Below, piece after piece: positions 1 through 64,000 of a stretch of DNA of 64,000 nt; the first letter of the stretch is position 1; each line of letters begins with the position of its first letter. A model generated the notes under the pieces. The model was not told where the DNA came from, made no database searches, and saw only the letters and a program-made list of their open reading frames with translations. The position numbers were made by a program, and so were the translations under genes. Location: contig CANFKC010000008.1 in NCBI GenBank assembly GCA_947447265.1, positions 1 through 64,000 on the forward strand. Reading direction: 5' to 3'. The DNA comes from Chitinophagaceae bacterium. GTDB lineage: Bacteria; Bacteroidota; Bacteroidia; Chitinophagales; Chitinophagaceae.

Positions 1-1
1 C

Positions 2-121
2 TTTCACAACAAAATATTCAACAGCCTTGATGACGTCGAAAATACTCTGAACAATGCACTCGCTCAATATCACATTAGCGCTTCAGATATCAAGCAACTG
101 TCTAAAGGATATGCTTTTTAA
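2..121 (+). CDS. IS630-like transposase, C-terminal tail (partial, runs off left edge)
   Basis: An open frame runs from the window edge to a TAA at 119-121 and gives about 39 residues. It contains the stretch FHNKIFNSLDDVE followed by an amphipathic helix. From memory this resembles the C-terminal end of IS630/Tc1-type transposases, which often carry FHN-x-x-F-x-SLD before a last helix. No upstream sequence is available to check the DDE triad. If the call is right, the element's right inverted repeat should lie within the next few tens of bases; I could not identify it with confidence. Confidence 0.45.
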   Translation, partial: FHNKIFNSLDDVENTLNNALAQYHISASDIKQLSKGYAF

Positions 122-307
122 TAAAATTGATAGCGGTTTATTATTAGTGAGAGGTCCGGCTATAATAAAACTTACCGGAAGCTATAAGCCAACTTACTTT
201 TAGGCATGGTTATTTGCAACAATGAAGATCGGGGAATTTAGAGGTGCGAATGTTACACAATTACTGATAGGTGTTATATTATTTGCACCTTCTGTGCTTG
301 AAAAAAA

Positions 308-1129
308 TTATTTTGCCTTCAGGAATTTGTCAACGGCTTTAACATATTCCGAGCCGGGAAATGTTTTTGAAAGTACGTTAAATCCGGCCAGGTGTCCGCC
401 TTTATAACTTATTACGGTTAGCGTCGTTTTCTTTTGTTTTAGGGCTTTAATTGATGCAGGAGTGGACACTTTGTCGTCAGACCCCGCGAAGAGCAGCATA
501 GGCGCTTTAATGGCTGCCAGTGCGGCATCATAATCCGCAGCGCGTGGCGGCAATTTAATGAAGTCATTCTTTTTCGCGTAGAATTGCTGCACCGCAATAG
601 GGCTGGTTATAAATCCATCACCGATAATAAAATCGGGGTGAATAGTAGTTGCCGAAAATGTAGTAATAATGGTGCCCATGGAAAAACACCAGATTCCTGT
701 TTTGTTAGCGGAATATTTCTTGCGTGCAAATTCAACCGCCGCAGCAAGGTCGGCAGTGAATTCATTGTAGTAGAGCATTTTTCCATCAATATCGAATGGG
801 TCACTCTGGCCAAAGCCGCGATAGTCAAAAAGTAAAACGGTATAGCCGGACTGCGACAGAATAGTTGCCTGGCTAAGCCACCATGACATATTACCCGCGT
901 CGGCATAAGCAAGCACCAGCGTCGTTTTTTTATCGAGTCCTTTTGCAGGCAGAAAGGTCCACGATTTCAGGTGTAGTCCGTCAGATGTTGTAAGTATATT
1001 TTTCTCGTAGGGCAGGCGAAGCGTATCGGGCACTATACTATATTCCTTTACTGGCTTCATTGCCAGTGCAATGTGGTTGCCGGATAGTAAGGCAAAAAGC
1101 AGTATGCTGATAACGAAGGTGTATTTCAT
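308..1129 (-). CDS. exported alpha/beta hydrolase
   Basis: A 273-residue protein with an N-terminal signal peptide (about residues 1-23), so probably periplasmic. The alpha/beta-hydrolase fold is indicated by the oxyanion-region stretch LLFDYRGFGQSD (about 99-110), a nucleophile elbow C-F-S-M-G with Ser150, an acid in GSDD (Asp218 or Asp219) and a C-terminal His246 in GGHLAGF. These make a plausible Ser-Asp-His triad. It resembles the family annotated as alpha/beta fold hydrolases or dienelactone hydrolase-like proteins. The substrate cannot be read from the sequence. It is transcribed leftward with the RlpA-like gene upstream (78-base gap). Confidence 0.8.
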   Translation of the reverse strand: MKYTFVISILLFALLSGNHIALAMKPVKEYSIVPDTLRLPYEKNILTTSDGLHLKSWTFLPAKGLDKKTTLVLAYADAGNMSWWLSQATILSQSGYTVLLFDYRGFGQSDPFDIDGKMLYYNEFTADLAAAVEFARKKYSANKTGIWCFSMGTIITTFSATTIHPDFIIGDGFITSPIAVQQFYAKKNDFIKLPPRAADYDAALAAIKAPMLLFAGSDDKVSTPASIKALKQKKTTLTVISYKGGHLAGFNVLSKTFPGSEYVKAVDKFLKAK

Positions 1130-1206
1130 AAATCCGATGTTTCCGTAAAAATAATAGCTATAGGTAAAACGAGCTATGCCATTGTGGTTAAAAAATGTGA
1201 ATGCAC

Positions 1207-1617
1207 CTACCTGTTTTGCCTCCTAATCTTCCGCTTGCCTTTCTTGTCTTTTACCACCTTTACTTTAACTTTAGTGGTGCCCTGTTGTTTAAAGCCGAGT
1301 TGCTCAGTGGCTGCAACGGTAAGGTCAATCAGGCGCTTGTCGTTGCCCATGCGGTCGTTGATGCGCACATAAACTTTATTGCCATTGCTTTTATTGGTTA
1401 CCCTTGCGTAGGCACCCATCCTGAATTTGTTGGACGCCGCTGTATAACCACGGTTGGTAAATACGTCGCCATTCGCTGTTTTGCGCCCTTCAAACTTGCT
1501 GCCGTAATAGCTGGCAATGCCGCTGGCCCTGTGTTTGTGCTTGTATTTGCCTGCGAACGAGACGGTCGCCGTTAGCAATAAAAGGATGGTAATAGAAGTG
1601 TGTTTCAAGGTAAGCAT
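1207..1617 (-). CDS. RlpA-like septal ring lytic transglycosylase domain protein
   Basis: A 136-residue exported protein: signal peptide (about 1-22), then one double-psi beta-barrel domain (about 32-121). Diagnostic pieces are GIASYYGSKFEGRKTANG (33-50), the VRINDR segment (84-89) and RLIDLT (95-100), which are the conserved blocks of the RlpA family. RlpA proteins cleave or bind peptidoglycan glycan strands that lack stem peptides. There is no SPOR domain, so this is a short, single-domain form, common in Bacteroidota. The C-terminus is very basic. Confidence 0.85.
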   Translation of the reverse strand: MLTLKHTSITILLLLTATVSFAGKYKHKHRASGIASYYGSKFEGRKTANGDVFTNRGYTAASNKFRMGAYARVTNKSNGNKVYVRINDRMGNDKRLIDLTVAATEQLGFKQQGTTKVKVKVVKDKKGKRKIRRQNR

Positions 1618-1743
1618 AAGCCAAAGTTAAGACCTGGTTGAAGCCGTTCAGTTACCGGTTGAATTTTTCTTTACAGGGTACTCTAAAGAAATAAGCCTCT
1701 ATTGTGCAAAACAACGGAGGCTTATGATTATAAAGTAAAAAAA

Positions 1744-2091
1744 TTACATGCCCATGATCATCTCTCTCACTTCAACTGTGCCACCAACTTGAAAAATAGG
1801 GCAGCCTTTCGCCAGTTCCGTAGCCGCATCAAGCGATGCTGCTTTTATAACGGTATAGCCACCGACGCTTTCTTTAAGTTCAACAAAAGGGCCGTCAGTT
1901 ACCACATTACCTGGTTTTACTACTTTGCCTTCCCGCATAAGGCGGTGACCGGGGCTTACCAGGTTACCTGTGGCGCTCATTTCTGCCATCCATGTTTGCC
2001 ACGGCGTCATCATAGCCTGCATTTGTTCGGGGGTGATTTGTAACTGTGTTGTTTCCATGTCTGATCTGAAAACTAATAAGTAATTCTGCAT
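1744..2091 (-). CDS. YCII-related (DGPF domain) protein
   Basis: A 115-residue cytoplasmic protein of the YCII-related superfamily. It starts MQNYLLVFR, as family members do, and carries the signature DGPF (66-69) followed by an acidic residue and GGYTVI. These small dimeric alpha/beta proteins are often encoded beside ECF sigma factors, glyoxalase-like VOC proteins and SnoaL-like proteins. Here the VOC and SnoaL-like genes lie about 2 kb away on the same strand. The reaction is unknown. Confidence 0.85.
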   Translation of the reverse strand: MQNYLLVFRSDMETTQLQITPEQMQAMMTPWQTWMAEMSATGNLVSPGHRLMREGKVVKPGNVVTDGPFVELKESVGGYTVIKAASLDAATELAKGCPIFQVGGTVEVREMIMGM

Positions 2092-2204
2092 TTTTGTTCG
2101 TTTTTGAAGGTTATGTAGCTAAGACGAACGGCAATTGGAAATTCGGACATCGTACATGCATTATTTTTTAGGTGAATATTGCCTGGAAGAAAATTGCGGG
2201 AAGA

Positions 2205-3941
2205 CTATTCCACAACAAATTGCTTAATGATTCTACACAAGTTGTCTGATTCGAAGATAGCAAAATAGATGCCTTTTGTAAAATGCGATAGGGAAAATGC
2301 TATTGTGCCTGCCTTAAGGTGCTGTAATGACATAATTTTTCCTGTTACGTCAGTGATGTAAACAATACCATTGGCTGACGGTGAACTACAATGCAATGTT
2401 TGACAGGCTGGATTGGGGCACAGATTGAAATCTGTCTGGTTCTCTAGCTCGTTAATCGTTAGTTTGTAAGGGCTTTCTATGGCGCCTATGTCAATGATAG
2501 TGCCGGTAACCCTGGCATTGCCCGCATAGTCAAGAACCGACGGAACTGTACCACCCGTATCTCCTGTATTTACGCATGGCGAACTAATGAGCAGGCCGAA
2601 ATTTGCCAACAATGCATTTTCAGTATCGCTTGTGGTAAGAGTAGGCGCAATAAGTTGCGGAGCAGCGCCAACCGCATCATGCAGCGTATCACCGGTTAGT
2701 GTATAGCTGCCCGTAGCAAAAACATCGGCAGAAAAAGAACGCTCGGAAAAATTGTACTCATAAAGAAGGGTATCGATACCTGCAAGGTAGACATTGACCG
2801 TATCTGTAACGCCGCCAGAAGTATCTACATTGTGGAAGAAGATATTGTTTTTCACTTTTACAATGGTACCACCTGTTGATGCATTATCAACAACATAAAT
2901 GCCGCCTCCTTTTGCGGCTTTGTTGTTTATAATATCATTATTTAAAATGCCGGCATTGGCCCGATAGATATAAATGCCGGCTCCATAACCCGCAGTCGCA
3001 TTATTGGCAATAATATTATTGCGTATAGTAGTTGTTCGGTAGGTGGTTGCGCCCGAGTCATTGATATGTATAGCAGCCCCTCCTTGTGCGGTTGCTGCAC
3101 CCGGTGCCACTGTTACTACGTTATTACAAATGATGTTGGCATTGATTTCTATTGTCGATGCTTTGCCGTATATCATGCCGTCGAGCATACCAGTGTTTTT
3201 AAATATCCTGTTATTATTTACCTGGCCGTTTGAACGAAGCAGCGTTATCAACCCTCCACTAACTGAGTCGGTTTGGGTGTTTCGGTACACTTCATTATTG
3301 GCAAAAATGGTTTTATAGCTGCTGTCTTTGTAGGCGCAGTGGGTTGCATTATTGCAAAATGTATCGTCATGCACATAATGTTTACACCCGTAAGTACTGA
3401 GCAGTGTGGTGCCTGTGTTGTTATGAAAGGTGCAATACCCCAGGTCCACCAATTGGCCGGAATCACTTCCATTAATACGCATGCAACCATCTTTATTATG
3501 GTAAAACTCGCAATTGGCTATACTTATTGGCCTGAAGTCATCTAGGGTTCCATGCTTCAGGTCAAGTACTTCGCAATACCTGAATACAGACAGATCGGCC
3601 GAAGTTGGGTCAAATAAAATGCCTTGCCAGCCGCCATGTGTGGGTGTAGTATCACTCCAGCCTGTGGTATCATTTCTGTGGTAAACAATGTGTTGGGCGG
3701 CATTGCCTACAGAAAAAAGTGTTCCGTTAACCACTAATTTATACGAACCTTCAAATATAATCTCAACTCCTGGATCTATCTGCAGGGTTTGTGTATACGG
3801 CACAGCTATATCGTTGTAAATAAGAAACGGGGAATTGGAAATCATCCAGTGCCCGGAAACGGTTGCAGAGGTAATTGCGGTTGATGCAGCCAGTTTTGTA
3901 GCCAGAAGTAATAACAACAATAAATAGCGTATCCGGCCCAT
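2205..3941 (-). CDS. secreted right-handed beta-helix protein with T9SS sorting domain
   Basis: A 578-residue exported protein. It has a hydrophobic signal peptide (about 1-20), then a long series of repeats rich in NN-x-I/F and asparagine ladders such as NNIIANNATAGYGAGIYIY and NNDIINNKAAKGGGIYV. These are typical of right-handed parallel beta-helix (Pel15/NosD-like or choice-of-anchor Q) proteins. The last ~75 residues (from NLCPNPACQ) form a type A T9SS C-terminal sorting domain ending KQFVVE. It is therefore probably secreted by the type IX system and attached to the cell surface. No catalytic motif is visible; adhesion or polysaccharide binding is possible but unproven. Confidence 0.85.
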   Translation of the reverse strand: MGRIRYLLLLLLLATKLAASTAITSATVSGHWMISNSPFLIYNDIAVPYTQTLQIDPGVEIIFEGSYKLVVNGTLFSVGNAAQHIVYHRNDTTGWSDTTPTHGGWQGILFDPTSADLSVFRYCEVLDLKHGTLDDFRPISIANCEFYHNKDGCMRINGSDSGQLVDLGYCTFHNNTGTTLLSTYGCKHYVHDDTFCNNATHCAYKDSSYKTIFANNEVYRNTQTDSVSGGLITLLRSNGQVNNNRIFKNTGMLDGMIYGKASTIEINANIICNNVVTVAPGAATAQGGAAIHINDSGATTYRTTTIRNNIIANNATAGYGAGIYIYRANAGILNNDIINNKAAKGGGIYVVDNASTGGTIVKVKNNIFFHNVDTSGGVTDTVNVYLAGIDTLLYEYNFSERSFSADVFATGSYTLTGDTLHDAVGAAPQLIAPTLTTSDTENALLANFGLLISSPCVNTGDTGGTVPSVLDYAGNARVTGTIIDIGAIESPYKLTINELENQTDFNLCPNPACQTLHCSSPSANGIVYITDVTGKIMSLQHLKAGTIAFSLSHFTKGIYFAIFESDNLCRIIKQFVVE

Positions 3942-4001
3942 GAGCGGCGTTTAGTAAAGTTACATTAAAGGTAATGTAAATAATACGAATGCGCCCATCA
4001 G

Positions 4002-4421
4002 CTAGTTAACCGGATGTTCCTCATAATTCAGCAACCAATGGTTGCCATATTTATCGATAAGGTCACCAAATATGCCGCCCCAAAAGGTTTGTTCTAAGGG
4101 GTGGGTCGCGTCGCCACCGGCTGAAAGTTTTTCATAAAAACGTCTTAATTCTTCTTCGCTGCTGCAGGTAATAGCCATCGCTACTGCATTGCCTCTTATA
4201 AGCCCTGTTTCCGGCACCATATCAGACCCCAAAAGCATAATGCCGCCACTCTTTAGCATACTGTGCAGAATACAGTCTTTCATGTGCGGTGGCATTTTGT
4301 CAGCCATTGGCGATGCTCCTATTGTTTGCATACTGAGCTCACCCCCAAGGCAATCGTGGTAAAAGTTCATGGCTTCACCGCAATTGCCGTTAAATGTGAG
4401 GTAAGAATGAATCTGTGCCAT
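4002..4421 (-). CDS. VOC family (PhnB-like) protein
   Basis: A 139-residue glyoxalase/bleomycin-resistance fold protein of the PhnB/3-demethylubiquinone-methyltransferase-like group. It has the typical opening AQIHSYLTFNGNCGEAMNFY, a middle strand GGIMLLGSD and the closing FGDLIDKYGNHWLLNYE. Such proteins bind small molecules in a paired beta-alpha-beta-beta-beta cup, and many lack enzyme activity. The downstream end of the SnoaL-like gene lies 12 bases upstream, so the two are probably one transcript. Confidence 0.85.
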   Translation of the reverse strand: MAQIHSYLTFNGNCGEAMNFYHDCLGGELSMQTIGASPMADKMPPHMKDCILHSMLKSGGIMLLGSDMVPETGLIRGNAVAMAITCSSEEELRRFYEKLSAGGDATHPLEQTFWGGIFGDLIDKYGNHWLLNYEEHPVN

Positions 4422-4433
4422 GAACGTAGGATT

Positions 4434-4781
4434 TTACAGTACAGGAGATGTAATGCAGTAGGAGGTGATGGATTCGATTTTGCGGTTGCCGAATTTATAG
4501 ATGTCGCGGTATTGCACCTGCATGGTCTTGTCGTCAGCATCAGTATAGCGGCAATATCCTTCTACCGCAACCTGGTCACTACTGGCAATTGTGTTCGTAT
4601 TGGTTAATTGGCTGCCTGCCATCTCCACAAGCATTTTGTCGCAAAATGCAATTGTGTCCGCTTTGCCAAGGGTAGTTCTATCGCCAATTATAGTCCACTG
4701 TATACTGTCCGCGAAATGTTCGTAGACCGATTTGAAATCTCCTGCTGAAAATGTTTCGCCTATCTGCTGTATGTTATTCAT
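4434..4781 (-). CDS. SnoaL/NTF2-like protein
   Basis: A 115-residue cytoplasmic protein with an NTF2-like pattern: the N-terminal helix IGETFSAGDFKSVYEHFADSI, then a curved sheet with WTIIGDRTTLGKADTIAFCD and a late strand pair (VAVEGYCRYTD, MQVQYRDIYKF). SnoaL-like domains are frequent in small-molecule stress clusters. It forms a putative two-gene unit with the VOC gene and is divergent from the GlxA-type regulator, which may control it. Confidence 0.75.
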   Translation of the reverse strand: MNNIQQIGETFSAGDFKSVYEHFADSIQWTIIGDRTTLGKADTIAFCDKMLVEMAGSQLTNTNTIASSDQVAVEGYCRYTDADDKTMQVQYRDIYKFGNRKIESITSYCITSPVL

Positions 4782-4931
4782 AAATAAACCGGATTATTTT
4801 ATTGGTGAATTTGGAGCGCCAACGCGCTACTTTCCTGTTACAAAGGTGGTTATACAAATTCAATTTTAACGGGCGCAATTGTGCCATTTCAATGGGTTGA
4901 TTACGACAGCGGTATTACTTACATTTGTTAC

Positions 4932-5912
4932 ATGAAGAACGTTGTCATCCTCATTCCTGAAACTGCAGTTATTGAAGCCGTGGCCGATCCTGTTTATATT
5001 TTTAAAGCAGTGAATCAGTTCCTGCTTTCTGCGGGCAAGCCTGTGTTATTTAATGTAAAGCTTGCGGCGCTAAGGCGCGATGTGCAACTGGAAAACAGCA
5101 TGTTCACTGTGCATGCTGATCTGTTGCTGGAAGAGGTGAAGCATGTTGATGTCATATTCATACCTGCATTGAGTGGCGATATGAAAAAGGCAGTGGAAAT
5201 GAACAAGGAAATGGTGCCCTGGATAGTGGACCGGTACAGCAAGGGCACAGAAGTTGCTTCGTTATGTGTGGGGGCTTTCCTGCTGGCTGAAACAGGTTTG
5301 CTGCGTGGTAAAAAATGTTCTACGCATTGGGGTTTTGGCAATGAGTTCCGCGAGATGTTCCCCGATGTGGAGTTAGTTGATGGCAGCATTGTAACGGAGG
5401 ATCATGGCATTTATTCCAGCGGCGGCGCAACATCTTACTGGAACCTGTTGTTATACCTCGTAGAGAAATATACTGACCGCCACACTGCCATACTAGCATC
5501 AAAATTCTTCGCTATTGATATTGACCGGAAGAGCCAGGCAGCCTTTACCTTGTTTCAGGGGCAGAAGGGACATAAAGACGCAGAGATATTGAAGGCGCAA
5601 GAGTTTATTGAAGAGAATTACCACGAAAGGATCACCATTGATATGTTGGCGGATATGTTTGCGGTAGGTCGCCGCAGTTTTGAACGCCGTTTTAAAAAAG
5701 AAACCAGCAATACGGTAATAGAATACATTCAGCGCGTAAAAATTGAGGCTGCAAAGCGTAGCTTCGAATCGAGCCGGAAGAACATTAACGAAGTGATGTA
5801 CGATGTTGGTTACAGCGATACCAAGGCTTTCCGCACTATATTTAAGAAGGTTACCGGCCTTACACCAATTGAGTACCGTAACAAATACAATAAGCAGGTA
5901 GTAGCAGCATAA
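4932..5912 (+). CDS. GlxA-type transcriptional regulator (DJ-1/PfpI + AraC HTH)
   Basis: I place the start at the ATG at 4932; the frame stays open upstream to a GTG at 4881, but MKNVVILIPETAV is the usual family opening. The N-terminal ~190 residues are a DJ-1/PfpI-like amidotransferase domain with a cysteine in the elbow SLCVGAFLLAE. The C-terminal ~100 residues are an AraC/XylS double helix-turn-helix: IDMLADMFAVGRRSFERRFK, then VMYDVGYSDTKAFRTIFKK and TPIEYRNKY. It is probably a ligand-responsive activator. The divergent VOC/SnoaL-like pair is the obvious candidate target. Confidence 0.88.
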   Translation: MKNVVILIPETAVIEAVADPVYIFKAVNQFLLSAGKPVLFNVKLAALRRDVQLENSMFTVHADLLLEEVKHVDVIFIPALSGDMKKAVEMNKEMVPWIVDRYSKGTEVASLCVGAFLLAETGLLRGKKCSTHWGFGNEFREMFPDVELVDGSIVTEDHGIYSSGGATSYWNLLLYLVEKYTDRHTAILASKFFAIDIDRKSQAAFTLFQGQKGHKDAEILKAQEFIEENYHERITIDMLADMFAVGRRSFERRFKKETSNTVIEYIQRVKIEAAKRSFESSRKNINEVMYDVGYSDTKAFRTIFKKVTGLTPIEYRNKYNKQVVAA

Positions 5913-5984
5913 GGGTAAGACAAGTTGGTATTTTATTGACTATCTCAAATGGATGTATTTTACAGAACCAACTCTGACACGCAA

Positions 5985-6370
5985 TGTCATTAACCTAAGC
6001 CCAGAATGGGCGGTATATAATAGCGATGGGCATCGCCCATCGTAACAAAATGAATCGAGACCAAGCCCTGTAAGGGCTAAATATTTTCTTTTACAGATGT
6101 GAATCAATTGACATTGGCTGAAAGGTGAGCAATATTTTTACCTTATTTCGGTTAGACATTGAAACCAAACCAATTTTGAAAGGGTTTTCTGCATCATATC
6201 CGCGACGCCGTCCCGGCGCGGACATTAGAGTAACAAGCTTCACACAACACGCCGGGGGGCTTCTTTTTTCTCGCGGAGCGATAAGAAAAAAGTGCCGCTT
6301 TTTTTGTTACTTTTTTTGCGGCAGCACAAAAAAAGTAAATAAAGACGCTGGGCCCATAAGACGATGACAA
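5985..6370. repeat. gene-free, repeat-rich interval with hairpins
   Basis: Lies within a ~730-base gap (5913-6641) in which I see no convincing gene. It holds an 8-bp stem hairpin (cgatgggc...gcccatcg, 6024-6042), a second small hairpin agccc-tgtaa-gggct around 6064-6078, and at 6190-6360 a G/C-rich block followed by runs of A and T around gtgccgc/gcggca. An 80-codon open frame through this block encodes low-complexity sequence (CRFFCYFFCGSTKK) and looks like a by-product of the repeat. The composition suggests a dispersed intergenic element. Confidence 0.5.
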
Positions 6371-6592
6371 TTCATCTTGTTGTATTTAACAAAACTTCAG
6401 CCGCGGCTTGAATAACACTTGTGTGCATAAATAGGACCACATAACTCTCATTGAGGCCAATGAAAAGACAAACGGTTTCGAAATAAAAGTTAGTAAGAGG
6501 GTAGGCGTAAGCATATTTTAAGCGGTATGATTTTAATGTCAAAATGGTATTACTTCAATGTCGCATGCATATAACGGAATGGTTCAAAACAA

Positions 6593-6618
6593 AAAAGGAT
6601 GCCGACCGGCATCCTTTT
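6593..6618 (-). terminator. rho-independent terminator of the outer-membrane-type gene
   Basis: An inverted repeat of GGATGCCG arms with flanking A and T runs. Read on the minus strand it gives a stem of about 11 bp closed by a 4-base loop and followed by a T run, 24 bases after the stop codon of the leftward gene ending at 6642. Confidence 0.8.
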
Positions 6619-6641
6619 CAAATAAATATCTTTCAAAAAAA

Positions 6642-7490
6642 TTAGTTCAGATTTTCGTTCCAGTTATAAGAATCATGGTCGTTATACCATGAAGTTTCTC
6701 TGTAACGGTGAGAGAACGGCATGAGTATTAAAGAAAATACCGCATGAGAATTAGTGGTCAATTTAAACGGTCCGTCAGAATATGGATTGATAGCATCGCC
6801 TGAATTCATTAATTCTACATTACCCATCGTATACATTGCCCTGAGTTTAACGGTCCAGCCCATGAACATACCCACTTCAGCCTTTACGTACGGGGTGAAG
6901 CCGATGTTCGCTTCCGGTCCTATTGATGTTACAACACTATCCAGCTTGGTTACTGTAAGTTGTGGCATAAAGCCGCCACCAAATGCCGCACAGAATTTAA
7001 GACGTTTTGTACCAAAGGCATCGCAACCTATTTTGTAATCAATACCAAAAGGGATGCTCAGCTGGCTGCTGGTTGCATTAAGCCTTGTGGTCGGTATTTT
7101 AGGTGTGCCATCGCTGTTATTGGCAATATTAAGGTCTTTCCATTTGTACTGGTTAAACATACCCTGTATGGTGAATGCCCAAACGCTGATGTGGCCCAGT
7201 GCAGCAAACGGAACGCTCACGCCTATAGAACCACCAAAACCAGGTTCTGCATTTACGCTTCTTTTCAATGTGCTGTCGGTCAGGTAGCGGTTGTTCAGGC
7301 CATATAAAGGAATAACACCGTTGAAGGTGCCTTGCGTGAGCATATAATTACCTGAAATTTCCCAGCGCCTCAAGTCTTTGAAATAGCTGAAAAATGGTTG
7401 TATCTCAAATTTATATTGGGCAAGACTGAAAAGTGGGGAACACAAAAAAACGACCACAATACATATTTTCAGGCTCCTGAATAACTTCAT
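6642..7490 (-). CDS. exported outer-membrane beta-barrel-type protein, unknown function
   Basis: A 282-residue protein with a clear signal peptide (about 1-24, ending SLAQ). The mature part has alternating aromatic/hydrophobic strands, for example GHISVWAFTIQGMFNQYKW, FTPYVKAEVGMFMGWTVKLRAMYTMG and SHAVFSLILMPF, as in outer-membrane beta-barrels. I do not recognise the family. It is divergent from the SET gene, with an A+T-rich 88-base region between them that should hold both promoters. Confidence 0.65.
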   Translation of the reverse strand: MKLFRSLKICIVVVFLCSPLFSLAQYKFEIQPFFSYFKDLRRWEISGNYMLTQGTFNGVIPLYGLNNRYLTDSTLKRSVNAEPGFGGSIGVSVPFAALGHISVWAFTIQGMFNQYKWKDLNIANNSDGTPKIPTTRLNATSSQLSIPFGIDYKIGCDAFGTKRLKFCAAFGGGFMPQLTVTKLDSVVTSIGPEANIGFTPYVKAEVGMFMGWTVKLRAMYTMGNVELMNSGDAINPYSDGPFKLTTNSHAVFSLILMPFSHRYRETSWYNDHDSYNWNENLN

Positions 7491-7578
7491 ATATTTACCT
7501 TTAGAGTTGTAAAAATATAAAAAGCAACCAAAAAAACCATTATTTTATTAATTAAGAAGGTTTTTAGAGCAAAGGAAC

Positions 7579-7965
7579 ATGACAAATCCACAAATATACC
7601 TGCTGCAAACCGAAAATAAGGGGAGGGGAGTGTACACTAAAGCGGCCATTAAGGCCAAAACCGTTATTGAAACAGCCCCGGTAATAGTAATGACGGATGC
7701 AGACAGGCAACTGCTCGATAAAACCCTGCTACACGACTATATTTTTGAATGGACACCCAATGGCGTAAAAATGTGCTGCATGGCCCTGGGCTGGGTACCC
7801 ATGTATAACCATTCCAAGCGCAGTAACTGCGAATACTTTATGGATTATGATGATGATACCATATATATAGAAACTGTAAGGGATATAAAGGCCGGCGAAG
7901 AACTGACCATAAATTACAATGGCACCTGGAATAATGCAGACAAGGTTTGGTTTGAAGTGAAGTGA
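7579..7965 (+). CDS. SET domain protein, putative protein-lysine methyltransferase
   Basis: A compact 128-residue protein that is essentially a single SET domain. It has the opening KGRGVYTKAAIKAKTVIE (about 14-31), the AdoMet-site motif NHS with a following Asn (N77, H78, S79, N83) and the C-terminal GEELTINYNG (106-115), whose tyrosine is the catalytic residue in SET enzymes. No zinc-binding pre- or post-SET cysteines are present, as is usual for bacterial stand-alone SET proteins. The substrate is unknown. Confidence 0.85.
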   Translation: MTNPQIYLLQTENKGRGVYTKAAIKAKTVIETAPVIVMTDADRQLLDKTLLHDYIFEWTPNGVKMCCMALGWVPMYNHSKRSNCEYFMDYDDDTIYIETVRDIKAGEELTINYNGTWNNADKVWFEVK

Positions 7966-8060
7966 ATAAGAGGAATGTAGGGGCGAGCCCTTGCGGTCGC
8001 CCTCGCTCGGGTTGCTCTTAATACCCAATGTAATTACCACAATGATGCTTTAATAACACC

Positions 8061-8107
8061 TGCGCCCCGGCGCAGACGTAATCTCACCCTTCTCCTTGGG
8101 AGAAGGG
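8061..8107. repeat. two adjacent intergenic hairpins between convergent genes
   Basis: Between the SET gene and the M14 peptidase gene there is a small G/C palindrome (tgcgcc/ggcgca, 8061-8074) and a 9-bp stem with a 3-base loop (cccttctcc/ggagaaggg, 8087-8107). The second is followed by cagggggatgagg. Both resemble dispersed intergenic repeats seen in many genomes; either could also act in termination of the two convergent genes, although no long T run follows. Confidence 0.5.
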
Positions 8108-8128
8108 CAGGGGGATGAGGCCCCTCAA

Positions 8129-9871
8129 TTACTCCACCCGATAAACCGGGTAGCGCAAATAAACAGGTTCAAAATACGGGGAGTGCTTGTACACATAATC
8201 GAGTTGGGCGAAAGCATTGTGCGCGAATGCCGTATCTGAACTTTTCTTTTCTTCCAGACTGCGCCTGAGTTGGGCATCATTCCTTAACATTTCAGCAGCC
8301 TTATCTTCAAAAACATAATCGCTGAAACCTTCTTTTTGCTGCAATATGCCGTCGAAGAAATTCCAGGCGAAAAACGCATCTGGTGCAGTAGGTTCCAGGG
8401 TTTCAATCAGGTACCTTTTTGCTGGTTGGTTCAGCATAATCAGGAAATCACCTTTCTTAAATTTGATAACGTTTACGTCTGTGGTTACTTTAACGCTATA
8501 GTGCAGATAGTGCTTTTCGTAGGGGTGTTTGCTTGTTTCATAATTTTCAATGTGGTAGGCAGTTACACTTATGGTCGTGTCGCGGGGTAGTGGCTTCATG
8601 TCAACATTATTCCGCTTCAGCCTGCTTATAACCGCATTCCAGGCTCGTGGAATAATATATGCGGTCGGGGCCTTTACTGATTGCGTGGGTTTGTAGTCGC
8701 TATAGAAAGGTACGTCGCAGGTGTAAGGCTTGGCATGATCGTAAAACAAACGCGGCAAGCCCGAAACCTCACTGGGTTTATGCGTTGATGCATAGCCGTG
8801 AAACGAAACCATATCATGCTTTGACGAATCTACTTTCCAGTCCAGCGGAAATTCTTTTTTGCTTTGCAGCGCCAGCCTGTCAGCGGCACGCACCTGGTTA
8901 ATGGTTTCTGCATTTTTGCTCACCTCTTTCACAAGGCATTTCATCAGGTCTAGCGTAGCGATAACCCTGTCCTGATAGGGTTTCAGCATATGGGTTTCTG
9001 CGACGAAACCAATTGCCTGGAACAATGCCATGTAACCGGTCGCAAAGCGCGGCGGCTCATTAAAAGCGGTCCAGCCGTTTTCTGGTGTGTTGTCAAAGTT
9101 GTTTACGTAGGGCACCATATCGTAGCCCATTTTCTTCATGTCTTTAAAAAGCGAAGGGGTTAACGTATTGTGCATAAAGTCGCCCGTTTTGCCACCCAGT
9201 TTATTGTGTTGGGTTTCAATGAGCGTCATCAGGTGCTGGTAGTCCGCGCCATCGCTCACGTGGTTATCAATAAATACAGCAGGGTCGAGTGCCATAAAAA
9301 GTTGCTGCATGGTTTTGGTCTCATTGGCATCACACTTAATAAAGTCGCGGTTCAGGTCAAGGTTCTGTCCGTTGCCTCGGAAGCCATAGCTTTCAGGCCC
9401 GTTTTGTGTGGCTCGGCTAAAGCTGTTGCGGTTGAGTATACCGCCAATATTGTAGGCGGGTATTATGGCGAGCACTATGTTTTCCGGTATGGCAATTTTA
9501 CCCTGTGCTGCATCCCTGGCCAGAAGCATACTGGCATCAACGCCGTCGGGTTCTCCTGCATGAATACCATTGTTAATCAGTATAACTATTTTTCCCTCTT
9601 TTTGCCAGTGGGTTTTATTAAAGTCCCCATCGGTTGAAAAGTAGACTACGTTCACCGGGTATCCGCCATCGGCATTGCCCGCTTTTTCCATTTGTAAAGT
9701 GGTATAGCGTACATCAAGCTTTTTATAAAAGTCAATAGCCTGCTTCAGAGTGGCTGTCTTTTTGCCGCCCGATGTTTCGAAAGGGGTGGTAAGATCATCA
9801 TTTTTTTCTTGCGCGTAAGTAGGCGACAAAGTAAAAGACAGCAGTAAAAGCGGCAGCCAGCGTTTGTTCAT
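8129..9871 (-). CDS. M14 family zinc carboxypeptidase, exported
   Basis: A 580-residue protein with signal peptide (about 1-20). The zinc site of the M14 family is visible: HAGE with H104 and E107, and a third ligand H204 in IDNHVSDGADYQH, with the substrate-binding NLDLNRDF (R175) between them. A late GFVAETHMLK segment fits the catalytic glutamate region. The ~250 C-terminal residues form an accessory region typical of large periplasmic Bacteroidota M14 peptidases. It likely trims peptides or peptidoglycan-derived substrates in the envelope. A degenerate copy of its first codons lies at 11675-11721. Confidence 0.88.
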   Translation of the reverse strand: MNKRWLPLLLLSFTLSPTYAQEKNDDLTTPFETSGGKKTATLKQAIDFYKKLDVRYTTLQMEKAGNADGGYPVNVVYFSTDGDFNKTHWQKEGKIVILINNGIHAGEPDGVDASMLLARDAAQGKIAIPENIVLAIIPAYNIGGILNRNSFSRATQNGPESYGFRGNGQNLDLNRDFIKCDANETKTMQQLFMALDPAVFIDNHVSDGADYQHLMTLIETQHNKLGGKTGDFMHNTLTPSLFKDMKKMGYDMVPYVNNFDNTPENGWTAFNEPPRFATGYMALFQAIGFVAETHMLKPYQDRVIATLDLMKCLVKEVSKNAETINQVRAADRLALQSKKEFPLDWKVDSSKHDMVSFHGYASTHKPSEVSGLPRLFYDHAKPYTCDVPFYSDYKPTQSVKAPTAYIIPRAWNAVISRLKRNNVDMKPLPRDTTISVTAYHIENYETSKHPYEKHYLHYSVKVTTDVNVIKFKKGDFLIMLNQPAKRYLIETLEPTAPDAFFAWNFFDGILQQKEGFSDYVFEDKAAEMLRNDAQLRRSLEEKKSSDTAFAHNAFAQLDYVYKHSPYFEPVYLRYPVYRVE

Positions 9872-9964
9872 GTTGCAGTTTTATGAAACGCAATGATACA
9901 ATTTTTTTAGACTATGACTCGCTTGACTAATTCATAGCCATGATTGGAGGGCTGTAATAAGATG

Positions 9965-10858
9965 CTACAGTAAAGTCAACATTAGTTTTTGCCCGGAGCC
10001 GTCTCGAAATATAGCATAAAGAATGTATAATCCAGGAGTGTAACAACCAAGGTGCAGCCGAGCATTTTTTCCACTCACTTCCTGTGAAAATACTTGTTCA
10101 CCCAGCATACTTAGCATCTTGATTTCCACAATTTCGGATCCCGACTCTACGGTAAATTCACCATAATTGGGATTTGGAAATACTTTGATACTTGGATCCG
10201 TGGCTATATTATCAAACTCGTCTGGAAGGGATTTTGAACATTTAGAACAAGTTGTGTCTATGGTATACATCCACATATCTCCGTCCATGCCCCAAACCGA
10301 TGAAAAATTATCGATTCCTCCAAAAAACCAAAGATGCCCCTTTTTATCAGTAAAAGGCACCGCACCGCTTCTTACTGCAGGAGTGTTAGCCGCCGCAGGA
10401 ACGCCTTTTATGCCATAAATACTCGTATCCCTGGCGAAGGTATCATTGTCTACCCAAACCCAAATGTCATTTTTTATGTCGTAATACACTAAATCGTTCA
10501 GGCAAAAAGCACTGGAAGTATTTGTATATCCACCCATCAACCAAAGATTGTCACAGGCATCTATCCAGCATGCTCTCGCCTCGGCACGCTCATATGGCCT
10601 TAATATTGAAGATCGGACACATTCCACGCTTTGGTAATTTTTAGGATGGGGTGTTGTATCACGATTTACCCAGGTCCACATATTTGTTATTACGCTGTAA
10701 CGCCATAAAGTTGCGTTCGATCCTTTTAGATACCATAGATTTCCTTTACTATCAACCCACCGTGTAGTCAAGCACAGAATGCCCGGGAGTGTTGGCGCTG
10801 TCAGGTAAACCTTTAGTACCATATACTGCCGGCGGAGTAAAGGTAGTCGTGTCGCCAC
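9965..10858 (-). CDS. kelch-like T9SS protein, C-terminal part (separated by frameshift)
   Basis: This frame continues the protein that begins at 11579. Genuine homology starts near codon W of WVDSKGNLWYL, about position 10763; the residues before it (from 10858) are out-of-frame translation. It holds kelch-like units of the form W-x-D-x-x-x-NLW-L/Y followed by W-x-W-V, and ends in a T9SS type A sorting domain (from FPNPNYGEFTVES to LMLTLL). On its own it has no signal peptide and would not be exported. Removing one G from the acggtggg run near 10762 would fuse it to the N-terminal part. Confidence 0.6.
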   Translation of the reverse strand: MATRLPLLRRQYMVLKVYLTAPTLPGILCLTTRWVDSKGNLWYLKGSNATLWRYSVITNMWTWVNRDTTPHPKNYQSVECVRSSILRPYERAEARACWIDACDNLWLMGGYTNTSSAFCLNDLVYYDIKNDIWVWVDNDTFARDTSIYGIKGVPAAANTPAVRSGAVPFTDKKGHLWFFGGIDNFSSVWGMDGDMWMYTIDTTCSKCSKSLPDEFDNIATDPSIKVFPNPNYGEFTVESGSEIVEIKMLSMLGEQVFSQEVSGKNARLHLGCYTPGLYILYAIFRDGSGQKLMLTLL

Positions 10859-11579
10859 TCATCCATGTCCAGTTATTTGTTGCAATTTTATACCGCCACA
10901 TACAACCTTTATTGTCAAGCAACCAAAGGTTATTTGTTTTGTCTGTCCAGCACACTCCAATCTCAATGTTTGCAGGTGGTTTATTGGCAGTATCTTCCAC
11001 ATACTTTGTGCCATAATGGTAGGTGGTAGCGAAACTGGTATCTCCTTTCAGCCAGGTCCAGACATTAGCTGCAATGTAATATTTCCATAAATCAGAATAG
11101 CCAAAAGTTGCTGTACCGGTATCGTAGTATCCTAAGCCACCGTACAGCCAAAGACTACCAGTTTTATCAGCCCATGAATAACAGACGGCTCTTTCACCAG
11201 GAGTATTGTTTGTGTCTGGCACTGTTCTAGTCCCGTATACAGGCTTTTGTTCTAATTTATTATGGCCGTTTATCCAGGTCCATGTATTTGAGTTTGGGCT
11301 AAATTTCCATAAGTCGCTTCCAATTTTTTGCGAAAATTCTCCACCATATAACCAAAAATTCCCGTACGCGTCTGTCCACTCAACTGCTTCATAGGCACTG
11401 GGTGGCATGTTGGTTGTGTCCGGTAGCCCCCTAACACCATAGTTTCCGATAAAGTCCAGTGTGTCGCTTCCCTTCATAAAAGTCCACTGTCCTGGAACTT
11501 GCGCGCGGGATAGCATGCAGGAAAAAAATGCAGCGACCAAAAGGCCAAAGAATTTATGAAAGGAGTGTGTTGGGAACAT
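10752..11579 (-). CDS. kelch-like T9SS protein, N-terminal part (ends at frameshift)
   Basis: Starts with a signal peptide (about 1-26, ending SRAQ), followed by four kelch-like units of about 55-65 residues, each with YG-x-x-x-x-PD-x-x-N-x-P, W-x-D-x-x-x-x-x-W and W-x-W. The frame ends in the middle of the fifth unit (GHSVLDYTVG then stop). Aligned to its own unit GERAVCYSWADKTG, the expected reading GHSVLDYTWVDSKG is restored by removing one base, so this is a +1 frameshift. The whole product would be about 537 residues, secreted and surface-attached. Either a recent pseudogene or an assembly error. Confidence 0.65.
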   Translation of the reverse strand: MFPTHSFHKFFGLLVAAFFSCMLSRAQVPGQWTFMKGSDTLDFIGNYGVRGLPDTTNMPPSAYEAVEWTDAYGNFWLYGGEFSQKIGSDLWKFSPNSNTWTWINGHNKLEQKPVYGTRTVPDTNNTPGERAVCYSWADKTGSLWLYGGLGYYDTGTATFGYSDLWKYYIAANVWTWLKGDTSFATTYHYGTKYVEDTANKPPANIEIGVCWTDKTNNLWLLDNKGCMWRYKIATNNWTWMSGDTTTFTPPAVYGTKGLPDSANTPGHSVLDYTVG

Positions 11580-11674
11580 AAAAGGCTTTAGGCGAATATA
11601 CTAGAATTCAATTTGTGTTTTACAAATAGTCAGCAACTCCGAATGAGCTAGAAACAGTATGTTATTGAAAAGGT

Positions 11675-11721
11675 CAGTAAAAGCAGCAGCCGGCGTTTGT
11701 TGACGTTGCAGTTTTATGAAA
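11675..11721. repeat. decayed direct copy of the M14 peptidase gene start
   Basis: These 47 bases match 9842-9888 at 43 positions by eye. That segment covers the first codons of the M14 peptidase gene and its upstream leader. Here the start codon complement cat has become gac, so the copy cannot initiate. The two copies are in direct orientation and bracket the kelch-like gene. The rest of the 335-base gap 11580-11914 shows no convincing gene. Confidence 0.7.
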
Positions 11722-11901
11722 TGTAATTTTTCGGAATGGTATTTTTTCCGAAAAAGAAGAAATAGATAAACCCATCTAACGCGTTGGCCAAATCTTAACT
11801 TTTGCGGGTGCCGCGAAATATTCCCCTGTTGTGGCAATTAAATGGGCGTTAAACCCCCGTTAAACTCATATCGCTTAAATTTATTACCTTGGGTGCTTCT
11901 A

Positions 11902-11909
11902 TATATTTG
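11902..11909 (+). promoter_or_regulatory. putative -7 element TATATTTG of the histidine kinase gene
   Basis: An exact match to the Bacteroidota -7 word TAnnTTTG, only 5 bases before the ATG at 11915. A start point 5-7 bases downstream would give an almost leaderless mRNA. No clear -33 TTG is visible. Confidence 0.4.
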
Positions 11910-11914
11910 CATTA

Positions 11915-13198
11915 ATGAAAAGAATATTTCCTGTAATTGTAGTGTTGATCTCCCTGTCGGTGATAGGTATTTTGTTCATACAAATGTCCTGGATCTATAA
12001 TCAGATACAGCTGAAGCACGACGAATTTGAGAGGGGAGTGGAAAATTCATTGAACCAGATAAGGGTTTCAGTGCAGGGTACATTTATGTACAAAATGGGC
12101 GTTGTCACCGCCAATGATGAGTCGCGCGACAAATATCTCAAGGACAATTTTACGCTCCTTAATGGTTTTTCTAACGATGAGGTAGGGGAGATAATTAATA
12201 AAAATCTGAAGCAGAACAACGTAAAATATCCTTTTGAATTTTGCGTAGTGAATATTTTTAACAACATTATTTATCAGAGTGAAGGTTTCCAGGTAACCGA
12301 AATGAATATGGATCACACGGTGCAGCTTTCACCCAAGGGTTCAACGCGGTCAAAGGAAACATTGTACATAGCCATTCATGAGAACCGCAACCAGGTGATA
12401 GGCGAAATGTGGTGGATGATCGCTGCCTCTATTGTATTTACCTGCATCATTATCATGGCCTTTTTTGTTACGGTGCGCACACTCTTTAACCAGAAAAAAC
12501 TTTCTGAAATAAAGTCTGACTTCATCAACAACATGACGCATGAACTGAAGACACCACTTGCTACTATTTCATTGGCTATTGATGCGCTCACTAATGAAAA
12601 AGTAATTCATGATGCCGATAAAGTAAAGCTGTATAGCAGCATGATAAAGGAAGAGAACAAGCGTATGAATAAGCAGGTAGAAAAAATACTGCAGGCAGCG
12701 CGTCTTGAAAAAGAAGAAATAAAACTCAACCTTACTGAAATTGATGCCCACCAGGCCATTAATAAAGTTGCCGATAACCTCTCGCTGCAAATGCAGGAAA
12801 AAGGCGGCACATTGCAGCTGCGGCTTAATGCGCACGACCATACTATACAGGCCGATGATGTGCACTTTTCCAACATTATATTTAACCTGCTCGATAATGC
12901 TTTAAAGTACTCTGATAAGGCTCCTTACATTGAAGTAGAGACCATGAACAGCCATGCCGGCACCTTCGCCATAAAAATAAAAGACAATGGCATTGGCATG
13001 GATAAAGAGACGCAGTCGCGCATATTTGAGCGCTTCTTCCGGGCACATACCGGCAATCTGCATAATGTAAAAGGCTTTGGTCTTGGCCTTAGTTATGTGA
13101 AGGCCATTGTAGAGGCTCACGAGGGCAAAATAAAGGTGGAAAGCGTACCGGGCAAGGGCAGTACCTTCACGGTTACTTTTCCGCTGAAAGAAGCGTAG
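11915..13198 (+). CDS. membrane sensor histidine kinase (orphan)
   Basis: A 427-residue protein: TM1 (about 7-25), a periplasmic sensing region of ~140 residues without a recognised fold, TM2 (about 167-190), then HisKA with the H-box MTHELKTPL (His209) and a HATPase domain with N-box NLLDNALKYS, G1 box DNGIGMD and G2 box GFGLGLSYVKA. It autophosphorylates on His209 and passes phosphate to a response regulator. None is encoded next to it in this window, which is unusual for this Bacteroidota class of kinases, normally found in kinase-regulator pairs. Confidence 0.92.
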   Translation: MKRIFPVIVVLISLSVIGILFIQMSWIYNQIQLKHDEFERGVENSLNQIRVSVQGTFMYKMGVVTANDESRDKYLKDNFTLLNGFSNDEVGEIINKNLKQNNVKYPFEFCVVNIFNNIIYQSEGFQVTEMNMDHTVQLSPKGSTRSKETLYIAIHENRNQVIGEMWWMIAASIVFTCIIIMAFFVTVRTLFNQKKLSEIKSDFINNMTHELKTPLATISLAIDALTNEKVIHDADKVKLYSSMIKEENKRMNKQVEKILQAARLEKEEIKLNLTEIDAHQAINKVADNLSLQMQEKGGTLQLRLNAHDHTIQADDVHFSNIIFNLLDNALKYSDKAPYIEVETMNSHAGTFAIKIKDNGIGMDKETQSRIFERFFRAHTGNLHNVKGFGLGLSYVKAIVEAHEGKIKVESVPGKGSTFTVTFPLKEA

Positions 13199-13238
13199 GT
13201 AATGGTGAATGGTGAATGGAGAATGGTAAATGGTGTTG
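13197..13238. repeat. degenerate heptamer array, unit like ggtgaat
   Basis: Immediately after the kinase stop codon, five consecutive 7-base units starting ggt or gga (first two exactly ggtgaat) keep a strict 7-base register with substitutions in later units. It belongs to the family of period-7 spacers described in the findings. Confidence 0.75.
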
Positions 13239-13381
13239 TTGGTGCTCCAGCCGGGGTAAACGCATTAAAATGTATTAGCCCGAAAAGATTTACTTTGATT
13301 GTTTTAATGTGGATGTCAGTTACCCTTACTGGTTTTTCAGCTATCAACCATAAATCGTTACATTAATGCAATTTGCACGCA

Positions 13382-14680
13382 ATGAAACTATATTCAGCCT
13401 TTTTACTTTTTATTTTTTGTGCCTGTTATGGCATAGAAGGCTATGCGCAGCAGCACAATAAAACTTCGCAGTATGTATGGAAGCAACTTGTAGAAAGGAC
13501 CGTCTCTACCCACAATTGGATGGATGCGCAGGGGCAGAGACATGAGGAGCCTTCGTGTGATTCTCAAATGATAAAGTTCTTATTGTCGCCCGTATTAAGT
13601 GGCAAGGTAAAGGCTTATATACGAGGTTGGTTTGAAGACGATACCGACTACGTAAAATTCCGTAAGCCGATAACAAAAGAGGAGTTCCCGCTCATCATCA
13701 ATCCGCCGCCGACTTATGACACCGACATAATTGAAGATGTAACTGGTGAGCTGGATACGCTTGTACATTTGACTGCTATTTACCAACTATATACCGGAAA
13801 TTTAAGCGTTACCGAACAATGGGTATTTGATCCCGTAACCAGGAAAACAGAAGTTACAATACAGTGGCTGACTTTTAGCCTGGTATACCTTGGCGGCAGA
13901 GATAGCGCATATAAAGGGGAGACGCAACTGTTTAAGGTAAAATGGAGCGACTTAAAGGCGACAATACTCCAATGGTCGCAAACGCACAAGCAGCGCAATT
14001 TTCAGAGCTGCTGGTTATCGGCAATCTATGGATATCATGAGTTAAGGCAACCGAATCTCATGGTTGATACACAAGCGAGGCAACCATGCATTGTTTCAGC
14101 GAATACCATTACGCTTAATAACCTGCGATGCATTACCATGCCTGATACCAATCAATATGGTTTTCTTTCGCTCAGGGGGTTGCACAGGGCCAATCTTTGC
14201 TACGATATTTATCGCAATATTAAATCGGGGCAATTGAAGGCTTATGCCGATAGCGGTTTTAGATTTACAAGCGTTCTGTCGCCGACTAACATTGATTTCT
14301 GGCATGACGACGATACTACGCTTGTAGAAGGCCATAAAGGTTTAGATTCAACAGTTATCAGAAAGAAGGAGGTGTACTGGTACAGTCTTATTAACTATTG
14401 GCTCTCTGAACGCATGGTTTTTGACACACAAATGGGCGCATTGACTATAACCATAACCGGGGTCTCCCCTAGGTTTAGCGGAAGTGGGAACATGTTCCTG
14501 AAAAAGACAGATTTTGACATCTTTGATGAACAGCGTTTTCCAAAGCATAAGCAGATACCCTGGGTTCGTTACAAGGATCTGGAGCATAAACTGGCTGAAT
14601 ATGACCAATGGCATGGCGTCGACAACTTTTCATCGGCTATCTGGAAAAGCTATTTTTTACCGGTAAACTATGGAAGGTGA
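13382..14680 (+). CDS. exported protein with two tandem GldN-like modules
   Basis: Start taken at ATG 13382, which opens a clean signal peptide (MKLYSAFLLFIFCACYG, cut near YAQ); a TTG nine bases earlier is less likely. The ~432-residue protein has two related halves. Half one holds LSGKVKAY, VTEQWVFDPVTRKTEVTIQW and FKVKWSDLKATILQW. Half two holds KSGQLKAY, WLSERMVFDTQMGALTITI and WVRYKDLEHKLAEYDQW. Each set follows the order and spacing I associate with GldN/PorN, a ring component of the type IX secretion and gliding machinery. Normal GldN has one such module, so this looks like a fused duplicate or a distinct relative. The function is not established. Confidence 0.6.
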   Translation: MKLYSAFLLFIFCACYGIEGYAQQHNKTSQYVWKQLVERTVSTHNWMDAQGQRHEEPSCDSQMIKFLLSPVLSGKVKAYIRGWFEDDTDYVKFRKPITKEEFPLIINPPPTYDTDIIEDVTGELDTLVHLTAIYQLYTGNLSVTEQWVFDPVTRKTEVTIQWLTFSLVYLGGRDSAYKGETQLFKVKWSDLKATILQWSQTHKQRNFQSCWLSAIYGYHELRQPNLMVDTQARQPCIVSANTITLNNLRCITMPDTNQYGFLSLRGLHRANLCYDIYRNIKSGQLKAYADSGFRFTSVLSPTNIDFWHDDDTTLVEGHKGLDSTVIRKKEVYWYSLINYWLSERMVFDTQMGALTITITGVSPRFSGSGNMFLKKTDFDIFDEQRFPKHKQIPWVRYKDLEHKLAEYDQWHGVDNFSSAIWKSYFLPVNYGR

Positions 14681-14924
14681 TATTGGTTTAAAAATATTAT
14701 TTTCAATATCATGAGCCGAAAACAATGTACCAGGTATTTAAACCTACTCCCTCTGTGCACCAAATTTTTACCGATTGTGTAAGTTCTTACTCCATTTCTC
14801 ACCCTTTCCCCCTGACATAAATATGACATTGCAATAAAAAATATTTTTAGAAACAGCCTGAAAGCCGCGTCAGCACTGAGAAAACTTTTTTAAGAAATGT
14901 GTTTTAAGTTTCAGTATTGTGTTG

Positions 14925-14932
14925 TAGTTTTG
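14925..14932 (+). promoter_or_regulatory. putative -7 element TAGTTTTG of the act operon
   Basis: An exact TAnnTTTG word 64 bases before the chosen start of actA, in the 315-base A+T-rich gap 14681-14995. It is the best candidate for the main respiratory operon promoter; no strong -33 TTG is seen at the ideal distance. Nothing else is recognisable in this gap. Confidence 0.4.
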
Positions 14933-14995
14933 CCTCCGCTTTTATTATATAAAGGAAAGTTAATTTTCAAATTCATACTCGTGCCAGAATCAATA

Positions 14996-16264
14996 ATGCA
15001 ACTGTTTCGTATATGCTCCCGGAGTGCGCTCGCAGTTATTTTTGCTTTGCTCCTGTTAAACACTTCAGCAATTGCCGCCCCTGATGGTAAGGCATTATTC
15101 CAGTCCAATTGTGCGTCCTGCCACAATCCGCTGAAGGATGCAACAGGGCCTGCGCTGCAAAACATAGACAAGACATTCCCGAGCAAGGAATGGGGTTATG
15201 CGTGGATCCATAACTCAGCTGCATTGATCGCTGCAGGCGATAAGACAGCGGTTGACATATTCAACAAGTTCAACAAAACGGCAATGACTGCATTTCCTCA
15301 GTTGAAGAATGATGAAATCGACGCCATCCTGAAATATGTTGATGACTATAAAGCTCCACCAACTGCAGTTGCTGCTGCTCCGGGTGGCAATGATGGTGGT
15401 CAGTCAGAAGGTGGCAGCGGCATGGTGTATACCATCATTACACTTTCTTTACTGGTGTTGGCTGTTATCCTATGGCGCGCTAACCAAACATTGGGCCGCT
15501 CTGCTAACGAGAAAGAAGGTATCCCTAATGCAAAAGAAATTCCACTTTACAGAAACAAGGTTGTAATAGCAATGGTTGCCATCCTGGCATTCATTATGGC
15601 AGGTTACTGGTTAGTAAATGGTGCTATCAACGAAGGTCGCCAGCAGAACTACCAACCACTGCAGCCAATTTACTATTCTCATAAAGTTCACGCAGGTATT
15701 AACCAGATCAACTGTTTATATTGCCACGCTGGTGCTGAAAAGAGTAAACAGGCTATGATACCTTCTACCAACGTATGTATGAACTGCCACAAACAGATCA
15801 ACGAATACACTGGCGATAAAGATCATGCATTGGTTACAGCGGAAGGCAAAACCATTAACGGTACTGACCAGATCAAAATGTTGTATCAGTATGCAGGTTG
15901 GGATCCGGTTGCTAAGAAATACAAATTGGACAAGAACGGTAATATTGACGCTAAGCCAATACAGTGGGTTAAGATCCACAACCTTCCTGACCACGTTTAC
16001 TTCAACCACTCACAGCACGTGAAAGTTGGACAGGTACAATGCCAGCGTTGCCACGGCCAGATACAGGAAATGGACGAAGTTTACCAATTCGCTCCACTTT
16101 CAATGGGTTGGTGCATTAACTGTCACCGTCAGACAAAAGTGCAGTTCGATAACCAGTACTACAGCATCTTCCAGAAATATCATGAAGAAATTAAAGCTGG
16201 CAAACGTGATGGTGTAACTGTTGAAGAAATAGGCGGTACTGAGTGTCAGAAGTGCCATTATTAG
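14996..16264 (+). CDS. actA: alternative complex III multiheme cytochrome c subunit ActA
   Basis: The frame is open from 14897, but ATG 14996 begins a proper signal sequence (MQLFRICSRSALAVIFALLL), giving 422 residues. Six c-type heme sites are visible: CASCH (39-43), CLYCH (240-244), CMNCH (261-265), CQRCH (349-353), CINCH (373-377) and CQKCH (417-421). The last five match the pentaheme ActA core. The first lies in a separate N-terminal cytochrome c-like domain (about 30-120) joined by a Gly/Ser-rich linker and a membrane helix (about 142-160); a second helix lies near 190-208. In alternative complex III, ActA carries electrons from the quinol site to the terminal acceptor on the periplasmic side. 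Confidence 0.93.
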   Translation: MQLFRICSRSALAVIFALLLLNTSAIAAPDGKALFQSNCASCHNPLKDATGPALQNIDKTFPSKEWGYAWIHNSAALIAAGDKTAVDIFNKFNKTAMTAFPQLKNDEIDAILKYVDDYKAPPTAVAAAPGGNDGGQSEGGSGMVYTIITLSLLVLAVILWRANQTLGRSANEKEGIPNAKEIPLYRNKVVIAMVAILAFIMAGYWLVNGAINEGRQQNYQPLQPIYYSHKVHAGINQINCLYCHAGAEKSKQAMIPSTNVCMNCHKQINEYTGDKDHALVTAEGKTINGTDQIKMLYQYAGWDPVAKKYKLDKNGNIDAKPIQWVKIHNLPDHVYFNHSQHVKVGQVQCQRCHGQIQEMDEVYQFAPLSMGWCINCHRQTKVQFDNQYYSIFQKYHEEIKAGKRDGVTVEEIGGTECQKCHY

Positions 16265-16371
16265 TACATGGTAATTAGTACCTAGTAGATAGAGGTCGAC
16301 GCTAATAAGCTGATAAAAGAGTATTTTAAAGCGAGCGACTATATACTAAGTACTATCGACTAAATACTTGA
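16264..16371. repeat. two heptamer arrays in the actA-actB spacer
   Basis: Units starting gta (for example gtacatg, gtaatta) repeat at exactly seven bases over 16264-16291, and a second array with units like tactaag spans 16344-16371. Both are imperfect but keep register. They occupy most of the 145-base spacer inside the operon. Confidence 0.7.
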
Positions 16372-16409
16372 AAAAAAACATTTGAATTTAGAATTTTTGA
16401 ATATATAAT

Positions 16410-19400
16410 ATGTCTCAAAAACAATATTGGACGGGTCTGGATGAGTTAGGAACACCGGTTTCTCACCAGGAAGTTGCAGAAAATGAGTTTAAAGAAGATT
16501 TGCCGTTCGATTTGAGCGGTACACTTCTTGGAGCCTCTACTCCTCGTCGCGACTTTTTAAAGTTCTTAGGTTTTAGTACACTTGCCGCTACTGTGGTGTC
16601 AAGTTGCGAAATGCCTGTCCGTAAGGCTATCCCTTATGCTATCAAGCCAGAGGATATCGTTCCGGGTGTGGCGAATTACTACGCTTCAACTTTTTACGAC
16701 AATGGCGACTATTGCGCTGTTATAGTAAAAACCCGCGATGGCCGCCCAATAAAAATTGAAGGCAATGAAATGTCGTCAATAACAAGGGGTGGTACTTCTG
16801 CAAGGGTTCAGGCTTCTGTACTTAATTTGTATGATAAGGCTCGTCTTCGTTTCCCTGGTTCACCGGAAGGAAGTGGTAAAACACTTTCTTGCAAAGAATC
16901 AACTCACGAAGCGATTGACCGTGTAGTTAAAGAAGGTATTGCTTCTAAGCCAGGTTACCTGCTTACCGGTTCTATCATCAGCCCAACTAAAAAAGAAGTA
17001 ATAGCTCAGTTCCTTGCAAAATATCCTAACGTTAAGCATGTAGTATATGATGCTATATCTTATTCAGGTATGTTGCAGGCTAACGAAGCTTGTTATGGCA
17101 AAAAGACATTACCAACTTACCACTTTGATAAAGCCCAGACTATTGTTAGCCTTGGTGCCGATTTCTTAGGTACATGGTTGTCTCCTGTTGAATTTGCAAA
17201 GTCTTATTCCAAAGGCCGCAAGATCAGCGCAAAAAATCCAAAATTAAACCGTCACTATCAGGTAGAAAGTAACCAAACTACTACCGGCGCTTCTGCCGAT
17301 CATAGGGTTACCTGCCGTCCATCTGAAATGGGCCTGGTTGCGACAGCGTTATATAATGAAGTTACCGGTGGCGCTAAAGTAGCTTTACCATCTGCAAAGC
17401 TTACAGAAATGGTTGCTAAAGCGGCAGCTGATCTGAAAAAAGGCAATGGTATGGTGGTTTGCGGTGCAAACGATGTAGCTATCCAGACAGTTGTAAATGC
17501 GATTAATAACAGCATTGGCGCTAATGGTACTACTATCAACTGGGCAACTACCAGCAATTACCGTCAGGGTATTGACAGCGAAATGGCTGCTCTTACTGAC
17601 GCTATGGCTAGTGGACAGGTTGGTTCTATTTTCATACATGGTGTTAACCCTGTGTATGACTATTGCGACAGCAAGAAATTTACTGATGCATTGGCTAAAG
17701 TACCGGTATCAGTTTGTTTCAATGAGCGCATGGACGAAACTGCTCAAAAATGTAAATTCTTATTACCAGATCATAACTACCTTGAAAGCTGGGGTGATGC
17801 AGAACCTAAGGCAGGCTATATCAGCCTGATGCAACCGGGTATCTCTCCACTGTTCAAAACACGTTCTTTGGCTGACACTTTATTAACGTGGGCTGGTGCA
17901 ACTACCAACTATGCTGATATGTGGAAGAATTACTGGACTACTAAATTTGGTGGTCAGGCTAATTTTGAAACAGCGTTACAAAATGGTGTTGTTGAGCCAG
18001 CAGGCGATATGCCGATTGGTGGTGCAGCATTTGCAGGTAATGTAGGTGACGCTATCGCTAAAATACAGGCTAAAAAGCCAGTAACTGGCGATGAGATTCT
18101 GGTTTACCAGAAAGTGGCTATCGGTCACGGTGGTGCATGGAGCAATAACCCTTGGTTACTCGAAATGCCGGATCCGATAACTAAAGCGACCTGGGATAAC
18201 TACGCATGTGTTTCGCCTAAAAAAGCAAAATCACTCAATGCAGAGTTGAACGGCCGTAACGAAGTTGATTCTAAGAAAGCTGTTATCACAATTAAAGGTG
18301 CAAACGGATATGCCGTTAATCTGCCTATAGTTGTGGTGCCAGGTATGCATAATAACGTAATTGCAGTTGCAGTTGGTTTTGGTCGCGCAGAAAGCGTAGG
18401 CCGCGCTGCAGCAAGCGATAGCGCTACAGGATTGGGCGGCAGAAATGCTTATCCTTTCACTTCTTATAATGGCGTGAACGTTGAATCTTTCGCTGCTGCA
18501 ACTGTTACTGCAACCGCTGAAAAATTTGACATCGCTATTACCCAGACCCACCTTAACTACGAAGCACGCCCAATAGTTCATGAGTATACGCTTGAAGAGT
18601 TCGCTAAGGATCCTCAGGTACTTATGAAAGAGCGTAACGTGGAAATAGGCGAGTTCTCTGGCCTTCCATGGATGGAAGAAGGTAAGGAAGATAAAAATGC
18701 TCCTGCCTACGATGCTGAAAAAGAAGAAAACTACCGTAAGAACGGTACTTTATATCCTAATTATCAGTACACAGGTATCAAATGGGGTCTTTCTATAGAT
18801 CTTCATAGCTGCACTGGTTGCGGTGCGTGTGTTATCGGTTGCCAGGCTGAAAATAATATTTCAGTTGTAGGTAAAGAGCATGTACTGAAAAATCACGAAA
18901 TGCACTGGATGCGTATCGACCGTTATTTCAGCGGTATGCCAGACGATCCGGATACTATACAAACTATTTTCCAACCTATGCTGTGCCAGCATTGCGATAA
19001 CGCTCCTTGCGAAAACGTTTGCCCGGTATCAGCTACCAACCATAGCTCTGAAGGTATTAACCAGATGGCTTACAACCGTTGCATTGGTACCAAGTATTGC
19101 GCGAATAACTGCCCTTACAAAGTACGTCACTTCAACTGGATGGATTGGAATGGTGCGGATTGCTTTGCAGATAACCAATTTGAAGACTACCGTCGTGATG
19201 ACATGAACGATGATCTGACCCGTATGGTGTTGAATCCTGATGTTACTGTCCGCAGCCGTGGTGTAATGGAAAAATGTACTTTCTGCGTACAGAGGTTACA
19301 GGAAGCTAAGCTTACAGCTAAGAAAATTGGCCGTCCGCTTAAAGATGGTGAAGCGCGTACCGCTTGCCAGACTGCCTGCCCTTCAGACGCTATCACTTTC

Positions 19401-19589
19401 GGTAACGTAAATGATATGGAAAGCAGCATTCACAAATTACGCAGGGAAGAGCAAGCTGAACGTACATTCTATGTACTGGAGCACATACATACCTTACCTA
19501 ACGTAAACTACCTGGCGCGTATCCGCAACACAGAAGAAATTGTTGCGAATAACGAAGCTAAGAATGGCTTACTGGCAGACCACATTTAA
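16410..19589 (+). CDS. actB: alternative complex III iron-sulfur/molybdopterin-like subunit ActB
   Basis: A 1059-residue protein. The N-terminal part has a Tat-type motif RRDFLK (46-51) followed by a hydrophobic stretch ending in SSC (Cys66), so it may be a Tat-exported lipoprotein, as known for ActB. Residues ~70-740 resemble a molybdopterin-oxidoreductase fold; in ActB proteins this part is known to lack the cofactor. The C-terminal ferredoxin-like part has four cysteine clusters: CTGCGACVIGC (801-811), CQHCDNAPCENVCP, YCANNCP and CTFC...CQTACP, fitting three or four Fe-S clusters. It relays electrons between the quinol-oxidising membrane subunits and the ActA hemes. Confidence 0.93.
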   Translation: MSQKQYWTGLDELGTPVSHQEVAENEFKEDLPFDLSGTLLGASTPRRDFLKFLGFSTLAATVVSSCEMPVRKAIPYAIKPEDIVPGVANYYASTFYDNGDYCAVIVKTRDGRPIKIEGNEMSSITRGGTSARVQASVLNLYDKARLRFPGSPEGSGKTLSCKESTHEAIDRVVKEGIASKPGYLLTGSIISPTKKEVIAQFLAKYPNVKHVVYDAISYSGMLQANEACYGKKTLPTYHFDKAQTIVSLGADFLGTWLSPVEFAKSYSKGRKISAKNPKLNRHYQVESNQTTTGASADHRVTCRPSEMGLVATALYNEVTGGAKVALPSAKLTEMVAKAAADLKKGNGMVVCGANDVAIQTVVNAINNSIGANGTTINWATTSNYRQGIDSEMAALTDAMASGQVGSIFIHGVNPVYDYCDSKKFTDALAKVPVSVCFNERMDETAQKCKFLLPDHNYLESWGDAEPKAGYISLMQPGISPLFKTRSLADTLLTWAGATTNYADMWKNYWTTKFGGQANFETALQNGVVEPAGDMPIGGAAFAGNVGDAIAKIQAKKPVTGDEILVYQKVAIGHGGAWSNNPWLLEMPDPITKATWDNYACVSPKKAKSLNAELNGRNEVDSKKAVITIKGANGYAVNLPIVVVPGMHNNVIAVAVGFGRAESVGRAAASDSATGLGGRNAYPFTSYNGVNVESFAAATVTATAEKFDIAITQTHLNYEARPIVHEYTLEEFAKDPQVLMKERNVEIGEFSGLPWMEEGKEDKNAPAYDAEKEENYRKNGTLYPNYQYTGIKWGLSIDLHSCTGCGACVIGCQAENNISVVGKEHVLKNHEMHWMRIDRYFSGMPDDPDTIQTIFQPMLCQHCDNAPCENVCPVSATNHSSEGINQMAYNRCIGTKYCANNCPYKVRHFNWMDWNGADCFADNQFEDYRRDDMNDDLTRMVLNPDVTVRSRGVMEKCTFCVQRLQEAKLTAKKIGRPLKDGEARTACQTACPSDAITFGNVNDMESSIHKLRREEQAERTFYVLEHIHTLPNVNYLARIRNTEEIVANNEAKNGLLADHI

Positions 19590-19696
19590 GGTCAGCAATA
19601 GTTGAAAAGAGTTTTTTTTGATTTGAGTTTATAAGATAAAAGAGGCGGTAGTTATAAAATACTATCACTTCACTACTAAAATACCAATTACGTGCT

Positions 19697-21163
19697 ATGC
19701 ATATTAAGTACGAGTCATTTGTTAGAGAGCCGCTTGTAGATGGTGACAAGGATTACCACCAGGTGTCTGAAGATATCATTTCCCCTATTGAGCGCAAGCC
19801 GGGGCGCATGTGGTATGTTGGCTTTTTCTTTTCTATCTGCCTTCTGATGTTTGGAGTTTTCTCCGTTGGTTGGTCAGTTTACTGGGGCCTAGGTACCTGG
19901 GGCGTAAACCGTACTATCGGCTGGGGTTGGGATATCACCAACTTCGTATGGTGGGTAGGTATTGGTCACGCCGGTACGCTTATCTCCGCTATCCTTTTAT
20001 TGTTCCGCCAGGGCTGGCGAACCGGTGTAAACCGTGCGGCTGAGGCAATGACCATCTTTGCGGTAATGTGTGCGGGCCAGTTCCCGATATGGCACATGGG
20101 TCGTGTATGGGATGCGATGTGGGTATTACCTTTACCTAACACCCGTGGTCCACTATGGCCTAACTTCGATTCACCGCTTCTTTGGGACGTATTCGCGATC
20201 TCAACTTACTTTACAGTATCATTATTGTTCTGGTATTCTGGCTTGATTCCTGACTTTGCGTTGATCCGCGACAGGGCACAGACTAAATTCCGCAAGATGA
20301 TGTATGGTCTTACTTCATTCGGTTGGACCGGTACAGCTAAAAACTGGCAACGCCAGGAAGCTCTTGCCCTCGTATTGGCAGGTCTTTCTACTCCGCTTGT
20401 ACTTTCTGTACACACTATCGTATCTTTTGACTTCGCAACTTCAGTAATTCCAGGTTGGCATACTACTATCTTCCCTCCTTACTTCGTGGCAGGTGCGGTA
20501 TTCTCTGGTTTCGCAATGGTGAACACGCTGTTGGTGCTTACCCGTAAGATTCTTCATCTGGAAGAGTATATCACTATCGGTCACCTTGAAGCAATGAATA
20601 AAGTAATTGTACTTACAGGTTCTATAGTAGGTATCGCTTACCTTACCGAATTGTTCATTGCATGGTACAGTCAGTCATGGGGCGAAATGGCCGCATTCCA
20701 ATGGCGTATCATGGGTCCTTACTGGTGGAGCTATTGGGCGATGATGACGTGTAACGTGGTTTCTCCACAGTTATTCTGGGTAAAGAAACTCCGTCGTAAT
20801 ATCCCGTTCACTTTTGTAATGTCTATTGTAGTGAATATCGGTATGTGGTTCGAACGTTTCGTAATCATCGTTACTTCAACTTACCGTGACTGGATACCAG
20901 GCAGCTGGGCATACTATAGCCCAACATGGCCGGAAATGGGCTTCTATCTGGGTACGTTCGGTTTATTCTTCACTTGCTACTTCTTATTCGCTAAATACTT
21001 CCCTGTAATCGCTGTATCTGAAATCAAGTTCGTATTGAAAACTTCAGGCGACAACTACAAGAGGAAACAAATACAATACGAAGAACAAAGCAGCGAAGAT
21101 TTCATTACCATGGTTACCAGCCATCATGATGACGAGCACGAAGAAGTTGCAGTTCACCACTAA
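19697..21163 (+). CDS. actC: alternative complex III NrfD/PsrC-like membrane subunit ActC
   Basis: A 488-residue polytopic protein with about ten transmembrane helices of the NrfD/PsrC/polysulfide-reductase type. Family features include [18 protein letters not shown] near helix 2-3, [14 protein letters not shown], and [19 protein letters not shown]. It is one of the two large quinol-interacting membrane subunits of complex III of the alternative type, paired with ActF. It sits 107 bases after actB. The C-terminus is His/Asp/Glu-rich (SHHDDEHEE). Confidence 0.93.
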
Positions 21164-21165
21164 TT

Positions 21166-21296
21166 GAGTGTGGCTAGCGAGTGTGCGGAGAGCGATTCAA
21201 ATGAGTGCGATGAGCGAGCGAGCAGAGACTATGATTGGTGAGAGCGCTAAGCGTAGAGAGTTTTAATTTTTAAGTTTTGATTTTTAATTTTTAAAA
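21166..21296. repeat. two heptamer arrays in the actC-actD spacer
   Basis: The first array (21166-21230) has gag/agc-rich units such as gagtgtg and atgagcg in mostly 7-base steps. The second (21261-21295) is a perfect-register T-rich array of five units of the form ttttNNN (ttttaat, ttttaag), ending one base before the actD start codon. Confidence 0.75.
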
Positions 21297-21875
21297 ATGG
21301 CTATAAAGAAATTTGCGGTAGCAGCTTATGATGACGAGGAAGTATTATTTCCTGCAGTTAGCAAAGTGCGCAAAAGCGGTTACAAATTACATGATATATA
21401 TACGCCTTTCCCAGTACACGGATTGGATGTAGCTATGGGCTTAAAAGAAACAGATCTTCACATCGCCGGTTTTATTTACGGTATGTGCGGTACTTCTACA
21501 GCCGTTGGTTTTATTTCATGGATATATTGTTCAGATTGGCCGCTGAACTACGGTGGTAAGCCTCACTTCGCATTACCAGCCTGGATACCAGTAACTTTCG
21601 AGCTTACGGTATTGTTTGCAGCGGTAGGCATGGTGCTTACATTCTGCTATCTTAACCAGATAATGCCAGGTGTTAAAAAGCACGTTTTCCATCCACGCCA
21701 GAGCGATGACCTTTTTGTAGTTGCACTTGAATTGAATGATAGTGTTTCTGAACAGGAAGCTCTTGATTTTTTAAAGTCAACCGGCGCTAAAGAAACGAAC
21801 ATACAAAGGGCTGAAGCAAGCTGGTGGTATGGTCGTTGGGATAAAGCAGAACCATACGAAGCGCTGAATGCGTAG
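21297..21875 (+). CDS. actD: alternative complex III DUF3341 subunit ActD
   Basis: A 192-residue protein with two transmembrane helices (about 59-79 and 99-121) framed by cytoplasmic arms. The opening KKFAVAAYDDEEVLFPAV and the motif YTPFPVHGLDVAMG are typical of DUF3341 (ActD). It lies between actC and actE as in other Bacteroidota act operons. It has no cofactor site; its role in the complex is structural. A T-rich heptamer array touches the start codon. Confidence 0.93.
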   Translation: MAIKKFAVAAYDDEEVLFPAVSKVRKSGYKLHDIYTPFPVHGLDVAMGLKETDLHIAGFIYGMCGTSTAVGFISWIYCSDWPLNYGGKPHFALPAWIPVTFELTVLFAAVGMVLTFCYLNQIMPGVKKHVFHPRQSDDLFVVALELNDSVSEQEALDFLKSTGAKETNIQRAEASWWYGRWDKAEPYEALNA

Positions 21876-21927
21876 TAACAGGAAAGGTAATTTGAATTAA
21901 AATACATTGTCGCAGGTACTAAGCTGA

Positions 21928-21962
21928 ACTTACGACTTACGACTAATAACTTACGACTAAGA
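21928..21962. repeat. heptamer array, unit acttacg, directly before actE
   Basis: Five 7-base units, three of them exactly acttacg and two variants beginning acta, in perfect register. The array stops two bases before the ATG of actE at 21965. Confidence 0.85.
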
Positions 21963-21964
21963 AT

Positions 21965-22642
21965 ATGAACAAGATTAAAAGCATAGTAGTAGCAGGCCTT
22001 GGGTTAACCTTGGGATTGGCTTCGTGCGACTCAGGCAATATGCGCCGCACCCCGGGTCACGTCTATGCGCCTGATATGACTTATTCACGTGCCTACGAAT
22101 CATATAGTTCTAATCCTAACTTCGGTGATGGTCTTACAAACCGTACACCTGTGGCTGGTGCTATTGCCAGGGATCATGCTATGCCTGATCATTTGGCTGA
22201 AGGTGATTCCAATGCCTACAAAACCTATACTACAACAGCCCGCTTTAGTGCAGCTGAATTGAAGGAAGGTGGCCGCTTATTTAATATCTATTGTGCTATT
22301 TGCCATGGAACTGGTCTTGATGGTAACGGTCCGCTTTATTCAAGTGGTAAGTTCGCTGCAATGCCTGCTAACTTTAAAGATGCGAAATACCTGCACGTGC
22401 CTGTTGGCCAGATGTATGCCGGTATTAAGTATGGTAAAAACATGATGGGCTCTTACGCCAGTCAATTGGATCCTAAACAGCGTTGGATGGTTATAGCATA
22501 CATCAAAAAGATGCAGGCTGAAAATGGCGGTGACGCTTTCACTTTCGGTGAAGCTGCTGCAACACCTAAAGCTGATTCTGCTGCTGTAGCAAAAGCTGCT
22601 CCGGCTGATGAAAAGAAAATGGCTGACGTTAAAAAGAAGTAA
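21965..22642 (+). CDS. actE: alternative complex III monoheme cytochrome c lipoprotein ActE
   Basis: A 225-residue protein with a lipoprotein signal (LASC, Cys21), so membrane-anchored on the periplasmic side. One heme site, CAICH (110-114), lies within a class I cytochrome c domain (about 95-185) with candidate Met ligands in the MPANF or MMGSY segments. The last ~40 residues are Ala/Lys-rich and disordered. ActE sits beside ActA and is a likely exit point for electrons to the oxidase. Confidence 0.93.
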   Translation: MNKIKSIVVAGLGLTLGLASCDSGNMRRTPGHVYAPDMTYSRAYESYSSNPNFGDGLTNRTPVAGAIARDHAMPDHLAEGDSNAYKTYTTTARFSAAELKEGGRLFNIYCAICHGTGLDGNGPLYSSGKFAAMPANFKDAKYLHVPVGQMYAGIKYGKNMMGSYASQLDPKQRWMVIAYIKKMQAENGGDAFTFGEAAATPKADSAAVAKAAPADEKKMADVKKK

Positions 22643-22679
22643 ACAATATTTGTATTAGTTTTAATAAAAGTAGCATACA

Positions 22680-23915
22680 ATGAATGACCGTTTTGAGATA
22701 CCTGCGCGACTAAGAAATACCAGCTTGATGCTGATAGGTGTAGGTGTGTTGACACTTATAGCTGGCATTGCTTTTTTGCTCATGGGGCATAATAGCACGG
22801 ATATGGATAAGACCCGTTTCTGGGCTGTACTCCTCCACGATAGTGTATTTTTCACCTTTATTACAGGTGTGAGCATTTTCGTGCAGGCAGCTGTAAACCT
22901 TGCACAAGGTTCATGGCTTACTGCTTACCGCAGGGTGCCTGAAGCAATTGGAGCAAATGTTTGGGTATTTGGTGTGATCACGTTAGTGGTAACCATCTGC
23001 ATCATTTTTGGATTTAGCACAAAAGGTCCTGATGGCCATACTGTTAATCTTATTTATCGTTGGGTTTATCCTGCAGGTGATAAGATTCTGGAAGGTAAAT
23101 CGGCTTTTTTGAATAAAGGAATGTTTGTTGGCTTCAGTGCTATCACTGTTGGCCTTTGGGCTTTCTTCGGTAACAAATTCCGCGCTATGTCAATTGCACA
23201 GGAAAGCGCACCGAAAAATGATACTAAGATCTATTGGAAAGTTTTCCGCCTGTCTGGTTTGTTCCTTATCGTTTATGGTTTGTCTATGATGAGCACTATT
23301 CCATGGTTATGGGTGATGAGTGTTCAGGCACACTGGTATTCAACATTGTTCAGCTGGTATAACTTCGCAAGTTCTTTTGTAAGCGGTATGTCTTTGATTA
23401 TGTTGTGGGTTGTTTATCTTAAGAACCAGGGCAATCTTGAATTGGTTACTAAAGAGCACATGCACGATCTTGCTAAATTCATGTTTGCATTCAGTATCTT
23501 CTGGACTTACTTATGGTTCGCACAGTATATGTTGATCTGGTATGCGAATATCCCTGACGAAACTGTTTATTTCAAATTACGTCAGCAAGGTCCTTACAGC
23601 GTAATATTCTATGCTAACTTCCTTATCAACTTCGTGATGCCATTCATTATACTTATGGCTCGTCCAAGTAAGCGTAATTACTTCACAGTTACTTTCGTGG
23701 CCATGCTTATTATTTTCGGTCACTGGTTAGATTTCTTCCAGATGATTATGCCTGGTGCATTAGGTGAAAACTGGCATATTAACTGGTATGAGATTGGTAC
23801 ATTTATGGGCTTTGTAGGTATCCTGATTTTCGTGGTGTCGCGCACACTTACCAAATCGTCACTGGTTCCTAACAATCATATTATGTTAAAGGAAACAACA
23901 GTTCATATTGCGTAA
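22680..23915 (+). CDS. actF: alternative complex III membrane subunit ActF
   Basis: A 411-residue polytopic protein (about ten helices), the smaller NrfD-like quinol:cytochrome c oxidoreductase subunit. Typical segments are FWAVLLHDSVFFTFITG, WLTAYRRVPEAIG, and HMHDLAKFMFAFSIFWTYLW followed by MLIWYANIPDE. It forms the second membrane half of the complex together with ActC. Gene order and 37-base spacing from actE support one transcript. Confidence 0.92.
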   Translation: MNDRFEIPARLRNTSLMLIGVGVLTLIAGIAFLLMGHNSTDMDKTRFWAVLLHDSVFFTFITGVSIFVQAAVNLAQGSWLTAYRRVPEAIGANVWVFGVITLVVTICIIFGFSTKGPDGHTVNLIYRWVYPAGDKILEGKSAFLNKGMFVGFSAITVGLWAFFGNKFRAMSIAQESAPKNDTKIYWKVFRLSGLFLIVYGLSMMSTIPWLWVMSVQAHWYSTLFSWYNFASSFVSGMSLIMLWVVYLKNQGNLELVTKEHMHDLAKFMFAFSIFWTYLWFAQYMLIWYANIPDETVYFKLRQQGPYSVIFYANFLINFVMPFIILMARPSKRNYFTVTFVAMLIIFGHWLDFFQMIMPGALGENWHINWYEIGTFMGFVGILIFVVSRTLTKSSLVPNNHIMLKETTVHIA

Positions 23916-23970
23916 TAGTCAGGGTTAAGATTAGGATAACAAATTTATTTAGAAAATAAGCTGAACGACC

Positions 23971-25026
23971 ATGTCGGTATTTATAACAACACTATTAGTA
24001 TTTCTGGTTTTTATCATTATTTACCAGATAGGTAAAGCAAGTGAGTACGCTTCGGTAATGCGTGGCGAAGAAAATATAAAATTCAAAACCAACCGGGCTA
24101 TTGCCTGGATACTGGTCGCGTTTTTCTTCCTTGGCTTGTATGGTATTTGGGAGTGTAATGAAATTTTTAAAGACAGAATGCTCCCGGTAGCTGCCTGTGA
24201 GAATGGCGTTAAGTATGATAACATGTTCTTTGTAACATTAGCTGTTACTGGTATCGTGTTCTTCGCTACTCAGGCTGTATTGTTTTGGTTTGCATACCGC
24301 TACCAGGCTACTCCGTCAAGGAAAACAACATTCTTTGCTCACAGTAATAAGTTAGAGATACTCTGGACGACTATCCCTGCTATCGCAATGGCTATACTTG
24401 TAGCTATTGGTCTTAAAAACTGGGCTAACGTTACATCTGACGCTCCAGCTGACGCTACTGTTGTAGAAGTTGTTGGTAAGCAGTTCAACTGGTTGGTACG
24501 CTACCCTGGTAAAGACAACGAACTTGGTAAAAGAGATTTCCGTAAAATAAGCGATGCAAATAACATCCTTGGTCTTGATTGGAAAGATCCGCATAACATG
24601 GATGACATCATTTCACAGAAAGGTGAGTTGCACATGGTTGTTAACAAAGCGGTTAAATTGCTTATCGGTTCCCGTGACGTTATTCATGATGTTGGTCTTT
24701 CACACTTCAGGGTAAAGATGGACGCTGTTCCTGGTATTACAACAACTTTATGGTTGAAACCTACTATTACTACTGAAGAGATGAAACAAAAGACTGGTAA
24801 CCCTGATTTTGTTTATGAAATATCTTGCGATCAGATGTGTGGTAAAGGGCACTACTCAATGCGTGGTACTGTAATTGTTGAAACACAGGCGCAATACGAT
24901 GCATGGATGGCTGCTCAGCAAACCTACTATGCTGAAAACAATGCACCGAGTGCTCCAACAGCTGCGAATATGGCAGCACCAAAACCAGCAAGCGATACAA
25001 CTCCCAAAGCTGCAGTTAAACCTTAG
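23971..25026 (+). CDS. coxB: cytochrome c oxidase subunit II
   Basis: A 351-residue protein. It has an extra N-terminal helix (about 3-20), then the two helices of subunit II (about 46-66 and 90-115) and a periplasmic cupredoxin domain. The CuA site is complete: a His in VGLSHFRVK, then CDQMCGKGHYSM with both cysteines, His and Met. The C-terminal ~40 residues are Ala/Pro-rich. It receives electrons from the ActA/ActE cytochromes or a soluble carrier. Placement directly after actF fits the alternative complex III-oxidase supercomplex of Bacteroidota. Confidence 0.93.
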   Translation: MSVFITTLLVFLVFIIIYQIGKASEYASVMRGEENIKFKTNRAIAWILVAFFFLGLYGIWECNEIFKDRMLPVAACENGVKYDNMFFVTLAVTGIVFFATQAVLFWFAYRYQATPSRKTTFFAHSNKLEILWTTIPAIAMAILVAIGLKNWANVTSDAPADATVVEVVGKQFNWLVRYPGKDNELGKRDFRKISDANNILGLDWKDPHNMDDIISQKGELHMVVNKAVKLLIGSRDVIHDVGLSHFRVKMDAVPGITTTLWLKPTITTEEMKQKTGNPDFVYEISCDQMCGKGHYSMRGTVIVETQAQYDAWMAAQQTYYAENNAPSAPTAANMAAPKPASDTTPKAAVKP

Positions 25027-25088
25027 TAGAAGAAAGCAGTATTGATGAAATAATCGGCTATAAAGCAATAGCCACAAAAAGTGCAAAA

Positions 25089-26906
25089 ATGAATCACGCA
25101 GAAATTATAATTGACGGTCACAATGTAGCGCATCACGCTGCTGCTGAGCATCACGACCACGAACATCACGAACAGCATTTTATCTGGAAGTATATTTTTA
25201 GCCAGGACCATAAAATGATATCCAAGCAGTTTTTAATTACTGGTATCATCTGGGCGATTATTGGTGCATTAATGTCAGTATTTTTCCGTTTGCAATTAGG
25301 CTTCCCTGATTCTACTTTCCCTATCATGGAGAAATTCCTGGGCGACTGGGCGAAAGGTGGCAAGCTGACTCCGGAGTTTTATTATGCGTTAATTACGATG
25401 CATGGTACAATCCTCGTATTCTTCGTACTTACTGCTGGTTTGAGCGGAACATTTGCGAACTTATTGATTCCATACCAGATCGGTGCACGCGATATGGCGT
25501 CTCCGTTCATGAACATGTTATCTTACTGGTTCTTTTTTGCTGCCAGTATTATCATGTTAGTTTCATTGTTCGTAGAAACCGGACCTGCATCAGGTGGTTG
25601 GACAACTTACCCTCCATTGAGCGCACTTAAAGAGGCATCTATTGGTTCAGGTATAGGTATGGATCTTTGGTTGATGGGTATGGCACTGTTCGTAGTATCT
25701 TCACTATTAGGTGGTCTTAACTACATCGCTACTATCCTTAACATGCGTACAAAGGGTATGACTATGACCCGCATGCCATTAACTATCTGGGCATTGTTCT
25801 TTACAGCTGTATTGGGCGTTCTTTCTTTCCCTGTATTGTTCTCAGGTGTTGTGTTGTTGATCTTCGATCGTAACTTTGGTACGAGCTTCTATCTTTCTGA
25901 AATTTTCATTGGTGGCAAGGCATTACCACACATCGGCGGTTCAGCTATCCTTTACCAGCACTTGTTCTGGTTCCTGGGTCACCCTGAGGTGTATATCATC
26001 ATGCTTCCGGGTATGGGTATGGCTTCTGAAATATTAGCTACGCACAGCCGCAAACCAATCTTCGGATATTTTGCGATGATCATATCTCTTGTTGGTATCA
26101 CATTGCTTGCCTTCCTGGTTTGGGCGCATCACATGTTCGTAACCGGTATGAGTCCCTTCCTTGGTTCTATCTTCGTATTGCTTACGCTTCTTATTGCAGT
26201 TCCATCGGCGGTAAAAGTGTTTAACTGGTTAACTACCATGTGGCGCGGTAACATACGTTTCAACCCTCCAATGTTGTTTGCGATTGGTTTCGTATCATTA
26301 TTCATCTCTGGTGGTCTTACCGGTTTGTTCCTTGGTAACTCTGCATTAGATATTCACCTTCACGATACTTACTTCGTAGTTGCTCACTTCCACATTGTAA
26401 TGGGTGTTTCTGCGTTCTTTGGTATGTTCGCCGGCATCTATCACTGGTTCCCTAAAATGTTTGGTAGGTTTATGAATAACACACTCGGTTACATTCACTT
26501 CTTTGTAACTATAGCTGGTGCTTATCTTATATTCTGGCCTATGCACTATGAAGGTATTGCTGGTATGCCGCGTCGTTATTATGATTTCTCAGCATGGGAG
26601 TCTTTCAAACACTTCCAGGGCATCAATGCTTTCATTAGCATAATATCTATTATCGTTTTCTTTGCGCAGTTGTTATTCGTTGTTAATTTCTTCGCAAGTA
26701 TTTTTAAGGGTCGTAAATTAACTACACAAAACCCATGGGGTTCTACAACACTGGAATGGACTACACCAATTAATCCGGGTCACGGTAACTGGCCTGGCGA
26801 AATTCCTGAAGTTTATCGCTGGCCATATGATTACAAAGATGATGGCAATGGTGGTGATTTCATTTCGCAGACCACTCCACTTCGTCCGGGCGAAGAATCT
26901 CACTAA
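25089..26906 (+). CDS. coxA: cytochrome c oxidase subunit I
   Basis: A 605-residue heme-copper oxidase with about 12 helices. The N-terminal ~30 residues are strikingly His-rich (HNVAHHAAAEHHDHEHHEQH). Ligand motifs: HGTILVFF region for the low-spin heme, GHPEVYIIMLPG with the cross-linked His-Tyr pair, WAHHMFVTG for CuB, and HDTYFVVAHFHIV for both hemes. This is the proton-pumping A-type signature. No subunit III gene follows within the operon; the strong terminator at 26937 closes the transcript, so subunit III must be elsewhere. Confidence 0.95.
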   Translation: MNHAEIIIDGHNVAHHAAAEHHDHEHHEQHFIWKYIFSQDHKMISKQFLITGIIWAIIGALMSVFFRLQLGFPDSTFPIMEKFLGDWAKGGKLTPEFYYALITMHGTILVFFVLTAGLSGTFANLLIPYQIGARDMASPFMNMLSYWFFFAASIIMLVSLFVETGPASGGWTTYPPLSALKEASIGSGIGMDLWLMGMALFVVSSLLGGLNYIATILNMRTKGMTMTRMPLTIWALFFTAVLGVLSFPVLFSGVVLLIFDRNFGTSFYLSEIFIGGKALPHIGGSAILYQHLFWFLGHPEVYIIMLPGMGMASEILATHSRKPIFGYFAMIISLVGITLLAFLVWAHHMFVTGMSPFLGSIFVLLTLLIAVPSAVKVFNWLTTMWRGNIRFNPPMLFAIGFVSLFISGGLTGLFLGNSALDIHLHDTYFVVAHFHIVMGVSAFFGMFAGIYHWFPKMFGRFMNNTLGYIHFFVTIAGAYLIFWPMHYEGIAGMPRRYYDFSAWESFKHFQGINAFISIISIIVFFAQLLFVVNFFASIFKGRKLTTQNPWGSTTLEWTTPINPGHGNWPGEIPEVYRWPYDYKDDGNGGDFISQTTPLRPGEESH

Positions 26907-26936
26907 AATATTCCACTACACACAATTTATCGTTAA

Positions 26937-26963
26937 CCGCCCTGTTTGCAGGGCGGTTTTTTT
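26937..26963 (+). terminator. terminator of the act-cox operon
   Basis: A perfect 7-bp stem (ccgccct/agggcgg) with a 6-base loop followed by seven T, 31 bases after the coxA stop codon. Confidence 0.92.
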
Positions 26964-27083
26964 ATTTTCAATACCCGTATAAATACGCATTTTGCCAGGT
27001 TTTTCATGATTGAGGGTTATTACTATTGTATATGCTGTTGGTAGTAATTAACTTTACCCTTCCTAATTACAAATACACCTGCC

Positions 27084-27596
27084 ATGTTTAAATATAAAGT
27101 CACCATTATTGCTGCCTTTTCGGCACTCTTATTCGTTACAAATGCCATAGGGCAGGCATTTAAGGTGCCTGATCGCTATAGTTTCGAGTCTATTGAGAGT
27201 TATCATAAATATGATAAAGATATCATCAACTGTGTTACCTGGTTGGAAAAGGTTGCTCCCGGCGATGAGAGCAATAATGTAAAGCGTGCTACACGTTTTC
27301 TGTTGGAGTGGGAAACAGGGTGCCCGTATGTCCGTTTCGTACCCAATTCGCGCGTTGAAGCTTTCCTTAGCGATTGCCCGGAATACAGGGTTTACTATAT
27401 TGGTGGATGGGTTCGCTATTCTCTACAGAATGAAGGCAAGGCTAATAAAATGATGTGCACCTATGCAGGTATCAAAACGGTATTGAAAGTTTACAAGCTT
27501 AACCGTGCGCAGAAGCAAGACACTAACCTGGATGAGTTGATGAAATTGGATGAGGAAAGCAAGTTGCGCATGTGGGTACAGGAGAAATTGAACTAA
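27084..27596 (+). CDS. exported protein of unknown function
   Basis: A 170-residue protein with signal peptide (about 1-23, ending AIGQA). The mature part is a compact, mixed charged domain with three cysteines (CVTWLEK, ETGCPYVRF, LSDCPEYRV) and a later MCTYAG, leaving possible disulfides. I do not recognise the family. It is followed by a strong bidirectional terminator, so it is probably a single-gene transcript. Confidence 0.65.
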   Translation: MFKYKVTIIAAFSALLFVTNAIGQAFKVPDRYSFESIESYHKYDKDIINCVTWLEKVAPGDESNNVKRATRFLLEWETGCPYVRFVPNSRVEAFLSDCPEYRVYYIGGWVRYSLQNEGKANKMMCTYAGIKTVLKVYKLNRAQKQDTNLDELMKLDEESKLRMWVQEKLN

Positions 27597-27622
27597 TTTC
27601 CACCAGATATTTAGGAAAGAAG

Positions 27623-27650
27623 AAGGGTGCCATCAGCTGATGGCACCCTT
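27623..27650. terminator. perfect 28-base palindrome, bidirectional terminator
   Basis: Arms aagggtgccatc... and their exact complement meet at a central agct. Read either way it forms a stem of 12 bp with a 4-base loop. It lies between two convergent genes, 26 bases after one stop codon and 25 bases after the other (mqnC); a short T-rich stretch follows on the plus side. Confidence 0.85.
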
Positions 27651-27674
27651 TGTTTCTTATTAGTCTTTAGTACA

Positions 27675-28796
27675 TTAATAATTTATTACTTGTTCTTCCA
27701 TTTTTGGCATCTCGCGGAATTCATATTGCTGGTTGCGAAGCTGAGGTTCAAATCCCGCCTCCCTGATTGCAGCCTGTATACCAGCGGCTGTAAACCTGTG
27801 TGGTGCACCTGCCGCACTTACTACGTTTTCTTCTATCATGATAGAGCCGAAATCGTTAGCGCCGGAATTGAGGCATATCTGTGCCACTTGTTTACCCACA
27901 GTAAGCCATGATGCCTGTATGTTTTTCACATTTGGCAACATAATGCGGCTTAAAGCGATCATTCGGATATATTCTTCCGGAGTTGTCAGGTTTTTGGTAC
28001 CACGAATACGTTGTAACAAAGTATCTACATCCTGGAATGTCCAGGGAATGAAGGCTATGAAACCCTTAGCCTCTGCCGGCTTTTTAGCCTGAACTTCCCT
28101 AAGCTTAACCAGGTGCTCAAAACGCTCTTCAATTGTTTCTACGTGGCCAAACATCATGGTAGCACTGGTAGTAAGGTCAAGCTTGTGTGCTTCATGCATT
28201 ACATCGAGCCACTCCTGCGCACCACATTTTCCGTTCGATACCAGCCTGCGTACCCTGTCATTTAATATTTCAGCTCCGGGGCCTGGCAAGCTATCCATGC
28301 CAGCCTCTTTCAGCGCTTTCAGTACTTCGTGGTGCGTACTCTTTTCCAGTTCAGTAATGTGCGCTACTTCCGGTGGACCTAAAGCGTGCAATTTAAGATT
28401 CGGATAAAGCTGTTTCAATGTGCGGAACAGATCGGTATAATAGGCCAATCCAAGTTCAGGGTGATGGCCGCCTTGTAACAGTAACTGTTCGCCACCGTAT
28501 TTAAAGGTTTCTTCAATTTTTGCCTTGTAGGTTTCAATATCTGTAATATAGGCTTCTGCATGCCCCGGAATACGGTAAAAATTACAGAACTTACAGTTAG
28601 CGACACACACATTGGTAGTGTTCATGTTACGGTCAATGATCCAGGTAACTTTGCCATGCGGCACCTGTATCTTGCGTAATTCATTGGCTATATAACTCAA
28701 CTCAGCCAGCGGAGCGTTATGAAACAGGTAAACACCTTCTTCTATGCTCAAATGCTCGAAGCGCATTGCCCGGGCGTATAAATCAGATAATTGCAT
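27675..28796 (-). CDS. mqnC: cyclic dehypoxanthinyl futalosine synthase (menaquinone, futalosine route)
   Basis: A 373-residue radical SAM enzyme. The [4Fe-4S] motif is C64-x3-C68-x2-C71 in NVCVANCKFCNFYR. GGEQLLLQGGHHPELGLAYY and LHALGPPE follow, as in MqnC, which closes the spiro ring of dehypoxanthine futalosine. The sister enzyme MqnE shares the fold, but the C-terminal MIEENVVSAAGA fits MqnC better. It supplies menaquinone, the likely electron donor for the neighbouring complex III. It stands alone here, without other mqn genes. Confidence 0.88.
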   Translation of the reverse strand: MQLSDLYARAMRFEHLSIEEGVYLFHNAPLAELSYIANELRKIQVPHGKVTWIIDRNMNTTNVCVANCKFCNFYRIPGHAEAYITDIETYKAKIEETFKYGGEQLLLQGGHHPELGLAYYTDLFRTLKQLYPNLKLHALGPPEVAHITELEKSTHHEVLKALKEAGMDSLPGPGAEILNDRVRRLVSNGKCGAQEWLDVMHEAHKLDLTTSATMMFGHVETIEERFEHLVKLREVQAKKPAEAKGFIAFIPWTFQDVDTLLQRIRGTKNLTTPEEYIRMIALSRIMLPNVKNIQASWLTVGKQVAQICLNSGANDFGSIMIEENVVSAAGAPHRFTAAGIQAAIREAGFEPQLRNQQYEFREMPKMEEQVINY

Positions 28797-28956
28797 TCAA
28801 TCAATTAATTAGGCTGTAAAATTACTGAATTACTACCACCTTAACGGCACTAATTCATAAGTAATTGTTATGGTGGTATTGCAGGTTCGAAACACATGAA
28901 ACAAACAATTTTAAAAAATAAAGAAAATATAAATATAAAAAAATAAACAAAGTAAT

Positions 28957-28987
28957 ATTGTTGTTAAATGTAATGATATTATTTTTG
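28957..28987 (+). promoter_or_regulatory. putative promoter of the exported-protein trio
   Basis: A TATTG (-33 type) ending at 28960 and an exact TATTTTTG (-7 type, 28980-28987) are separated by 19 bases, the best spaced Bacteroidota promoter I found in the window. It lies in an A+T-rich 281-base gap and leaves a leader of about 85 bases before ATG 29078. Confidence 0.55.
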
Positions 28988-29077
28988 GAGTAAGCATTTG
29001 GCCGAATGTTGGGCTTTCTATCTTGGCTTTATATAAATGGAGATAGGTATTTATTTGTAACCTTTAAATGTAACAGA

Positions 29078-29581
29078 ATGAAAAAAGTAAGTTTTTGTAT
29101 GATGCTCGCGACCGCAGCATGTCTGATCTACACTTCTTGTAAAAAAGAAAGTCGTGTTACTCCAGGCGCATCAACTTTAAGTACAACGAATAATGCTACA
29201 AGTTCACATAGCGGACCTCAGGCAAGGAATTCTAGTAAAGCGGTAACCCATTGGGAAGATGCTGTGAAAGATTGTATCAAACCCGCTCTAAACTGCGGTG
29301 CAGTGGTAGTGATTTCTGCGCCAAGATATGATGCATTGGTTTCATCAATTGATAATAATGGAACTCCGCAAGGCACAGCCTTGTTTTTTTCGTCTCCTAA
29401 TGGTATCGCGACAAGTATTGAATTAGGGATAGACCAAAGCGATCTCGCTAATCTTCAATCGGGACAATATAATGTGATTTATCATGTTTCGGGAACAACC
29501 CCTGGCGTTGTGTATTTTTTTTTCGGCTTGGCTCCTCTTACTCGCCTGAACGCAGAATACATCATTCCTACTACTCATTGA
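29078..29581 (+). CDS. putative lipoprotein, unknown function
   Basis: Start chosen at ATG 29078, which opens a lipoprotein signal (MKKVSFCMMLATAACLIYTSC, lipid-bearing Cys21); the frame is open further upstream but without a signal. After a Ser/Thr/Asn-rich linker the ~110-residue domain has the pair DCIKPALNC, then GAVVVISAP and two strand-rich segments (YNVIYHVSG, GVVYFFFGLAPL). I do not recognise the fold. It is the first of three co-directional exported proteins in an A+T-rich stretch. Confidence 0.65.
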   Translation: MKKVSFCMMLATAACLIYTSCKKESRVTPGASTLSTTNNATSSHSGPQARNSSKAVTHWEDAVKDCIKPALNCGAVVVISAPRYDALVSSIDNNGTPQGTALFFSSPNGIATSIELGIDQSDLANLQSGQYNVIYHVSGTTPGVVYFFFGLAPLTRLNAEYIIPTTH

Positions 29582-29645
29582 TATTATTTTGTTTTTTACA
29601 ATAATAATTTTTAATTTACACAAAAATTAAGCAATAATCCATATC

Positions 29646-29653
29646 TATTTTTG
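29646..29653 (+). promoter_or_regulatory. putative -7 element TATTTTTG before the DUF4221-like gene
   Basis: An exact TAnnTTTG word. A start point near 29659 supports translation from ATG 29681 rather than from the ATG at 29660. Confidence 0.4.
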
Positions 29654-29680
29654 TTAGGTATGGATTATTGCATACTGTTT

Positions 29681-30772
29681 ATGAGAATTCTGATTATTTT
29701 ATGTTTGATACTATTAAGCTTTGGCTTAGTTTACAGGTCCCAATTTTCTAAAACTGTCAAGGTTAGATCGCTTTCCATTTCTGAAAATTTGGAGGTTCCA
29801 GTGGAAATAAATGATGAAGATTACCATATTTTTTTTAAGTCAGGAAATGCATTTTACATTTATTCTGACGAAAGAAAGAGCATTTTCAAATATGATCTAA
29901 ATCAACAAAAGGTAGTAGATTCCATTAACATAGGTAGGCTGAATATTGCGTCAAAATTTGACTATTGCCTTAGTGGAAATTCACTATTTACGATGAAAAT
30001 CGATAGGAATTTGATATCAGAATACAGATTTCCTGAATTGCAACATGTTGATGACTATCATTTTGCTGATAGCAGCAATAGTTGTGATTATTCGTACGCC
30101 TCGATATATCTGCCGTTTTCTGTTGATAGAAATAAAATAGTAGTGTTATATCATGTGCCGAATTTATTTATACCCGATCAAACGCAGAGAGAGGCATATT
30201 TTTCGTCGAAAGTTATCGCAGTTAGTAGACTGCATAACTCAAATGCTCAATTGATTTCTGAAACAGGAAATTTCCCTAAGGAGTATATCTCAAAGTTGTA
30301 TAATGAATTTTATCCACACGCCGCAGTTATGTGTGGTGGTGTTGTTGCCAGTCTTTTCAGTAATGAACCTATAATTTATCTTTCAAACGGCATTGAAAAA
30401 AATATTAATGGATTACCAAGAAATAAGCTAAAAGAGATGGATATTGATAGTATTCAGTTTCATAATTACACGTCAGCGTACAACATTAGAGCTGAAAAAT
30501 ACGAGTGGCTCTTATACGATTCCATTGCGAAAAACTTATTTATTTTTCAAAGTCATCCACCTGCTCCAAGGAGTGATGGAAATATCTCCCTTTGGAAAGA
30601 TAAGCTGTTGACGGTTTACATGGTCGATAGCACCTATACCGTTGTCGCTAAAAAAGATATTGATAGAATAGGAACTTATATTTTCCCATCTTTTTTTTGT
30701 TTTAATGCAAAATTATATATGGGGAGATTTGATAGAAACCGACTAAAATTTGAAGTATATGAAGCTAAGTAA
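29681..30772 (+). CDS. membrane-anchored beta-propeller-like protein (DUF4221-like)
   Basis: From ATG 29681 the product is 363 residues with an N-terminal hydrophobic anchor (MRILIILCLILLSFGLVY) and no lipobox cysteine. The rest is a series of beta-strand repeats such as GNAFYIYSDERKSIFKYDLN, KIVVLYHVPNLF and KLLTVYMVDS, reminiscent of six-bladed propeller proteins of the DUF4221/BF3164 type in Bacteroidota. Its 3' end overlaps the next gene by 14 bases, so the two are translationally coupled. The function is unknown. Confidence 0.6.
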   Translation: MRILIILCLILLSFGLVYRSQFSKTVKVRSLSISENLEVPVEINDEDYHIFFKSGNAFYIYSDERKSIFKYDLNQQKVVDSINIGRLNIASKFDYCLSGNSLFTMKIDRNLISEYRFPELQHVDDYHFADSSNSCDYSYASIYLPFSVDRNKIVVLYHVPNLFIPDQTQREAYFSSKVIAVSRLHNSNAQLISETGNFPKEYISKLYNEFYPHAAVMCGGVVASLFSNEPIIYLSNGIEKNINGLPRNKLKEMDIDSIQFHNYTSAYNIRAEKYEWLLYDSIAKNLFIFQSHPPAPRSDGNISLWKDKLLTVYMVDSTYTVVAKKDIDRIGTYIFPSFFCFNAKLYMGRFDRNRLKFEVYEAK

Positions 30773-31235
30773 AATAGGATTATTCGTTTTCTTAGGATTT
30801 TCTGCTTGTAACATTTCTAACCAACAAAAAGGTGGCATTTTAATACAAAAATTTAATCTAAGATACAAAAATGAAACGGTGCATTTTGGCCAATATCTTT
30901 CAAAAAAATTTGGCGAAAATTTGAAAGCCGATTCGGCATACTATTTTTTGATTTCTGAAACGGGCTGTCCCTCCTGCGTGAAGAGTGTGATAAGTGCCTA
31001 CAAGAAAAATAGAAAAACCATGTTCATAATGTCACCTACGTCGCGAATTAAATTTTTGCGCGAAATACATGACGATAATAATGTTTATATTGATTCAAGC
31101 GGCGAAATTGACCGCCTTGCCTACCACAGTGGTAACATTGGAATTATAGCAACTTCTTCAAAGAATATAGATACTATTGTAACGCTGGAACCTTCCACAC
31201 TGATAGCGCAGGTTAGTAGTGTTAATATCCATTAG
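30759..31235 (+). CDS. thioredoxin-like CxxC lipoprotein
   Basis: From ATG 30759 the product is 158 residues, a lipoprotein (LGFSAC) with a motif FLISETGCPSCVKSV followed by MFIMSPTS and VYIDSSGEI. The order of a CxxC at a helix start, a strand and then a later strand fits a thioredoxin-like or alkyl hydroperoxide reductase-like fold, although the domain is short and the cis-Pro is not obvious. It overlaps the propeller gene by 14 bases. A periplasmic redox partner for the trio is plausible but inferred. Confidence 0.6.
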   Translation: MKLSKIGLFVFLGFSACNISNQQKGGILIQKFNLRYKNETVHFGQYLSKKFGENLKADSAYYFLISETGCPSCVKSVISAYKKNRKTMFIMSPTSRIKFLREIHDDNNVYIDSSGEIDRLAYHSGNIGIIATSSKNIDTIVTLEPSTLIAQVSSVNIH

Positions 31236-31260
31236 ATACCTATTGCAGCTGTCCTGCGGC

Positions 31261-32757
31261 TTACTTTCCCAAAGTCACTTTATTACTCGGCTTGCTTTCG
31301 TTCCAGAGGCGGTCGAGTGCGGTTACAACATAGGTGTAGTTCACCGGGTTTTTGCCGGGGACTTCTGTATAATCGGTTCCTTGTTGTATGGATACAATTC
31401 TATCTGCGCGCTGCAGGTTAACAACTTCGTTGTTGGGAAAACGGTATACCGCATAACGAAGCTTTTCCTTCTTTGGGTTACTTACCTGCCAATCGAGTCT
31501 AGTGCCATTGCCTGTGGGTTTAACGGCAAGTGTTGGCGCAGCAGGGGCGGTGCTGTCTATCCAGGGCATTGCTGGTGGAAAGGCAGGGAACTGCGTAATA
31601 TGTTCACTGATGCTGTCTTTAACAGCCGACTTTATTTTGTCGAAGCACGACGCGCTATAAAAAGCATAGCCTGAGTTTTCAGGGCATCCTTTACGGATAT
31701 CCCTTAACTGCCACATCAGTTCTTTACCACCAGCCCAAACGCCGCCGCTGCTTTCTGTCATGCGGTAAACACCTAAGCCATAATAAACATGCCTTTTGTA
31801 ACAGTGGCCGTACCACCATGGCATCAGCACATCAAATGCCGCAGCATGGTGTTTATGTTCCCAGTAGAGTTGCGGCAGCAAGTAGTCTATCCAGCCTTTT
31901 TGCATCCAGAGTAGTACATCGCTATACAGGTCGTCATAGCAGTTGGTGCCTGCGCAGGTTTTAGAGCCGTCCGGGTCTTTTGTGCTGTTGCGCCATACCC
32001 CAAACGGACTGATGCCGAACTTTACATAGGGCTTTGTCTTTTTAATGCTGCTACCCAGTGCCTGTATAAATTGGTTCACATTATCGCGGCGCCAGTCGTT
32101 AATATCCATGCCCTTACCGGTTTTAGCAAAGCTTTTGGCATCTCCGAAAGTTTTGCCTGCCACTTTGTAAGGGTAGAAATAATCGTCAAGGTGCACCGCA
32201 TCAATATCATATCGTTTTACAACATCGGTTATCACTTCGGTAACATATTCGCGTGCCTTTTCGCTACCCGGGTCAAGGTAAGATTTACCGCCATAAGCAA
32301 TAATCCAGTCAGGGTGGGTGCGGGTAACGTGGTTTTTAGGATTCGGGTTTTTCTTGCTGTCCATCAGCGCCCTGAAAGGGTTAAACCATGCATGAAACTC
32401 CATATTGCGTTTATGGGTCTCCTCTATCATAAAGACAAGCGGATCGTAAAAAGGGGTAGGCGGTTCGCCCTGTGTTCCGGTAAGGTAATGGCTCCAGGGT
32501 TCCAGTTTGCTGTCGTAAAAAGCATCGCAGGCCGGGCGCAGCTGCACAATGGCAACATTACATCCGAGGGCCTGAAGCCCATCCAGCCGTTTTATAAATT
32601 CCTGTTTCTGGTCTTCTGCCGGCAGGCCCGGGCGCGAAGGCCAGTCAATATTGGCTACGGTGGCTATCCATGCCGCCCTGAATTCGCGCTTGGGAGATTG
32701 GGCAATTGCCGTAGTAAAAACTACAAGAGAAAATATAAGAAAAGTTAGTTGGCGCAT
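31261..32757 (-). CDS. GHL10 family (DUF187) glycoside hydrolase-like protein
   Basis: Start placed at 32757, where MRQLTFLIFSLVVFTTAIAQ forms a signal peptide; upstream in-frame codons add no domain. The ~498-residue protein has the GHL10 TIM barrel: REFRAAWIATVANIDWPS, GCNVAIVQLRPACDAFYDS, FHAWFNPFRA, AVHLDDYFYPY and DYLLPQLYWEHKH. A C-terminal FN3-like domain (from PAAPTLAVKPTGNGTRL) follows. The family (YngK-like) acts on or binds peptidoglycan- or other amino-sugar polymers in the periplasm. The acidic catalytic candidates are the Asp pair in HLDDYF. Confidence 0.88.
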   Translation of the reverse strand: MRQLTFLIFSLVVFTTAIAQSPKREFRAAWIATVANIDWPSRPGLPAEDQKQEFIKRLDGLQALGCNVAIVQLRPACDAFYDSKLEPWSHYLTGTQGEPPTPFYDPLVFMIEETHKRNMEFHAWFNPFRALMDSKKNPNPKNHVTRTHPDWIIAYGGKSYLDPGSEKAREYVTEVITDVVKRYDIDAVHLDDYFYPYKVAGKTFGDAKSFAKTGKGMDINDWRRDNVNQFIQALGSSIKKTKPYVKFGISPFGVWRNSTKDPDGSKTCAGTNCYDDLYSDVLLWMQKGWIDYLLPQLYWEHKHHAAAFDVLMPWWYGHCYKRHVYYGLGVYRMTESSGGVWAGGKELMWQLRDIRKGCPENSGYAFYSASCFDKIKSAVKDSISEHITQFPAFPPAMPWIDSTAPAAPTLAVKPTGNGTRLDWQVSNPKKEKLRYAVYRFPNNEVVNLQRADRIVSIQQGTDYTEVPGKNPVNYTYVVTALDRLWNESKPSNKVTLGK

Positions 32758-32821
32758 TGTAGAAATAATACTACAAAAATACGTGTTTTTGATGGTGGCA
32801 TGAAATAAATGCGACCCGGCT

Positions 32822-33274
32822 CTACTCCAGTACAAATTTGCTTTTACTTTCCACATCAGTGCGTTTGTCAAATACGAAGTCGGCATACTTTGCCTCTCCT
32901 TTTTTGGCTGTTATGGCTACCATGGCTCTGCCATATTCGGCTTGCTTGGTATCAAATACTTTTGCAGAGATATTGCCGGAAAAATCTTTTTCAAATACCA
33001 GGTAGGCAGTTAGTTTATTGTTATTCCGGCTATTGGTATCTTTCCCTACCGTGAATCTGCCAAACGTAACACCTTTCTGCGATAATGCCGGGCTGAGTTC
33101 TATCTCGCATTCCATCGAGGTTTCTACACCTTTGGAAACACCTTTTACAAACTCTGATGACCCTTCGCCAACTACCTGCCCGGTTTTATTGATCGCCTTT
33201 TTAGTGCCATCAGCTACGCGCTTGCAGCTTGTAGCAAGCATGGTAGCCATAATAATGATGATAAATGTCCTCAT
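32822..33274 (-). CDS. small lipoprotein, unknown function
   Basis: A 150-residue protein with a lipobox (ATSC, Cys17). The N-terminal quarter is helical and Gly/Lys-rich (TKKAINKTGQVVGEGSSEFVKGV), resembling surface-lipoprotein tails. The remainder is a beta-rich domain (FGRFTVGKD, KLTAYLVFEKDF, ISAKVFD). The gene lies 64 bases upstream of the GHL10 start on the same strand. No family is recognised. Confidence 0.65.
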   Translation of the reverse strand: MRTFIIIIMATMLATSCKRVADGTKKAINKTGQVVGEGSSEFVKGVSKGVETSMECEIELSPALSQKGVTFGRFTVGKDTNSRNNNKLTAYLVFEKDFSGNISAKVFDTKQAEYGRAMVAITAKKGEAKYADFVFDKRTDVESKSKFVLE

Positions 33275-33382
33275 ACTTTGTAGCCAGATTAACGGTTAAT
33301 TACGATGCTTTGTACTGCAAATGTAAATATAGTCATTTATGCGGCCGGACGGGCTGTTTTTGGGTACAAGTAAGACCCAAAA

Positions 33383-33811
33383 CTACTTGTCGCCTTGCTT
33401 CATTTTCAGGTAGTCGGCTATGATCTGGTTATGGTCAAAAGCCAGTGTCATTGTTCCGGGCGCTGGTGTGGTCATCACCCCGGCAGCATCGTCTCCCGCC
33501 ACAGGTGTGCCTTTTCGCACCGTGGCTGCGAAAGCAACTGAAACGTAGCGACCACGTGGGTCGCGGTTAGGGCTGGAATACACGCCTACAATTTTCCCTG
33601 GTATAATTTCCAGGCTGGTTTCTTCCCTGGCCTCTCTTACTGCCGCCTGTTCTATAGTTTCGCCTGCTTCCATCATGCCGCCAGGTAGCGCCCACATGCC
33701 CTTGTAAGGGTCATTTTTTCGTTTTACCAGTACAATGCCGCCGTCAGTATTGGTTATAATAAGGTCTGCAACCAGTCTGTCGATAGAGTTAGCCATATCC
33801 GGAAATTTCAT
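33383..33811 (-). CDS. Nudix hydrolase
   Basis: A 142-residue single-domain Nudix protein. The Nudix box spans residues 45-68: G45-x5-E51-x7-REAREE (59-64), with Ser66 where glycine is usual. The preceding WALPGG is typical of ADP-ribose pyrophosphatase-like members that hydrolyse nucleotide-sugar or oxidised nucleotide diphosphates. An alternative start at 33796 (MANSIDRLV) is equally possible. The substrate cannot be assigned. Confidence 0.88.
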   Translation of the reverse strand: MKFPDMANSIDRLVADLIITNTDGGIVLVKRKNDPYKGMWALPGGMMEAGETIEQAAVREAREETSLEIIPGKIVGVYSSPNRDPRGRYVSVAFAATVRKGTPVAGDDAAGVMTTPAPGTMTLAFDHNQIIADYLKMKQGDK

Positions 33812-34101
33812 TCCATCAATTTACGAATATCGCCCCGGCAGGGTTTCACATTGCTTAAACCCTTTTAGCGGAATGAGGACAATGTCCATTTGTATAGAGG
33901 AAATAACTATTTTTACCATGGATGAATAAGCGCACGGAAAATACCCTCAGCATTGGCTGCATTTTTATGGTTTAAGTGCATGTGCTTTTTTCAGAAAGGG
34001 TCAAATGAATCGCGCAGACTTGCGCATGAAAATGCCCGTTATTACTTTTTGATTTGTGCACGTGCTGGCTGGAAATTTCCATTGAAAAAAAGATAAGTTT
34101 T

Positions 34102-34629
34102 ATGATGTACAGAAAACTGGTTACGATCATTGTTACACTGCTTGTTCTTTCCGCAGTGGCTCAGGCGCAAAACACTAAGCAAACAGGGGTGCCTGTTGCG
34201 CCAATGGAAGATACTATTTATAACTGCCAGAGCTACATTTATTACGATATCGGCAAGTCTGATATTAAGCGGGAGTACTACCGGGTATTAGACTCGGTAG
34301 TAACCTATTTAAAAAACAATTCGTCGGTAAGGCTGAGGGTATTTTCATATGCAAATGAAAAGAAGACAGACCAACTGAATATTGCGCTATCGCAAAAAAG
34401 AGCCGAACAGGTGATGGACTACATTGTTGGTAAAGGAATTGTGATGATATACGTTATTGCAAAAGGGCTTGGGAATGAAAATAAAACAGCGGGCGATGGT
34501 AATAGCAGTGCATCGGGCAGGAGGACAGCGTTCAGGTTTGAAGATCGTAATTACCAGGGGCACAGCACAATCGCTACCGAGGATGTTGGGCGTGAGCATA
34601 ACGCACGGCTAAAACGCCGACGTAAGTAA
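34102..34629 (+). CDS. OmpA-like peptidoglycan-associated protein
   Basis: From ATG 34102 the product is 175 residues with a signal peptide ending AQAQ. One OmpA C-terminal-like domain follows: YIYYDIGKSDIKREYYRVLDSV (the beta strand and first helix), NIALSQKRAEQVMDYIVGKGI (the peptidoglycan-binding helix with the Arg) and SGRRTAFRFE. Peptidoglycan binding in the periplasm is the family role. No lipobox is seen, and the ~27-residue C-terminal tail is basic. Confidence 0.82.
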   Translation: MMYRKLVTIIVTLLVLSAVAQAQNTKQTGVPVAPMEDTIYNCQSYIYYDIGKSDIKREYYRVLDSVVTYLKNNSSVRLRVFSYANEKKTDQLNIALSQKRAEQVMDYIVGKGIVMIYVIAKGLGNENKTAGDGNSSASGRRTAFRFEDRNYQGHSTIATEDVGREHNARLKRRRK

Positions 34630-34730
34630 CTGCAAAAAGATGCAAAGTCCAGTAGCGTATTTTCAAACCACAGGCATTTCTATTACTTTTATAGCCAGCC
34701 GGTTATTGCATATCAGTGCCGGTAAGCAGA

Positions 34731-36971
34731 ATGGTAGCACAAATAAAGAAGCTGGTTGCATTGCCCTTATTGTTGTTATGCGTAAACGCTAACGGCCAAA
34801 ACCTCACTAAATATGTCGATCCGTTCATCGGTACCGGCGGGCACGGGCATACCTATCCGGGTGCTACCGTACCCTTTGGTATGGTGCAGCTGAGCCCGGA
34901 TAATGGGGAACAGGGCTGGGACTGGTGCAGCGGCTACAACTATAGCAGTAATACCATTGCAGGCTTCAGCCATATGCACCTGAGTGGTACCGGCTGTGGC
35001 GACTGGACCGATATTTCGGTAATGCCCCACACCAGGCTTATTGACGACAGTACCACATTTTTTAAAGTGCCGTTCGATCATAAAAACGAAAAAGCAAGTC
35101 CGGGTTTTTATAGTGTGAAAATGGATAATGGCGTTAGCGTGGCCTTAACTGCCACGGAACGTTGTGGCCTGCACCAATATACCTTCCCGAAGGGCAGCAC
35201 ACCGGTTGTCCGTTTCCAGCTGAATTATATGATCAACTGGGACAATACCACCAGGTCGCGTATACTGCAGATAGACGATTCTACCATAGTTGGCTACCGC
35301 TTTTCGAAGGGTTGGGCAAATGTGCAAAGGGTATTTTTTGCAGCACGCACTTCAAAACCCATCAGCAAATTCCATTTGTACAATACCGAAACTCACGAAG
35401 AAATAGCGCAGTCTGACGAAAACGGAAAAGTATATAACGGCGAGTTGGAGTTTAAAGACCTTGAGGGACAGCCAATACTAATGAAAGTGGCGCTATCGTC
35501 AACCAGCTACGAAAAGGCGCTGGAAGCTTTGGGCGAGGTTAGAAGCTGGAATTTTGAACAATGCCGTAAACAGGCAGAAAGTAAATGGGAAGCCGAACTG
35601 CAAAAAATACAGGTAACTACAACCGATGAACATCGGAAGCGGGTATTCTATACCGCATTGTACCATACCTGCATGGCGCCGGTTCTTTATAGTGATGCTG
35701 ACGGTGTTTACCGCAATGCAAAAAATAATGTGTTGAGTATGGCCGATAAAAGGCAACGCTACACGGTATTTTCTTTGTGGGATACCTTCCGTGGGCTGAA
35801 TCCTTTGTTCACGGTTACGCAGCCACAACGCAATATTGACATATTGAACAGTATGCTGGCTTTTTACGATGAAAATGGCCTGTTGCCGGTATGGGACCTG
35901 AGCACCTTTGAAACCAATTGCATGAGCGGCTACCACGCTGTGCCCGTTCTTGCAGATGCTGTTTTGAAAAATACACCTGGCCTTGATGCGCAGCATGTTT
36001 ACGAAGCCATGCTCGCAAGCGCTAACCAGACAAACGACAGGGGCACACCAGATTACATTAAATATGGTTACCTGCCATCAGATAAAGGTTCTTTCAGTGT
36101 AACGCTTACGGTGGAATATGCCTATGATGACTGGTGTATAGCACAGGTGGCCAAAAAGCTGGGCAAGATGGACGACTATGCTAAATTTATGAAGCGGGGA
36201 GATTCCTGGCAGCAGTTGTTTGATGCGCAAACCGGCTTTATGCGTGCCAAAAAGGCGGACGGAACGTGGGTAGCGCCATTCAATCCGTATTATGCTTCAA
36301 CCGATTGGAAAACATCAAATTACGAAGAAGGCAATGCATGGCAGTACACGTTTTTCGTGCCACACGATGTGCGCGGTTTGGCTAAGTCGTTTGGCAGTAC
36401 CGATGCATTTATCAACAAGCTTGATTCCTTATTCATAGCCAACAGCACGATAGTAGGGGAGTCCGCACCGCCAGACGTGAGCGGCCTGATAGGGCAGTAT
36501 GCTCATGGCAATGAGCCAAGTCACCATATCGCCTATATGTACAACTTTGTTGGCCAGCCATGGAAAACGCAGGAAAAAGTGCGGCAGATATTAGATACCA
36601 TGTATCACGATCAGCCAGAGGGTTATTCAGGCAATGAAGATTGCGGGCAGATGAGTGCCTGGGCTGTTTGGAGTATGATGGGGATGTTCCCTGCCAACCC
36701 AGCCAATGGAGAATATGTTTTTGGCAGCCCTGTTTTCAACGAGGCTACCCTCAACTTTCCCGGAGGCAAAAAAATGGTGATAAAAGCAAAGAATAACACC
36801 AAAGACAATAAGTACATACAGAGCGTAAACCTAAATGGTAAGCCATACAACAAAACCTACATCAGCCATGCTGACCTTGTAAAAGGCGGGATTTTGGAGT
36901 TTACGATGGGCGCTGCAGCCAATAAAAGCTGGGGAGTTGCGTCCGCAAGCTGGCCAACAGGCAGGGAGTAA
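34731..36971 (+). CDS. GH92 family alpha-mannosidase
   Basis: Start at ATG 34731 with signal peptide (about 1-22, ending ANG); a GTG at 34716 is possible but less likely. The ~746-residue protein begins with the family's VDPFIGTGGHGHTYPGA and SHMHLSGTGCGD (N-terminal beta-sandwich), then an (alpha/alpha)6 barrel with EGNAWQYTFFVPHD, GNEPSHHIAYMYNF and GNEDCGQMSAWAVWSMMG. GH92 enzymes are calcium-dependent exo-alpha-mannosidases; the Glu in EGNAWQY and acidic residues in GNEDCGQ are the expected catalytic acid and base. It probably removes mannose from N-glycans or yeast mannan, fitting the GH125 gene at the right edge. Confidence 0.93.
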   Translation: MVAQIKKLVALPLLLLCVNANGQNLTKYVDPFIGTGGHGHTYPGATVPFGMVQLSPDNGEQGWDWCSGYNYSSNTIAGFSHMHLSGTGCGDWTDISVMPHTRLIDDSTTFFKVPFDHKNEKASPGFYSVKMDNGVSVALTATERCGLHQYTFPKGSTPVVRFQLNYMINWDNTTRSRILQIDDSTIVGYRFSKGWANVQRVFFAARTSKPISKFHLYNTETHEEIAQSDENGKVYNGELEFKDLEGQPILMKVALSSTSYEKALEALGEVRSWNFEQCRKQAESKWEAELQKIQVTTTDEHRKRVFYTALYHTCMAPVLYSDADGVYRNAKNNVLSMADKRQRYTVFSLWDTFRGLNPLFTVTQPQRNIDILNSMLAFYDENGLLPVWDLSTFETNCMSGYHAVPVLADAVLKNTPGLDAQHVYEAMLASANQTNDRGTPDYIKYGYLPSDKGSFSVTLTVEYAYDDWCIAQVAKKLGKMDDYAKFMKRGDSWQQLFDAQTGFMRAKKADGTWVAPFNPYYASTDWKTSNYEEGNAWQYTFFVPHDVRGLAKSFGSTDAFINKLDSLFIANSTIVGESAPPDVSGLIGQYAHGNEPSHHIAYMYNFVGQPWKTQEKVRQILDTMYHDQPEGYSGNEDCGQMSAWAVWSMMGMFPANPANGEYVFGSPVFNEATLNFPGGKKMVIKAKNNTKDNKYIQSVNLNGKPYNKTYISHADLVKGGILEFTMGAAANKSWGVASASWPTGRE

Positions 36972-37023
36972 TGTGATTTTTTTGTTGCGATTGTGTCATT
37001 ATGCAACGAACTTGACCGGTAAA

Positions 37024-37055
37024 TTGTGGTTTCTGCGATTTGATAAATACATTTG
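37024..37055 (+). promoter_or_regulatory. putative promoter of the acyltransferase gene
   Basis: ATTG at 37023-37026 and TACATTTG (exact TAnnTTTG) at 37048-37055 are 21 bases apart; the start codon at 37080 follows after a short leader. Confidence 0.5.
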
Positions 37056-37079
37056 CAAATTAATTTTGAGATATCATAT

Positions 37080-38252
37080 ATGTTTATATATTTAGCTAAT
37101 AAGTTCCGACGGATCACGAGTAACCAGGCTTATATGGCCGAAATAGATGGTATGCGGTTCCTTTCTCTTTCGCTGGTTACGCTGTTTCACATACGCGGAT
37201 ATTTCGTAGAGAAGACTAAGCTGGTATTTGCAGATAAAATCAGCGACTACCATTGGTTCAATACATTTATGGAAGGCGCTGACAGGAGCGTTCCATTGTT
37301 CTTTGCTATTAGTGGCTTTATATTATGTCTGCCTTTTGCTAATCATTATGTAAAAGGTGGCAAACCAATTGAGCTAAAAAATTACTATATACGAAGGGTA
37401 ACCCGGCTGGAACCGCCCTATTTTATTGTAATGATCATTATTTTTCTTGCACAGATTGCGTTGCATGTTTATAATTTTAAAACGCTTTTTCCTAGTTTAT
37501 TGGCTTCTCTTATTTACTCTCACAACCTCATTTATCATACCACACCTTTAGTTACCGTTGTGGCCTGGACGCTGGAAGTAGAGATTCAGTATTATATTAT
37601 TGCACCCTTTATGTTCCGCATACTAAAACTGTCAGCTTTAGCTAGGCGCACCATAATTACGCTGGCCATTCTGGGCTTTGTTATTCTGCAGAACGTATAT
37701 CCGCCTACTTTCCTCAGTATCTACGCACACATACAGCACTTCCTTATTGGTATTTTGATAGGCGATTTTTACGTATGCGGTGTAGCGAAAGACTTCTTCA
37801 AACAGAAATGGATGGCATTGGTTGGGTTGGCTGTATTCCTGGTCATGTTCTTTATGCCGATGACGCATATCTACGGCGCTCAGGATATTGTTGCCAAGCT
37901 GGCATTTCCGTTTATGATAGGATTCTTCTATTACATAATTCTGAACAACGATATAGTTAAAGCCGTCTTTAGCTTTAAGTTTGTGCCGATTATCGGTGGT
38001 ATGTGCTATACTATTTACCTGCTGCACTATACCGTTATTTCTATGCTGGGCAAGTATACCGTAAATATAAGGTTTACCGACTATTATCTGCCCAACCTCA
38101 TGTTCCAGTTTGTAATATTGATGCTGGCCATATTGGCAATTTCAGCGGTATTTTATCTGTACATAGAACGACCGTTCATGGACAAGAAGTGGGTAGACAA
38201 ATTGATGGGTAAAAAGCCAAAAGAAGTACCGGCAAAGGTTGAAACTAAATAG
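37080..38252 (+). CDS. acyltransferase 3 family membrane protein (OafA/YrhL-like)
   Basis: From ATG 37080 the product is 390 residues with about ten transmembrane helices. Family marks are EIDGMRFLSLSLVTLFHIRGYF (helix 1 with the catalytic-type His), DRSVPLFFAISGFILCLPF, YYIRRVTRLEPPYFI, and WTLEVEIQYYIIAPF. Such enzymes transfer acetyl or other acyl groups to extracellular polysaccharides or lipids. With the two genes downstream it forms a putative sugar-modification set. Confidence 0.9.
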   Translation: MFIYLANKFRRITSNQAYMAEIDGMRFLSLSLVTLFHIRGYFVEKTKLVFADKISDYHWFNTFMEGADRSVPLFFAISGFILCLPFANHYVKGGKPIELKNYYIRRVTRLEPPYFIVMIIIFLAQIALHVYNFKTLFPSLLASLIYSHNLIYHTTPLVTVVAWTLEVEIQYYIIAPFMFRILKLSALARRTIITLAILGFVILQNVYPPTFLSIYAHIQHFLIGILIGDFYVCGVAKDFFKQKWMALVGLAVFLVMFFMPMTHIYGAQDIVAKLAFPFMIGFFYYIILNNDIVKAVFSFKFVPIIGGMCYTIYLLHYTVISMLGKYTVNIRFTDYYLPNLMFQFVILMLAILAISAVFYLYIERPFMDKKWVDKLMGKKPKEVPAKVETK

Positions 38253-38281
38253 CAACGAGTCATTCATACCTATTACATCAC

Positions 38282-38289
38282 TATATTTG
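38282..38289 (+). promoter_or_regulatory. putative -7 element TATATTTG before the NeuD-like gene
   Basis: An exact TAnnTTTG word 25 bases before ATG 38315, suggesting that the two sugar genes can be transcribed separately from the acyltransferase. Confidence 0.4.
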
Positions 38290-38314
38290 TAACAGGCTAC
38301 TATTAAATAACATT

Positions 38315-38920
38315 ATGATTCTTTACGGGGCAAGCGGGCATGGCAAGGTGATAATAGAGATACTGGAAAGTACCAACGAACCTGCTATACAAATATGGGA
38401 TGATGCCGAAAAGCCGCCTATCTGGCAGTACCCCGTAACTAAGCCATTACCGGCAGGAGAGCCGTTTCCTGATAAAGTTGTAATAAGCATTGGGGTAAAC
38501 AGCACCCGCAAAAAGGTGGCTGATAAATTAAGCGCGGTTGCCGGTTTTGGCACAGCCATCCACGCAGATGCCTTTCTTTCAAAAAGAACAACAGTCGGGG
38601 AAGGAACGGTGATTATGGCTGGCGTTCGTGTGAACCCGGATGTTACCATAGGCAAGCACTGCATTGTAAATACCTGTGCATCTATTGATCATGATTGTGT
38701 GCTGGAAGATTACGTGCACATATCGCCGAATGCTACGCTGAGCGGCGATGTGAGGGTAGGCGAGGGCACGCACATAGGCGTAGGCGCATCCGTAGTGCAA
38801 TGTGTAAGAATAGGCAAATGGGCAACTATTGGCGCCGGTGCAGTGGTAATTGGTGATATACCCGATTATGCCACGGCAGTAGGTTGCCCTGCAAAAGTTA
38901 TAAAAATTAAACAACCATAA
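38315..38920 (+). CDS. NeuD/PglD-like sugar O/N-acetyltransferase
   Basis: A 201-residue protein. The N-terminal nucleotide-sugar-binding part opens with LYGASGHGKVIIEIL. The C-terminal part is a left-handed beta-helix of hexapeptide repeats (about 85-190: VGEGTVIMAGVRVN, IGKHCIVNTCASIDHDC, VGEGTHIGVGASV). The His in SIDHDC fits the catalytic base of PglD. These trimeric enzymes acetylate amino-sugars such as UDP-4-amino-4,6-dideoxy-GlcNAc or sialic acid. The aminotransferase gene starts 4 bases later, as in bacillosamine-type pairs. Confidence 0.9.
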   Translation: MILYGASGHGKVIIEILESTNEPAIQIWDDAEKPPIWQYPVTKPLPAGEPFPDKVVISIGVNSTRKKVADKLSAVAGFGTAIHADAFLSKRTTVGEGTVIMAGVRVNPDVTIGKHCIVNTCASIDHDCVLEDYVHISPNATLSGDVRVGEGTHIGVGASVVQCVRIGKWATIGAGAVVIGDIPDYATAVGCPAKVIKIKQP

Positions 38921-38924
38921 ATAC

Positions 38925-40055
38925 ATGAGTACTAAAATCTGGTTATCATCGCCACATATGGGCGGCACAGAACAAGGGTTTGTGAATGAGGCTTTTGAAA
39001 CGAACTGGATAGCCCCGCTTGGCCCGAATGTGAATGGTTTTGAAAATGATCTTTCCCTGTTTCTGGGCAACGATACGCATGTGGCTGCATTAAGCTCGGG
39101 TACTGCAGGTTTACACCTGGGCCTGGTACTGCTGGGCGTAAAAGCCGGAGATGAAGTTATTTGCCAGAGTATGACTTTTTCTGCATCTGCCAACCCTATT
39201 GCCTATGTAGGCGCAAAACCTGTGTTTGTAGATAGCGAGGAAGATACCTGGAATATGAGCCCTGAAATGCTGGAAACGGCTATAAAGGCGAGGATTGTGG
39301 CAGGGGTTACACCTAAGGCTATTATTCCGGTTCACCTGTATGGCATGCCTGCTAAAATGACGGAAATTATGGCTGTGGCCAATAAATACAATATTCCTGT
39401 GCTGGAAGATGCGGCCGAGGCATTGGGTTCGTCAATTGACGGGCGTAAGTGTGGCACATTTGGAGATATTGGTGTACTGTCTTTCAATGGTAACAAGATC
39501 ATTACAACTTCGGGTGGCGGTGCATTGGTGTCGCATAATTCGGATCTGGTGAAGGAAACACGCTTCCTGAGTACACAGGCACGGGACGAAGCGCCCCACT
39601 ACCAACATTCTAAAATCGGCTACAACTATCGCATCAGCAATTTATGCGCAGGCGTAGGCCGCGGACAGATGGAAGTATTACCTAACCGCATACAGCAGCG
39701 CAGGGACAACTATAAAAAATACTACGATCGTTACAACGGTAAAGCGGGCATCCATTTTGTAACCGAGCCTACAGGCTATTTCAGCAACAGGTGGTTATCA
39801 ACAATAATGATAGACACTGCTGCAGCAGGCTTTAGCAGGGAAGATATGCGTCTTGCACTGGAAAAAGATAACATAGAAAGCCGTCCTTTATGGAAGCCGA
39901 TGCACATGCAGCCAATATTTGAACAGTACGAGTTCTTTGGTAACGGAGTATCGGAAAAACTGTTTGCCAACGGACTTTGCCTGCCATCAGGCTCTAACCT
40001 AACCGACGCTGATTTTGAGCGGATATTTAAGGTGATGGATGAATTTGTGAAGTAA
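38925..40055 (+). CDS. DegT/DnrJ/EryC1/StrS aminotransferase
   Basis: A 376-residue PLP enzyme. The internal-aldimine lysine is K191 in SFNGNKIITTSGGG, with EDAAEALGS (161-169) supplying the PLP-contacting Asp, and SSGTAGLHLGL near residue 58. The family makes amino-sugars from 4-keto-6-deoxy nucleotide sugars. Adjacent NeuD/PglD-like acetylation suggests a diacetamido or acetamido-trideoxy sugar (PglE-like). The matching dehydratase and glycosyltransferase are not in this window. Confidence 0.92.
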   Translation: MSTKIWLSSPHMGGTEQGFVNEAFETNWIAPLGPNVNGFENDLSLFLGNDTHVAALSSGTAGLHLGLVLLGVKAGDEVICQSMTFSASANPIAYVGAKPVFVDSEEDTWNMSPEMLETAIKARIVAGVTPKAIIPVHLYGMPAKMTEIMAVANKYNIPVLEDAAEALGSSIDGRKCGTFGDIGVLSFNGNKIITTSGGGALVSHNSDLVKETRFLSTQARDEAPHYQHSKIGYNYRISNLCAGVGRGQMEVLPNRIQQRRDNYKKYYDRYNGKAGIHFVTEPTGYFSNRWLSTIMIDTAAAGFSREDMRLALEKDNIESRPLWKPMHMQPIFEQYEFFGNGVSEKLFANGLCLPSGSNLTDADFERIFKVMDEFVK

Positions 40056-40073
40056 AATATTTTTGTTGTTATT

Positions 40074-40107
40074 ATTGTAGGGGCAGAAAATTTTCTGCCC
40101 CTACAAT
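40074..40107. terminator. 34-base perfect palindrome, likely bidirectional terminator and dispersed repeat
   Basis: Two 17-base arms built around ggggcagaaaa and its complement meet without a gap, so the hairpin would close with a short A/T loop. It lies between the convergent DegT and WG-repeat genes. Related palindromes occur at 48608-48696, so it is a repeat family member that may have been recruited as a terminator. Confidence 0.75.
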
Positions 40108-40126
40108 GGTAAATCTGTTTTAGAAA

Positions 40127-40942
40127 TTAATCTTCCCAATACTGCACGCCATCCTTATCAATGTAACCGAAATCGTCATCGAGCTCCACCAGCGCAAGGC
40201 CGTCGTTGAAGTCATCGATATAATCATCGTAGATGCAAGGGATAACTAATTCTCCATTGGTATCAATGTATCCCCATTTGCCTTCCAGGCAAACTGCGGC
40301 GCGACCATCAGAAAAATCCATAGCCAGATCGTAAATGCGGTCAACAACCTGCTTGCCCGACTTGTCCCTGAAACCGTATTTTTCGCCGTCTTCTGAAATG
40401 TCCATGGTCAGGCCATCGTAGAATACGTCATCGTCAGGGTCGTTAACGAATTTGCCAGCCTTATCAATGAATTTGGTTTCGCCATTCAGCTCCACAAATG
40501 CAACACCGTTTATAAAAGGCGCCACCAGGTCAAATTTGCAAGGTATTACCTGCTCGCCCTTGGTATTAATGAAGCCCCATTTTTCTTTTACTTCAACAAT
40601 AGCCAGGCCATCAATAAAGTTCTCGGCATCGTTAAATTTAAATGGTATTACTTCTTTGCCTGTTGTATCAATATAGCCATAGCGGCCTTTCTTTTCAACA
40701 GCGGCAAGCCCATCTTTAAACGGTAGCGCATAATCGAATTTATACCCTATAACCAGCTTGTCTTCTTTATCTATATAGCCGCACATCTCATCCATCCTTA
40801 CCGCAGCAAGGCCTTCGGAAAATGGGTCGGTATTTTCGTAAACATAGGCGATAACAACCTTTTTATCAGGTGTGCAATAGCCCCAACCCTCCCCTTTACG
40901 GTAGGGTATCAGTTTAACATCGCCATTGTTCTTATTTTCCAT
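40127..40942 (-). CDS. WG-repeat protein
   Basis: Start at 40942 (MENKNNGDVKLI); the longer frame upstream adds nothing domain-like. The 271-residue protein is built of about eight WG/KWG repeats of ~34 residues, pattern (W/Y)GYID-x-x-G-x-x-VIP-x-x-(F/Y)D-x-x-x-x-F-x-(D/E)GLA-V, for example WGFINTKGEQVIPCKFD and WGYIDTNGELVIPCIYD. There is no signal peptide, so it is cytosolic as read. WG repeats form beta-propeller-like or solenoid scaffolds; the partner is unknown. The protein is strongly acidic. Confidence 0.88.
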   Translation of the reverse strand: MENKNNGDVKLIPYRKGEGWGYCTPDKKVVIAYVYENTDPFSEGLAAVRMDEMCGYIDKEDKLVIGYKFDYALPFKDGLAAVEKKGRYGYIDTTGKEVIPFKFNDAENFIDGLAIVEVKEKWGFINTKGEQVIPCKFDLVAPFINGVAFVELNGETKFIDKAGKFVNDPDDDVFYDGLTMDISEDGEKYGFRDKSGKQVVDRIYDLAMDFSDGRAAVCLEGKWGYIDTNGELVIPCIYDDYIDDFNDGLALVELDDDFGYIDKDGVQYWED

Positions 40943-41629
40943 TGTTCTTATTTTAGTTGCTGAATTGAATAATTCCCTGTTTTGGGAACGGTGTAAAAAT
41001 AGCAAAGTTTTTCGATAGCCTTGTCGGGCATATATTGTAAAATATTATTTTTATGTTGTATTAAGGGCGGGAAAAATCCGGGAACAAAATGTGAAACGCT
41101 ATCTTTTCATTTTACCCCAGAGGTCAGGTACTAATACTTAAGCCAATTCTCGCGATCCATACTTTAGTCATTGACTTTTTCTGTGGTGATTAATGTTGCC
41201 GAGACCATTGAGTTATTTATAACCAACGCCGGCAATACCTAAACTGTTTAGATGAGTTTGGTATGTAGAAAAAAATATTTTGAGGAGCTGTTCAGAGACT
41301 TTCTGCGTTCTAAAAATGTTGAATTGCAGCAGGGACGGGCATCGTCAATTTATATTTGTAAACAGTCAATTTTTAACTATTCTATATTTGGCTGACTTGG
41401 TGGATTTTGGTAAATTGTGTGAATAAAATGGGGACAATTTTTAATTACATATTAGTGTAAAATTTATACTCTTTAGCCCGCTTGAGGTTCAAAGGTTATC
41501 CACAGAAAACAATCGAGTTGTGAGTTTCTTTCTTTTACTGGCGACTGGGTTTTTGATAATTTAGCTGTCCAAATAGCATGAAAAACAGCCCTCTTCTCTC
41601 AAAATCTAAAACAAAAAAATTACAGGCAC
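40943..41629. other. 687-base intergenic region upstream of nrdJ with one DnaA-box match
   Basis: I find no convincing gene here. It holds a perfect TTATCCACA (DnaA-box consensus) at 41496-41504 and several A+T-rich stretches. I see no cobalamin-riboswitch landmarks ahead of this B12-dependent enzyme gene and no clear pair of NrdR boxes, although acatattagtgta near 41447 is vaguely NrdR-box-like. A single DnaA box could reflect DnaA control of ribonucleotide reductase, or chance. Confidence 0.4.
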
Positions 41630-44600
41630 ATGGCTTCAAAATCGACTAATACAAAGGGGCTTTCCTTTAACAGGCATTACACTCGCGACGGCGTAAGCGC
41701 GTTTGATATGTTTGACTACGACTACCGTACCTCGGTGATAAAAAATCCATCGGGTGAAAAGGTATTCGAAATGACCAATGTGGAAGTACCAAGCCACTGG
41801 TCGCAGATAGCTACCGATATATTAGCACAGAAGTACTTCCGCAAAGCGGGTGTTCCAATGCCAGATGGCACAACCACCCACGAGACTTCTGTAAAACAGG
41901 TGGCACACCGCCTTGCTAACTGCTGGAAAGGTTGGGGCGAAAGCAACGGCTATTTCGCATCGGCTGATGATGCACAGGTGTTTTACGATGAACTTATTTA
42001 CAGCATATTATTGCAAAGCTGCGCGCCTAACTCGCCGCAGTGGTTCAATACAGGTTTGTTCAGCAGTTATGGCATAGAAGGCAAGCCACAGGGCCACTTC
42101 TATGTTGATGCAAAAACAGGCAAACTGGAACGTTCTACCAACGCTTACGAACGCCCTCAGCCACATGCCTGCTTTATATTGAGTGTGGATGATGATTTGG
42201 TGAACGAAGGTGGTATCATGGACCTGTGGGTTCGCGAAGCACGTATCTTCAAATATGGCTCAGGTGTCGGTACTAACTATTCTAACATCCGTGCGGAAGG
42301 TGAAAAACTGAGCGGTGGTGGTACTTCAAGTGGCTTAATGAGCTTCCTGAGAATAGGTGACCGCGCTGCAGGTGCTATTAAGAGTGGCGGTACTACCCGT
42401 CGTGCTGCTAAAATGGTGTGTCTCGATCTGGATCACCCTGAAGTAGTTAACTTCATTGACTGGAAAGTAGAAGAAGAAAAGAAAGTTGCCGCGCTGATAG
42501 CTGCAGGTTATGCATCTGACTACGAAGGCGAAGCATACAAAACTGTATCTGGCCAGAATTCTAATAACTCGGTTCGTATACCTAACTCTTTCTTCAAGTG
42601 CCTGGATAGCAATGGCGATTGGGAAATGACCGCACGCAGCACAGGTAAAGCAATGAAAACCATTCCTGCGAAAGAACTGTGGGAAAAAATTTCTTATGCT
42701 GCATGGCGTTGCGCTGACCCGGGTACACAGTATAACACTACCATCAACGAATGGCATACGTGTCCGGAAGGTGGTTCTATCAGGGCATCTAACCCATGTT
42801 CTGAATACATGTTCCTCGATAATACTGCTTGTAACCTGGCATCACTCAATCTGCGTCGTTTCTTTAACGAAGAAACCAGCAAGTTTGATGTGGAAGGTTT
42901 CGAATATATGACCCGCCTGTGGACCGTAGTACTGGAAATATCAGTATTAATGGCACAGTTCCCTTCACCTGAAGTTGCGCAGTTGAGTTATGACTACCGT
43001 ACCCTTGGTTTAGGCTACGCAAACCTGGGCTCTATGCTTATGGTAAGCGGTATTGCTTATGATAGTGAAGAAGCCCGTGCTATTGCCGGTTCTATTACCG
43101 CTATTATGAATGGTGTTGCTTACAAAACATCGGCTGAAATGGCAAGTGTTTTAGGCACGTTCGCAAGATACCCTGAAAATAAAGAGCACATGATGCGTGT
43201 AATGCGCAACCACCGTGCAGCGGCTTATGATGCTACCGATGCTTACGAAGGCCTTGAAATAAAGCCTGTTGGTATCAACGCTAAATATTGCCCTGACTAC
43301 CTGCTGAAAGCAGCTACTAAGGCGTGGGATGATGCAGTGCAGATGGGCGAAAAATATGGCTACCGCAATGCGCAGGCTACCGTAATAGCGCCTACCGGTA
43401 CTATTGGCCTGGTAATGGATTGCGATACTACAGGTGTTGAGCCTGATTTCGCTCTAGTAAAATTCAAGAAACTTTCAGGTGGTGGTTATTTCAAGATCAT
43501 CAACCAGAGTATACCTGCCGCGCTGAAGAAATTGGGCTACAAAGCAGACGAAATTGATACGATTGTTAAGTATGCAAAGGGGCATGGTACATTTGCCGGA
43601 GCACCTTTCATAAACCACCAGAGCCTGAGCGAAAAAGGCTTTATTGCAGAAGAAATAAAGAAACTGGATATTGCAGTAGAAAGCGCGTTCGAAGCTGGTT
43701 TCGTATTTAACGTATACACACTTGGCGAAAGCTGCCTGCAGCGCCTTGGCTTCACATCAGAGCAATATTACGCACCTGATTTCAGCCTGTTGCATGAATT
43801 AGGTTTCAGCGATGACGAAATTGAAGCAGCCAACAGCTATGCATGTGGTACCATGACGGTAGAAGGTGCACCATTCTTAAAAGACGAACACCTTTCTGTA
43901 TTCGATTGCGCAAACAAATGCGGTAAGCATGGTGAGCGTTACATTCATGCACATGGCCACCTGCGCATGATGGGTGCAGTGCAACCATTTATCAGCGGTG
44001 CTATCTCTAAAACCGTAAACCTGCCTAATGAAGCAGCTATTGACGAAATAAAAGATTGTTACTACCTCAGCTGGCAGTTAGGCCTTAAGGCTTGCGCGTT
44101 ATATCGTGATGGCAGCAAACTGAGCCAGCCGTTAAGCAACAAGAGTGATAGTAAGAAAAAAGATAAGGAGGAGTCTAAAGAGGAAGCAGCGGATAGTGGC
44201 CAGATAGTAGACATGAGCCGCCTTACGGTTGAAGAATTGCTGGAAGAAGTGAACCGCAGGGTTCAGGAAAGTCCGGATACTCAATTGAAACGTGAACTGA
44301 GCCGAATAGTAGAGCGTAAGCAGTTACCTGCAAAACGTCGTGGCTATACCCTGAAGGGTAAAGTTGGCGGACAGGCATTATTCCTGCGTACTGGTGAGTA
44401 TGGTGATGGTACATTGGGCGAAATATTCATAGACATGGCCAAAGAAGGTGCAACTATGCGTAGTTTGCTGAACAGCTTTGCAATTGCTATATCTGTAGGT
44501 CTGCAGTATGGTGTGCCGCTTGAAGAGTATGTTGATAAATTCATCTTTACCCGCTTTGAGCCATCTGGCATGGTAGAGCACCCGAATATTAAAACAGCTA

Positions 44601-44953
44601 CTTCGGTACTAGATTATGTATTCCGTTTACTGGCTTACGAATATCTCGACCGCGACGACCTGGTACACGTACTGGATCCTGAAAAACTATCAAGGCAAGA
44701 AGAAGTTGAAGCACAGAAACAACATGAACTATCGCAGGTGCGCATAACTGCACCGCAAAATGCAGCACCAAAGCCTAAAACAGCAATAGTGCCAACGCCG
44801 GTAGGTGCGGCATCGCTGAACAGTGCAGAGGTGAAGAAGTTAATGGGAACCAGCGCTGACGCTCCGGCCTGCCGCAACTGCGGCAACATTACCCTCCGCA
44901 ACGGTACCTGTTATATGTGCCCTAACTGCGGAACAACTACTGGTTGCAGCTAG
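41630..44953 (+). CDS. nrdJ: vitamin B12-dependent (class II) ribonucleotide reductase
   Basis: A 1107-residue adenosylcobalamin-dependent ribonucleoside-diphosphate reductase of the long NrdJ type. The active-site trio N388-x-C390-x-E392 (NPCSE) matches the radical cysteine motif of all ribonucleotide reductases. QSCAPNSPQWFNTG, the barrel loop ATVIAPTGTIG and the segment TMTVEGAPFLKDEHL are further family blocks. The C-terminal ~250 residues hold a TSCPD-type domain (RRGYTLKGKVGGQALFLR) and a zinc ribbon CRNCGNITLRNGTCYMCPNC followed by TTTGCS. It makes dNTPs without oxygen-dependent radical generation, so it works in air and without air. Confidence 0.96.
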   Translation: MASKSTNTKGLSFNRHYTRDGVSAFDMFDYDYRTSVIKNPSGEKVFEMTNVEVPSHWSQIATDILAQKYFRKAGVPMPDGTTTHETSVKQVAHRLANCWKGWGESNGYFASADDAQVFYDELIYSILLQSCAPNSPQWFNTGLFSSYGIEGKPQGHFYVDAKTGKLERSTNAYERPQPHACFILSVDDDLVNEGGIMDLWVREARIFKYGSGVGTNYSNIRAEGEKLSGGGTSSGLMSFLRIGDRAAGAIKSGGTTRRAAKMVCLDLDHPEVVNFIDWKVEEEKKVAALIAAGYASDYEGEAYKTVSGQNSNNSVRIPNSFFKCLDSNGDWEMTARSTGKAMKTIPAKELWEKISYAAWRCADPGTQYNTTINEWHTCPEGGSIRASNPCSEYMFLDNTACNLASLNLRRFFNEETSKFDVEGFEYMTRLWTVVLEISVLMAQFPSPEVAQLSYDYRTLGLGYANLGSMLMVSGIAYDSEEARAIAGSITAIMNGVAYKTSAEMASVLGTFARYPENKEHMMRVMRNHRAAAYDATDAYEGLEIKPVGINAKYCPDYLLKAATKAWDDAVQMGEKYGYRNAQATVIAPTGTIGLVMDCDTTGVEPDFALVKFKKLSGGGYFKIINQSIPAALKKLGYKADEIDTIVKYAKGHGTFAGAPFINHQSLSEKGFIAEEIKKLDIAVESAFEAGFVFNVYTLGESCLQRLGFTSEQYYAPDFSLLHELGFSDDEIEAANSYACGTMTVEGAPFLKDEHLSVFDCANKCGKHGERYIHAHGHLRMMGAVQPFISGAISKTVNLPNEAAIDEIKDCYYLSWQLGLKACALYRDGSKLSQPLSNKSDSKKKDKEESKEEAADSGQIVDMSRLTVEELLEEVNRRVQESPDTQLKRELSRIVERKQLPAKRRGYTLKGKVGGQALFLRTGEYGDGTLGEIFIDMAKEGATMRSLLNSFAIAISVGLQYGVPLEEYVDKFIFTRFEPSGMVEHPNIKTATSVLDYVFRLLAYEYLDRDDLVHVLDPEKLSRQEEVEAQKQHELSQVRITAPQNAAPKPKTAIVPTPVGAASLNSAEVKKLMGTSADAPACRNCGNITLRNGTCYMCPNCGTTTGCS

Positions 44954-44962
44954 TTTTTAGTT

Positions 44963-44997
44963 GGCAGTCGGCAGTTCACAGTCAGCAGTCCACGGCT
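44963..44997. repeat. heptamer array, unit like ggcagtc
   Basis: Five 7-base units (ggcagtc, ggcagtt and three variants keeping cagtc or cacgg) in perfect register, just after the nrdJ stop codon and before its terminator. Confidence 0.8.
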
Positions 44998-45023
44998 ATT
45001 GAATAGAGAATTTAGGATATAGA

Positions 45024-45052
45024 AAAACCGCCATGAAAATGGCGGTTTTTTT
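45024..45052 (+). terminator. nrdJ terminator
   Basis: An 8-bp stem (accgccat/atggcggt) closed by a GAAA tetraloop and followed by a T run, about 70 bases after the nrdJ stop codon; flanking A and T runs extend the stem. Confidence 0.92.
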
Positions 45053-45102
45053 AATAAAATCGAATGATTGAAAAAAAATGGCTTTCTCAGCCTATGGGTC
45101 AA

Positions 45103-45255
45103 CTATACATGAGATTTAATGGCAACGGCTTTTTTTTGTCGTTTTTTAGAAGAAAGTTTTTTCTGCTTAATCCATTCACTTATTAAAGCAAAGTCTTCTT
45201 TAGAAGGCTCCTTGCCTGTGGTATAAAAGTCAATATCTTTTGCCTCTTTAATCAT
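45103..45255 (-). CDS. 50-residue basic protein, partner of the interrupted upstream gene
   Basis: A short frame from ATG at 45255 to TAG at 45103-45105. The product starts MIKEAKDIDFYTTGKEPSKE, continues with an amphipathic helix DFALISEWIKQKKL and ends in a very basic tail (KKRQKK). It follows the interrupted acetyltransferase-like gene after a 9-base gap, so the two were a two-gene unit. From memory, similar small proteins with DF-x-TTG-x-x-(P/S)-S and an ISEWIK-type helix occur next to such genes in Bacteroidota. The function is unknown; a toxin-antitoxin-like relation is only a hypothesis. Confidence 0.65.
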   Translation of the reverse strand: MIKEAKDIDFYTTGKEPSKEDFALISEWIKQKKLSSKKRQKKAVAIKSHV

Positions 45256-45264
45256 GATATAAAA

Positions 45265-45777
45265 TTAACGAAAATTCGGGAAATATTGTGCTATCAGTTT
45301 TAGTGCAGCTTTGGTATCAAGCATCATGAAATTGCCGAAGAGCGTTTGTGCGCCGAGGGATTTTTGATAATGTACAACCAGTTTGCTTTTTGATTCGAAC
45401 GAAACATAACCTTCATACCCTTTTTGAAAGGAGAACACACACCCAAAGGCGACCAGATTTCCGGGAACGCCGAGATAGAGTTTATTTTTGCCTCGATTGA
45501 ATTTGGCGCTTTCAATCAGGTGCATAAAAACATGGTCACTTTTATCTTCAAGACAAACTAATCCCCGTAGAATAAGCGGGTTGTCGTTGATTACCAATTT
45601 GAATATCTTTTTTCGAGGATTTTTATGCTCATCTTTCCAATTGAATTGCTAGTCTTTTGATTTTATTAGCTTTACATCAGTGTTAGTTAGTGGTAACACT
45701 TCAGTTTTGAAGCTATCTCCTGATATCGAGTTTTCTATAGACCGAGTAAGCTTATCAATTTTTTCATTTATCTGCAT
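45265..45777 (-). pseudogene. acetyltransferase-like protein interrupted by an in-frame amber codon
   Basis: The frame starts at ATG 45777 (MQINEKIDKLTRSIENSISG) and is read through one TAG at 45649-45651 (codon 43) into the rest of the protein, which ends at 45265. The two parts are in the same frame: the first has a helical N-terminus with GDSFKTEVLPL, the second resumes QFNWKDEHK and holds VFMHLIESAKFNRGKNKLYLGVPGNLVAFGCVFSF-type segments and the closing LKLIAQYF. This resembles a GNAT-like family. The amber position probably held Trp (TGG to TAG). If no readthrough occurs, only an N-terminally truncated product could be made from a GTG at 45597. Confidence 0.65.
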
Positions 45778-45909
45778 TGTGCATAGGTTGTGTAAAGGTT
45801 AGTTAGGAACACCGGTGCGATACATGCTCGTGAGCAATCTATTCAATTCGGCAGCTTGGTAACAGCTTGCACGTCAGTGTAATCAATTTCATCAGCTTCA
45901 ATCAACGGT

Positions 45910-46461
45910 TCAGATAGTTTTTACCAGCGAAAAAATCGCCGAATCAGTGAACTTACCATCATGATAATAATTCTCTCTAAAATAAGCTTCCTGAACAAAG
46001 CCATTGCGCATAAGGGTATTTTGTGAAGCCTTGTTTTCAGGGTTGGTGTTGGCTTCTATGCTGTGTAATCCCATCGCGTTAAACGCATAGTCTATAACGG
46101 CTTTCATGGCTTCGTCCATAATTCCATTGTGCCAGTATTTCGGGTGCAGCACATAGCCTATTTCTGCCCGGTAATGCTCTTTTATCAGCCGCCAGAGGGC
46201 TATGTTGCCAATTGTAGTATCATCCCCCTTAAGGATAATGTTCCATGAAATACCGATGTTGTTATCACTGTTGTCTATTACCAGTTGCAGCCAGTCTTTT
46301 GCCTGGTCTATCGATGTTGCGGGCTCCCTGTCAATGTACTTCAACATCTCGGGGTCTGAGCGAAAAAATAATATTTCGGGTGCATCTTCGAGTTTCGCTT
46401 TTCTTAGCACTAACCGTTCAGTTGTTAGAACCGGAAACGGGTTGAAATTAACTTCGAGCAT
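45910..46461 (-). CDS. GNAT acetyltransferase, RimJ/RimL-like
   Basis: A 183-residue protein of the GNAT superfamily (Acetyltransf_3 type). It opens with LTTERLVLRKAKLEDAPEIL, has the acetyl-CoA region YRAEIGYVLHPKYWHNGIMDEAMKAVIDYAF and closes with EANTNPENKASQNTLMRNGFVQE. RimJ/RimL-like enzymes acetylate ribosomal protein N-termini or small molecules; the substrate here is unknown. It is followed upstream by dtd on the same strand (41-base gap). Confidence 0.9.
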   Translation of the reverse strand: MLEVNFNPFPVLTTERLVLRKAKLEDAPEILFFRSDPEMLKYIDREPATSIDQAKDWLQLVIDNSDNNIGISWNIILKGDDTTIGNIALWRLIKEHYRAEIGYVLHPKYWHNGIMDEAMKAVIDYAFNAMGLHSIEANTNPENKASQNTLMRNGFVQEAYFRENYYHDGKFTDSAIFSLVKTI

Positions 46462-46502
46462 GGTGGTTGGTTTTGAAAAGCGATATTAATAAAAATCAGG
46501 CA

Positions 46503-46955
46503 CTACTCCTTATTTTGCGTATCCATAACAATAGTTACGGGGCCATCGTTCACCAGGGCTACCTGCATATCGGCGCCGAAGGTGCCTGTTGCAATCGGTT
46601 GGGCAGTTTTTTCGGCCAGGCATTTTATAAAGAATTCATACAGCGGAATAGCCTGCTCAGGCCTTGCAGCTTTTATAAACGAAGGGCGGTTGCCTTTTTT
46701 GTACTGGGCATGCAGCGTAAACTGGCTTACCAGCAATATACTGCCGCCAGCCTCGGTAATGTCTTTATTCATCATGCCCTGCTCATCAGCAAATACACGC
46801 AGCAAGGCAATTTTATTGCAAAGCCATTCTACATCTTCTTTAGTGTCCTCGATAGCAATACCCAGCAGAATAACAAAGCCTTTAGCAATGGAGCCGGTTA
46901 CAAGCCCGTTAATAGTAACACTTGCCGATGAAACCCTTTGTATAACAACACGCAT
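46503..46955 (-). CDS. dtd: D-aminoacyl-tRNA deacylase
   Basis: Start at 46955 (MRVVIQRVSSASV), giving 150 residues, the usual DTD length; the frame continues upstream into a low-complexity repeat. Both DTD signatures are present: SQFTL (77-81) with the catalytic-type Thr, and the GP motif N136-DGPVT, which forms the cross-subunit site that rejects L-amino acids. The dimeric enzyme removes D-amino acids or glycine from mischarged tRNA in the cytoplasm. A heptamer array directly abuts the start codon. Confidence 0.94.
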   Translation of the reverse strand: MRVVIQRVSSASVTINGLVTGSIAKGFVILLGIAIEDTKEDVEWLCNKIALLRVFADEQGMMNKDITEAGGSILLVSQFTLHAQYKKGNRPSFIKAARPEQAIPLYEFFIKCLAEKTAQPIATGTFGADMQVALVNDGPVTIVMDTQNKE

Positions 46956-46990
46956 AAAAAGTAAAACTAAAAAATGAAAAGTAAAAATAC
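46956..46990. repeat. T-rich heptamer array abutting the dtd start (minus strand)
   Basis: Five units of the form aaaaNNN on the plus strand (aaaaagt, aaaacta), so NNNTTTT on the coding strand of dtd, in perfect 7-base register and touching the ATG. Confidence 0.75.
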
Positions 46991-47057
46991 CCAATTGCTG
47001 TAGAATGCGCTACGTGTCCGGCCATAATTTAGTGCGCAACATATCAAATTATCAACC

Positions 47058-47065
47058 TAATTTTG
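47058..47065 (+). promoter_or_regulatory. putative -7 element TAATTTTG of gldC
   Basis: An exact TAnnTTTG word 60 bases before the gldC start; the expected leader would contain the T-rich heptamer array at 47087-47121. Confidence 0.4.
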
Positions 47066-47086
47066 CACCTCATTGTAAGCAAACGC

Positions 47087-47121
47087 GCTTTTTAATTTTT
47101 TACATTTACTTTTTTATTTTT
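47087..47121. repeat. T-rich heptamer array before gldC
   Basis: Five 7-base units ending in T runs (gcttttt, aattttt and variants), in register, ending 3 bases before ATG 47125. Confidence 0.7.
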
Positions 47122-47124
47122 AAC

Positions 47125-47466
47125 ATGACTTCAAACATAAACATACAGATAACGCTTGATCAGGATAAAATGCCTGAAACCATTGAATGGACAGCACCCG
47201 ATGGTGGTGTTGAAGACCCTCAGAAAGCGAAGGCCGTATTAGTGGGCTTTTGGGACGGCGCTCAGAAAGAAGCCCTCCGCATCGACCTGTGGACCAGCAA
47301 AATGATGGTTGACGAAATGGACCAGTTTTTTTACCAGACGTTATTTGGTATGGCTGATACCTATTTACGTGCAACAAAGAACACCGCACTTGCCGCTGAA
47401 ATGAAGGAGTTCGCAAAAGACTTCCTGAAAAAGGCAACCAATAATATAGAAAAAGCGGGCCAGTAG
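47125..47466 (+). CDS. gldC: gliding motility protein GldC
   Basis: From ATG 47125 the product is 113 residues, the normal GldC length; upstream codons are repeat sequence. Diagnostic blocks are ITLDQDKMPETIEWTAPDGG, the acidic turn before AKAVLVGFWD, and EALRIDLWTSKMMVDEMDQFFYQTL. GldC is a cytoplasmic protein required with GldB for full gliding in Flavobacterium, and is conserved in non-gliding relatives as well. Its presence supports the Bacteroidota assignment. Confidence 0.93.
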   Translation: MTSNINIQITLDQDKMPETIEWTAPDGGVEDPQKAKAVLVGFWDGAQKEALRIDLWTSKMMVDEMDQFFYQTLFGMADTYLRATKNTALAAEMKEFAKDFLKKATNNIEKAGQ

Positions 47467-47573
47467 CATAGTAGATGTACACAGAACCTGTGAGTTTTTA
47501 TTTTTTACCATTACTTAATAGAGAAAGAGCTTGCCAGTAAAGTGTGGCACATCTAACCCAAATAACACGAGCG

Positions 47574-47607
47574 TTTTTACTTTTTACTTTTACTTTTTAA
47601 TTTTTAT
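47574..47607. repeat. T-rich heptamer array before the YqeY-like gene
   Basis: Units tttttac, tttttac, a 6-base variant, then tttttaa-type units; ends 3 bases before ATG 47611. Confidence 0.7.
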
Positions 47608-47610
47608 ACA

Positions 47611-48060
47611 ATGGCTTTGGAATCAAGAATAATGGAAGAATTGAAGGTCGCAATGAAGGCTAAAGATGAGGCTGCATTGCGTACACTTCGGGCTATTAAG
47701 GCGGCAATTATTATTGAAAAAACTGCCGAAGGCGCTTCAGGTGAAATATCAGAAGCTACAGAGCTTAAAATGCTGCAAAAACTCGCTAAACAACGCCGCG
47801 ATTCATTGGATATTTTCGTTAAGCAAAACCGCGAAGACCTTGCATCGAAAGAGCGCGAGGAATTGGCTATAATTGAAAAATTCCTGCCGGCGCAAATGTC
47901 GCAGGAAGAGCTTCATGCTGAGCTGAAAGCCATTATAGCGCAAGTGGGCGCTACTTCGGCTGCCGATATGGGCAAGGTAATGGGTGTTGCCAGCAAACAA
48001 CTTGCAGGTAAAACCGATGGTAAAGCCATATCAGAAGCTGTGAAACAATTGCTTGCATAA
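47611..48060 (+). CDS. GatB/YqeY domain protein
   Basis: A 149-residue all-helical protein of the YqeY family: LESRIMEELKVAMKAKDEAALRTLRAIKAAI at the start, then QKLAKQRRDSLDIFVKQNREDLASKE and the C-terminal helical bundle with AADMGKVMGVASKQLAGKTDGK. The domain matches the tRNA-binding tail of GatB in the Glu-tRNA(Gln) amidotransferase, but stand-alone copies have no proven reaction. It is followed after 5 bases by cvpA, so the two are co-transcribed. Confidence 0.92.
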   Translation: MALESRIMEELKVAMKAKDEAALRTLRAIKAAIIIEKTAEGASGEISEATELKMLQKLAKQRRDSLDIFVKQNREDLASKEREELAIIEKFLPAQMSQEELHAELKAIIAQVGATSAADMGKVMGVASKQLAGKTDGKAISEAVKQLLA

Positions 48061-48065
48061 GAGCA

Positions 48066-48596
48066 ATGGCGCTTGACATAACAGGACTCATCATTATTGC
48101 CTTATTTTTTATTAGGGGTTATACCCGAGGGCTTATTGTTGCTGCGTTTTCAGTGATTGCGATATTGCTGGGTATTTTATGTGCCCTTAAGCTATCGCAA
48201 TCGCTGGCAACGTGGATGCTGGCGCATGGCTATACTACAACTGGCTGGGCACCTATGCTCAGCTACCTTATACTTTTTGTGGGTGTGGTGCTGGTAGTGC
48301 GCATTGTAGCTAAAATGCTGCAAAAAGCTATTGAAACAATTAAGCTGGGCCTACTGGATAAACTTGCCGGAGGTATACTATATGGCATACTGGGCGCAGT
48401 ATTGTACAGTTCCATCCTCTGGATAGGCGCCCGCATGAATATGTTTTCCCCCGAACTTGTTGCAACCAGCAAAACCTATCCCTGGCTTTCGCAGGTTGCG
48501 CCACATTTCTTCTCCTTTGCCGGCAACCTGCTGCCATTTGCCAAAGATGTGTTTGGGAAATTGCAGGAGTTTTTCGATAAGGTGGGGCAAAAATAA
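48066..48596 (+). CDS. CvpA family membrane protein
   Basis: A 176-residue protein with four predicted transmembrane helices. The N-terminal D-x-x-GLIIIALFFIRGYTRGLIVAAFSVIAILLG pattern with Arg-Gly after helix 1 is typical of CvpA/colicin V production proteins. The family is linked to envelope stress tolerance rather than colicin itself. It follows the YqeY-like gene by 5 bases. Confidence 0.88.
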   Translation: MALDITGLIIIALFFIRGYTRGLIVAAFSVIAILLGILCALKLSQSLATWMLAHGYTTTGWAPMLSYLILFVGVVLVVRIVAKMLQKAIETIKLGLLDKLAGGILYGILGAVLYSSILWIGARMNMFSPELVATSKTYPWLSQVAPHFFSFAGNLLPFAKDVFGKLQEFFDKVGQK

Positions 48597-48607
48597 TTGT
48601 TATCATG

Positions 48608-48696
48608 GTAGGGGCAGAAAATTTTCTGCCAGTTACATTATCCATTATTTCGTATAAAGCATATGTTATTCAGGGCAGAAGATATTCTGCCCCTAC
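48608..48696. repeat. pair of palindromes related to the 40.1 kb element
   Basis: Two units lie here: gtaggggcagaaaattttctgcc-type (core palindrome 48613-48630) and gggcagaagatattctgccc-type (48673-48692). The outer gtaggggcagaa (48608) also pairs with ttctgcccctac (to 48696), so an 89-base composite foldback is possible. Both share the core of the palindrome at 40074-40107. The 183-base gap is otherwise empty apart from the hscA promoter word. Confidence 0.8.
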
Positions 48697-48754
48697 TTTA
48701 TACTGCTATTGTTTAGAATAATAGCATTTAACTCCCCAACATCCTAACATTCCC

Positions 48755-48762
48755 TACCTTTG
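48755..48762 (+). promoter_or_regulatory. putative -7 element TACCTTTG of hscA
   Basis: An exact TAnnTTTG word ending 17 bases before ATG 48780. Confidence 0.45.
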
Positions 48763-48779
48763 CCATCCAAATAAAAACC

Positions 48780-50651
48780 ATGGCCAAAGTTTCCATTAAT
48801 ATAGCCACAGGCAGCCTGTTACAAGAAGAAATAATTGTAGGGATTGACCTCGGCACAACCAATAGTTTAATAGCCATTGTAAAAAGCGACACCCATGAGC
48901 CAATCGCTCTGCGGGAGATCGACGGCCTTACACTGGTGCCTTCCATAGTACACTTTGATGAATATGGGAATGTTACCGTAGGTAACCCGGCTAAAGACCT
49001 TTTGGTACAGCAACCGGAACGCACTATTTACAGCGCTAAAAGGCTGATGGGCAAGAGTTATGGAGATGTAAGTAAAGACAGCGGATTTTTCGCTTACAAC
49101 ATTATTGACGATGGTACCGATGCCTTGGTAAAAGTGCAGGTAGGCGATAAATTTTATTCGCCAATTGAACTATCTTCTTACATACTTAAGGAACTTAAAA
49201 AGCGCGCGGAGCATATACTTAAAACGACGGTTACCAAGGCGGTAATTACAGTGCCTGCATATTTTAACGATGCCCAGAGGCAGGCTACGCGTGATGCTGG
49301 CCGACTTGCTGGCTTAGATGTGCTGCGTATAATAAACGAACCTACCGCCGCAAGCCTTGCTTATGGTATTGGCGTAAAGCATAACGAAGAAAAAACGATT
49401 GCGGTTTACGATCTGGGAGGAGGTACATTCGATATTTCGATACTTACCATCAACAACGGCATTTTCGAAGTGCTGGCTACGAATGGCGATACTTACCTGG
49501 GTGGCGATGATATGGATAATGCCGTTGTGCGGTATTGGCAGGAAGACTGTGGCGTGGATAATTCTTCCTTAGGTTTGGGTAGCCATACCGATAAATCGCT
49601 GGCACAGGAAATGCGTGTGACAGCCGAAGCAGCAAAAGTGCACCTGAGCACCCACGATGTGTTTGAGGGTAAAATTGCGGGGCAGGATGTGCGTATTACT
49701 AAGCAAGATTTCAATGAACTGATAGCGCCATTGATTGCGCGCACCATTAATTCATGCAGCAGTGCACTGAAGGATGCTGGCCTTACTGCATCACAAATTG
49801 ATGCGGTAGTAATGGTGGGTGGCTCAACAAGAGTACCTGCGGTAAAAGAAGCGGTAAAACAATTCTTTGGCAGGGAGGTGTTTGATGGAATTAACCCGGA
49901 TGAAGTAGTAGCACTTGGCGCTGCTGTGCAAGCCGATATACTGGCAGGTAATAATACCGAGATGCTGTTGCTTGATGTAACACCGCTTTCTCTGGGTATT
50001 GAAACCATGGGCGGACTTATGGATGTGCTGATACCGCGTAATTCTAAAATACCTAACAAGGCAGGCAGACAATACACTACGCAGAAAGACGGCCAAAGTG
50101 GTATGCGTATATCTGTATACCAGGGCGAGCGCGACCTGGTGCAGGATAACCGCAAGCTTGCTGAATTTAACCTGACCGGCATACCGGCAATGCCTGCTGG
50201 CTTGCCAAAAGTGGAGGTGACGTTTTTGATAGATGCTGATGGCATTCTTAAAGTTAGCGCCACTGAATTACGCAGTGGTGTAGCCCAAAGCATTGATGTG
50301 CAGCCGCAATACGGGCTTACCGACCAACAGGTGGAGGACATGCTCCTTGCTTCTCTTACGCATGCCAAAGACGATATTAAAATGCGCGCATTGGTTGAGG
50401 CTTTAACGGAAGCAACCCAAATGCTGGAGGTAACAGAGAAATTTATTGCCAAACATGGCGACGTACTATCGCCAGTGGAACTTACCGCTTCAGTTACCCA
50501 AATGGAGCGCTTGCGCGAAGCTATGGAATCGAGGGATAAGGACCTGGTGCAAAGTGAAACAGAGCGCCTTAACGAAGTTTCCCGCCCTTATGCCGAGCGC
50601 GTAATGGATGCGGCATTGAAAGATGCAATGCGTGGTAAGAAGGTGATATAA
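48780..50651 (+). CDS. hscA: Fe-S cluster assembly chaperone HscA (Hsp70 family)
   Basis: A 623-residue Hsp70-type protein. The ATPase domain shows GIDLGTTNS (21-29), [31 protein letters not shown] and [10 protein letters not shown]; the substrate-binding domain and helical lid follow. The ~18-residue N-terminal extension before the first ATPase strand and the overall sequence suit HscA rather than DnaK. HscA uses ATP to release Fe-S clusters from the scaffold IscU. No hscB, iscU or fdx gene is next to it, so the isc functions are dispersed. Confidence 0.85.
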
Positions 50652-50657
50652 AGCTGT

Positions 50658-51872
50658 TCATTTCCTAAGTTTCTGAAACTCCCAAAATGTTACTCCCCGC
50701 AGGAGCCATTCCGCTATGCCATAATTAAAGTACCTGAGCCAGATATTGGCTAGTGCCATTTGCAACCCAAAAAAGGCTAACCCTATTAATACATTGTAAG
50801 TAGGCGTGGTGTGGCCAAACATTCCCAAACCAATGCGGTAGAATATGAACAGGCCAAATGCCGTTTGCATTAAATAACTGGTGAGGGCTGTGCGGCCTAG
50901 GTTGGCTAGCGCATTAAATAGCTTGTGTATGTGCTGGGTAAAGAACAAAATAGCAACAAAACTTATATACAGAATTATAGAACACAGGCATTGCAGCGAA
51001 TTAATTGCACTGCCCAGCACTATTTCAAAAGTGCTGCTTGTATAATCGCTATAATTGAGCTTCATGGTTATCAACTGGAATATTATCATTAAAGCATAAG
51101 CCGGCAGAAAGATAAAGTAGATTTTGTTCTTTACTTCCAGCACCCTGTTAAGCCAACATCTACGGGCTGCAAGCATACCCAATAGGAAAAAGCCCAATGT
51201 TACAAAAAGTCTGCCTGAAAGAGCCTGGAAGTGTATTTTCCCGGGGAGGTGCTGAAGATTGTATGCAAATATCTCGCCAAGGCTACCTACTGAAATGATG
51301 TGATAGAAGGCCCATGCTTCTTTGTCGTCGCTGTTGGTAACTATGGCATTTGAGAACAACTGTCCTACTTCGTAAAGCATGCCGGGAATATTAAATACGA
51401 ATAACAGGCCTATTATAAGTAAACGCCTGTCGCTGAGCTGCCTTAGAAATACAAGGGGTAACATTAGCAGCCCGTAAACCATGAGGATATCCCCCATCCA
51501 GAATAACTGGTGGATAAACCCAATGAGTAATAAGCATAGCGCCCTTCTAAAAAACTGGAGGTTTATGTTTCTGCTATCCCTGGTGAAACTTTTGGTCTGC
51601 AGAAAAAAGCTGAAACCAAAAATGAAAGTGAACAGCGAATAGAATTTACCATTCACAAAGGCCGCATTAACGAACTCTGATATCTTATAAATACCAATCA
51701 TGCTACCCATTTCATTGGCTGGCTTGCCGCCAAGTGTATGAACATCGGTAGGCAGGGGCCCAGCCGCATAAGAATGACTTATATGTGCTAAAATAATACC
51801 GAAAAGTGCAAACCCTCTAAGTGCATCTACTAGTATTATTCTATTACCGGGAATAGCAGATTTTTTGGCCAT
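50658..51872 (-). CDS. DUF418 family membrane protein
   Basis: Start at 51872 (MAKKSAIPGNRIILVDALRG), product 404 residues with about ten helices. RIILVDALRGFALFGIILAHI is the opening shared by DUF418 and acyltransferase-like membrane proteins, and the C-terminal DUF418 part holds LGRTALTSYLMQTAFGLFIFY and WLLRGVTFWEF. The function is unknown; relatives belong to the acyltransferase clan. It converges on hscA with only 6 bases between the stop codons. Confidence 0.88.
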   Translation of the reverse strand: MAKKSAIPGNRIILVDALRGFALFGIILAHISHSYAAGPLPTDVHTLGGKPANEMGSMIGIYKISEFVNAAFVNGKFYSLFTFIFGFSFFLQTKSFTRDSRNINLQFFRRALCLLLIGFIHQLFWMGDILMVYGLLMLPLVFLRQLSDRRLLIIGLLFVFNIPGMLYEVGQLFSNAIVTNSDDKEAWAFYHIISVGSLGEIFAYNLQHLPGKIHFQALSGRLFVTLGFFLLGMLAARRCWLNRVLEVKNKIYFIFLPAYALMIIFQLITMKLNYSDYTSSTFEIVLGSAINSLQCLCSIILYISFVAILFFTQHIHKLFNALANLGRTALTSYLMQTAFGLFIFYRIGLGMFGHTTPTYNVLIGLAFFGLQMALANIWLRYFNYGIAEWLLRGVTFWEFQKLRK

Positions 51873-52009
51873 ATTAATAGCCAAATATATAGTTATATTT
51901 TAAAAAAACCAATGCTCAATAAAAACTTTATCAACAGAATATGATCGTATTTTGATTGCAGACCCGTATAAATGACGTGGAATAAATCAACCTTAATTTA
52001 GTGCTTGTA

Positions 52010-53497
52010 TCAAAGTTCCTTCCTCAGCCTTGCCACCGGTACGTTCAGTTGTTCGCGGTATTTGGCAACAGTGCGGCGGGCTATGTTGTAACCTTTTTCT
52101 ACCAGCATATCGGTAAGGTGTTCGTCAGAATATGGTTTCAGTTTATTTTCCGCACCTATAATTTCGTTCAGTATCATTTTTACTTCGCGGGTCGAAACTT
52201 CCTCGCCATTTTCGAGTTGAAGTGCCTCCGAGAAAAAGTACTTTAGTTTGTATGTGCCGTATTCAGTTTGTACGAATTTACTGTTGGCAACGCGTGATAC
52301 CGTTGATACGTCCAGCTGTGTCATCTGGGCTATATCTTTCAATATCATTGGCCGCAGCGCAGCTTCGTCACCGGAAAGGAAAAATTCCTTCTGGAAATCC
52401 ATTATGGCCTGCATGGTATGTAGTAGCGTATGCTGGCGTTGTTTAATAGCATCAATAAACCACTTGGCGGAATCGAGTTTCTGCTTAATAAAAAGCACAG
52501 CTTCCTTCTGGCGTTTATCTTTTTTCTGCCCCCTGTCGTAAGCACGCATCATCTCTTTATATCCTTCCGATACTCGAAGTTCCGGGGCGTTCTTTGAGTT
52601 GAGGGTTAGTTCAAGTATGCCGTTATTGTTAAAAACGAAAAAGTCGGGTATAATGTAGCTTTCTGCCTTATTCAGCACCGCGAAAGAGGAGCCTGGTTTA
52701 GGGTTCAGCTTGATGATGATGCCGATAACGTTCTTAAATTCTTCGTCGTTAATATTAAGATGGCGTTGTATTTTATCATAGTGCTTCTTAATGAACTCGT
52801 TGAAATACTTGTCCATTACTATAATAGCATCCTTTACAGGTTTGCTTTCCGGCATCCTTTTCAGTTGCAGCAGCAGGCAATCCTGTAATGTCCATACGCA
52901 AATGCCGGGAGGGTCAAATTGCTGTATCTGTAAAATCAGGCTGTTTATTTCTTCAACGCTGGTTTCTATATTCTGGCCAAAGGCGAGGTCGTCGCAAAGC
53001 GAAGTAACTTCCCTGCGCAGGTAGCCATCTTCATCAAGGCTGCCAATTATCTGTTCTGCTATTTTATGCAGGCGCTCATCAAGCTCCAGCATGCCCAGTT
53101 GGTCAAGAACATGGTCATGAAAGTTGGTTTCTACCCTTGCCGGGGTTTCCATTCTTTCTTCTGCTCCATAGCTGTCATCGCCATAATCATAGCTTCTGTC
53201 GCCATCATCTTCGTGGCGCAAAAAGTCGTCAAGGTCCACTTTTTCAGCAGTATCGTTGCTCAATTCCACTTCTTCGCCATCACTTTCAAAATTATCATCG
53301 CTGCCGGAATCGTCCAGGTCGTAGTCCAGTTCACCATCATTCCGCTCTGCTTCATTTTCAAGCGCAGGGTTTTCTTCCAGTTCTTCCTGTATCCTGTCTT
53401 CCAGGCTAGCCGTAGGTATCTGCAGCAATTTCATAAGCTGAATCTGCTGTGGAGATAATTTCTGCAAAAGCCTTTGCTGGTTCGATTGTCGTAGCAT
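52010..53497 (-). CDS. rpoN: RNA polymerase sigma-54 factor
   Basis: A 495-residue sigma-54. Region I (about 1-60) is Gln/Leu-rich (QLMKLLQIPTASLEDRIQEEL) for activator response; region II (about 62-125) is highly acidic; then come the core-binding part and a helix-turn-helix, and the RpoN box ARRTVAKYR (473-481) near the C-terminus reads the -24 element. It requires AAA+ activators, none of which is encoded in this window. Confidence 0.95.
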   Translation of the reverse strand: MLRQSNQQRLLQKLSPQQIQLMKLLQIPTASLEDRIQEELEENPALENEAERNDGELDYDLDDSGSDDNFESDGEEVELSNDTAEKVDLDDFLRHEDDGDRSYDYGDDSYGAEERMETPARVETNFHDHVLDQLGMLELDERLHKIAEQIIGSLDEDGYLRREVTSLCDDLAFGQNIETSVEEINSLILQIQQFDPPGICVWTLQDCLLLQLKRMPESKPVKDAIIVMDKYFNEFIKKHYDKIQRHLNINDEEFKNVIGIIIKLNPKPGSSFAVLNKAESYIIPDFFVFNNNGILELTLNSKNAPELRVSEGYKEMMRAYDRGQKKDKRQKEAVLFIKQKLDSAKWFIDAIKQRQHTLLHTMQAIMDFQKEFFLSGDEAALRPMILKDIAQMTQLDVSTVSRVANSKFVQTEYGTYKLKYFFSEALQLENGEEVSTREVKMILNEIIGAENKLKPYSDEHLTDMLVEKGYNIARRTVAKYREQLNVPVARLRKEL

Positions 53498-53519
53498 AAT
53501 AATTTCTTGCGCCTTGTTG

Positions 53520-53527
53520 CAAAAATA
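53520..53527 (-). promoter_or_regulatory. putative -7 element TATTTTTG of rpoN (minus strand)
   Basis: An exact TAnnTTTG word on the minus strand, 22 bases before the rpoN start at 53497. Confidence 0.4.
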
Positions 53528-53659
53528 AAGGTTAAAGCTACATAACGAGCACGTTAAAAAGGTTATTGCCGGTTAAAATATTAATTGGTTGGGGCAATTG
53601 TTAATCCCTTTTTTTAATTAGCCTGTTTATTGTATCTTGTGAGTTATCTTGAATCATCT

Positions 53660-54880
53660 ATGGCTCAAATGATTAAAAAACCGTACATATCTGCTTCTTT
53701 CTCCTATACGCCGTTAGAGGAAACTTTAATGGTGGCACATAAAAAGAAACAGCTCTTTATTGGCATACCCAGGGAAACATCGTTCCAGGAGAACCGTGTG
53801 CCTTTAACGCCGGAAGGCGTTTCTGTCCTGGTAAACCAGGGGCATGATGTGGCCGTAGAGCACATGGCGGGTGAAGGATCGTTTTATTTTGACAATGATT
53901 ACAGCGAAGCAGGTGCGCGCATCGTTTACGATAAGCAGGAACTGTACAAGGCTACAACCATATTAAAGTCGGCACCTATTTCAATGGAAGAAATAGACCT
54001 GTTGCAAACCAACCAGGTTGTGTTTTCGCCCATACATATGCCTATGCTGAAGCATGAACTGCTGGAAAAACTCATAGCAAAGAAAATAATAGCGGTTGCT
54101 TTTGAATCGATACAAGATGAAGAAGGCAACTTCCCCATTGTTAGGAGCATGAGCGAGATAGCAGGTAACTATTCCATACTTACCGCTGCACGCTATTTAA
54201 GTAATACCGATAATGGTAAAGGTGTGCTATTGGGTGGTATTTCAGGCGTACCCCCTGCACGGGTATTAATAATCGGTGCCGGAGTGGTTGCTGAATTCGC
54301 AGCGCGGACTGCCTTTGGTCTTGGGGCTTCGGTAAAGATATTCGACAACTCTATCTACCGCCTCATGAAGCTGCAAAATAACATTGGCCGCCGTTGTTTC
54401 ACATCGGTATTAGACCCTGTTATACTGGCAGAGGAACTTATAAATGCTGATGTAGCCATAGGCGCGTTAAAACCTGTAAATGGCGTAACGCCGGTAGTTG
54501 TTACCGAGCAAATGGTGAGCAATATGAAGGCTGGTTCTGTAATAATAGATGTGAGCATAGACCGTGGTGGTTGCTTTGAAACCTCGCGCGTAACTACCCA
54601 CGAAAAACCGGTGTTTAAAAAGTACGATGTTATACACTATTGCGTACCCAATATAGCTTCTGGTGTTTCCCGTACGGCATCAAGGGCAGTAAGCAACGTT
54701 ATTATGCCCATATTACAGCAATGTGCCGATGCAGGTGGTGTTGATGACCTTATTTTAACCCGTAAAGGATTGCGTAATGGCGTTTATATGTACAAAGGTT
54801 CTGTAACCAATGCGCCGATAGCCAAGAGGTTCGGATTTAAGTATACTGACCTGGACCTGTTTTTTACCGGCCAGAGCTAG
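53660..54880 (+). CDS. ald: alanine dehydrogenase
   Basis: From ATG 53660 the product is 406 residues. It belongs to the alanine dehydrogenase/PNT family: IGIPRETSFQENRVPLTPEGV (R46 is the substrate-binding type arginine), HMP (H126) at the place of the catalytic His, and the NAD site IIGAGVVAEFAARTAFGLGA (GAG at 206-208). It interconverts L-alanine and pyruvate with NAD and ammonia. The ~30 residues before IGIPRE are longer than in typical enzymes, so a start at the internal MVAHKKK (about 53729) is possible. Confidence 0.88.
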   Translation: MAQMIKKPYISASFSYTPLEETLMVAHKKKQLFIGIPRETSFQENRVPLTPEGVSVLVNQGHDVAVEHMAGEGSFYFDNDYSEAGARIVYDKQELYKATTILKSAPISMEEIDLLQTNQVVFSPIHMPMLKHELLEKLIAKKIIAVAFESIQDEEGNFPIVRSMSEIAGNYSILTAARYLSNTDNGKGVLLGGISGVPPARVLIIGAGVVAEFAARTAFGLGASVKIFDNSIYRLMKLQNNIGRRCFTSVLDPVILAEELINADVAIGALKPVNGVTPVVVTEQMVSNMKAGSVIIDVSIDRGGCFETSRVTTHEKPVFKKYDVIHYCVPNIASGVSRTASRAVSNVIMPILQQCADAGGVDDLILTRKGLRNGVYMYKGSVTNAPIAKRFGFKYTDLDLFFTGQS

Positions 54881-54943
54881 GGGGGAACAGGTTAAAAGTA
54901 GAATGCGGTTTACTGAAAATACCTTCCGATATTTTGTATAGTG

Positions 54944-55357
54944 CTATTTATCGGCTGTGGCATCAACTATATCTACCGATACTGAAGTAGCGCCTTTTAC
55001 CTTAACTTTTATTTTAAAATCGGTCGTAGACCCTGGTTTTACAGCATCATCTAAAGTGTGCTTTTGTTTTTCAATGCTGCCGCCTTCAGCATCCAGGAAA
55101 TTGATTTGTACCTGTATGTTCTTGTAAGTGGTTAGGGTAGCTTTATTGCTTACTTCACCTTCAACCACATCCTGGTTAATTATGTTTTTGCGGTGAGAGC
55201 CGCTTATTTTCAGGAATTTCAACGGGCTTTCCTGCTCCATTTCTGCAATAGAAGCTTTTTTCTCTTCATACTTTGTTGACGGATGTTGGTTATTAGCAGA
55301 ACCTCCACAGGCTGCGAACAAAACGCTTATAGCCGCAATGATGAGAATATTTTTCAT
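54944..55357 (-). CDS. FxLYD-like lipoprotein
   Basis: Start at 55357 (MKNILIIAAISVLFAACGG, lipobox AAC, Cys17). After a short charged linker the ~90-residue domain reads FLKISGSHRKN, EGEVSNKATLTTYKNIQVQINFLDAEG, TLDDAVKPGSTTDFKIKVKV. This is the pattern of FxLYD/DUF3426-like immunoglobulin-type domains, which occur in envelope lipoproteins. No enzymatic site is visible. It converges with ald. Confidence 0.75.
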   Translation of the reverse strand: MKNILIIAAISVLFAACGGSANNQHPSTKYEEKKASIAEMEQESPLKFLKISGSHRKNIINQDVVEGEVSNKATLTTYKNIQVQINFLDAEGGSIEKQKHTLDDAVKPGSTTDFKIKVKVKGATSVSVDIVDATADK

Positions 55358-55569
55358 GTGCCCGATATTTTTTGTCAAAACTAGTACAGATTAAGAAAAT
55401 GGACAACTTTTTCGAATACAGCGAATTGGTGGCAAATATTCACGCTCTTGAAGCAGGCCAATGACACAATACCAAAGTGGCACTTAACAGAGTGAACCCG
55501 CCTACCGCGTAAAAAGCAAATGGATGCCTTTTTGGAGGCACCCATTACTCAACAATGCAACGGCGGTAA

Positions 55570-55833
55570 CTATTTTTTAGTCTCTGTCATGGTTTTTGCA
55601 TCCGTTTTCACATTGGCTGGTTTAGCAGCTTGTGTAGCCCTGGTCGCAGCGGTTTTATCCATGCGAACTGTAGATTTTTTCTTTGTTTTTTCTTTTTTCT
55701 CAGTTTTGTTGCCAGTAGTTTTTTCGGTGGTTACAGTTTCCTTTGTAACTTTCTTCTGGGTTGTTTGTGCGCCTGCCACAGAGGCTGTAAAAAGTGCGCC
55801 AATCATCGTTGCCGCTACAATCATCTTCTTCAT
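55570..55833 (-). CDS. small exported Lys/Thr-rich protein
   Basis: An 87-residue protein with signal peptide (about 1-22, ending AGAQ) and a mature part composed almost only of Lys, Thr, Ala and Glu, as short stretches such as KETVTTEKTTGNKTEKKEK. Low complexity makes homology uninformative. It could be a short periplasmic disordered protein. The signal peptide is the main evidence that the frame is real. Confidence 0.55.
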   Translation of the reverse strand: MKKMIVAATMIGALFTASVAGAQTTQKKVTKETVTTEKTTGNKTEKKEKTKKKSTVRMDKTAATRATQAAKPANVKTDAKTMTETKK

Positions 55834-55947
55834 AAACGTTTGTATTTATTTGGTTTACGTTGTCTATTTCATAATCCGTGCCAAACTCTATTTTGCAAAA
55901 GTTAAAGAAAACAGAAAGGGGAGAATGCATAACCCTGCTAAATAAAG

Positions 55948-55979
55948 AGGTGTGCCACGCTTGCTAGTGTGGCACACCT
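55948..55979. repeat. 11-bp stem hairpin with a partial copy at 47.5 kb
   Basis: Arms aggtgtgccac and gtggcacacct flank a 10-base loop. The right arm recurs as agtgtggcacatct at 47541-47554, also in a spacer before a T-rich heptamer array. No T run follows on either strand, so it is more likely a dispersed repeat than a terminator. Confidence 0.55.
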
Positions 55980-56006
55980 GAAGACTACCAGGCACAAGCT
56001 TTTAAT

Positions 56007-56034
56007 TTTTTACTTTTAATTTTTCACTTTTTAT
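56007..56034. repeat. T-rich heptamer array before the sugar transporter gene
   Basis: Four units of ttttNNN type (tttttac, ttttaat and variants) in 7-base register, ending 23 bases before ATG 56058. Confidence 0.65.
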
Positions 56035-56057
56035 TACCTTACCCTAAATTTAAAAGT

Positions 56058-57722
56058 ATGGCAGATACCAATACCCCAAAATCGGGAGCATCTAATTCGG
56101 GAGCGCTATCAACCCTGGTCACGGTTTATTTTTTCTGGGGTTTTATTGCTGCTGGCAACGGTGTATTTATTCCGTTTTGTAAACACTATTTCCAGCTCGA
56201 CCAGTTTCAGTCGCAGCTGATCGATTTCGCTTTTTACCTGGCTTATTACCTGGGTGCACTCGGTTTGTACTTTGCTGCCTCAGTATTTGGTAAAGACCTT
56301 GTGGCTAAGTGGGGTTATCGAAACAGTATTGTATATGGGTTGCTGTTTTCGGCTCTCGGTGCTATTATTATGATATTCGCAGTAAACGCCAACACATTCC
56401 CCGGAATGCTGGCTGGCCTGTTTGCCGTTGCGCTAGGTTTTTCTTTACAGCAAACAGCCGCCAACCCTTTCACCGCATTGCTCGGCTCTCCCGAAACTGG
56501 CGCACACCGTATTACCCTGGGGGGAGGTATCAACTCATTTGGTACTGCCATTGGCCCTATTGTAGTGGCGCTTGCTTTATTTGGCGCAACCAAGAGTAAT
56601 GACACACTGATCAATTCACTCGGGCTGGGCAAGGTTTCCATACTGTATGCAGGTGTAGGTGGTTTATTTATACTGGCTGCGGCGTTGTTCTTCTTTTCCA
56701 AAAAATTGCCATCGGGCAAGTATGAAACAGATACCGAAAAGTCCCCAAAAGCATTGGGTGCACTGCTGGCAATGACCATATTGCTTGTTGCCGTATTTGT
56801 TCCAATCTTTAAGAGTTACACTATCATCACAGAAGATAAGGCCCTGCTGCAAAGCATAGAGATGGACCGTTTTAAATGGTTGCTGTGTGGCCTGGTGGTT
56901 ATTGTAGGTACGCTGCTTATTTCGCTTAATCGCGCTAAGAAAGATGCTACAGGCTGGGGTGCCATGAAGTACCCGCAGCTTATATTGGGTATGCTGGCCA
57001 TATTCACCTATGTGGGTGTGGAAGTAACGATACAAAGTAACCTGGGTGCCTTATTGGAGTTGAAAGAATTCGGTGGCTATGCATCATCGCAGGTTGCACC
57101 ATTCATTTCCATGTACTGGGGTAGCCTTATGATAGGCCGCTGGACGGGCTCAATCAAAGCTTTTGAGCCAACGGAAAGCCTCAAAAATATGTTGCTTTTC
57201 GTTACGCCCATTGTGGCATTCGGGGTGGTTATAGCAGTTAACACAATTGCGCAGAACGATATGGCGCCGCTCTACCAGTATATTGTTTGCGTTGCTGTGC
57301 AGGCCGTTGCATTCTATATGAGTAAAGATAAGCCTGCCCGAACCCTAATGTTGTTTTCGTTGCTGGGTGCCGCTTGCATGGTAGCAGGTATTTTAACAAC
57401 GGGTAAAATTGCCACTTACGCCTTCCTCAGCGGTGGTTTATTCTGTTCAATAATGTGGCCATGTATATTTGCACTGTCTATAGCTGGCCTCGGGAAATTT
57501 ACATCGCAGGGTTCGGCATTTTTAATAATGATGATATTGGGTGGTGCAATTATACCGCCTATACAGGGTAAGCTGGCGGATTTGAAAGCGATAGGTATAC
57601 ATCAATCATACTGGGTGCCGGCAATCGGTTTTGCATACCTGGCGTGGTTTGGTTTTGCAGTGCGCCGTATGTTACAAAAACAAGGAATAGATTATGATGC
57701 AGGAACTGGCTCTGGGCATTGA
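56058..57722 (+). CDS. sugar MFS transporter, FucP/GluP-like
   Basis: A 554-residue, 12-helix major facilitator protein of the fucose/glucose-galactose:proton symporter group. Typical blocks are [26 protein letters not shown] in helix 1 and [40 protein letters not shown] spanning helices 4-5. It is longer than Escherichia coli FucP because of extra sequence around the middle loop. It imports a hexose from the periplasm. The ROK kinase gene overlaps its 3' end by 29 bases, so import and phosphorylation are coupled. Confidence 0.9.
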
Positions 57723-58635
57723 TATTGGCGGTACCAATACCGCTTTCGGAATAGTAAACAGGCGGGGGGCTATTATTGCAAAGGGCAGTGTGCCCACTAC
57801 GGGGCATGCGTCGGTGCAGCACTACATAGCTGCGCTTAAAAGCGCGGTATTACCACTTGCTGAAAAAGAAGGACTGGATCACTTTGCGGGTGCCGGTATC
57901 GGCGCGCCTAATGGAAACTTTTTTACCGGGGAGATTGTGTTCGCACCCAATATGCCCTGGCGCGAGATTATACCGATGGCTAAGCTGGTCAGCGATGCGC
58001 TGGGTATGAAGGCCACGCTCACTAATGATGCCAATGCAGCGGCAGTGGGCGAGATGATGTATGGTGCCGCCAAAGGCATGAAAGATTTTATTGTCGTTAC
58101 GCTGGGTACGGGCCTGGGTAGTGGCTTTGTAGCCAATGGCGATGTAGTCTATGGGCATGACGGGTTTGCCGGTGAACTGGGTCACGTCATAGCTATCCGC
58201 GATGGCCGCAAATGCGGTTGCGGCCGGCTGGGATGCCTGGAAACTTATGCTTCAGCAACGGGTATAGTTCGCTCCGCAGATGAATGGCTGGCAGTAAGAA
58301 ATGAAGATAGTTTATTGCGTAAACACACAGGTAAAATAACGGCTAAAGCCATTCATGATGCAGCTTTGCAGGGCGATGCGCTTGCCCTGGAACTCTTTGC
58401 ATATACCGGTAAAATTTTGGGCCAAACCTTAGCTGATGCCATTGCTATCACTTCGCCCGAGGCTATTATTTTCTTTGGCGGCTTGGCTAATGCAGGCGAC
58501 TTGTTGTTCACACATGTGCAGCATCATATGGAAGAAAACCTGCTCAACATTTACAAGGGTAAGGTGCAGTTATTGCAGTCAGCTTTGCCCGATGCCGATG
58601 CCGCTATTTTAGGGGCGAGCGCGCTGGCGTGGTAG
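57694..58635 (+). CDS. ROK family sugar kinase
   Basis: A 313-residue ROK kinase. The phosphate loop is [15 protein letters not shown], the catalytic Asp is D112 in [10 protein letters not shown], and the zinc site is H164 with C174, C176 and C181 in [13 protein letters not shown]. Such enzymes phosphorylate glucose, mannose or fructose at the cytoplasmic side. The coupled transporter and the nearby GH125 mannosidase make mannose or glucose the likely substrate. Confidence 0.93.
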
Positions 58636-58728
58636 TGGTTTTCAGTTATAAATGATAGTATTGGATAGAGTTGATTACTTTCGCCTTGCTACGCGTTTCA
58701 TTCTTTTTTAATTTTTATCATTTTTTCA

Positions 58729-61700
58729 ATGATGGTATTAACCAAATCATTCGCTGAATCACTTCTGCGGAAGTTAACAATAGGAAATTCCCGTTCTATT
58801 TTGTTGAACGCAATTCCTGGACGACTTTTGACTCGGTTAGCACTAACAGATTTAGATATAATCGGTAAAGGTTTATCCAAACAGTTCATAACAGCACTAA
58901 CCTCACAAAAAAAGTTCAGTTTTAAATTTTCTATAGATCTCAACGAAAAAAGCGACAATGAGCTAAAACAAATAGCTAGAATTGGGAAACGATTGGCCGC
59001 AATAAAGTATGATCATGATGATTATCAGAAAGAGCATGGCGTAGAAACGTTTGGTTTCGGGTTTCCTATTTGGGTACGGAAAAATCCCAGAGATTCAGCA
59101 AAATTCATTGCATCTCCTGTCTTCATATTTCCACTTGATATAAAACAAACATTTGATAAGGAACGAGAATGGATTATTAATAGGTACGATGAATCTGAGA
59201 TCAAGTTAAATGAAGTTTTAGTATCGTATCTTGAAAATGAAGAGCATATAAAAATACCCGCTATTACTGAAGAAATGTTGGAAGATGGCTTGTTGGATAA
59301 AGATGAAATTAACGCATTTTGTCAGAATCTAATATCGATCTTTGAAAAAAATGCCAACCTAACTAATACTTGGGAATCATATGACATACTGCCTGAAAAA
59401 TTAAGCACTACGGATGCTGACTTTAAAAATAACAGCATTATATGGAATGGTGTCTTTGGTTTGTATAAAAGCCAAAAGCAAAGCCAAATCAAAGAAATGG
59501 AGGCATTGTTAGATGATTTTGAGAATATCACCGAAAATAATGAAACAAAGTTTGAATGGGAGCATGTTCACAGTCCAAAGGAAACTGACCCTAGTCAAAA
59601 TGGAGTTTTGCGTTCACTTGATTCAAACAAAAATATTGTTATTGAGGGACCTCCAGGAACTGGTAAAAGCCAAACTTTGACAGCAGTAATTGCCAGTGCA
59701 TTAGCTAACAACAAAAAGATACTTATAGTTTGTGAGAAAAGAACTGCACTTGAAGTATTGAAGGAAAATCTAATAAAATTAATTCCAGAATTGACAAAAT
59801 GTATTGCTCTAATTGAAGATACTTCAAGGGATAGGGGGAATATAGTAGAAACAGTAAGAAACAGGACCGCAACATATTTAGCCGGACGCCATCATTTATC
59901 CTTACTGCATGAAGACATCAAGCGTTTTGAAAGTAAAGCAAGCCTTATTGAAAAACAATATGAAGCATTAAGAACGCCTAAAAAAAAGTGGTGGTCTAAC
60001 CTGGTTTATAAGTGGATTGCTACCAATAAGACAGACGAAGATATCAGCGTATATTTTTCATTACAGAAGGTTTTCGCAGAACAAGGGTTGGACGAAGTAG
60101 GATATAAAGCATTAATAGGAAAAATAGAAGATTGTGCTATTTTGTATGCGCGTTCTGAAAATACATTGGAGCAACTTGAATTGAAATTTAAGCCAATAAT
60201 ATTTGAAGAGAATATTAATGATAGAACTATAATTTTTACATTAAAAGAAACTATTGCAAAATTAAAAAATATTCAAGTCGAACTTAAGGCAGAAGCTAGC
60301 CAGTTTTTGGAAACAGTGAATACTGAGTCTCAAAATAACCTGCGAAACAATAGAACACTTTTAGTAGAGTTGTCTGAAATAGTCAATAAACATCAACCTA
60401 AGAAAATTGATATTTTCAACCCATCCTTTTCAACAAAAATCCTTTCAACTATATTCGCAAAACAAAAGCAAATCATAACAGAATCCGCAAAAGCAAAACA
60501 ACTGTTGCGAAGTATACAATCTTTTTGGAAAGAATATTTTCAAAAAAACATAAGTGCAAACCAGCTAATGGAGTGCACTCAATATATTGATACTAATTGC
60601 GATAATATTGTTAAACTAAGGCAAGCAAAACTGATAAATGAGCCAATTAACAAAATTGGATCGTATGGGTTTAACATGGACGCGTTATCAAAAATATTGG
60701 AAATACTGCAAAAAGCCGATAAAGAGGTGGACAAGTATATTAACAAAAACAATTACTCTGTCCCTCAAGCCTACATCCATGAATATGAAAAAATAATTGC
60801 GGATTTTATTTTTGATTTACAAACAGTTATTGAAAACGACAGCAATATCCGACATTACTTTTCATGGAAATTATTAGAAAAAACACTGCTGCCTATTGAA
60901 AGACAGTGGATTACTTTGCTAAAAGCGTATAATTCAAAGCAGTGGAAAAATATTGTGGAGAATACATGGTTATTTCATAATCTTTTTCATCAAGACCAAA
61001 ATGACAAATTCCCAACTGATGACCAAAGCTTACAAGTGCTTAGGGAACTAGGGTTAAAAATTCAAAAACAACAAAAGGAAGTTATTGCGCACAACTTAAA
61101 TAACTGGTGTGTATCTGGACAAAATAAAATTAAAGCTACCGGTATCCAAATCAATCAGCTTTATAACCTCAGGGGGCCTAAAGGCGGGACAAGAAATTCA
61201 CTAAGGAAAATAATACAAATTAACCCGGATGCTTTTACAGATTTTTTTCCAGTACTGATGCTTAATCCCAGCACCTGTAGTTCTTTGCTACCTTTAAAAA
61301 AAGATTCGTTTGACATTGTAATATTTGACGAAGCAAGCCAATTGAGAATTGAAGATACATATCCTGCCTTAATCAGGGGAAAGCAAGTTATCGTATCAGG
61401 TGATAGCCAGCAAATGCCACCATCTAGTTACTTTGAAAGTTCGAAGCAGATTATTGATGACAATAATGACGATGATGATATTGAAGAGCTTTCTAGCGAG
61501 GAACTCAGCGTTCAATTATTGAATAGTAGTTCAAAAGAAAGTGCATTAACCGAGTCCCTTTTACAGTTTGCAATTGATATTGGTTTTACAAAGACTTATC
61601 TGGATATGCATTATCGCTCCAGGCATCCTAATTTAATCGCTTTCTCAAATGTTTGTTTTTATGGTAGCAGGTTAGTCCCAATGCCCGAAACAATTACATC

Positions 61701-62652
61701 CCCACCAATAAGTTACTTTCATGTAAATGGATTATACGAAAACAGAAAAAATTTAGCAGAAGCAAAGGAAATAGTTAGGTTAATTAAAGATGAAATTGCA
61801 TGTAATTTATCAGTTGGTGTAGCGACATTTAATTTAGAGCAACGCAATCTTATTTTGGAGCTTATTGGGGATGAACGTTCTGCTAACCCTGAATTTCAGA
61901 ACAAAATGAACGAATTTGACAAGAACGGTTTCTTTGTTAAAAACTTAGAAAATGTACAAGGTGATGAACGGGATATTATACTGATAAGTACGACATTTGG
62001 CTCAAAAAGCGATGGGTCTTTTCGTTTATCTTTTGGGCCAATCGGCAATAAAAATAATGGACATCGTCTGCTAAATGTTATCATTACAAGAGCAAAGCAT
62101 AAATTATATATACTAACGTCAATTCCCGAAATAAAAATCTCTTCTTATCGAGAACGACTTACTGTAAACGAAACTGTAGATGGCACTACCGGGCTCCTTG
62201 CATATCTGGCTTTTGCCAAAGCGGTCAGCGAAAATAATGTCGAAGAAACGCAGGCAATACTTAGTTATATAAGTTCTAAAATTGCTAGGGGCCAAAGTGA
62301 AATTCAGGGAGATTATTTAGGTCTTTCAGAATCTCCCTTTGAAGAAGAGGTATATTGTTGGTTAGCTGAAGTAATTGGTACAGACAGGATACAACAACAA
62401 TACCCCTGTGGCGGATTTAGGATTGACATGGTAGTACTTCCCAAAAATGCGAACGGTGCGTTAAAGTTAGCAATAGAGTGTGATGGAGCAGCTTATCACA
62501 GCGATCAACTTTCATGGCATTACGATATGTACAGACAGGAGCAGCTGGAAAAAAATGGCTTCAAATTTCATAGAATATGGTCAACAAATTGGTGGAGAAA
62601 CCCTAAAGACGAGTTGCAAAAATTATTGCGAACAATTGAGGAACTTAATTAA
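58729..62652 (+). CDS. DUF4011-like / SF1 helicase / Vsr-like nuclease protein, candidate antiviral defence gene
   Basis: A 1307-residue multidomain protein, visibly A+T-richer than both neighbours. The N-terminal ~240 residues resemble DUF4011 (LLRKLTIGNSRSILLNAIPG; EHGVETFGFGFPIWV; IASPVFIFPLDI). A split SF1 helicase follows: Walker A GPPGTGKS (307-314), a long charged insertion (about 370-830), Walker B DEAS (867-870), VSGDSQQMPP (889-898), YRSRHP (962-967), VQGDERD (1076-1082) and VIITRAKHKLYI (1117-). The C-terminus is a Vsr/MTES_1575-like nuclease: RIDMVV (D1233), IECDGAAYH (E1250, D1252, H1257) and FHRIWSTNWW. The same order is, from memory, that of the Hhe (DUF4011-helicase-Vsr) defence genes. 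It stands alone, without a modification gene. Confidence 0.85.
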   Translation: MMVLTKSFAESLLRKLTIGNSRSILLNAIPGRLLTRLALTDLDIIGKGLSKQFITALTSQKKFSFKFSIDLNEKSDNELKQIARIGKRLAAIKYDHDDYQKEHGVETFGFGFPIWVRKNPRDSAKFIASPVFIFPLDIKQTFDKEREWIINRYDESEIKLNEVLVSYLENEEHIKIPAITEEMLEDGLLDKDEINAFCQNLISIFEKNANLTNTWESYDILPEKLSTTDADFKNNSIIWNGVFGLYKSQKQSQIKEMEALLDDFENITENNETKFEWEHVHSPKETDPSQNGVLRSLDSNKNIVIEGPPGTGKSQTLTAVIASALANNKKILIVCEKRTALEVLKENLIKLIPELTKCIALIEDTSRDRGNIVETVRNRTATYLAGRHHLSLLHEDIKRFESKASLIEKQYEALRTPKKKWWSNLVYKWIATNKTDEDISVYFSLQKVFAEQGLDEVGYKALIGKIEDCAILYARSENTLEQLELKFKPIIFEENINDRTIIFTLKETIAKLKNIQVELKAEASQFLETVNTESQNNLRNNRTLLVELSEIVNKHQPKKIDIFNPSFSTKILSTIFAKQKQIITESAKAKQLLRSIQSFWKEYFQKNISANQLMECTQYIDTNCDNIVKLRQAKLINEPINKIGSYGFNMDALSKILEILQKADKEVDKYINKNNYSVPQAYIHEYEKIIADFIFDLQTVIENDSNIRHYFSWKLLEKTLLPIERQWITLLKAYNSKQWKNIVENTWLFHNLFHQDQNDKFPTDDQSLQVLRELGLKIQKQQKEVIAHNLNNWCVSGQNKIKATGIQINQLYNLRGPKGGTRNSLRKIIQINPDAFTDFFPVLMLNPSTCSSLLPLKKDSFDIVIFDEASQLRIEDTYPALIRGKQVIVSGDSQQMPPSSYFESSKQIIDDNNDDDDIEELSSEELSVQLLNSSSKESALTESLLQFAIDIGFTKTYLDMHYRSRHPNLIAFSNVCFYGSRLVPMPETITSPPISYFHVNGLYENRKNLAEAKEIVRLIKDEIACNLSVGVATFNLEQRNLILELIGDERSANPEFQNKMNEFDKNGFFVKNLENVQGDERDIILISTTFGSKSDGSFRLSFGPIGNKNNGHRLLNVIITRAKHKLYILTSIPEIKISSYRERLTVNETVDGTTGLLAYLAFAKAVSENNVEETQAILSYISSKIARGQSEIQGDYLGLSESPFEEEVYCWLAEVIGTDRIQQQYPCGGFRIDMVVLPKNANGALKLAIECDGAAYHSDQLSWHYDMYRQEQLEKNGFKFHRIWSTNWWRNPKDELQKLLRTIEELN

Positions 62653-62696
62653 CGCTTTGCAACATTCTTTGTTTTTGTGTTTCACTTTCAAAGCAC

Positions 62697-64000
62697 TTAC
62701 ATCAACAAATGCTTCCTCTCCCTATACACCTTCCATACAAATTCGCCAAAGAGTGTGTTAGCCCATGCAAACCATGGCCGGCTGTATTTTGTGGCGTCAT
62801 TTTTATGGAAAGACTCGTGCATAAATCCGGTTCCGGCATGGCTCTTTTGTAACATTTCGAGGCATAACGCAATCTCTTTATCGTCAGTGCTCGTAAGGCC
62901 GCGCATAATTATGCTTATGGGCCATATCATGTCAGCGCCTACGTGTGGTCCGCCTATGCCTTCTCCCGCGCTGCCTTTAAAAAAGAACGGATTGTTTTCT
63001 GAAAGCACAAATGCGCGCGTATTCAGGTATACTTCATCATCCTTCATTTTGGGCATAAGGTAGGGTAGCGCAAGCAGTGAAGGAACATTGGCATCGTCCA
63101 TCAGGTTGCTGCTGCCGAAACCATTTATTTCGTAAGCATAAATGTTGCCGAATTTCGGGTGTTTCACTTTTGCCTCCCGCAATCCCTGATTTACTTCGTC
63201 TATCAGCTGGTAAACGGGTTTGGTATTAAAATCAACCTTGAGTTCAAAAATAATATCCAGCATCTGGAAAAGGGAGGCAACAGCAAACATATTGCTGGCC
63301 ACCAGGTAAGGATATACCGTGGCGTCGTCGCTCGGTCGGAACATAGAACAGATCATGCCATTGGGTTTGGCCGGGTAGCCAAAGCCATTCATGGGTATGC
63401 TGTCGGTGGCGTACTTGCTGCTGCGCATAAAACTATAAGGCCCTTTATCGTGCCAGCGCTGCTGTTCTATAAAAGTCTTCACAACCAGCCTCATTGCAGC
63501 CAACCATTCGTCATCAAAAGCGCTGGTATCGCCCGTTTCTTTCCAGTAACCATGTGCAAGGCGAATAGGGTAGCAAAGGCTGTCAATTTCCCATTTACGC
63601 TCATGCAGGCCCGGTTTCATGGCGGTTTCGTCATTGTGCCATTCGCTTATTTTGCTTTCGTCTTTGTAAAAAGCGTTCGCGTAAGGGTCTTTTAAAATGC
63701 AATGGGTCTGGCGTTTTATCACGCCTTTTACCAGGTCTTTAAGGTATACGTCATCATTGCACAACCGCAGGTATGGCCATACCTGTGCCGAAGAGTCGCG
63801 CAGCCACATGGCATCAATATCGCCGGTTATCACGTAAGTATCCACTTTGCCGTGATTGTAGGTATGGTCAACCGTTGTATCCAGCGTATTCGGGAAGCAG
63901 TTTTCGAACATCCAGGCAATTTCTTTGTTGCCTATGCTTTGGCGTACTTCCCGTATCAGTTTTTCAACAGCTACCGAATGGAACTTTCTTTCACTCCGCG
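62697..64000 (-). CDS. GH125 family exo-alpha-1,6-mannosidase (partial, runs off right edge)
   Basis: The frame stays open to the window edge, and the codons before 63911 encode family sequence (VEKLIREVRQSIGNKEIAWMFENCF), so the true start lies outside. It has the GH125 blocks FPNTLDTTVDHT, TYVITGDIDAMWLRDSSAQVWPYL, HERKWEIDSLCYPIRLAHGYW, GFGSSNLMDDANVPSLL and TGFMHESFHKNDATKYSRPWFAWAN. The Asp in GDIDAMWLRDS and the Glu in HESFHKND fit the catalytic residues known for the family. It releases alpha-1,6-linked mannose and complements the GH92 enzyme. It converges on the helicase-nuclease gene with a 44-base gap. Confidence 0.93.
   Translation of the reverse strand, partial: RSERKFHSVAVEKLIREVRQSIGNKEIAWMFENCFPNTLDTTVDHTYNHGKVDTYVITGDIDAMWLRDSSAQVWPYLRLCNDDVYLKDLVKGVIKRQTHCILKDPYANAFYKDESKISEWHNDETAMKPGLHERKWEIDSLCYPIRLAHGYWKETGDTSAFDDEWLAAMRLVVKTFIEQQRWHDKGPYSFMRSSKYATDSIPMNGFGYPAKPNGMICSMFRPSDDATVYPYLVASNMFAVASLFQMLDIIFELKVDFNTKPVYQLIDEVNQGLREAKVKHPKFGNIYAYEINGFGSSNLMDDANVPSLLALPYLMPKMKDDEVYLNTRAFVLSENNPFFFKGSAGEGIGGPHVGADMIWPISIIMRGLTSTDDKEIALCLEMLQKSHAGTGFMHESFHKNDATKYSRPWFAWANTLFGEFVWKVYRERKHLLM

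Follow-up and report, generated by a model that had tools for sequence, protein, structure and literature searches.

Hhe (NF042953; PADLOC PDLC02194) is a named anti-phage family in which a DUF4011 domain, a split SF1 helicase and an MTES_1575 nuclease follow each other in a single protein; its NCBI-annotated member from a Klebsiella plasmid (WP_064824465.1) has 1893 aa. The same domain order is found in ProA (NF058533) and in the PADLOC candidate PDC-S37 (PDLC05009), and our search of the open literature for papers on DUF4011, PDC-S37 or ProA as anti-phage genes returned nothing useful. The MTES_1575-type giant proteins bring together HEPN, transglutaminase, SF1 helicase, Vsr nuclease and wHTH/DUF3320 parts (PMC3710099). 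Hachiman (PMC12278908) and Hna (PMC13381803) are defence precedents in which a helicase and a nuclease are combined and the nuclease is restrained until a trigger arrives.

The window (the whole stretch of 64,000 nucleotides analysed here) contains a single gene of this kind at 58729-62652, recognised by ORF reading, Pfam, PADLOC and NCBIfam. It is a plus-strand ORF of 1307 codons with an ATG start and zero internal stops, in agreement with the 1307-residue protein of a preliminary description of this DNA. Re-reading the motifs on the translation returned exactly the coordinates given there: GPPGTGKS at residues 307-314, DEAS at 867-870, and D1233, E1250, D1252 and H1257 in the nuclease. All ATPase motifs and nuclease acidic residues are intact. 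As judged from sequence and structure models, the protein is composed of a divergent DUF4011-type N-terminus, a Upf1/IGHMBP2-like SF1B helicase and a C-terminal MTES_1575 nuclease; Pfam, read up to an E-value of 1, reports neither HEPN nor transglutaminase nor DUF3320/wHTH parts in it.

The N-terminal domain (residues 1-267; 58729-59529, plus strand) is the only one with a Pfam match under the cut-off, DUF4011 scoring 19.6 bits against 22.2. The earlier assignment of a DUF4011-like N-terminus stands because of the relatives: four of the five close homologs scanned pass the cut-off, the fifth (L097) reaching 21.8 bits, and hhalign gives 99.3% probability for the match between a profile built from 39 N-terminal regions and the DUF4011 region of the NCBI-annotated Hhe. 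AlphaFold2 models were built in two pieces, and the N-terminal 290 residues gave a confident alpha/beta model (pLDDT 85.7, pTM 0.82). Comparison of this model with solved structures (PDB) yielded no convincing fold match (best E 0.04), and a profile search of solved structures was empty too; a fold identity for this domain was rejected, however confident the model.

The split SF1 helicase was recovered by Pfam (AAA_12, 3e-13; AAA_11, 9e-12). On the plus strand, the first part of its RecA-like 1A domain occupies 59530-59889, with the Walker A motif at 59647-59670, and the rest of the Upf1-like core (residues 804-1137) occupies 61138-62139, including DEAS (61327-61338), VSGDSQQ and VQGDERD. The model of residues 268-1307 (pLDDT 79.8, pTM 0.69) has fold matches to Aquarius-type spliceosome chains, Upf1, Sen1/Setx, Dna2 and IGHMBP2. 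A profile search of the core agrees with the fold, the nearest families being IGHMBP2, Upf1, Sen1 and Dna2. Helicase motifs and predicted fold both point to the Upf1/IGHMBP2-like SF1B family.

Between motifs I and II, the helicase is split by ~416 residues (about 388-803; 59890-61137, plus strand), modelled by AlphaFold2 as all helical with low-confidence patches. The long insertion noticed in the preliminary description is present, but this protein is not alone in having it: homologs mostly carry about 350-840 residues at the same place, with one longer outlier, and the stretch is therefore a family trait rather than an insertion in the window protein. A unique sensor insertion was rejected on these grounds, and this hypervariable arm contains no recognisable sensor domain. 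It is by far the fastest-diverging part of the protein, with 31% identity to the ortholog of a congener (G007) and 1 invariant column out of 416, as against 67-75% identity to the same ortholog in the later helicase part and the nuclease. Such divergence may come from either positive selection or weak constraint, which are indistinguishable at these sequence distances.

The C-terminal nuclease (residues 1204-1307; 62338-62649, plus strand) is of the Vsr/MTES_1575 type as first described, with a Pfam MTES_1575 match over residues 1204-1303 (E = 8e-27). In six clade relatives (L094, L104, L116, L117, L127 and L128), the nuclease active site is degenerate while the helicase motifs are kept. Nuclease action is therefore not shared by every clade member. 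This points to the motor as the core function, with cleavage perhaps provided by other means in the degenerate-nuclease relatives.

An alignment-based scan of genome contigs yielded relatives where a single-protein query had given none. Full-length relatives come from one congener (G007, 52% identity), from across Bacteroidota and, in one case, from Ignavibacteriota; within the genus, 2 of 11 genomes carry this clade's gene. The helicase-core tree, a quick search drawn with midpoint rooting and containing some long branches, places 25 relatives and the window protein on one side of a branch (SH-aLRT 99), and the window protein pairs with that of G007 (SH-aLRT 100). By these sequence comparisons, the protein falls outside Hhe and ProA, in a distinct clade made up mostly of Bacteroidota proteins, an undescribed subfamily within a known superfamily. 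No near relative was found on a phage or viral contig, where one phage record and 43 viral loci gave distant superfamily matches only. Another congener carries a more distant superfamily member of 1724 aa (L106; G004:C11, about 760-765 kb), located on the other side of the tree and with altered nuclease residues.

The preliminary description had recognised the domain order of Hhe, which Pfam and an alignment to the annotated Hhe bear out, and it had suggested a comparison with the Hhe model of PADLOC. That model was indeed matched (3e-81), but PDC-S37 is the better one (1e-149, 499 bits), the two being compared by E-value rather than by the cut-offs that PADLOC sets for score and coverage. Among NCBIfam anti-phage models, ProA (7e-145) scores 485 bits against an equivalog cut-off of 1500, and Hhe (4e-111) scores 373 bits against 2000. 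Four clade relatives are similarly low on these curated models, whereas homologs placed opposite this clade in the tree reach 1392-2296 bits on ProA (1638 and 2296 being over the cut-off). Identity as Hhe thus falls: the curated cut-off and the tree, in which the clade lies well apart from the ProA/Hhe-like side, rule out filing the protein there, and with 1307 instead of 1893 aa it should not, on present comparisons, be called Hhe.

The gene sits in a sugar locus, as previously noted. An MFS transporter and a ROK-family sugar kinase (57694-58635, plus strand; Pfam ROK, 4e-60) lie upstream, and a convergent GH125 alpha-mannosidase (62697-63998, minus strand; Pfam GH125, 5e-160) lies downstream and runs off the window. 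Comparison with congeners defines the inserted segment from the ROK stop codon to the GH125 stop codon (58636-62696). The A+T-rich composition from which horizontal insertion had been proposed is real (GC 0.346, GC3 0.293; z = -3.0 and -2.8 relative to the 37 other window ORFs, whose mean GC is 0.443). Two congeners (G005 and G006) have ROK and GH125 adjacent, with near-empty gaps of ~136 and ~28 nt. The G007 ortholog is found at another site, where it follows a gene identified by eye as SprT-like and present in 10 of the 11 genomes of the genus, and this ortholog is A+T-rich too (GC 0.363 within a 0.49-0.54 setting). The low GC, the empty sites and the ortholog placed elsewhere mark the gene as a recent arrival, horizontally acquired.

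The same gap is filled with other sequence in G004 (~807 nt), G010 (~750 nt) and G003 (~2851 nt), and every other filled gap examined holds cargo different from the window gene. G004 (L060) has a 146-aa ORF there, G010 (L063) a GIY-YIG nuclease ORF, and G003 (L059) a 606-aa secreted-type ORF (T9SS-type repeat protein) together with a duplicated piece of GH125; in G009 (L065), a 303-aa ORF lies on the 3′ side of ROK. Neither integrase, transposase nor terminal repeats were found at 58636-62696, and a mobile-element signature was accordingly rejected for this insertion. Elsewhere in the window, a second A+T-rich ORF (29651-30772; GC 0.328, 373 aa) has only a sub-threshold olfactomedin-like match.

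Defence genes are found beside relatives of the window gene. At E ≤ 1e-10, PADLOC matches among the 87 neighbours of 24 clade members include type IV restriction, Zorya II, MADS (mad6), PD-T4-6, Shedu and MkoA, matches being pooled in this table and a model assigned to a particular locus only for Zorya (L097). At the same threshold, none of the 41 window proteins matched, a control made of one locus only, and hence no defence gene was found beside the window gene within the window. No partner gene or modification enzyme was seen at the window locus, the search across clade members gave no conserved neighbour, and no phage assay turned up for any of them.

Part of the clade carries a GreA/GreB C-terminal domain (PF01272, best 7e-12) behind the MTES_1575 nuclease. 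It makes up the C-terminal 70-80 residues and passes the cut-off in L097, L098, L113, L115 and L122, falling below it in L118 and L123; the window protein has no such domain. In L097, the Gre-tailed relative (9098-13519) is followed by ZorA2, ZorB2 and ZorE2 (13520-16127), in what appears to be a four-gene Zorya II variant. The TAA stop of the relative directly precedes the ATG of ZorA2, an arrangement of translational coupling; no second Zorya-coupled operon was found in the 92 genomes searched from the family of G146. Since the Gre-type domain has an RNA-polymerase-binding fold and one such relative sits in a Zorya II operon, the clade could be a Bacteroidota defence family not described so far, in which the helicase-nuclease would recognise phage DNA that is being transcribed or is under torsional stress. 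Such a family might connect transcription and DNA translocation with membrane-motor defence, the window member being a reduced form without Gre. We regard this extended proposal as improbable. The more surprising lead of this work lies in the relatives that are fused to Gre or coupled to Zorya.

We propose that the window gene, acquired horizontally, encodes an anti-phage protein that works as a single-gene system and belongs to the DUF4011/SF1B helicase/MTES_1575-nuclease superfamily, with a probability of roughly 0.7. Phage defence had been put forward as a candidate role from the start, and it is the most likely function, supported indirectly by homology to named anti-phage families, by horizontal transfer and by the defence genes beside relatives. 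Weighing against it are scores far under the cut-offs of the curated anti-phage models, the lack of another defence gene next to it in the window and the degenerate nuclease of six clade relatives. The Upf1-like motor would load on nucleic acid that is single-stranded or abnormal in another way, probably intermediates of phage replication or transcription, and translocate using ATP, bringing the C-terminal nuclease onto the strand being exposed. Gating of loading or of nuclease release would fall to the DUF4011 domain and the variable helical arm, sparing host DNA until infection. Helicase-restrained nucleases such as Hachiman and Hna would be the mechanistic precedent.

Part of the same evidence could be read differently. 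The gene might belong to a multi-gene defence system, its partner missing or encoded elsewhere in the genome, and be inactive alone; the relative coupled to ZorA2-ZorB2-ZorE2 and the degenerate nucleases of some others are compatible with this. However, the lack of a conserved neighbour across clade members argues against an obligate partner, as does the fact that both congeneric copies stand alone, and we find a multi-gene system unlikely. Slightly less likely still is that the gene serves not defence but DNA or RNA repair or nucleic-acid quality control, as an enzyme resembling Dna2, IGHMBP2 or Vsr. Some Vsr-type nucleases are repair enzymes, and the fold and profile matches to Dna2, Upf1 and Sen1 would fit such a role. 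A patchy distribution over the genus, foreign composition and insertion at different sites are nonetheless not what this role predicts, and two further helicase ORFs of ~650 aa, separate from this gene and weakly matching, are present in its genome.

That different congeners hold different cargo in the ROK-GH125 gap, in one case the GIY-YIG nuclease ORF, could also indicate a selfish or mobility-related helicase-nuclease spreading between intergenic sites. The window site shows no terminal repeats, integrase or transposase, phage and viral contigs hold no near relative, and homology points instead to anti-phage families; we give this explanation very little credence. A single-gene anti-phage protein is the reading that we retain.

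At 1307 aa, this putative defence protein is small enough for convenient work on structure and mechanism. Because the long helicase split is a family-wide, fast-evolving helical arm, discrimination between phage and host nucleic acid is directly testable by arm swaps.

How does it compare with described systems? Relative to the annotated Hhe, the window protein lacks ~590 residues, both its N-terminal part and its insert being shorter; the two are 33% identical over residues 769-1306 and 27% identical in the N-terminal region. ProA and PDC-S37 are the best-scoring named models, and the other-side homologs that score highly on ProA have ~200 extra C-terminal residues, whereas the window protein ends at its nuclease. 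With the MTES_1575-type giant proteins it shares the core of SF1 helicase and Vsr-type nuclease but not, according to Pfam, their HEPN, transglutaminase and DUF3320/wHTH parts. MkoA and MkoC of Mokosh have a similar Upf1-like helicase core (3e-31 and 4e-26); the best matching stretch is the helicase part only (848-1136), with no match reported over the MTES_1575 nuclease. The helicase and nuclease families of Hachiman and Hna differ from those of the window protein, and these systems are analogues rather than homologs, from which a mechanism may be drawn by analogy. Taken together, the window protein extends the Hhe/ProA-type single-gene helicase-nuclease defences by a branch that is compact and separate.
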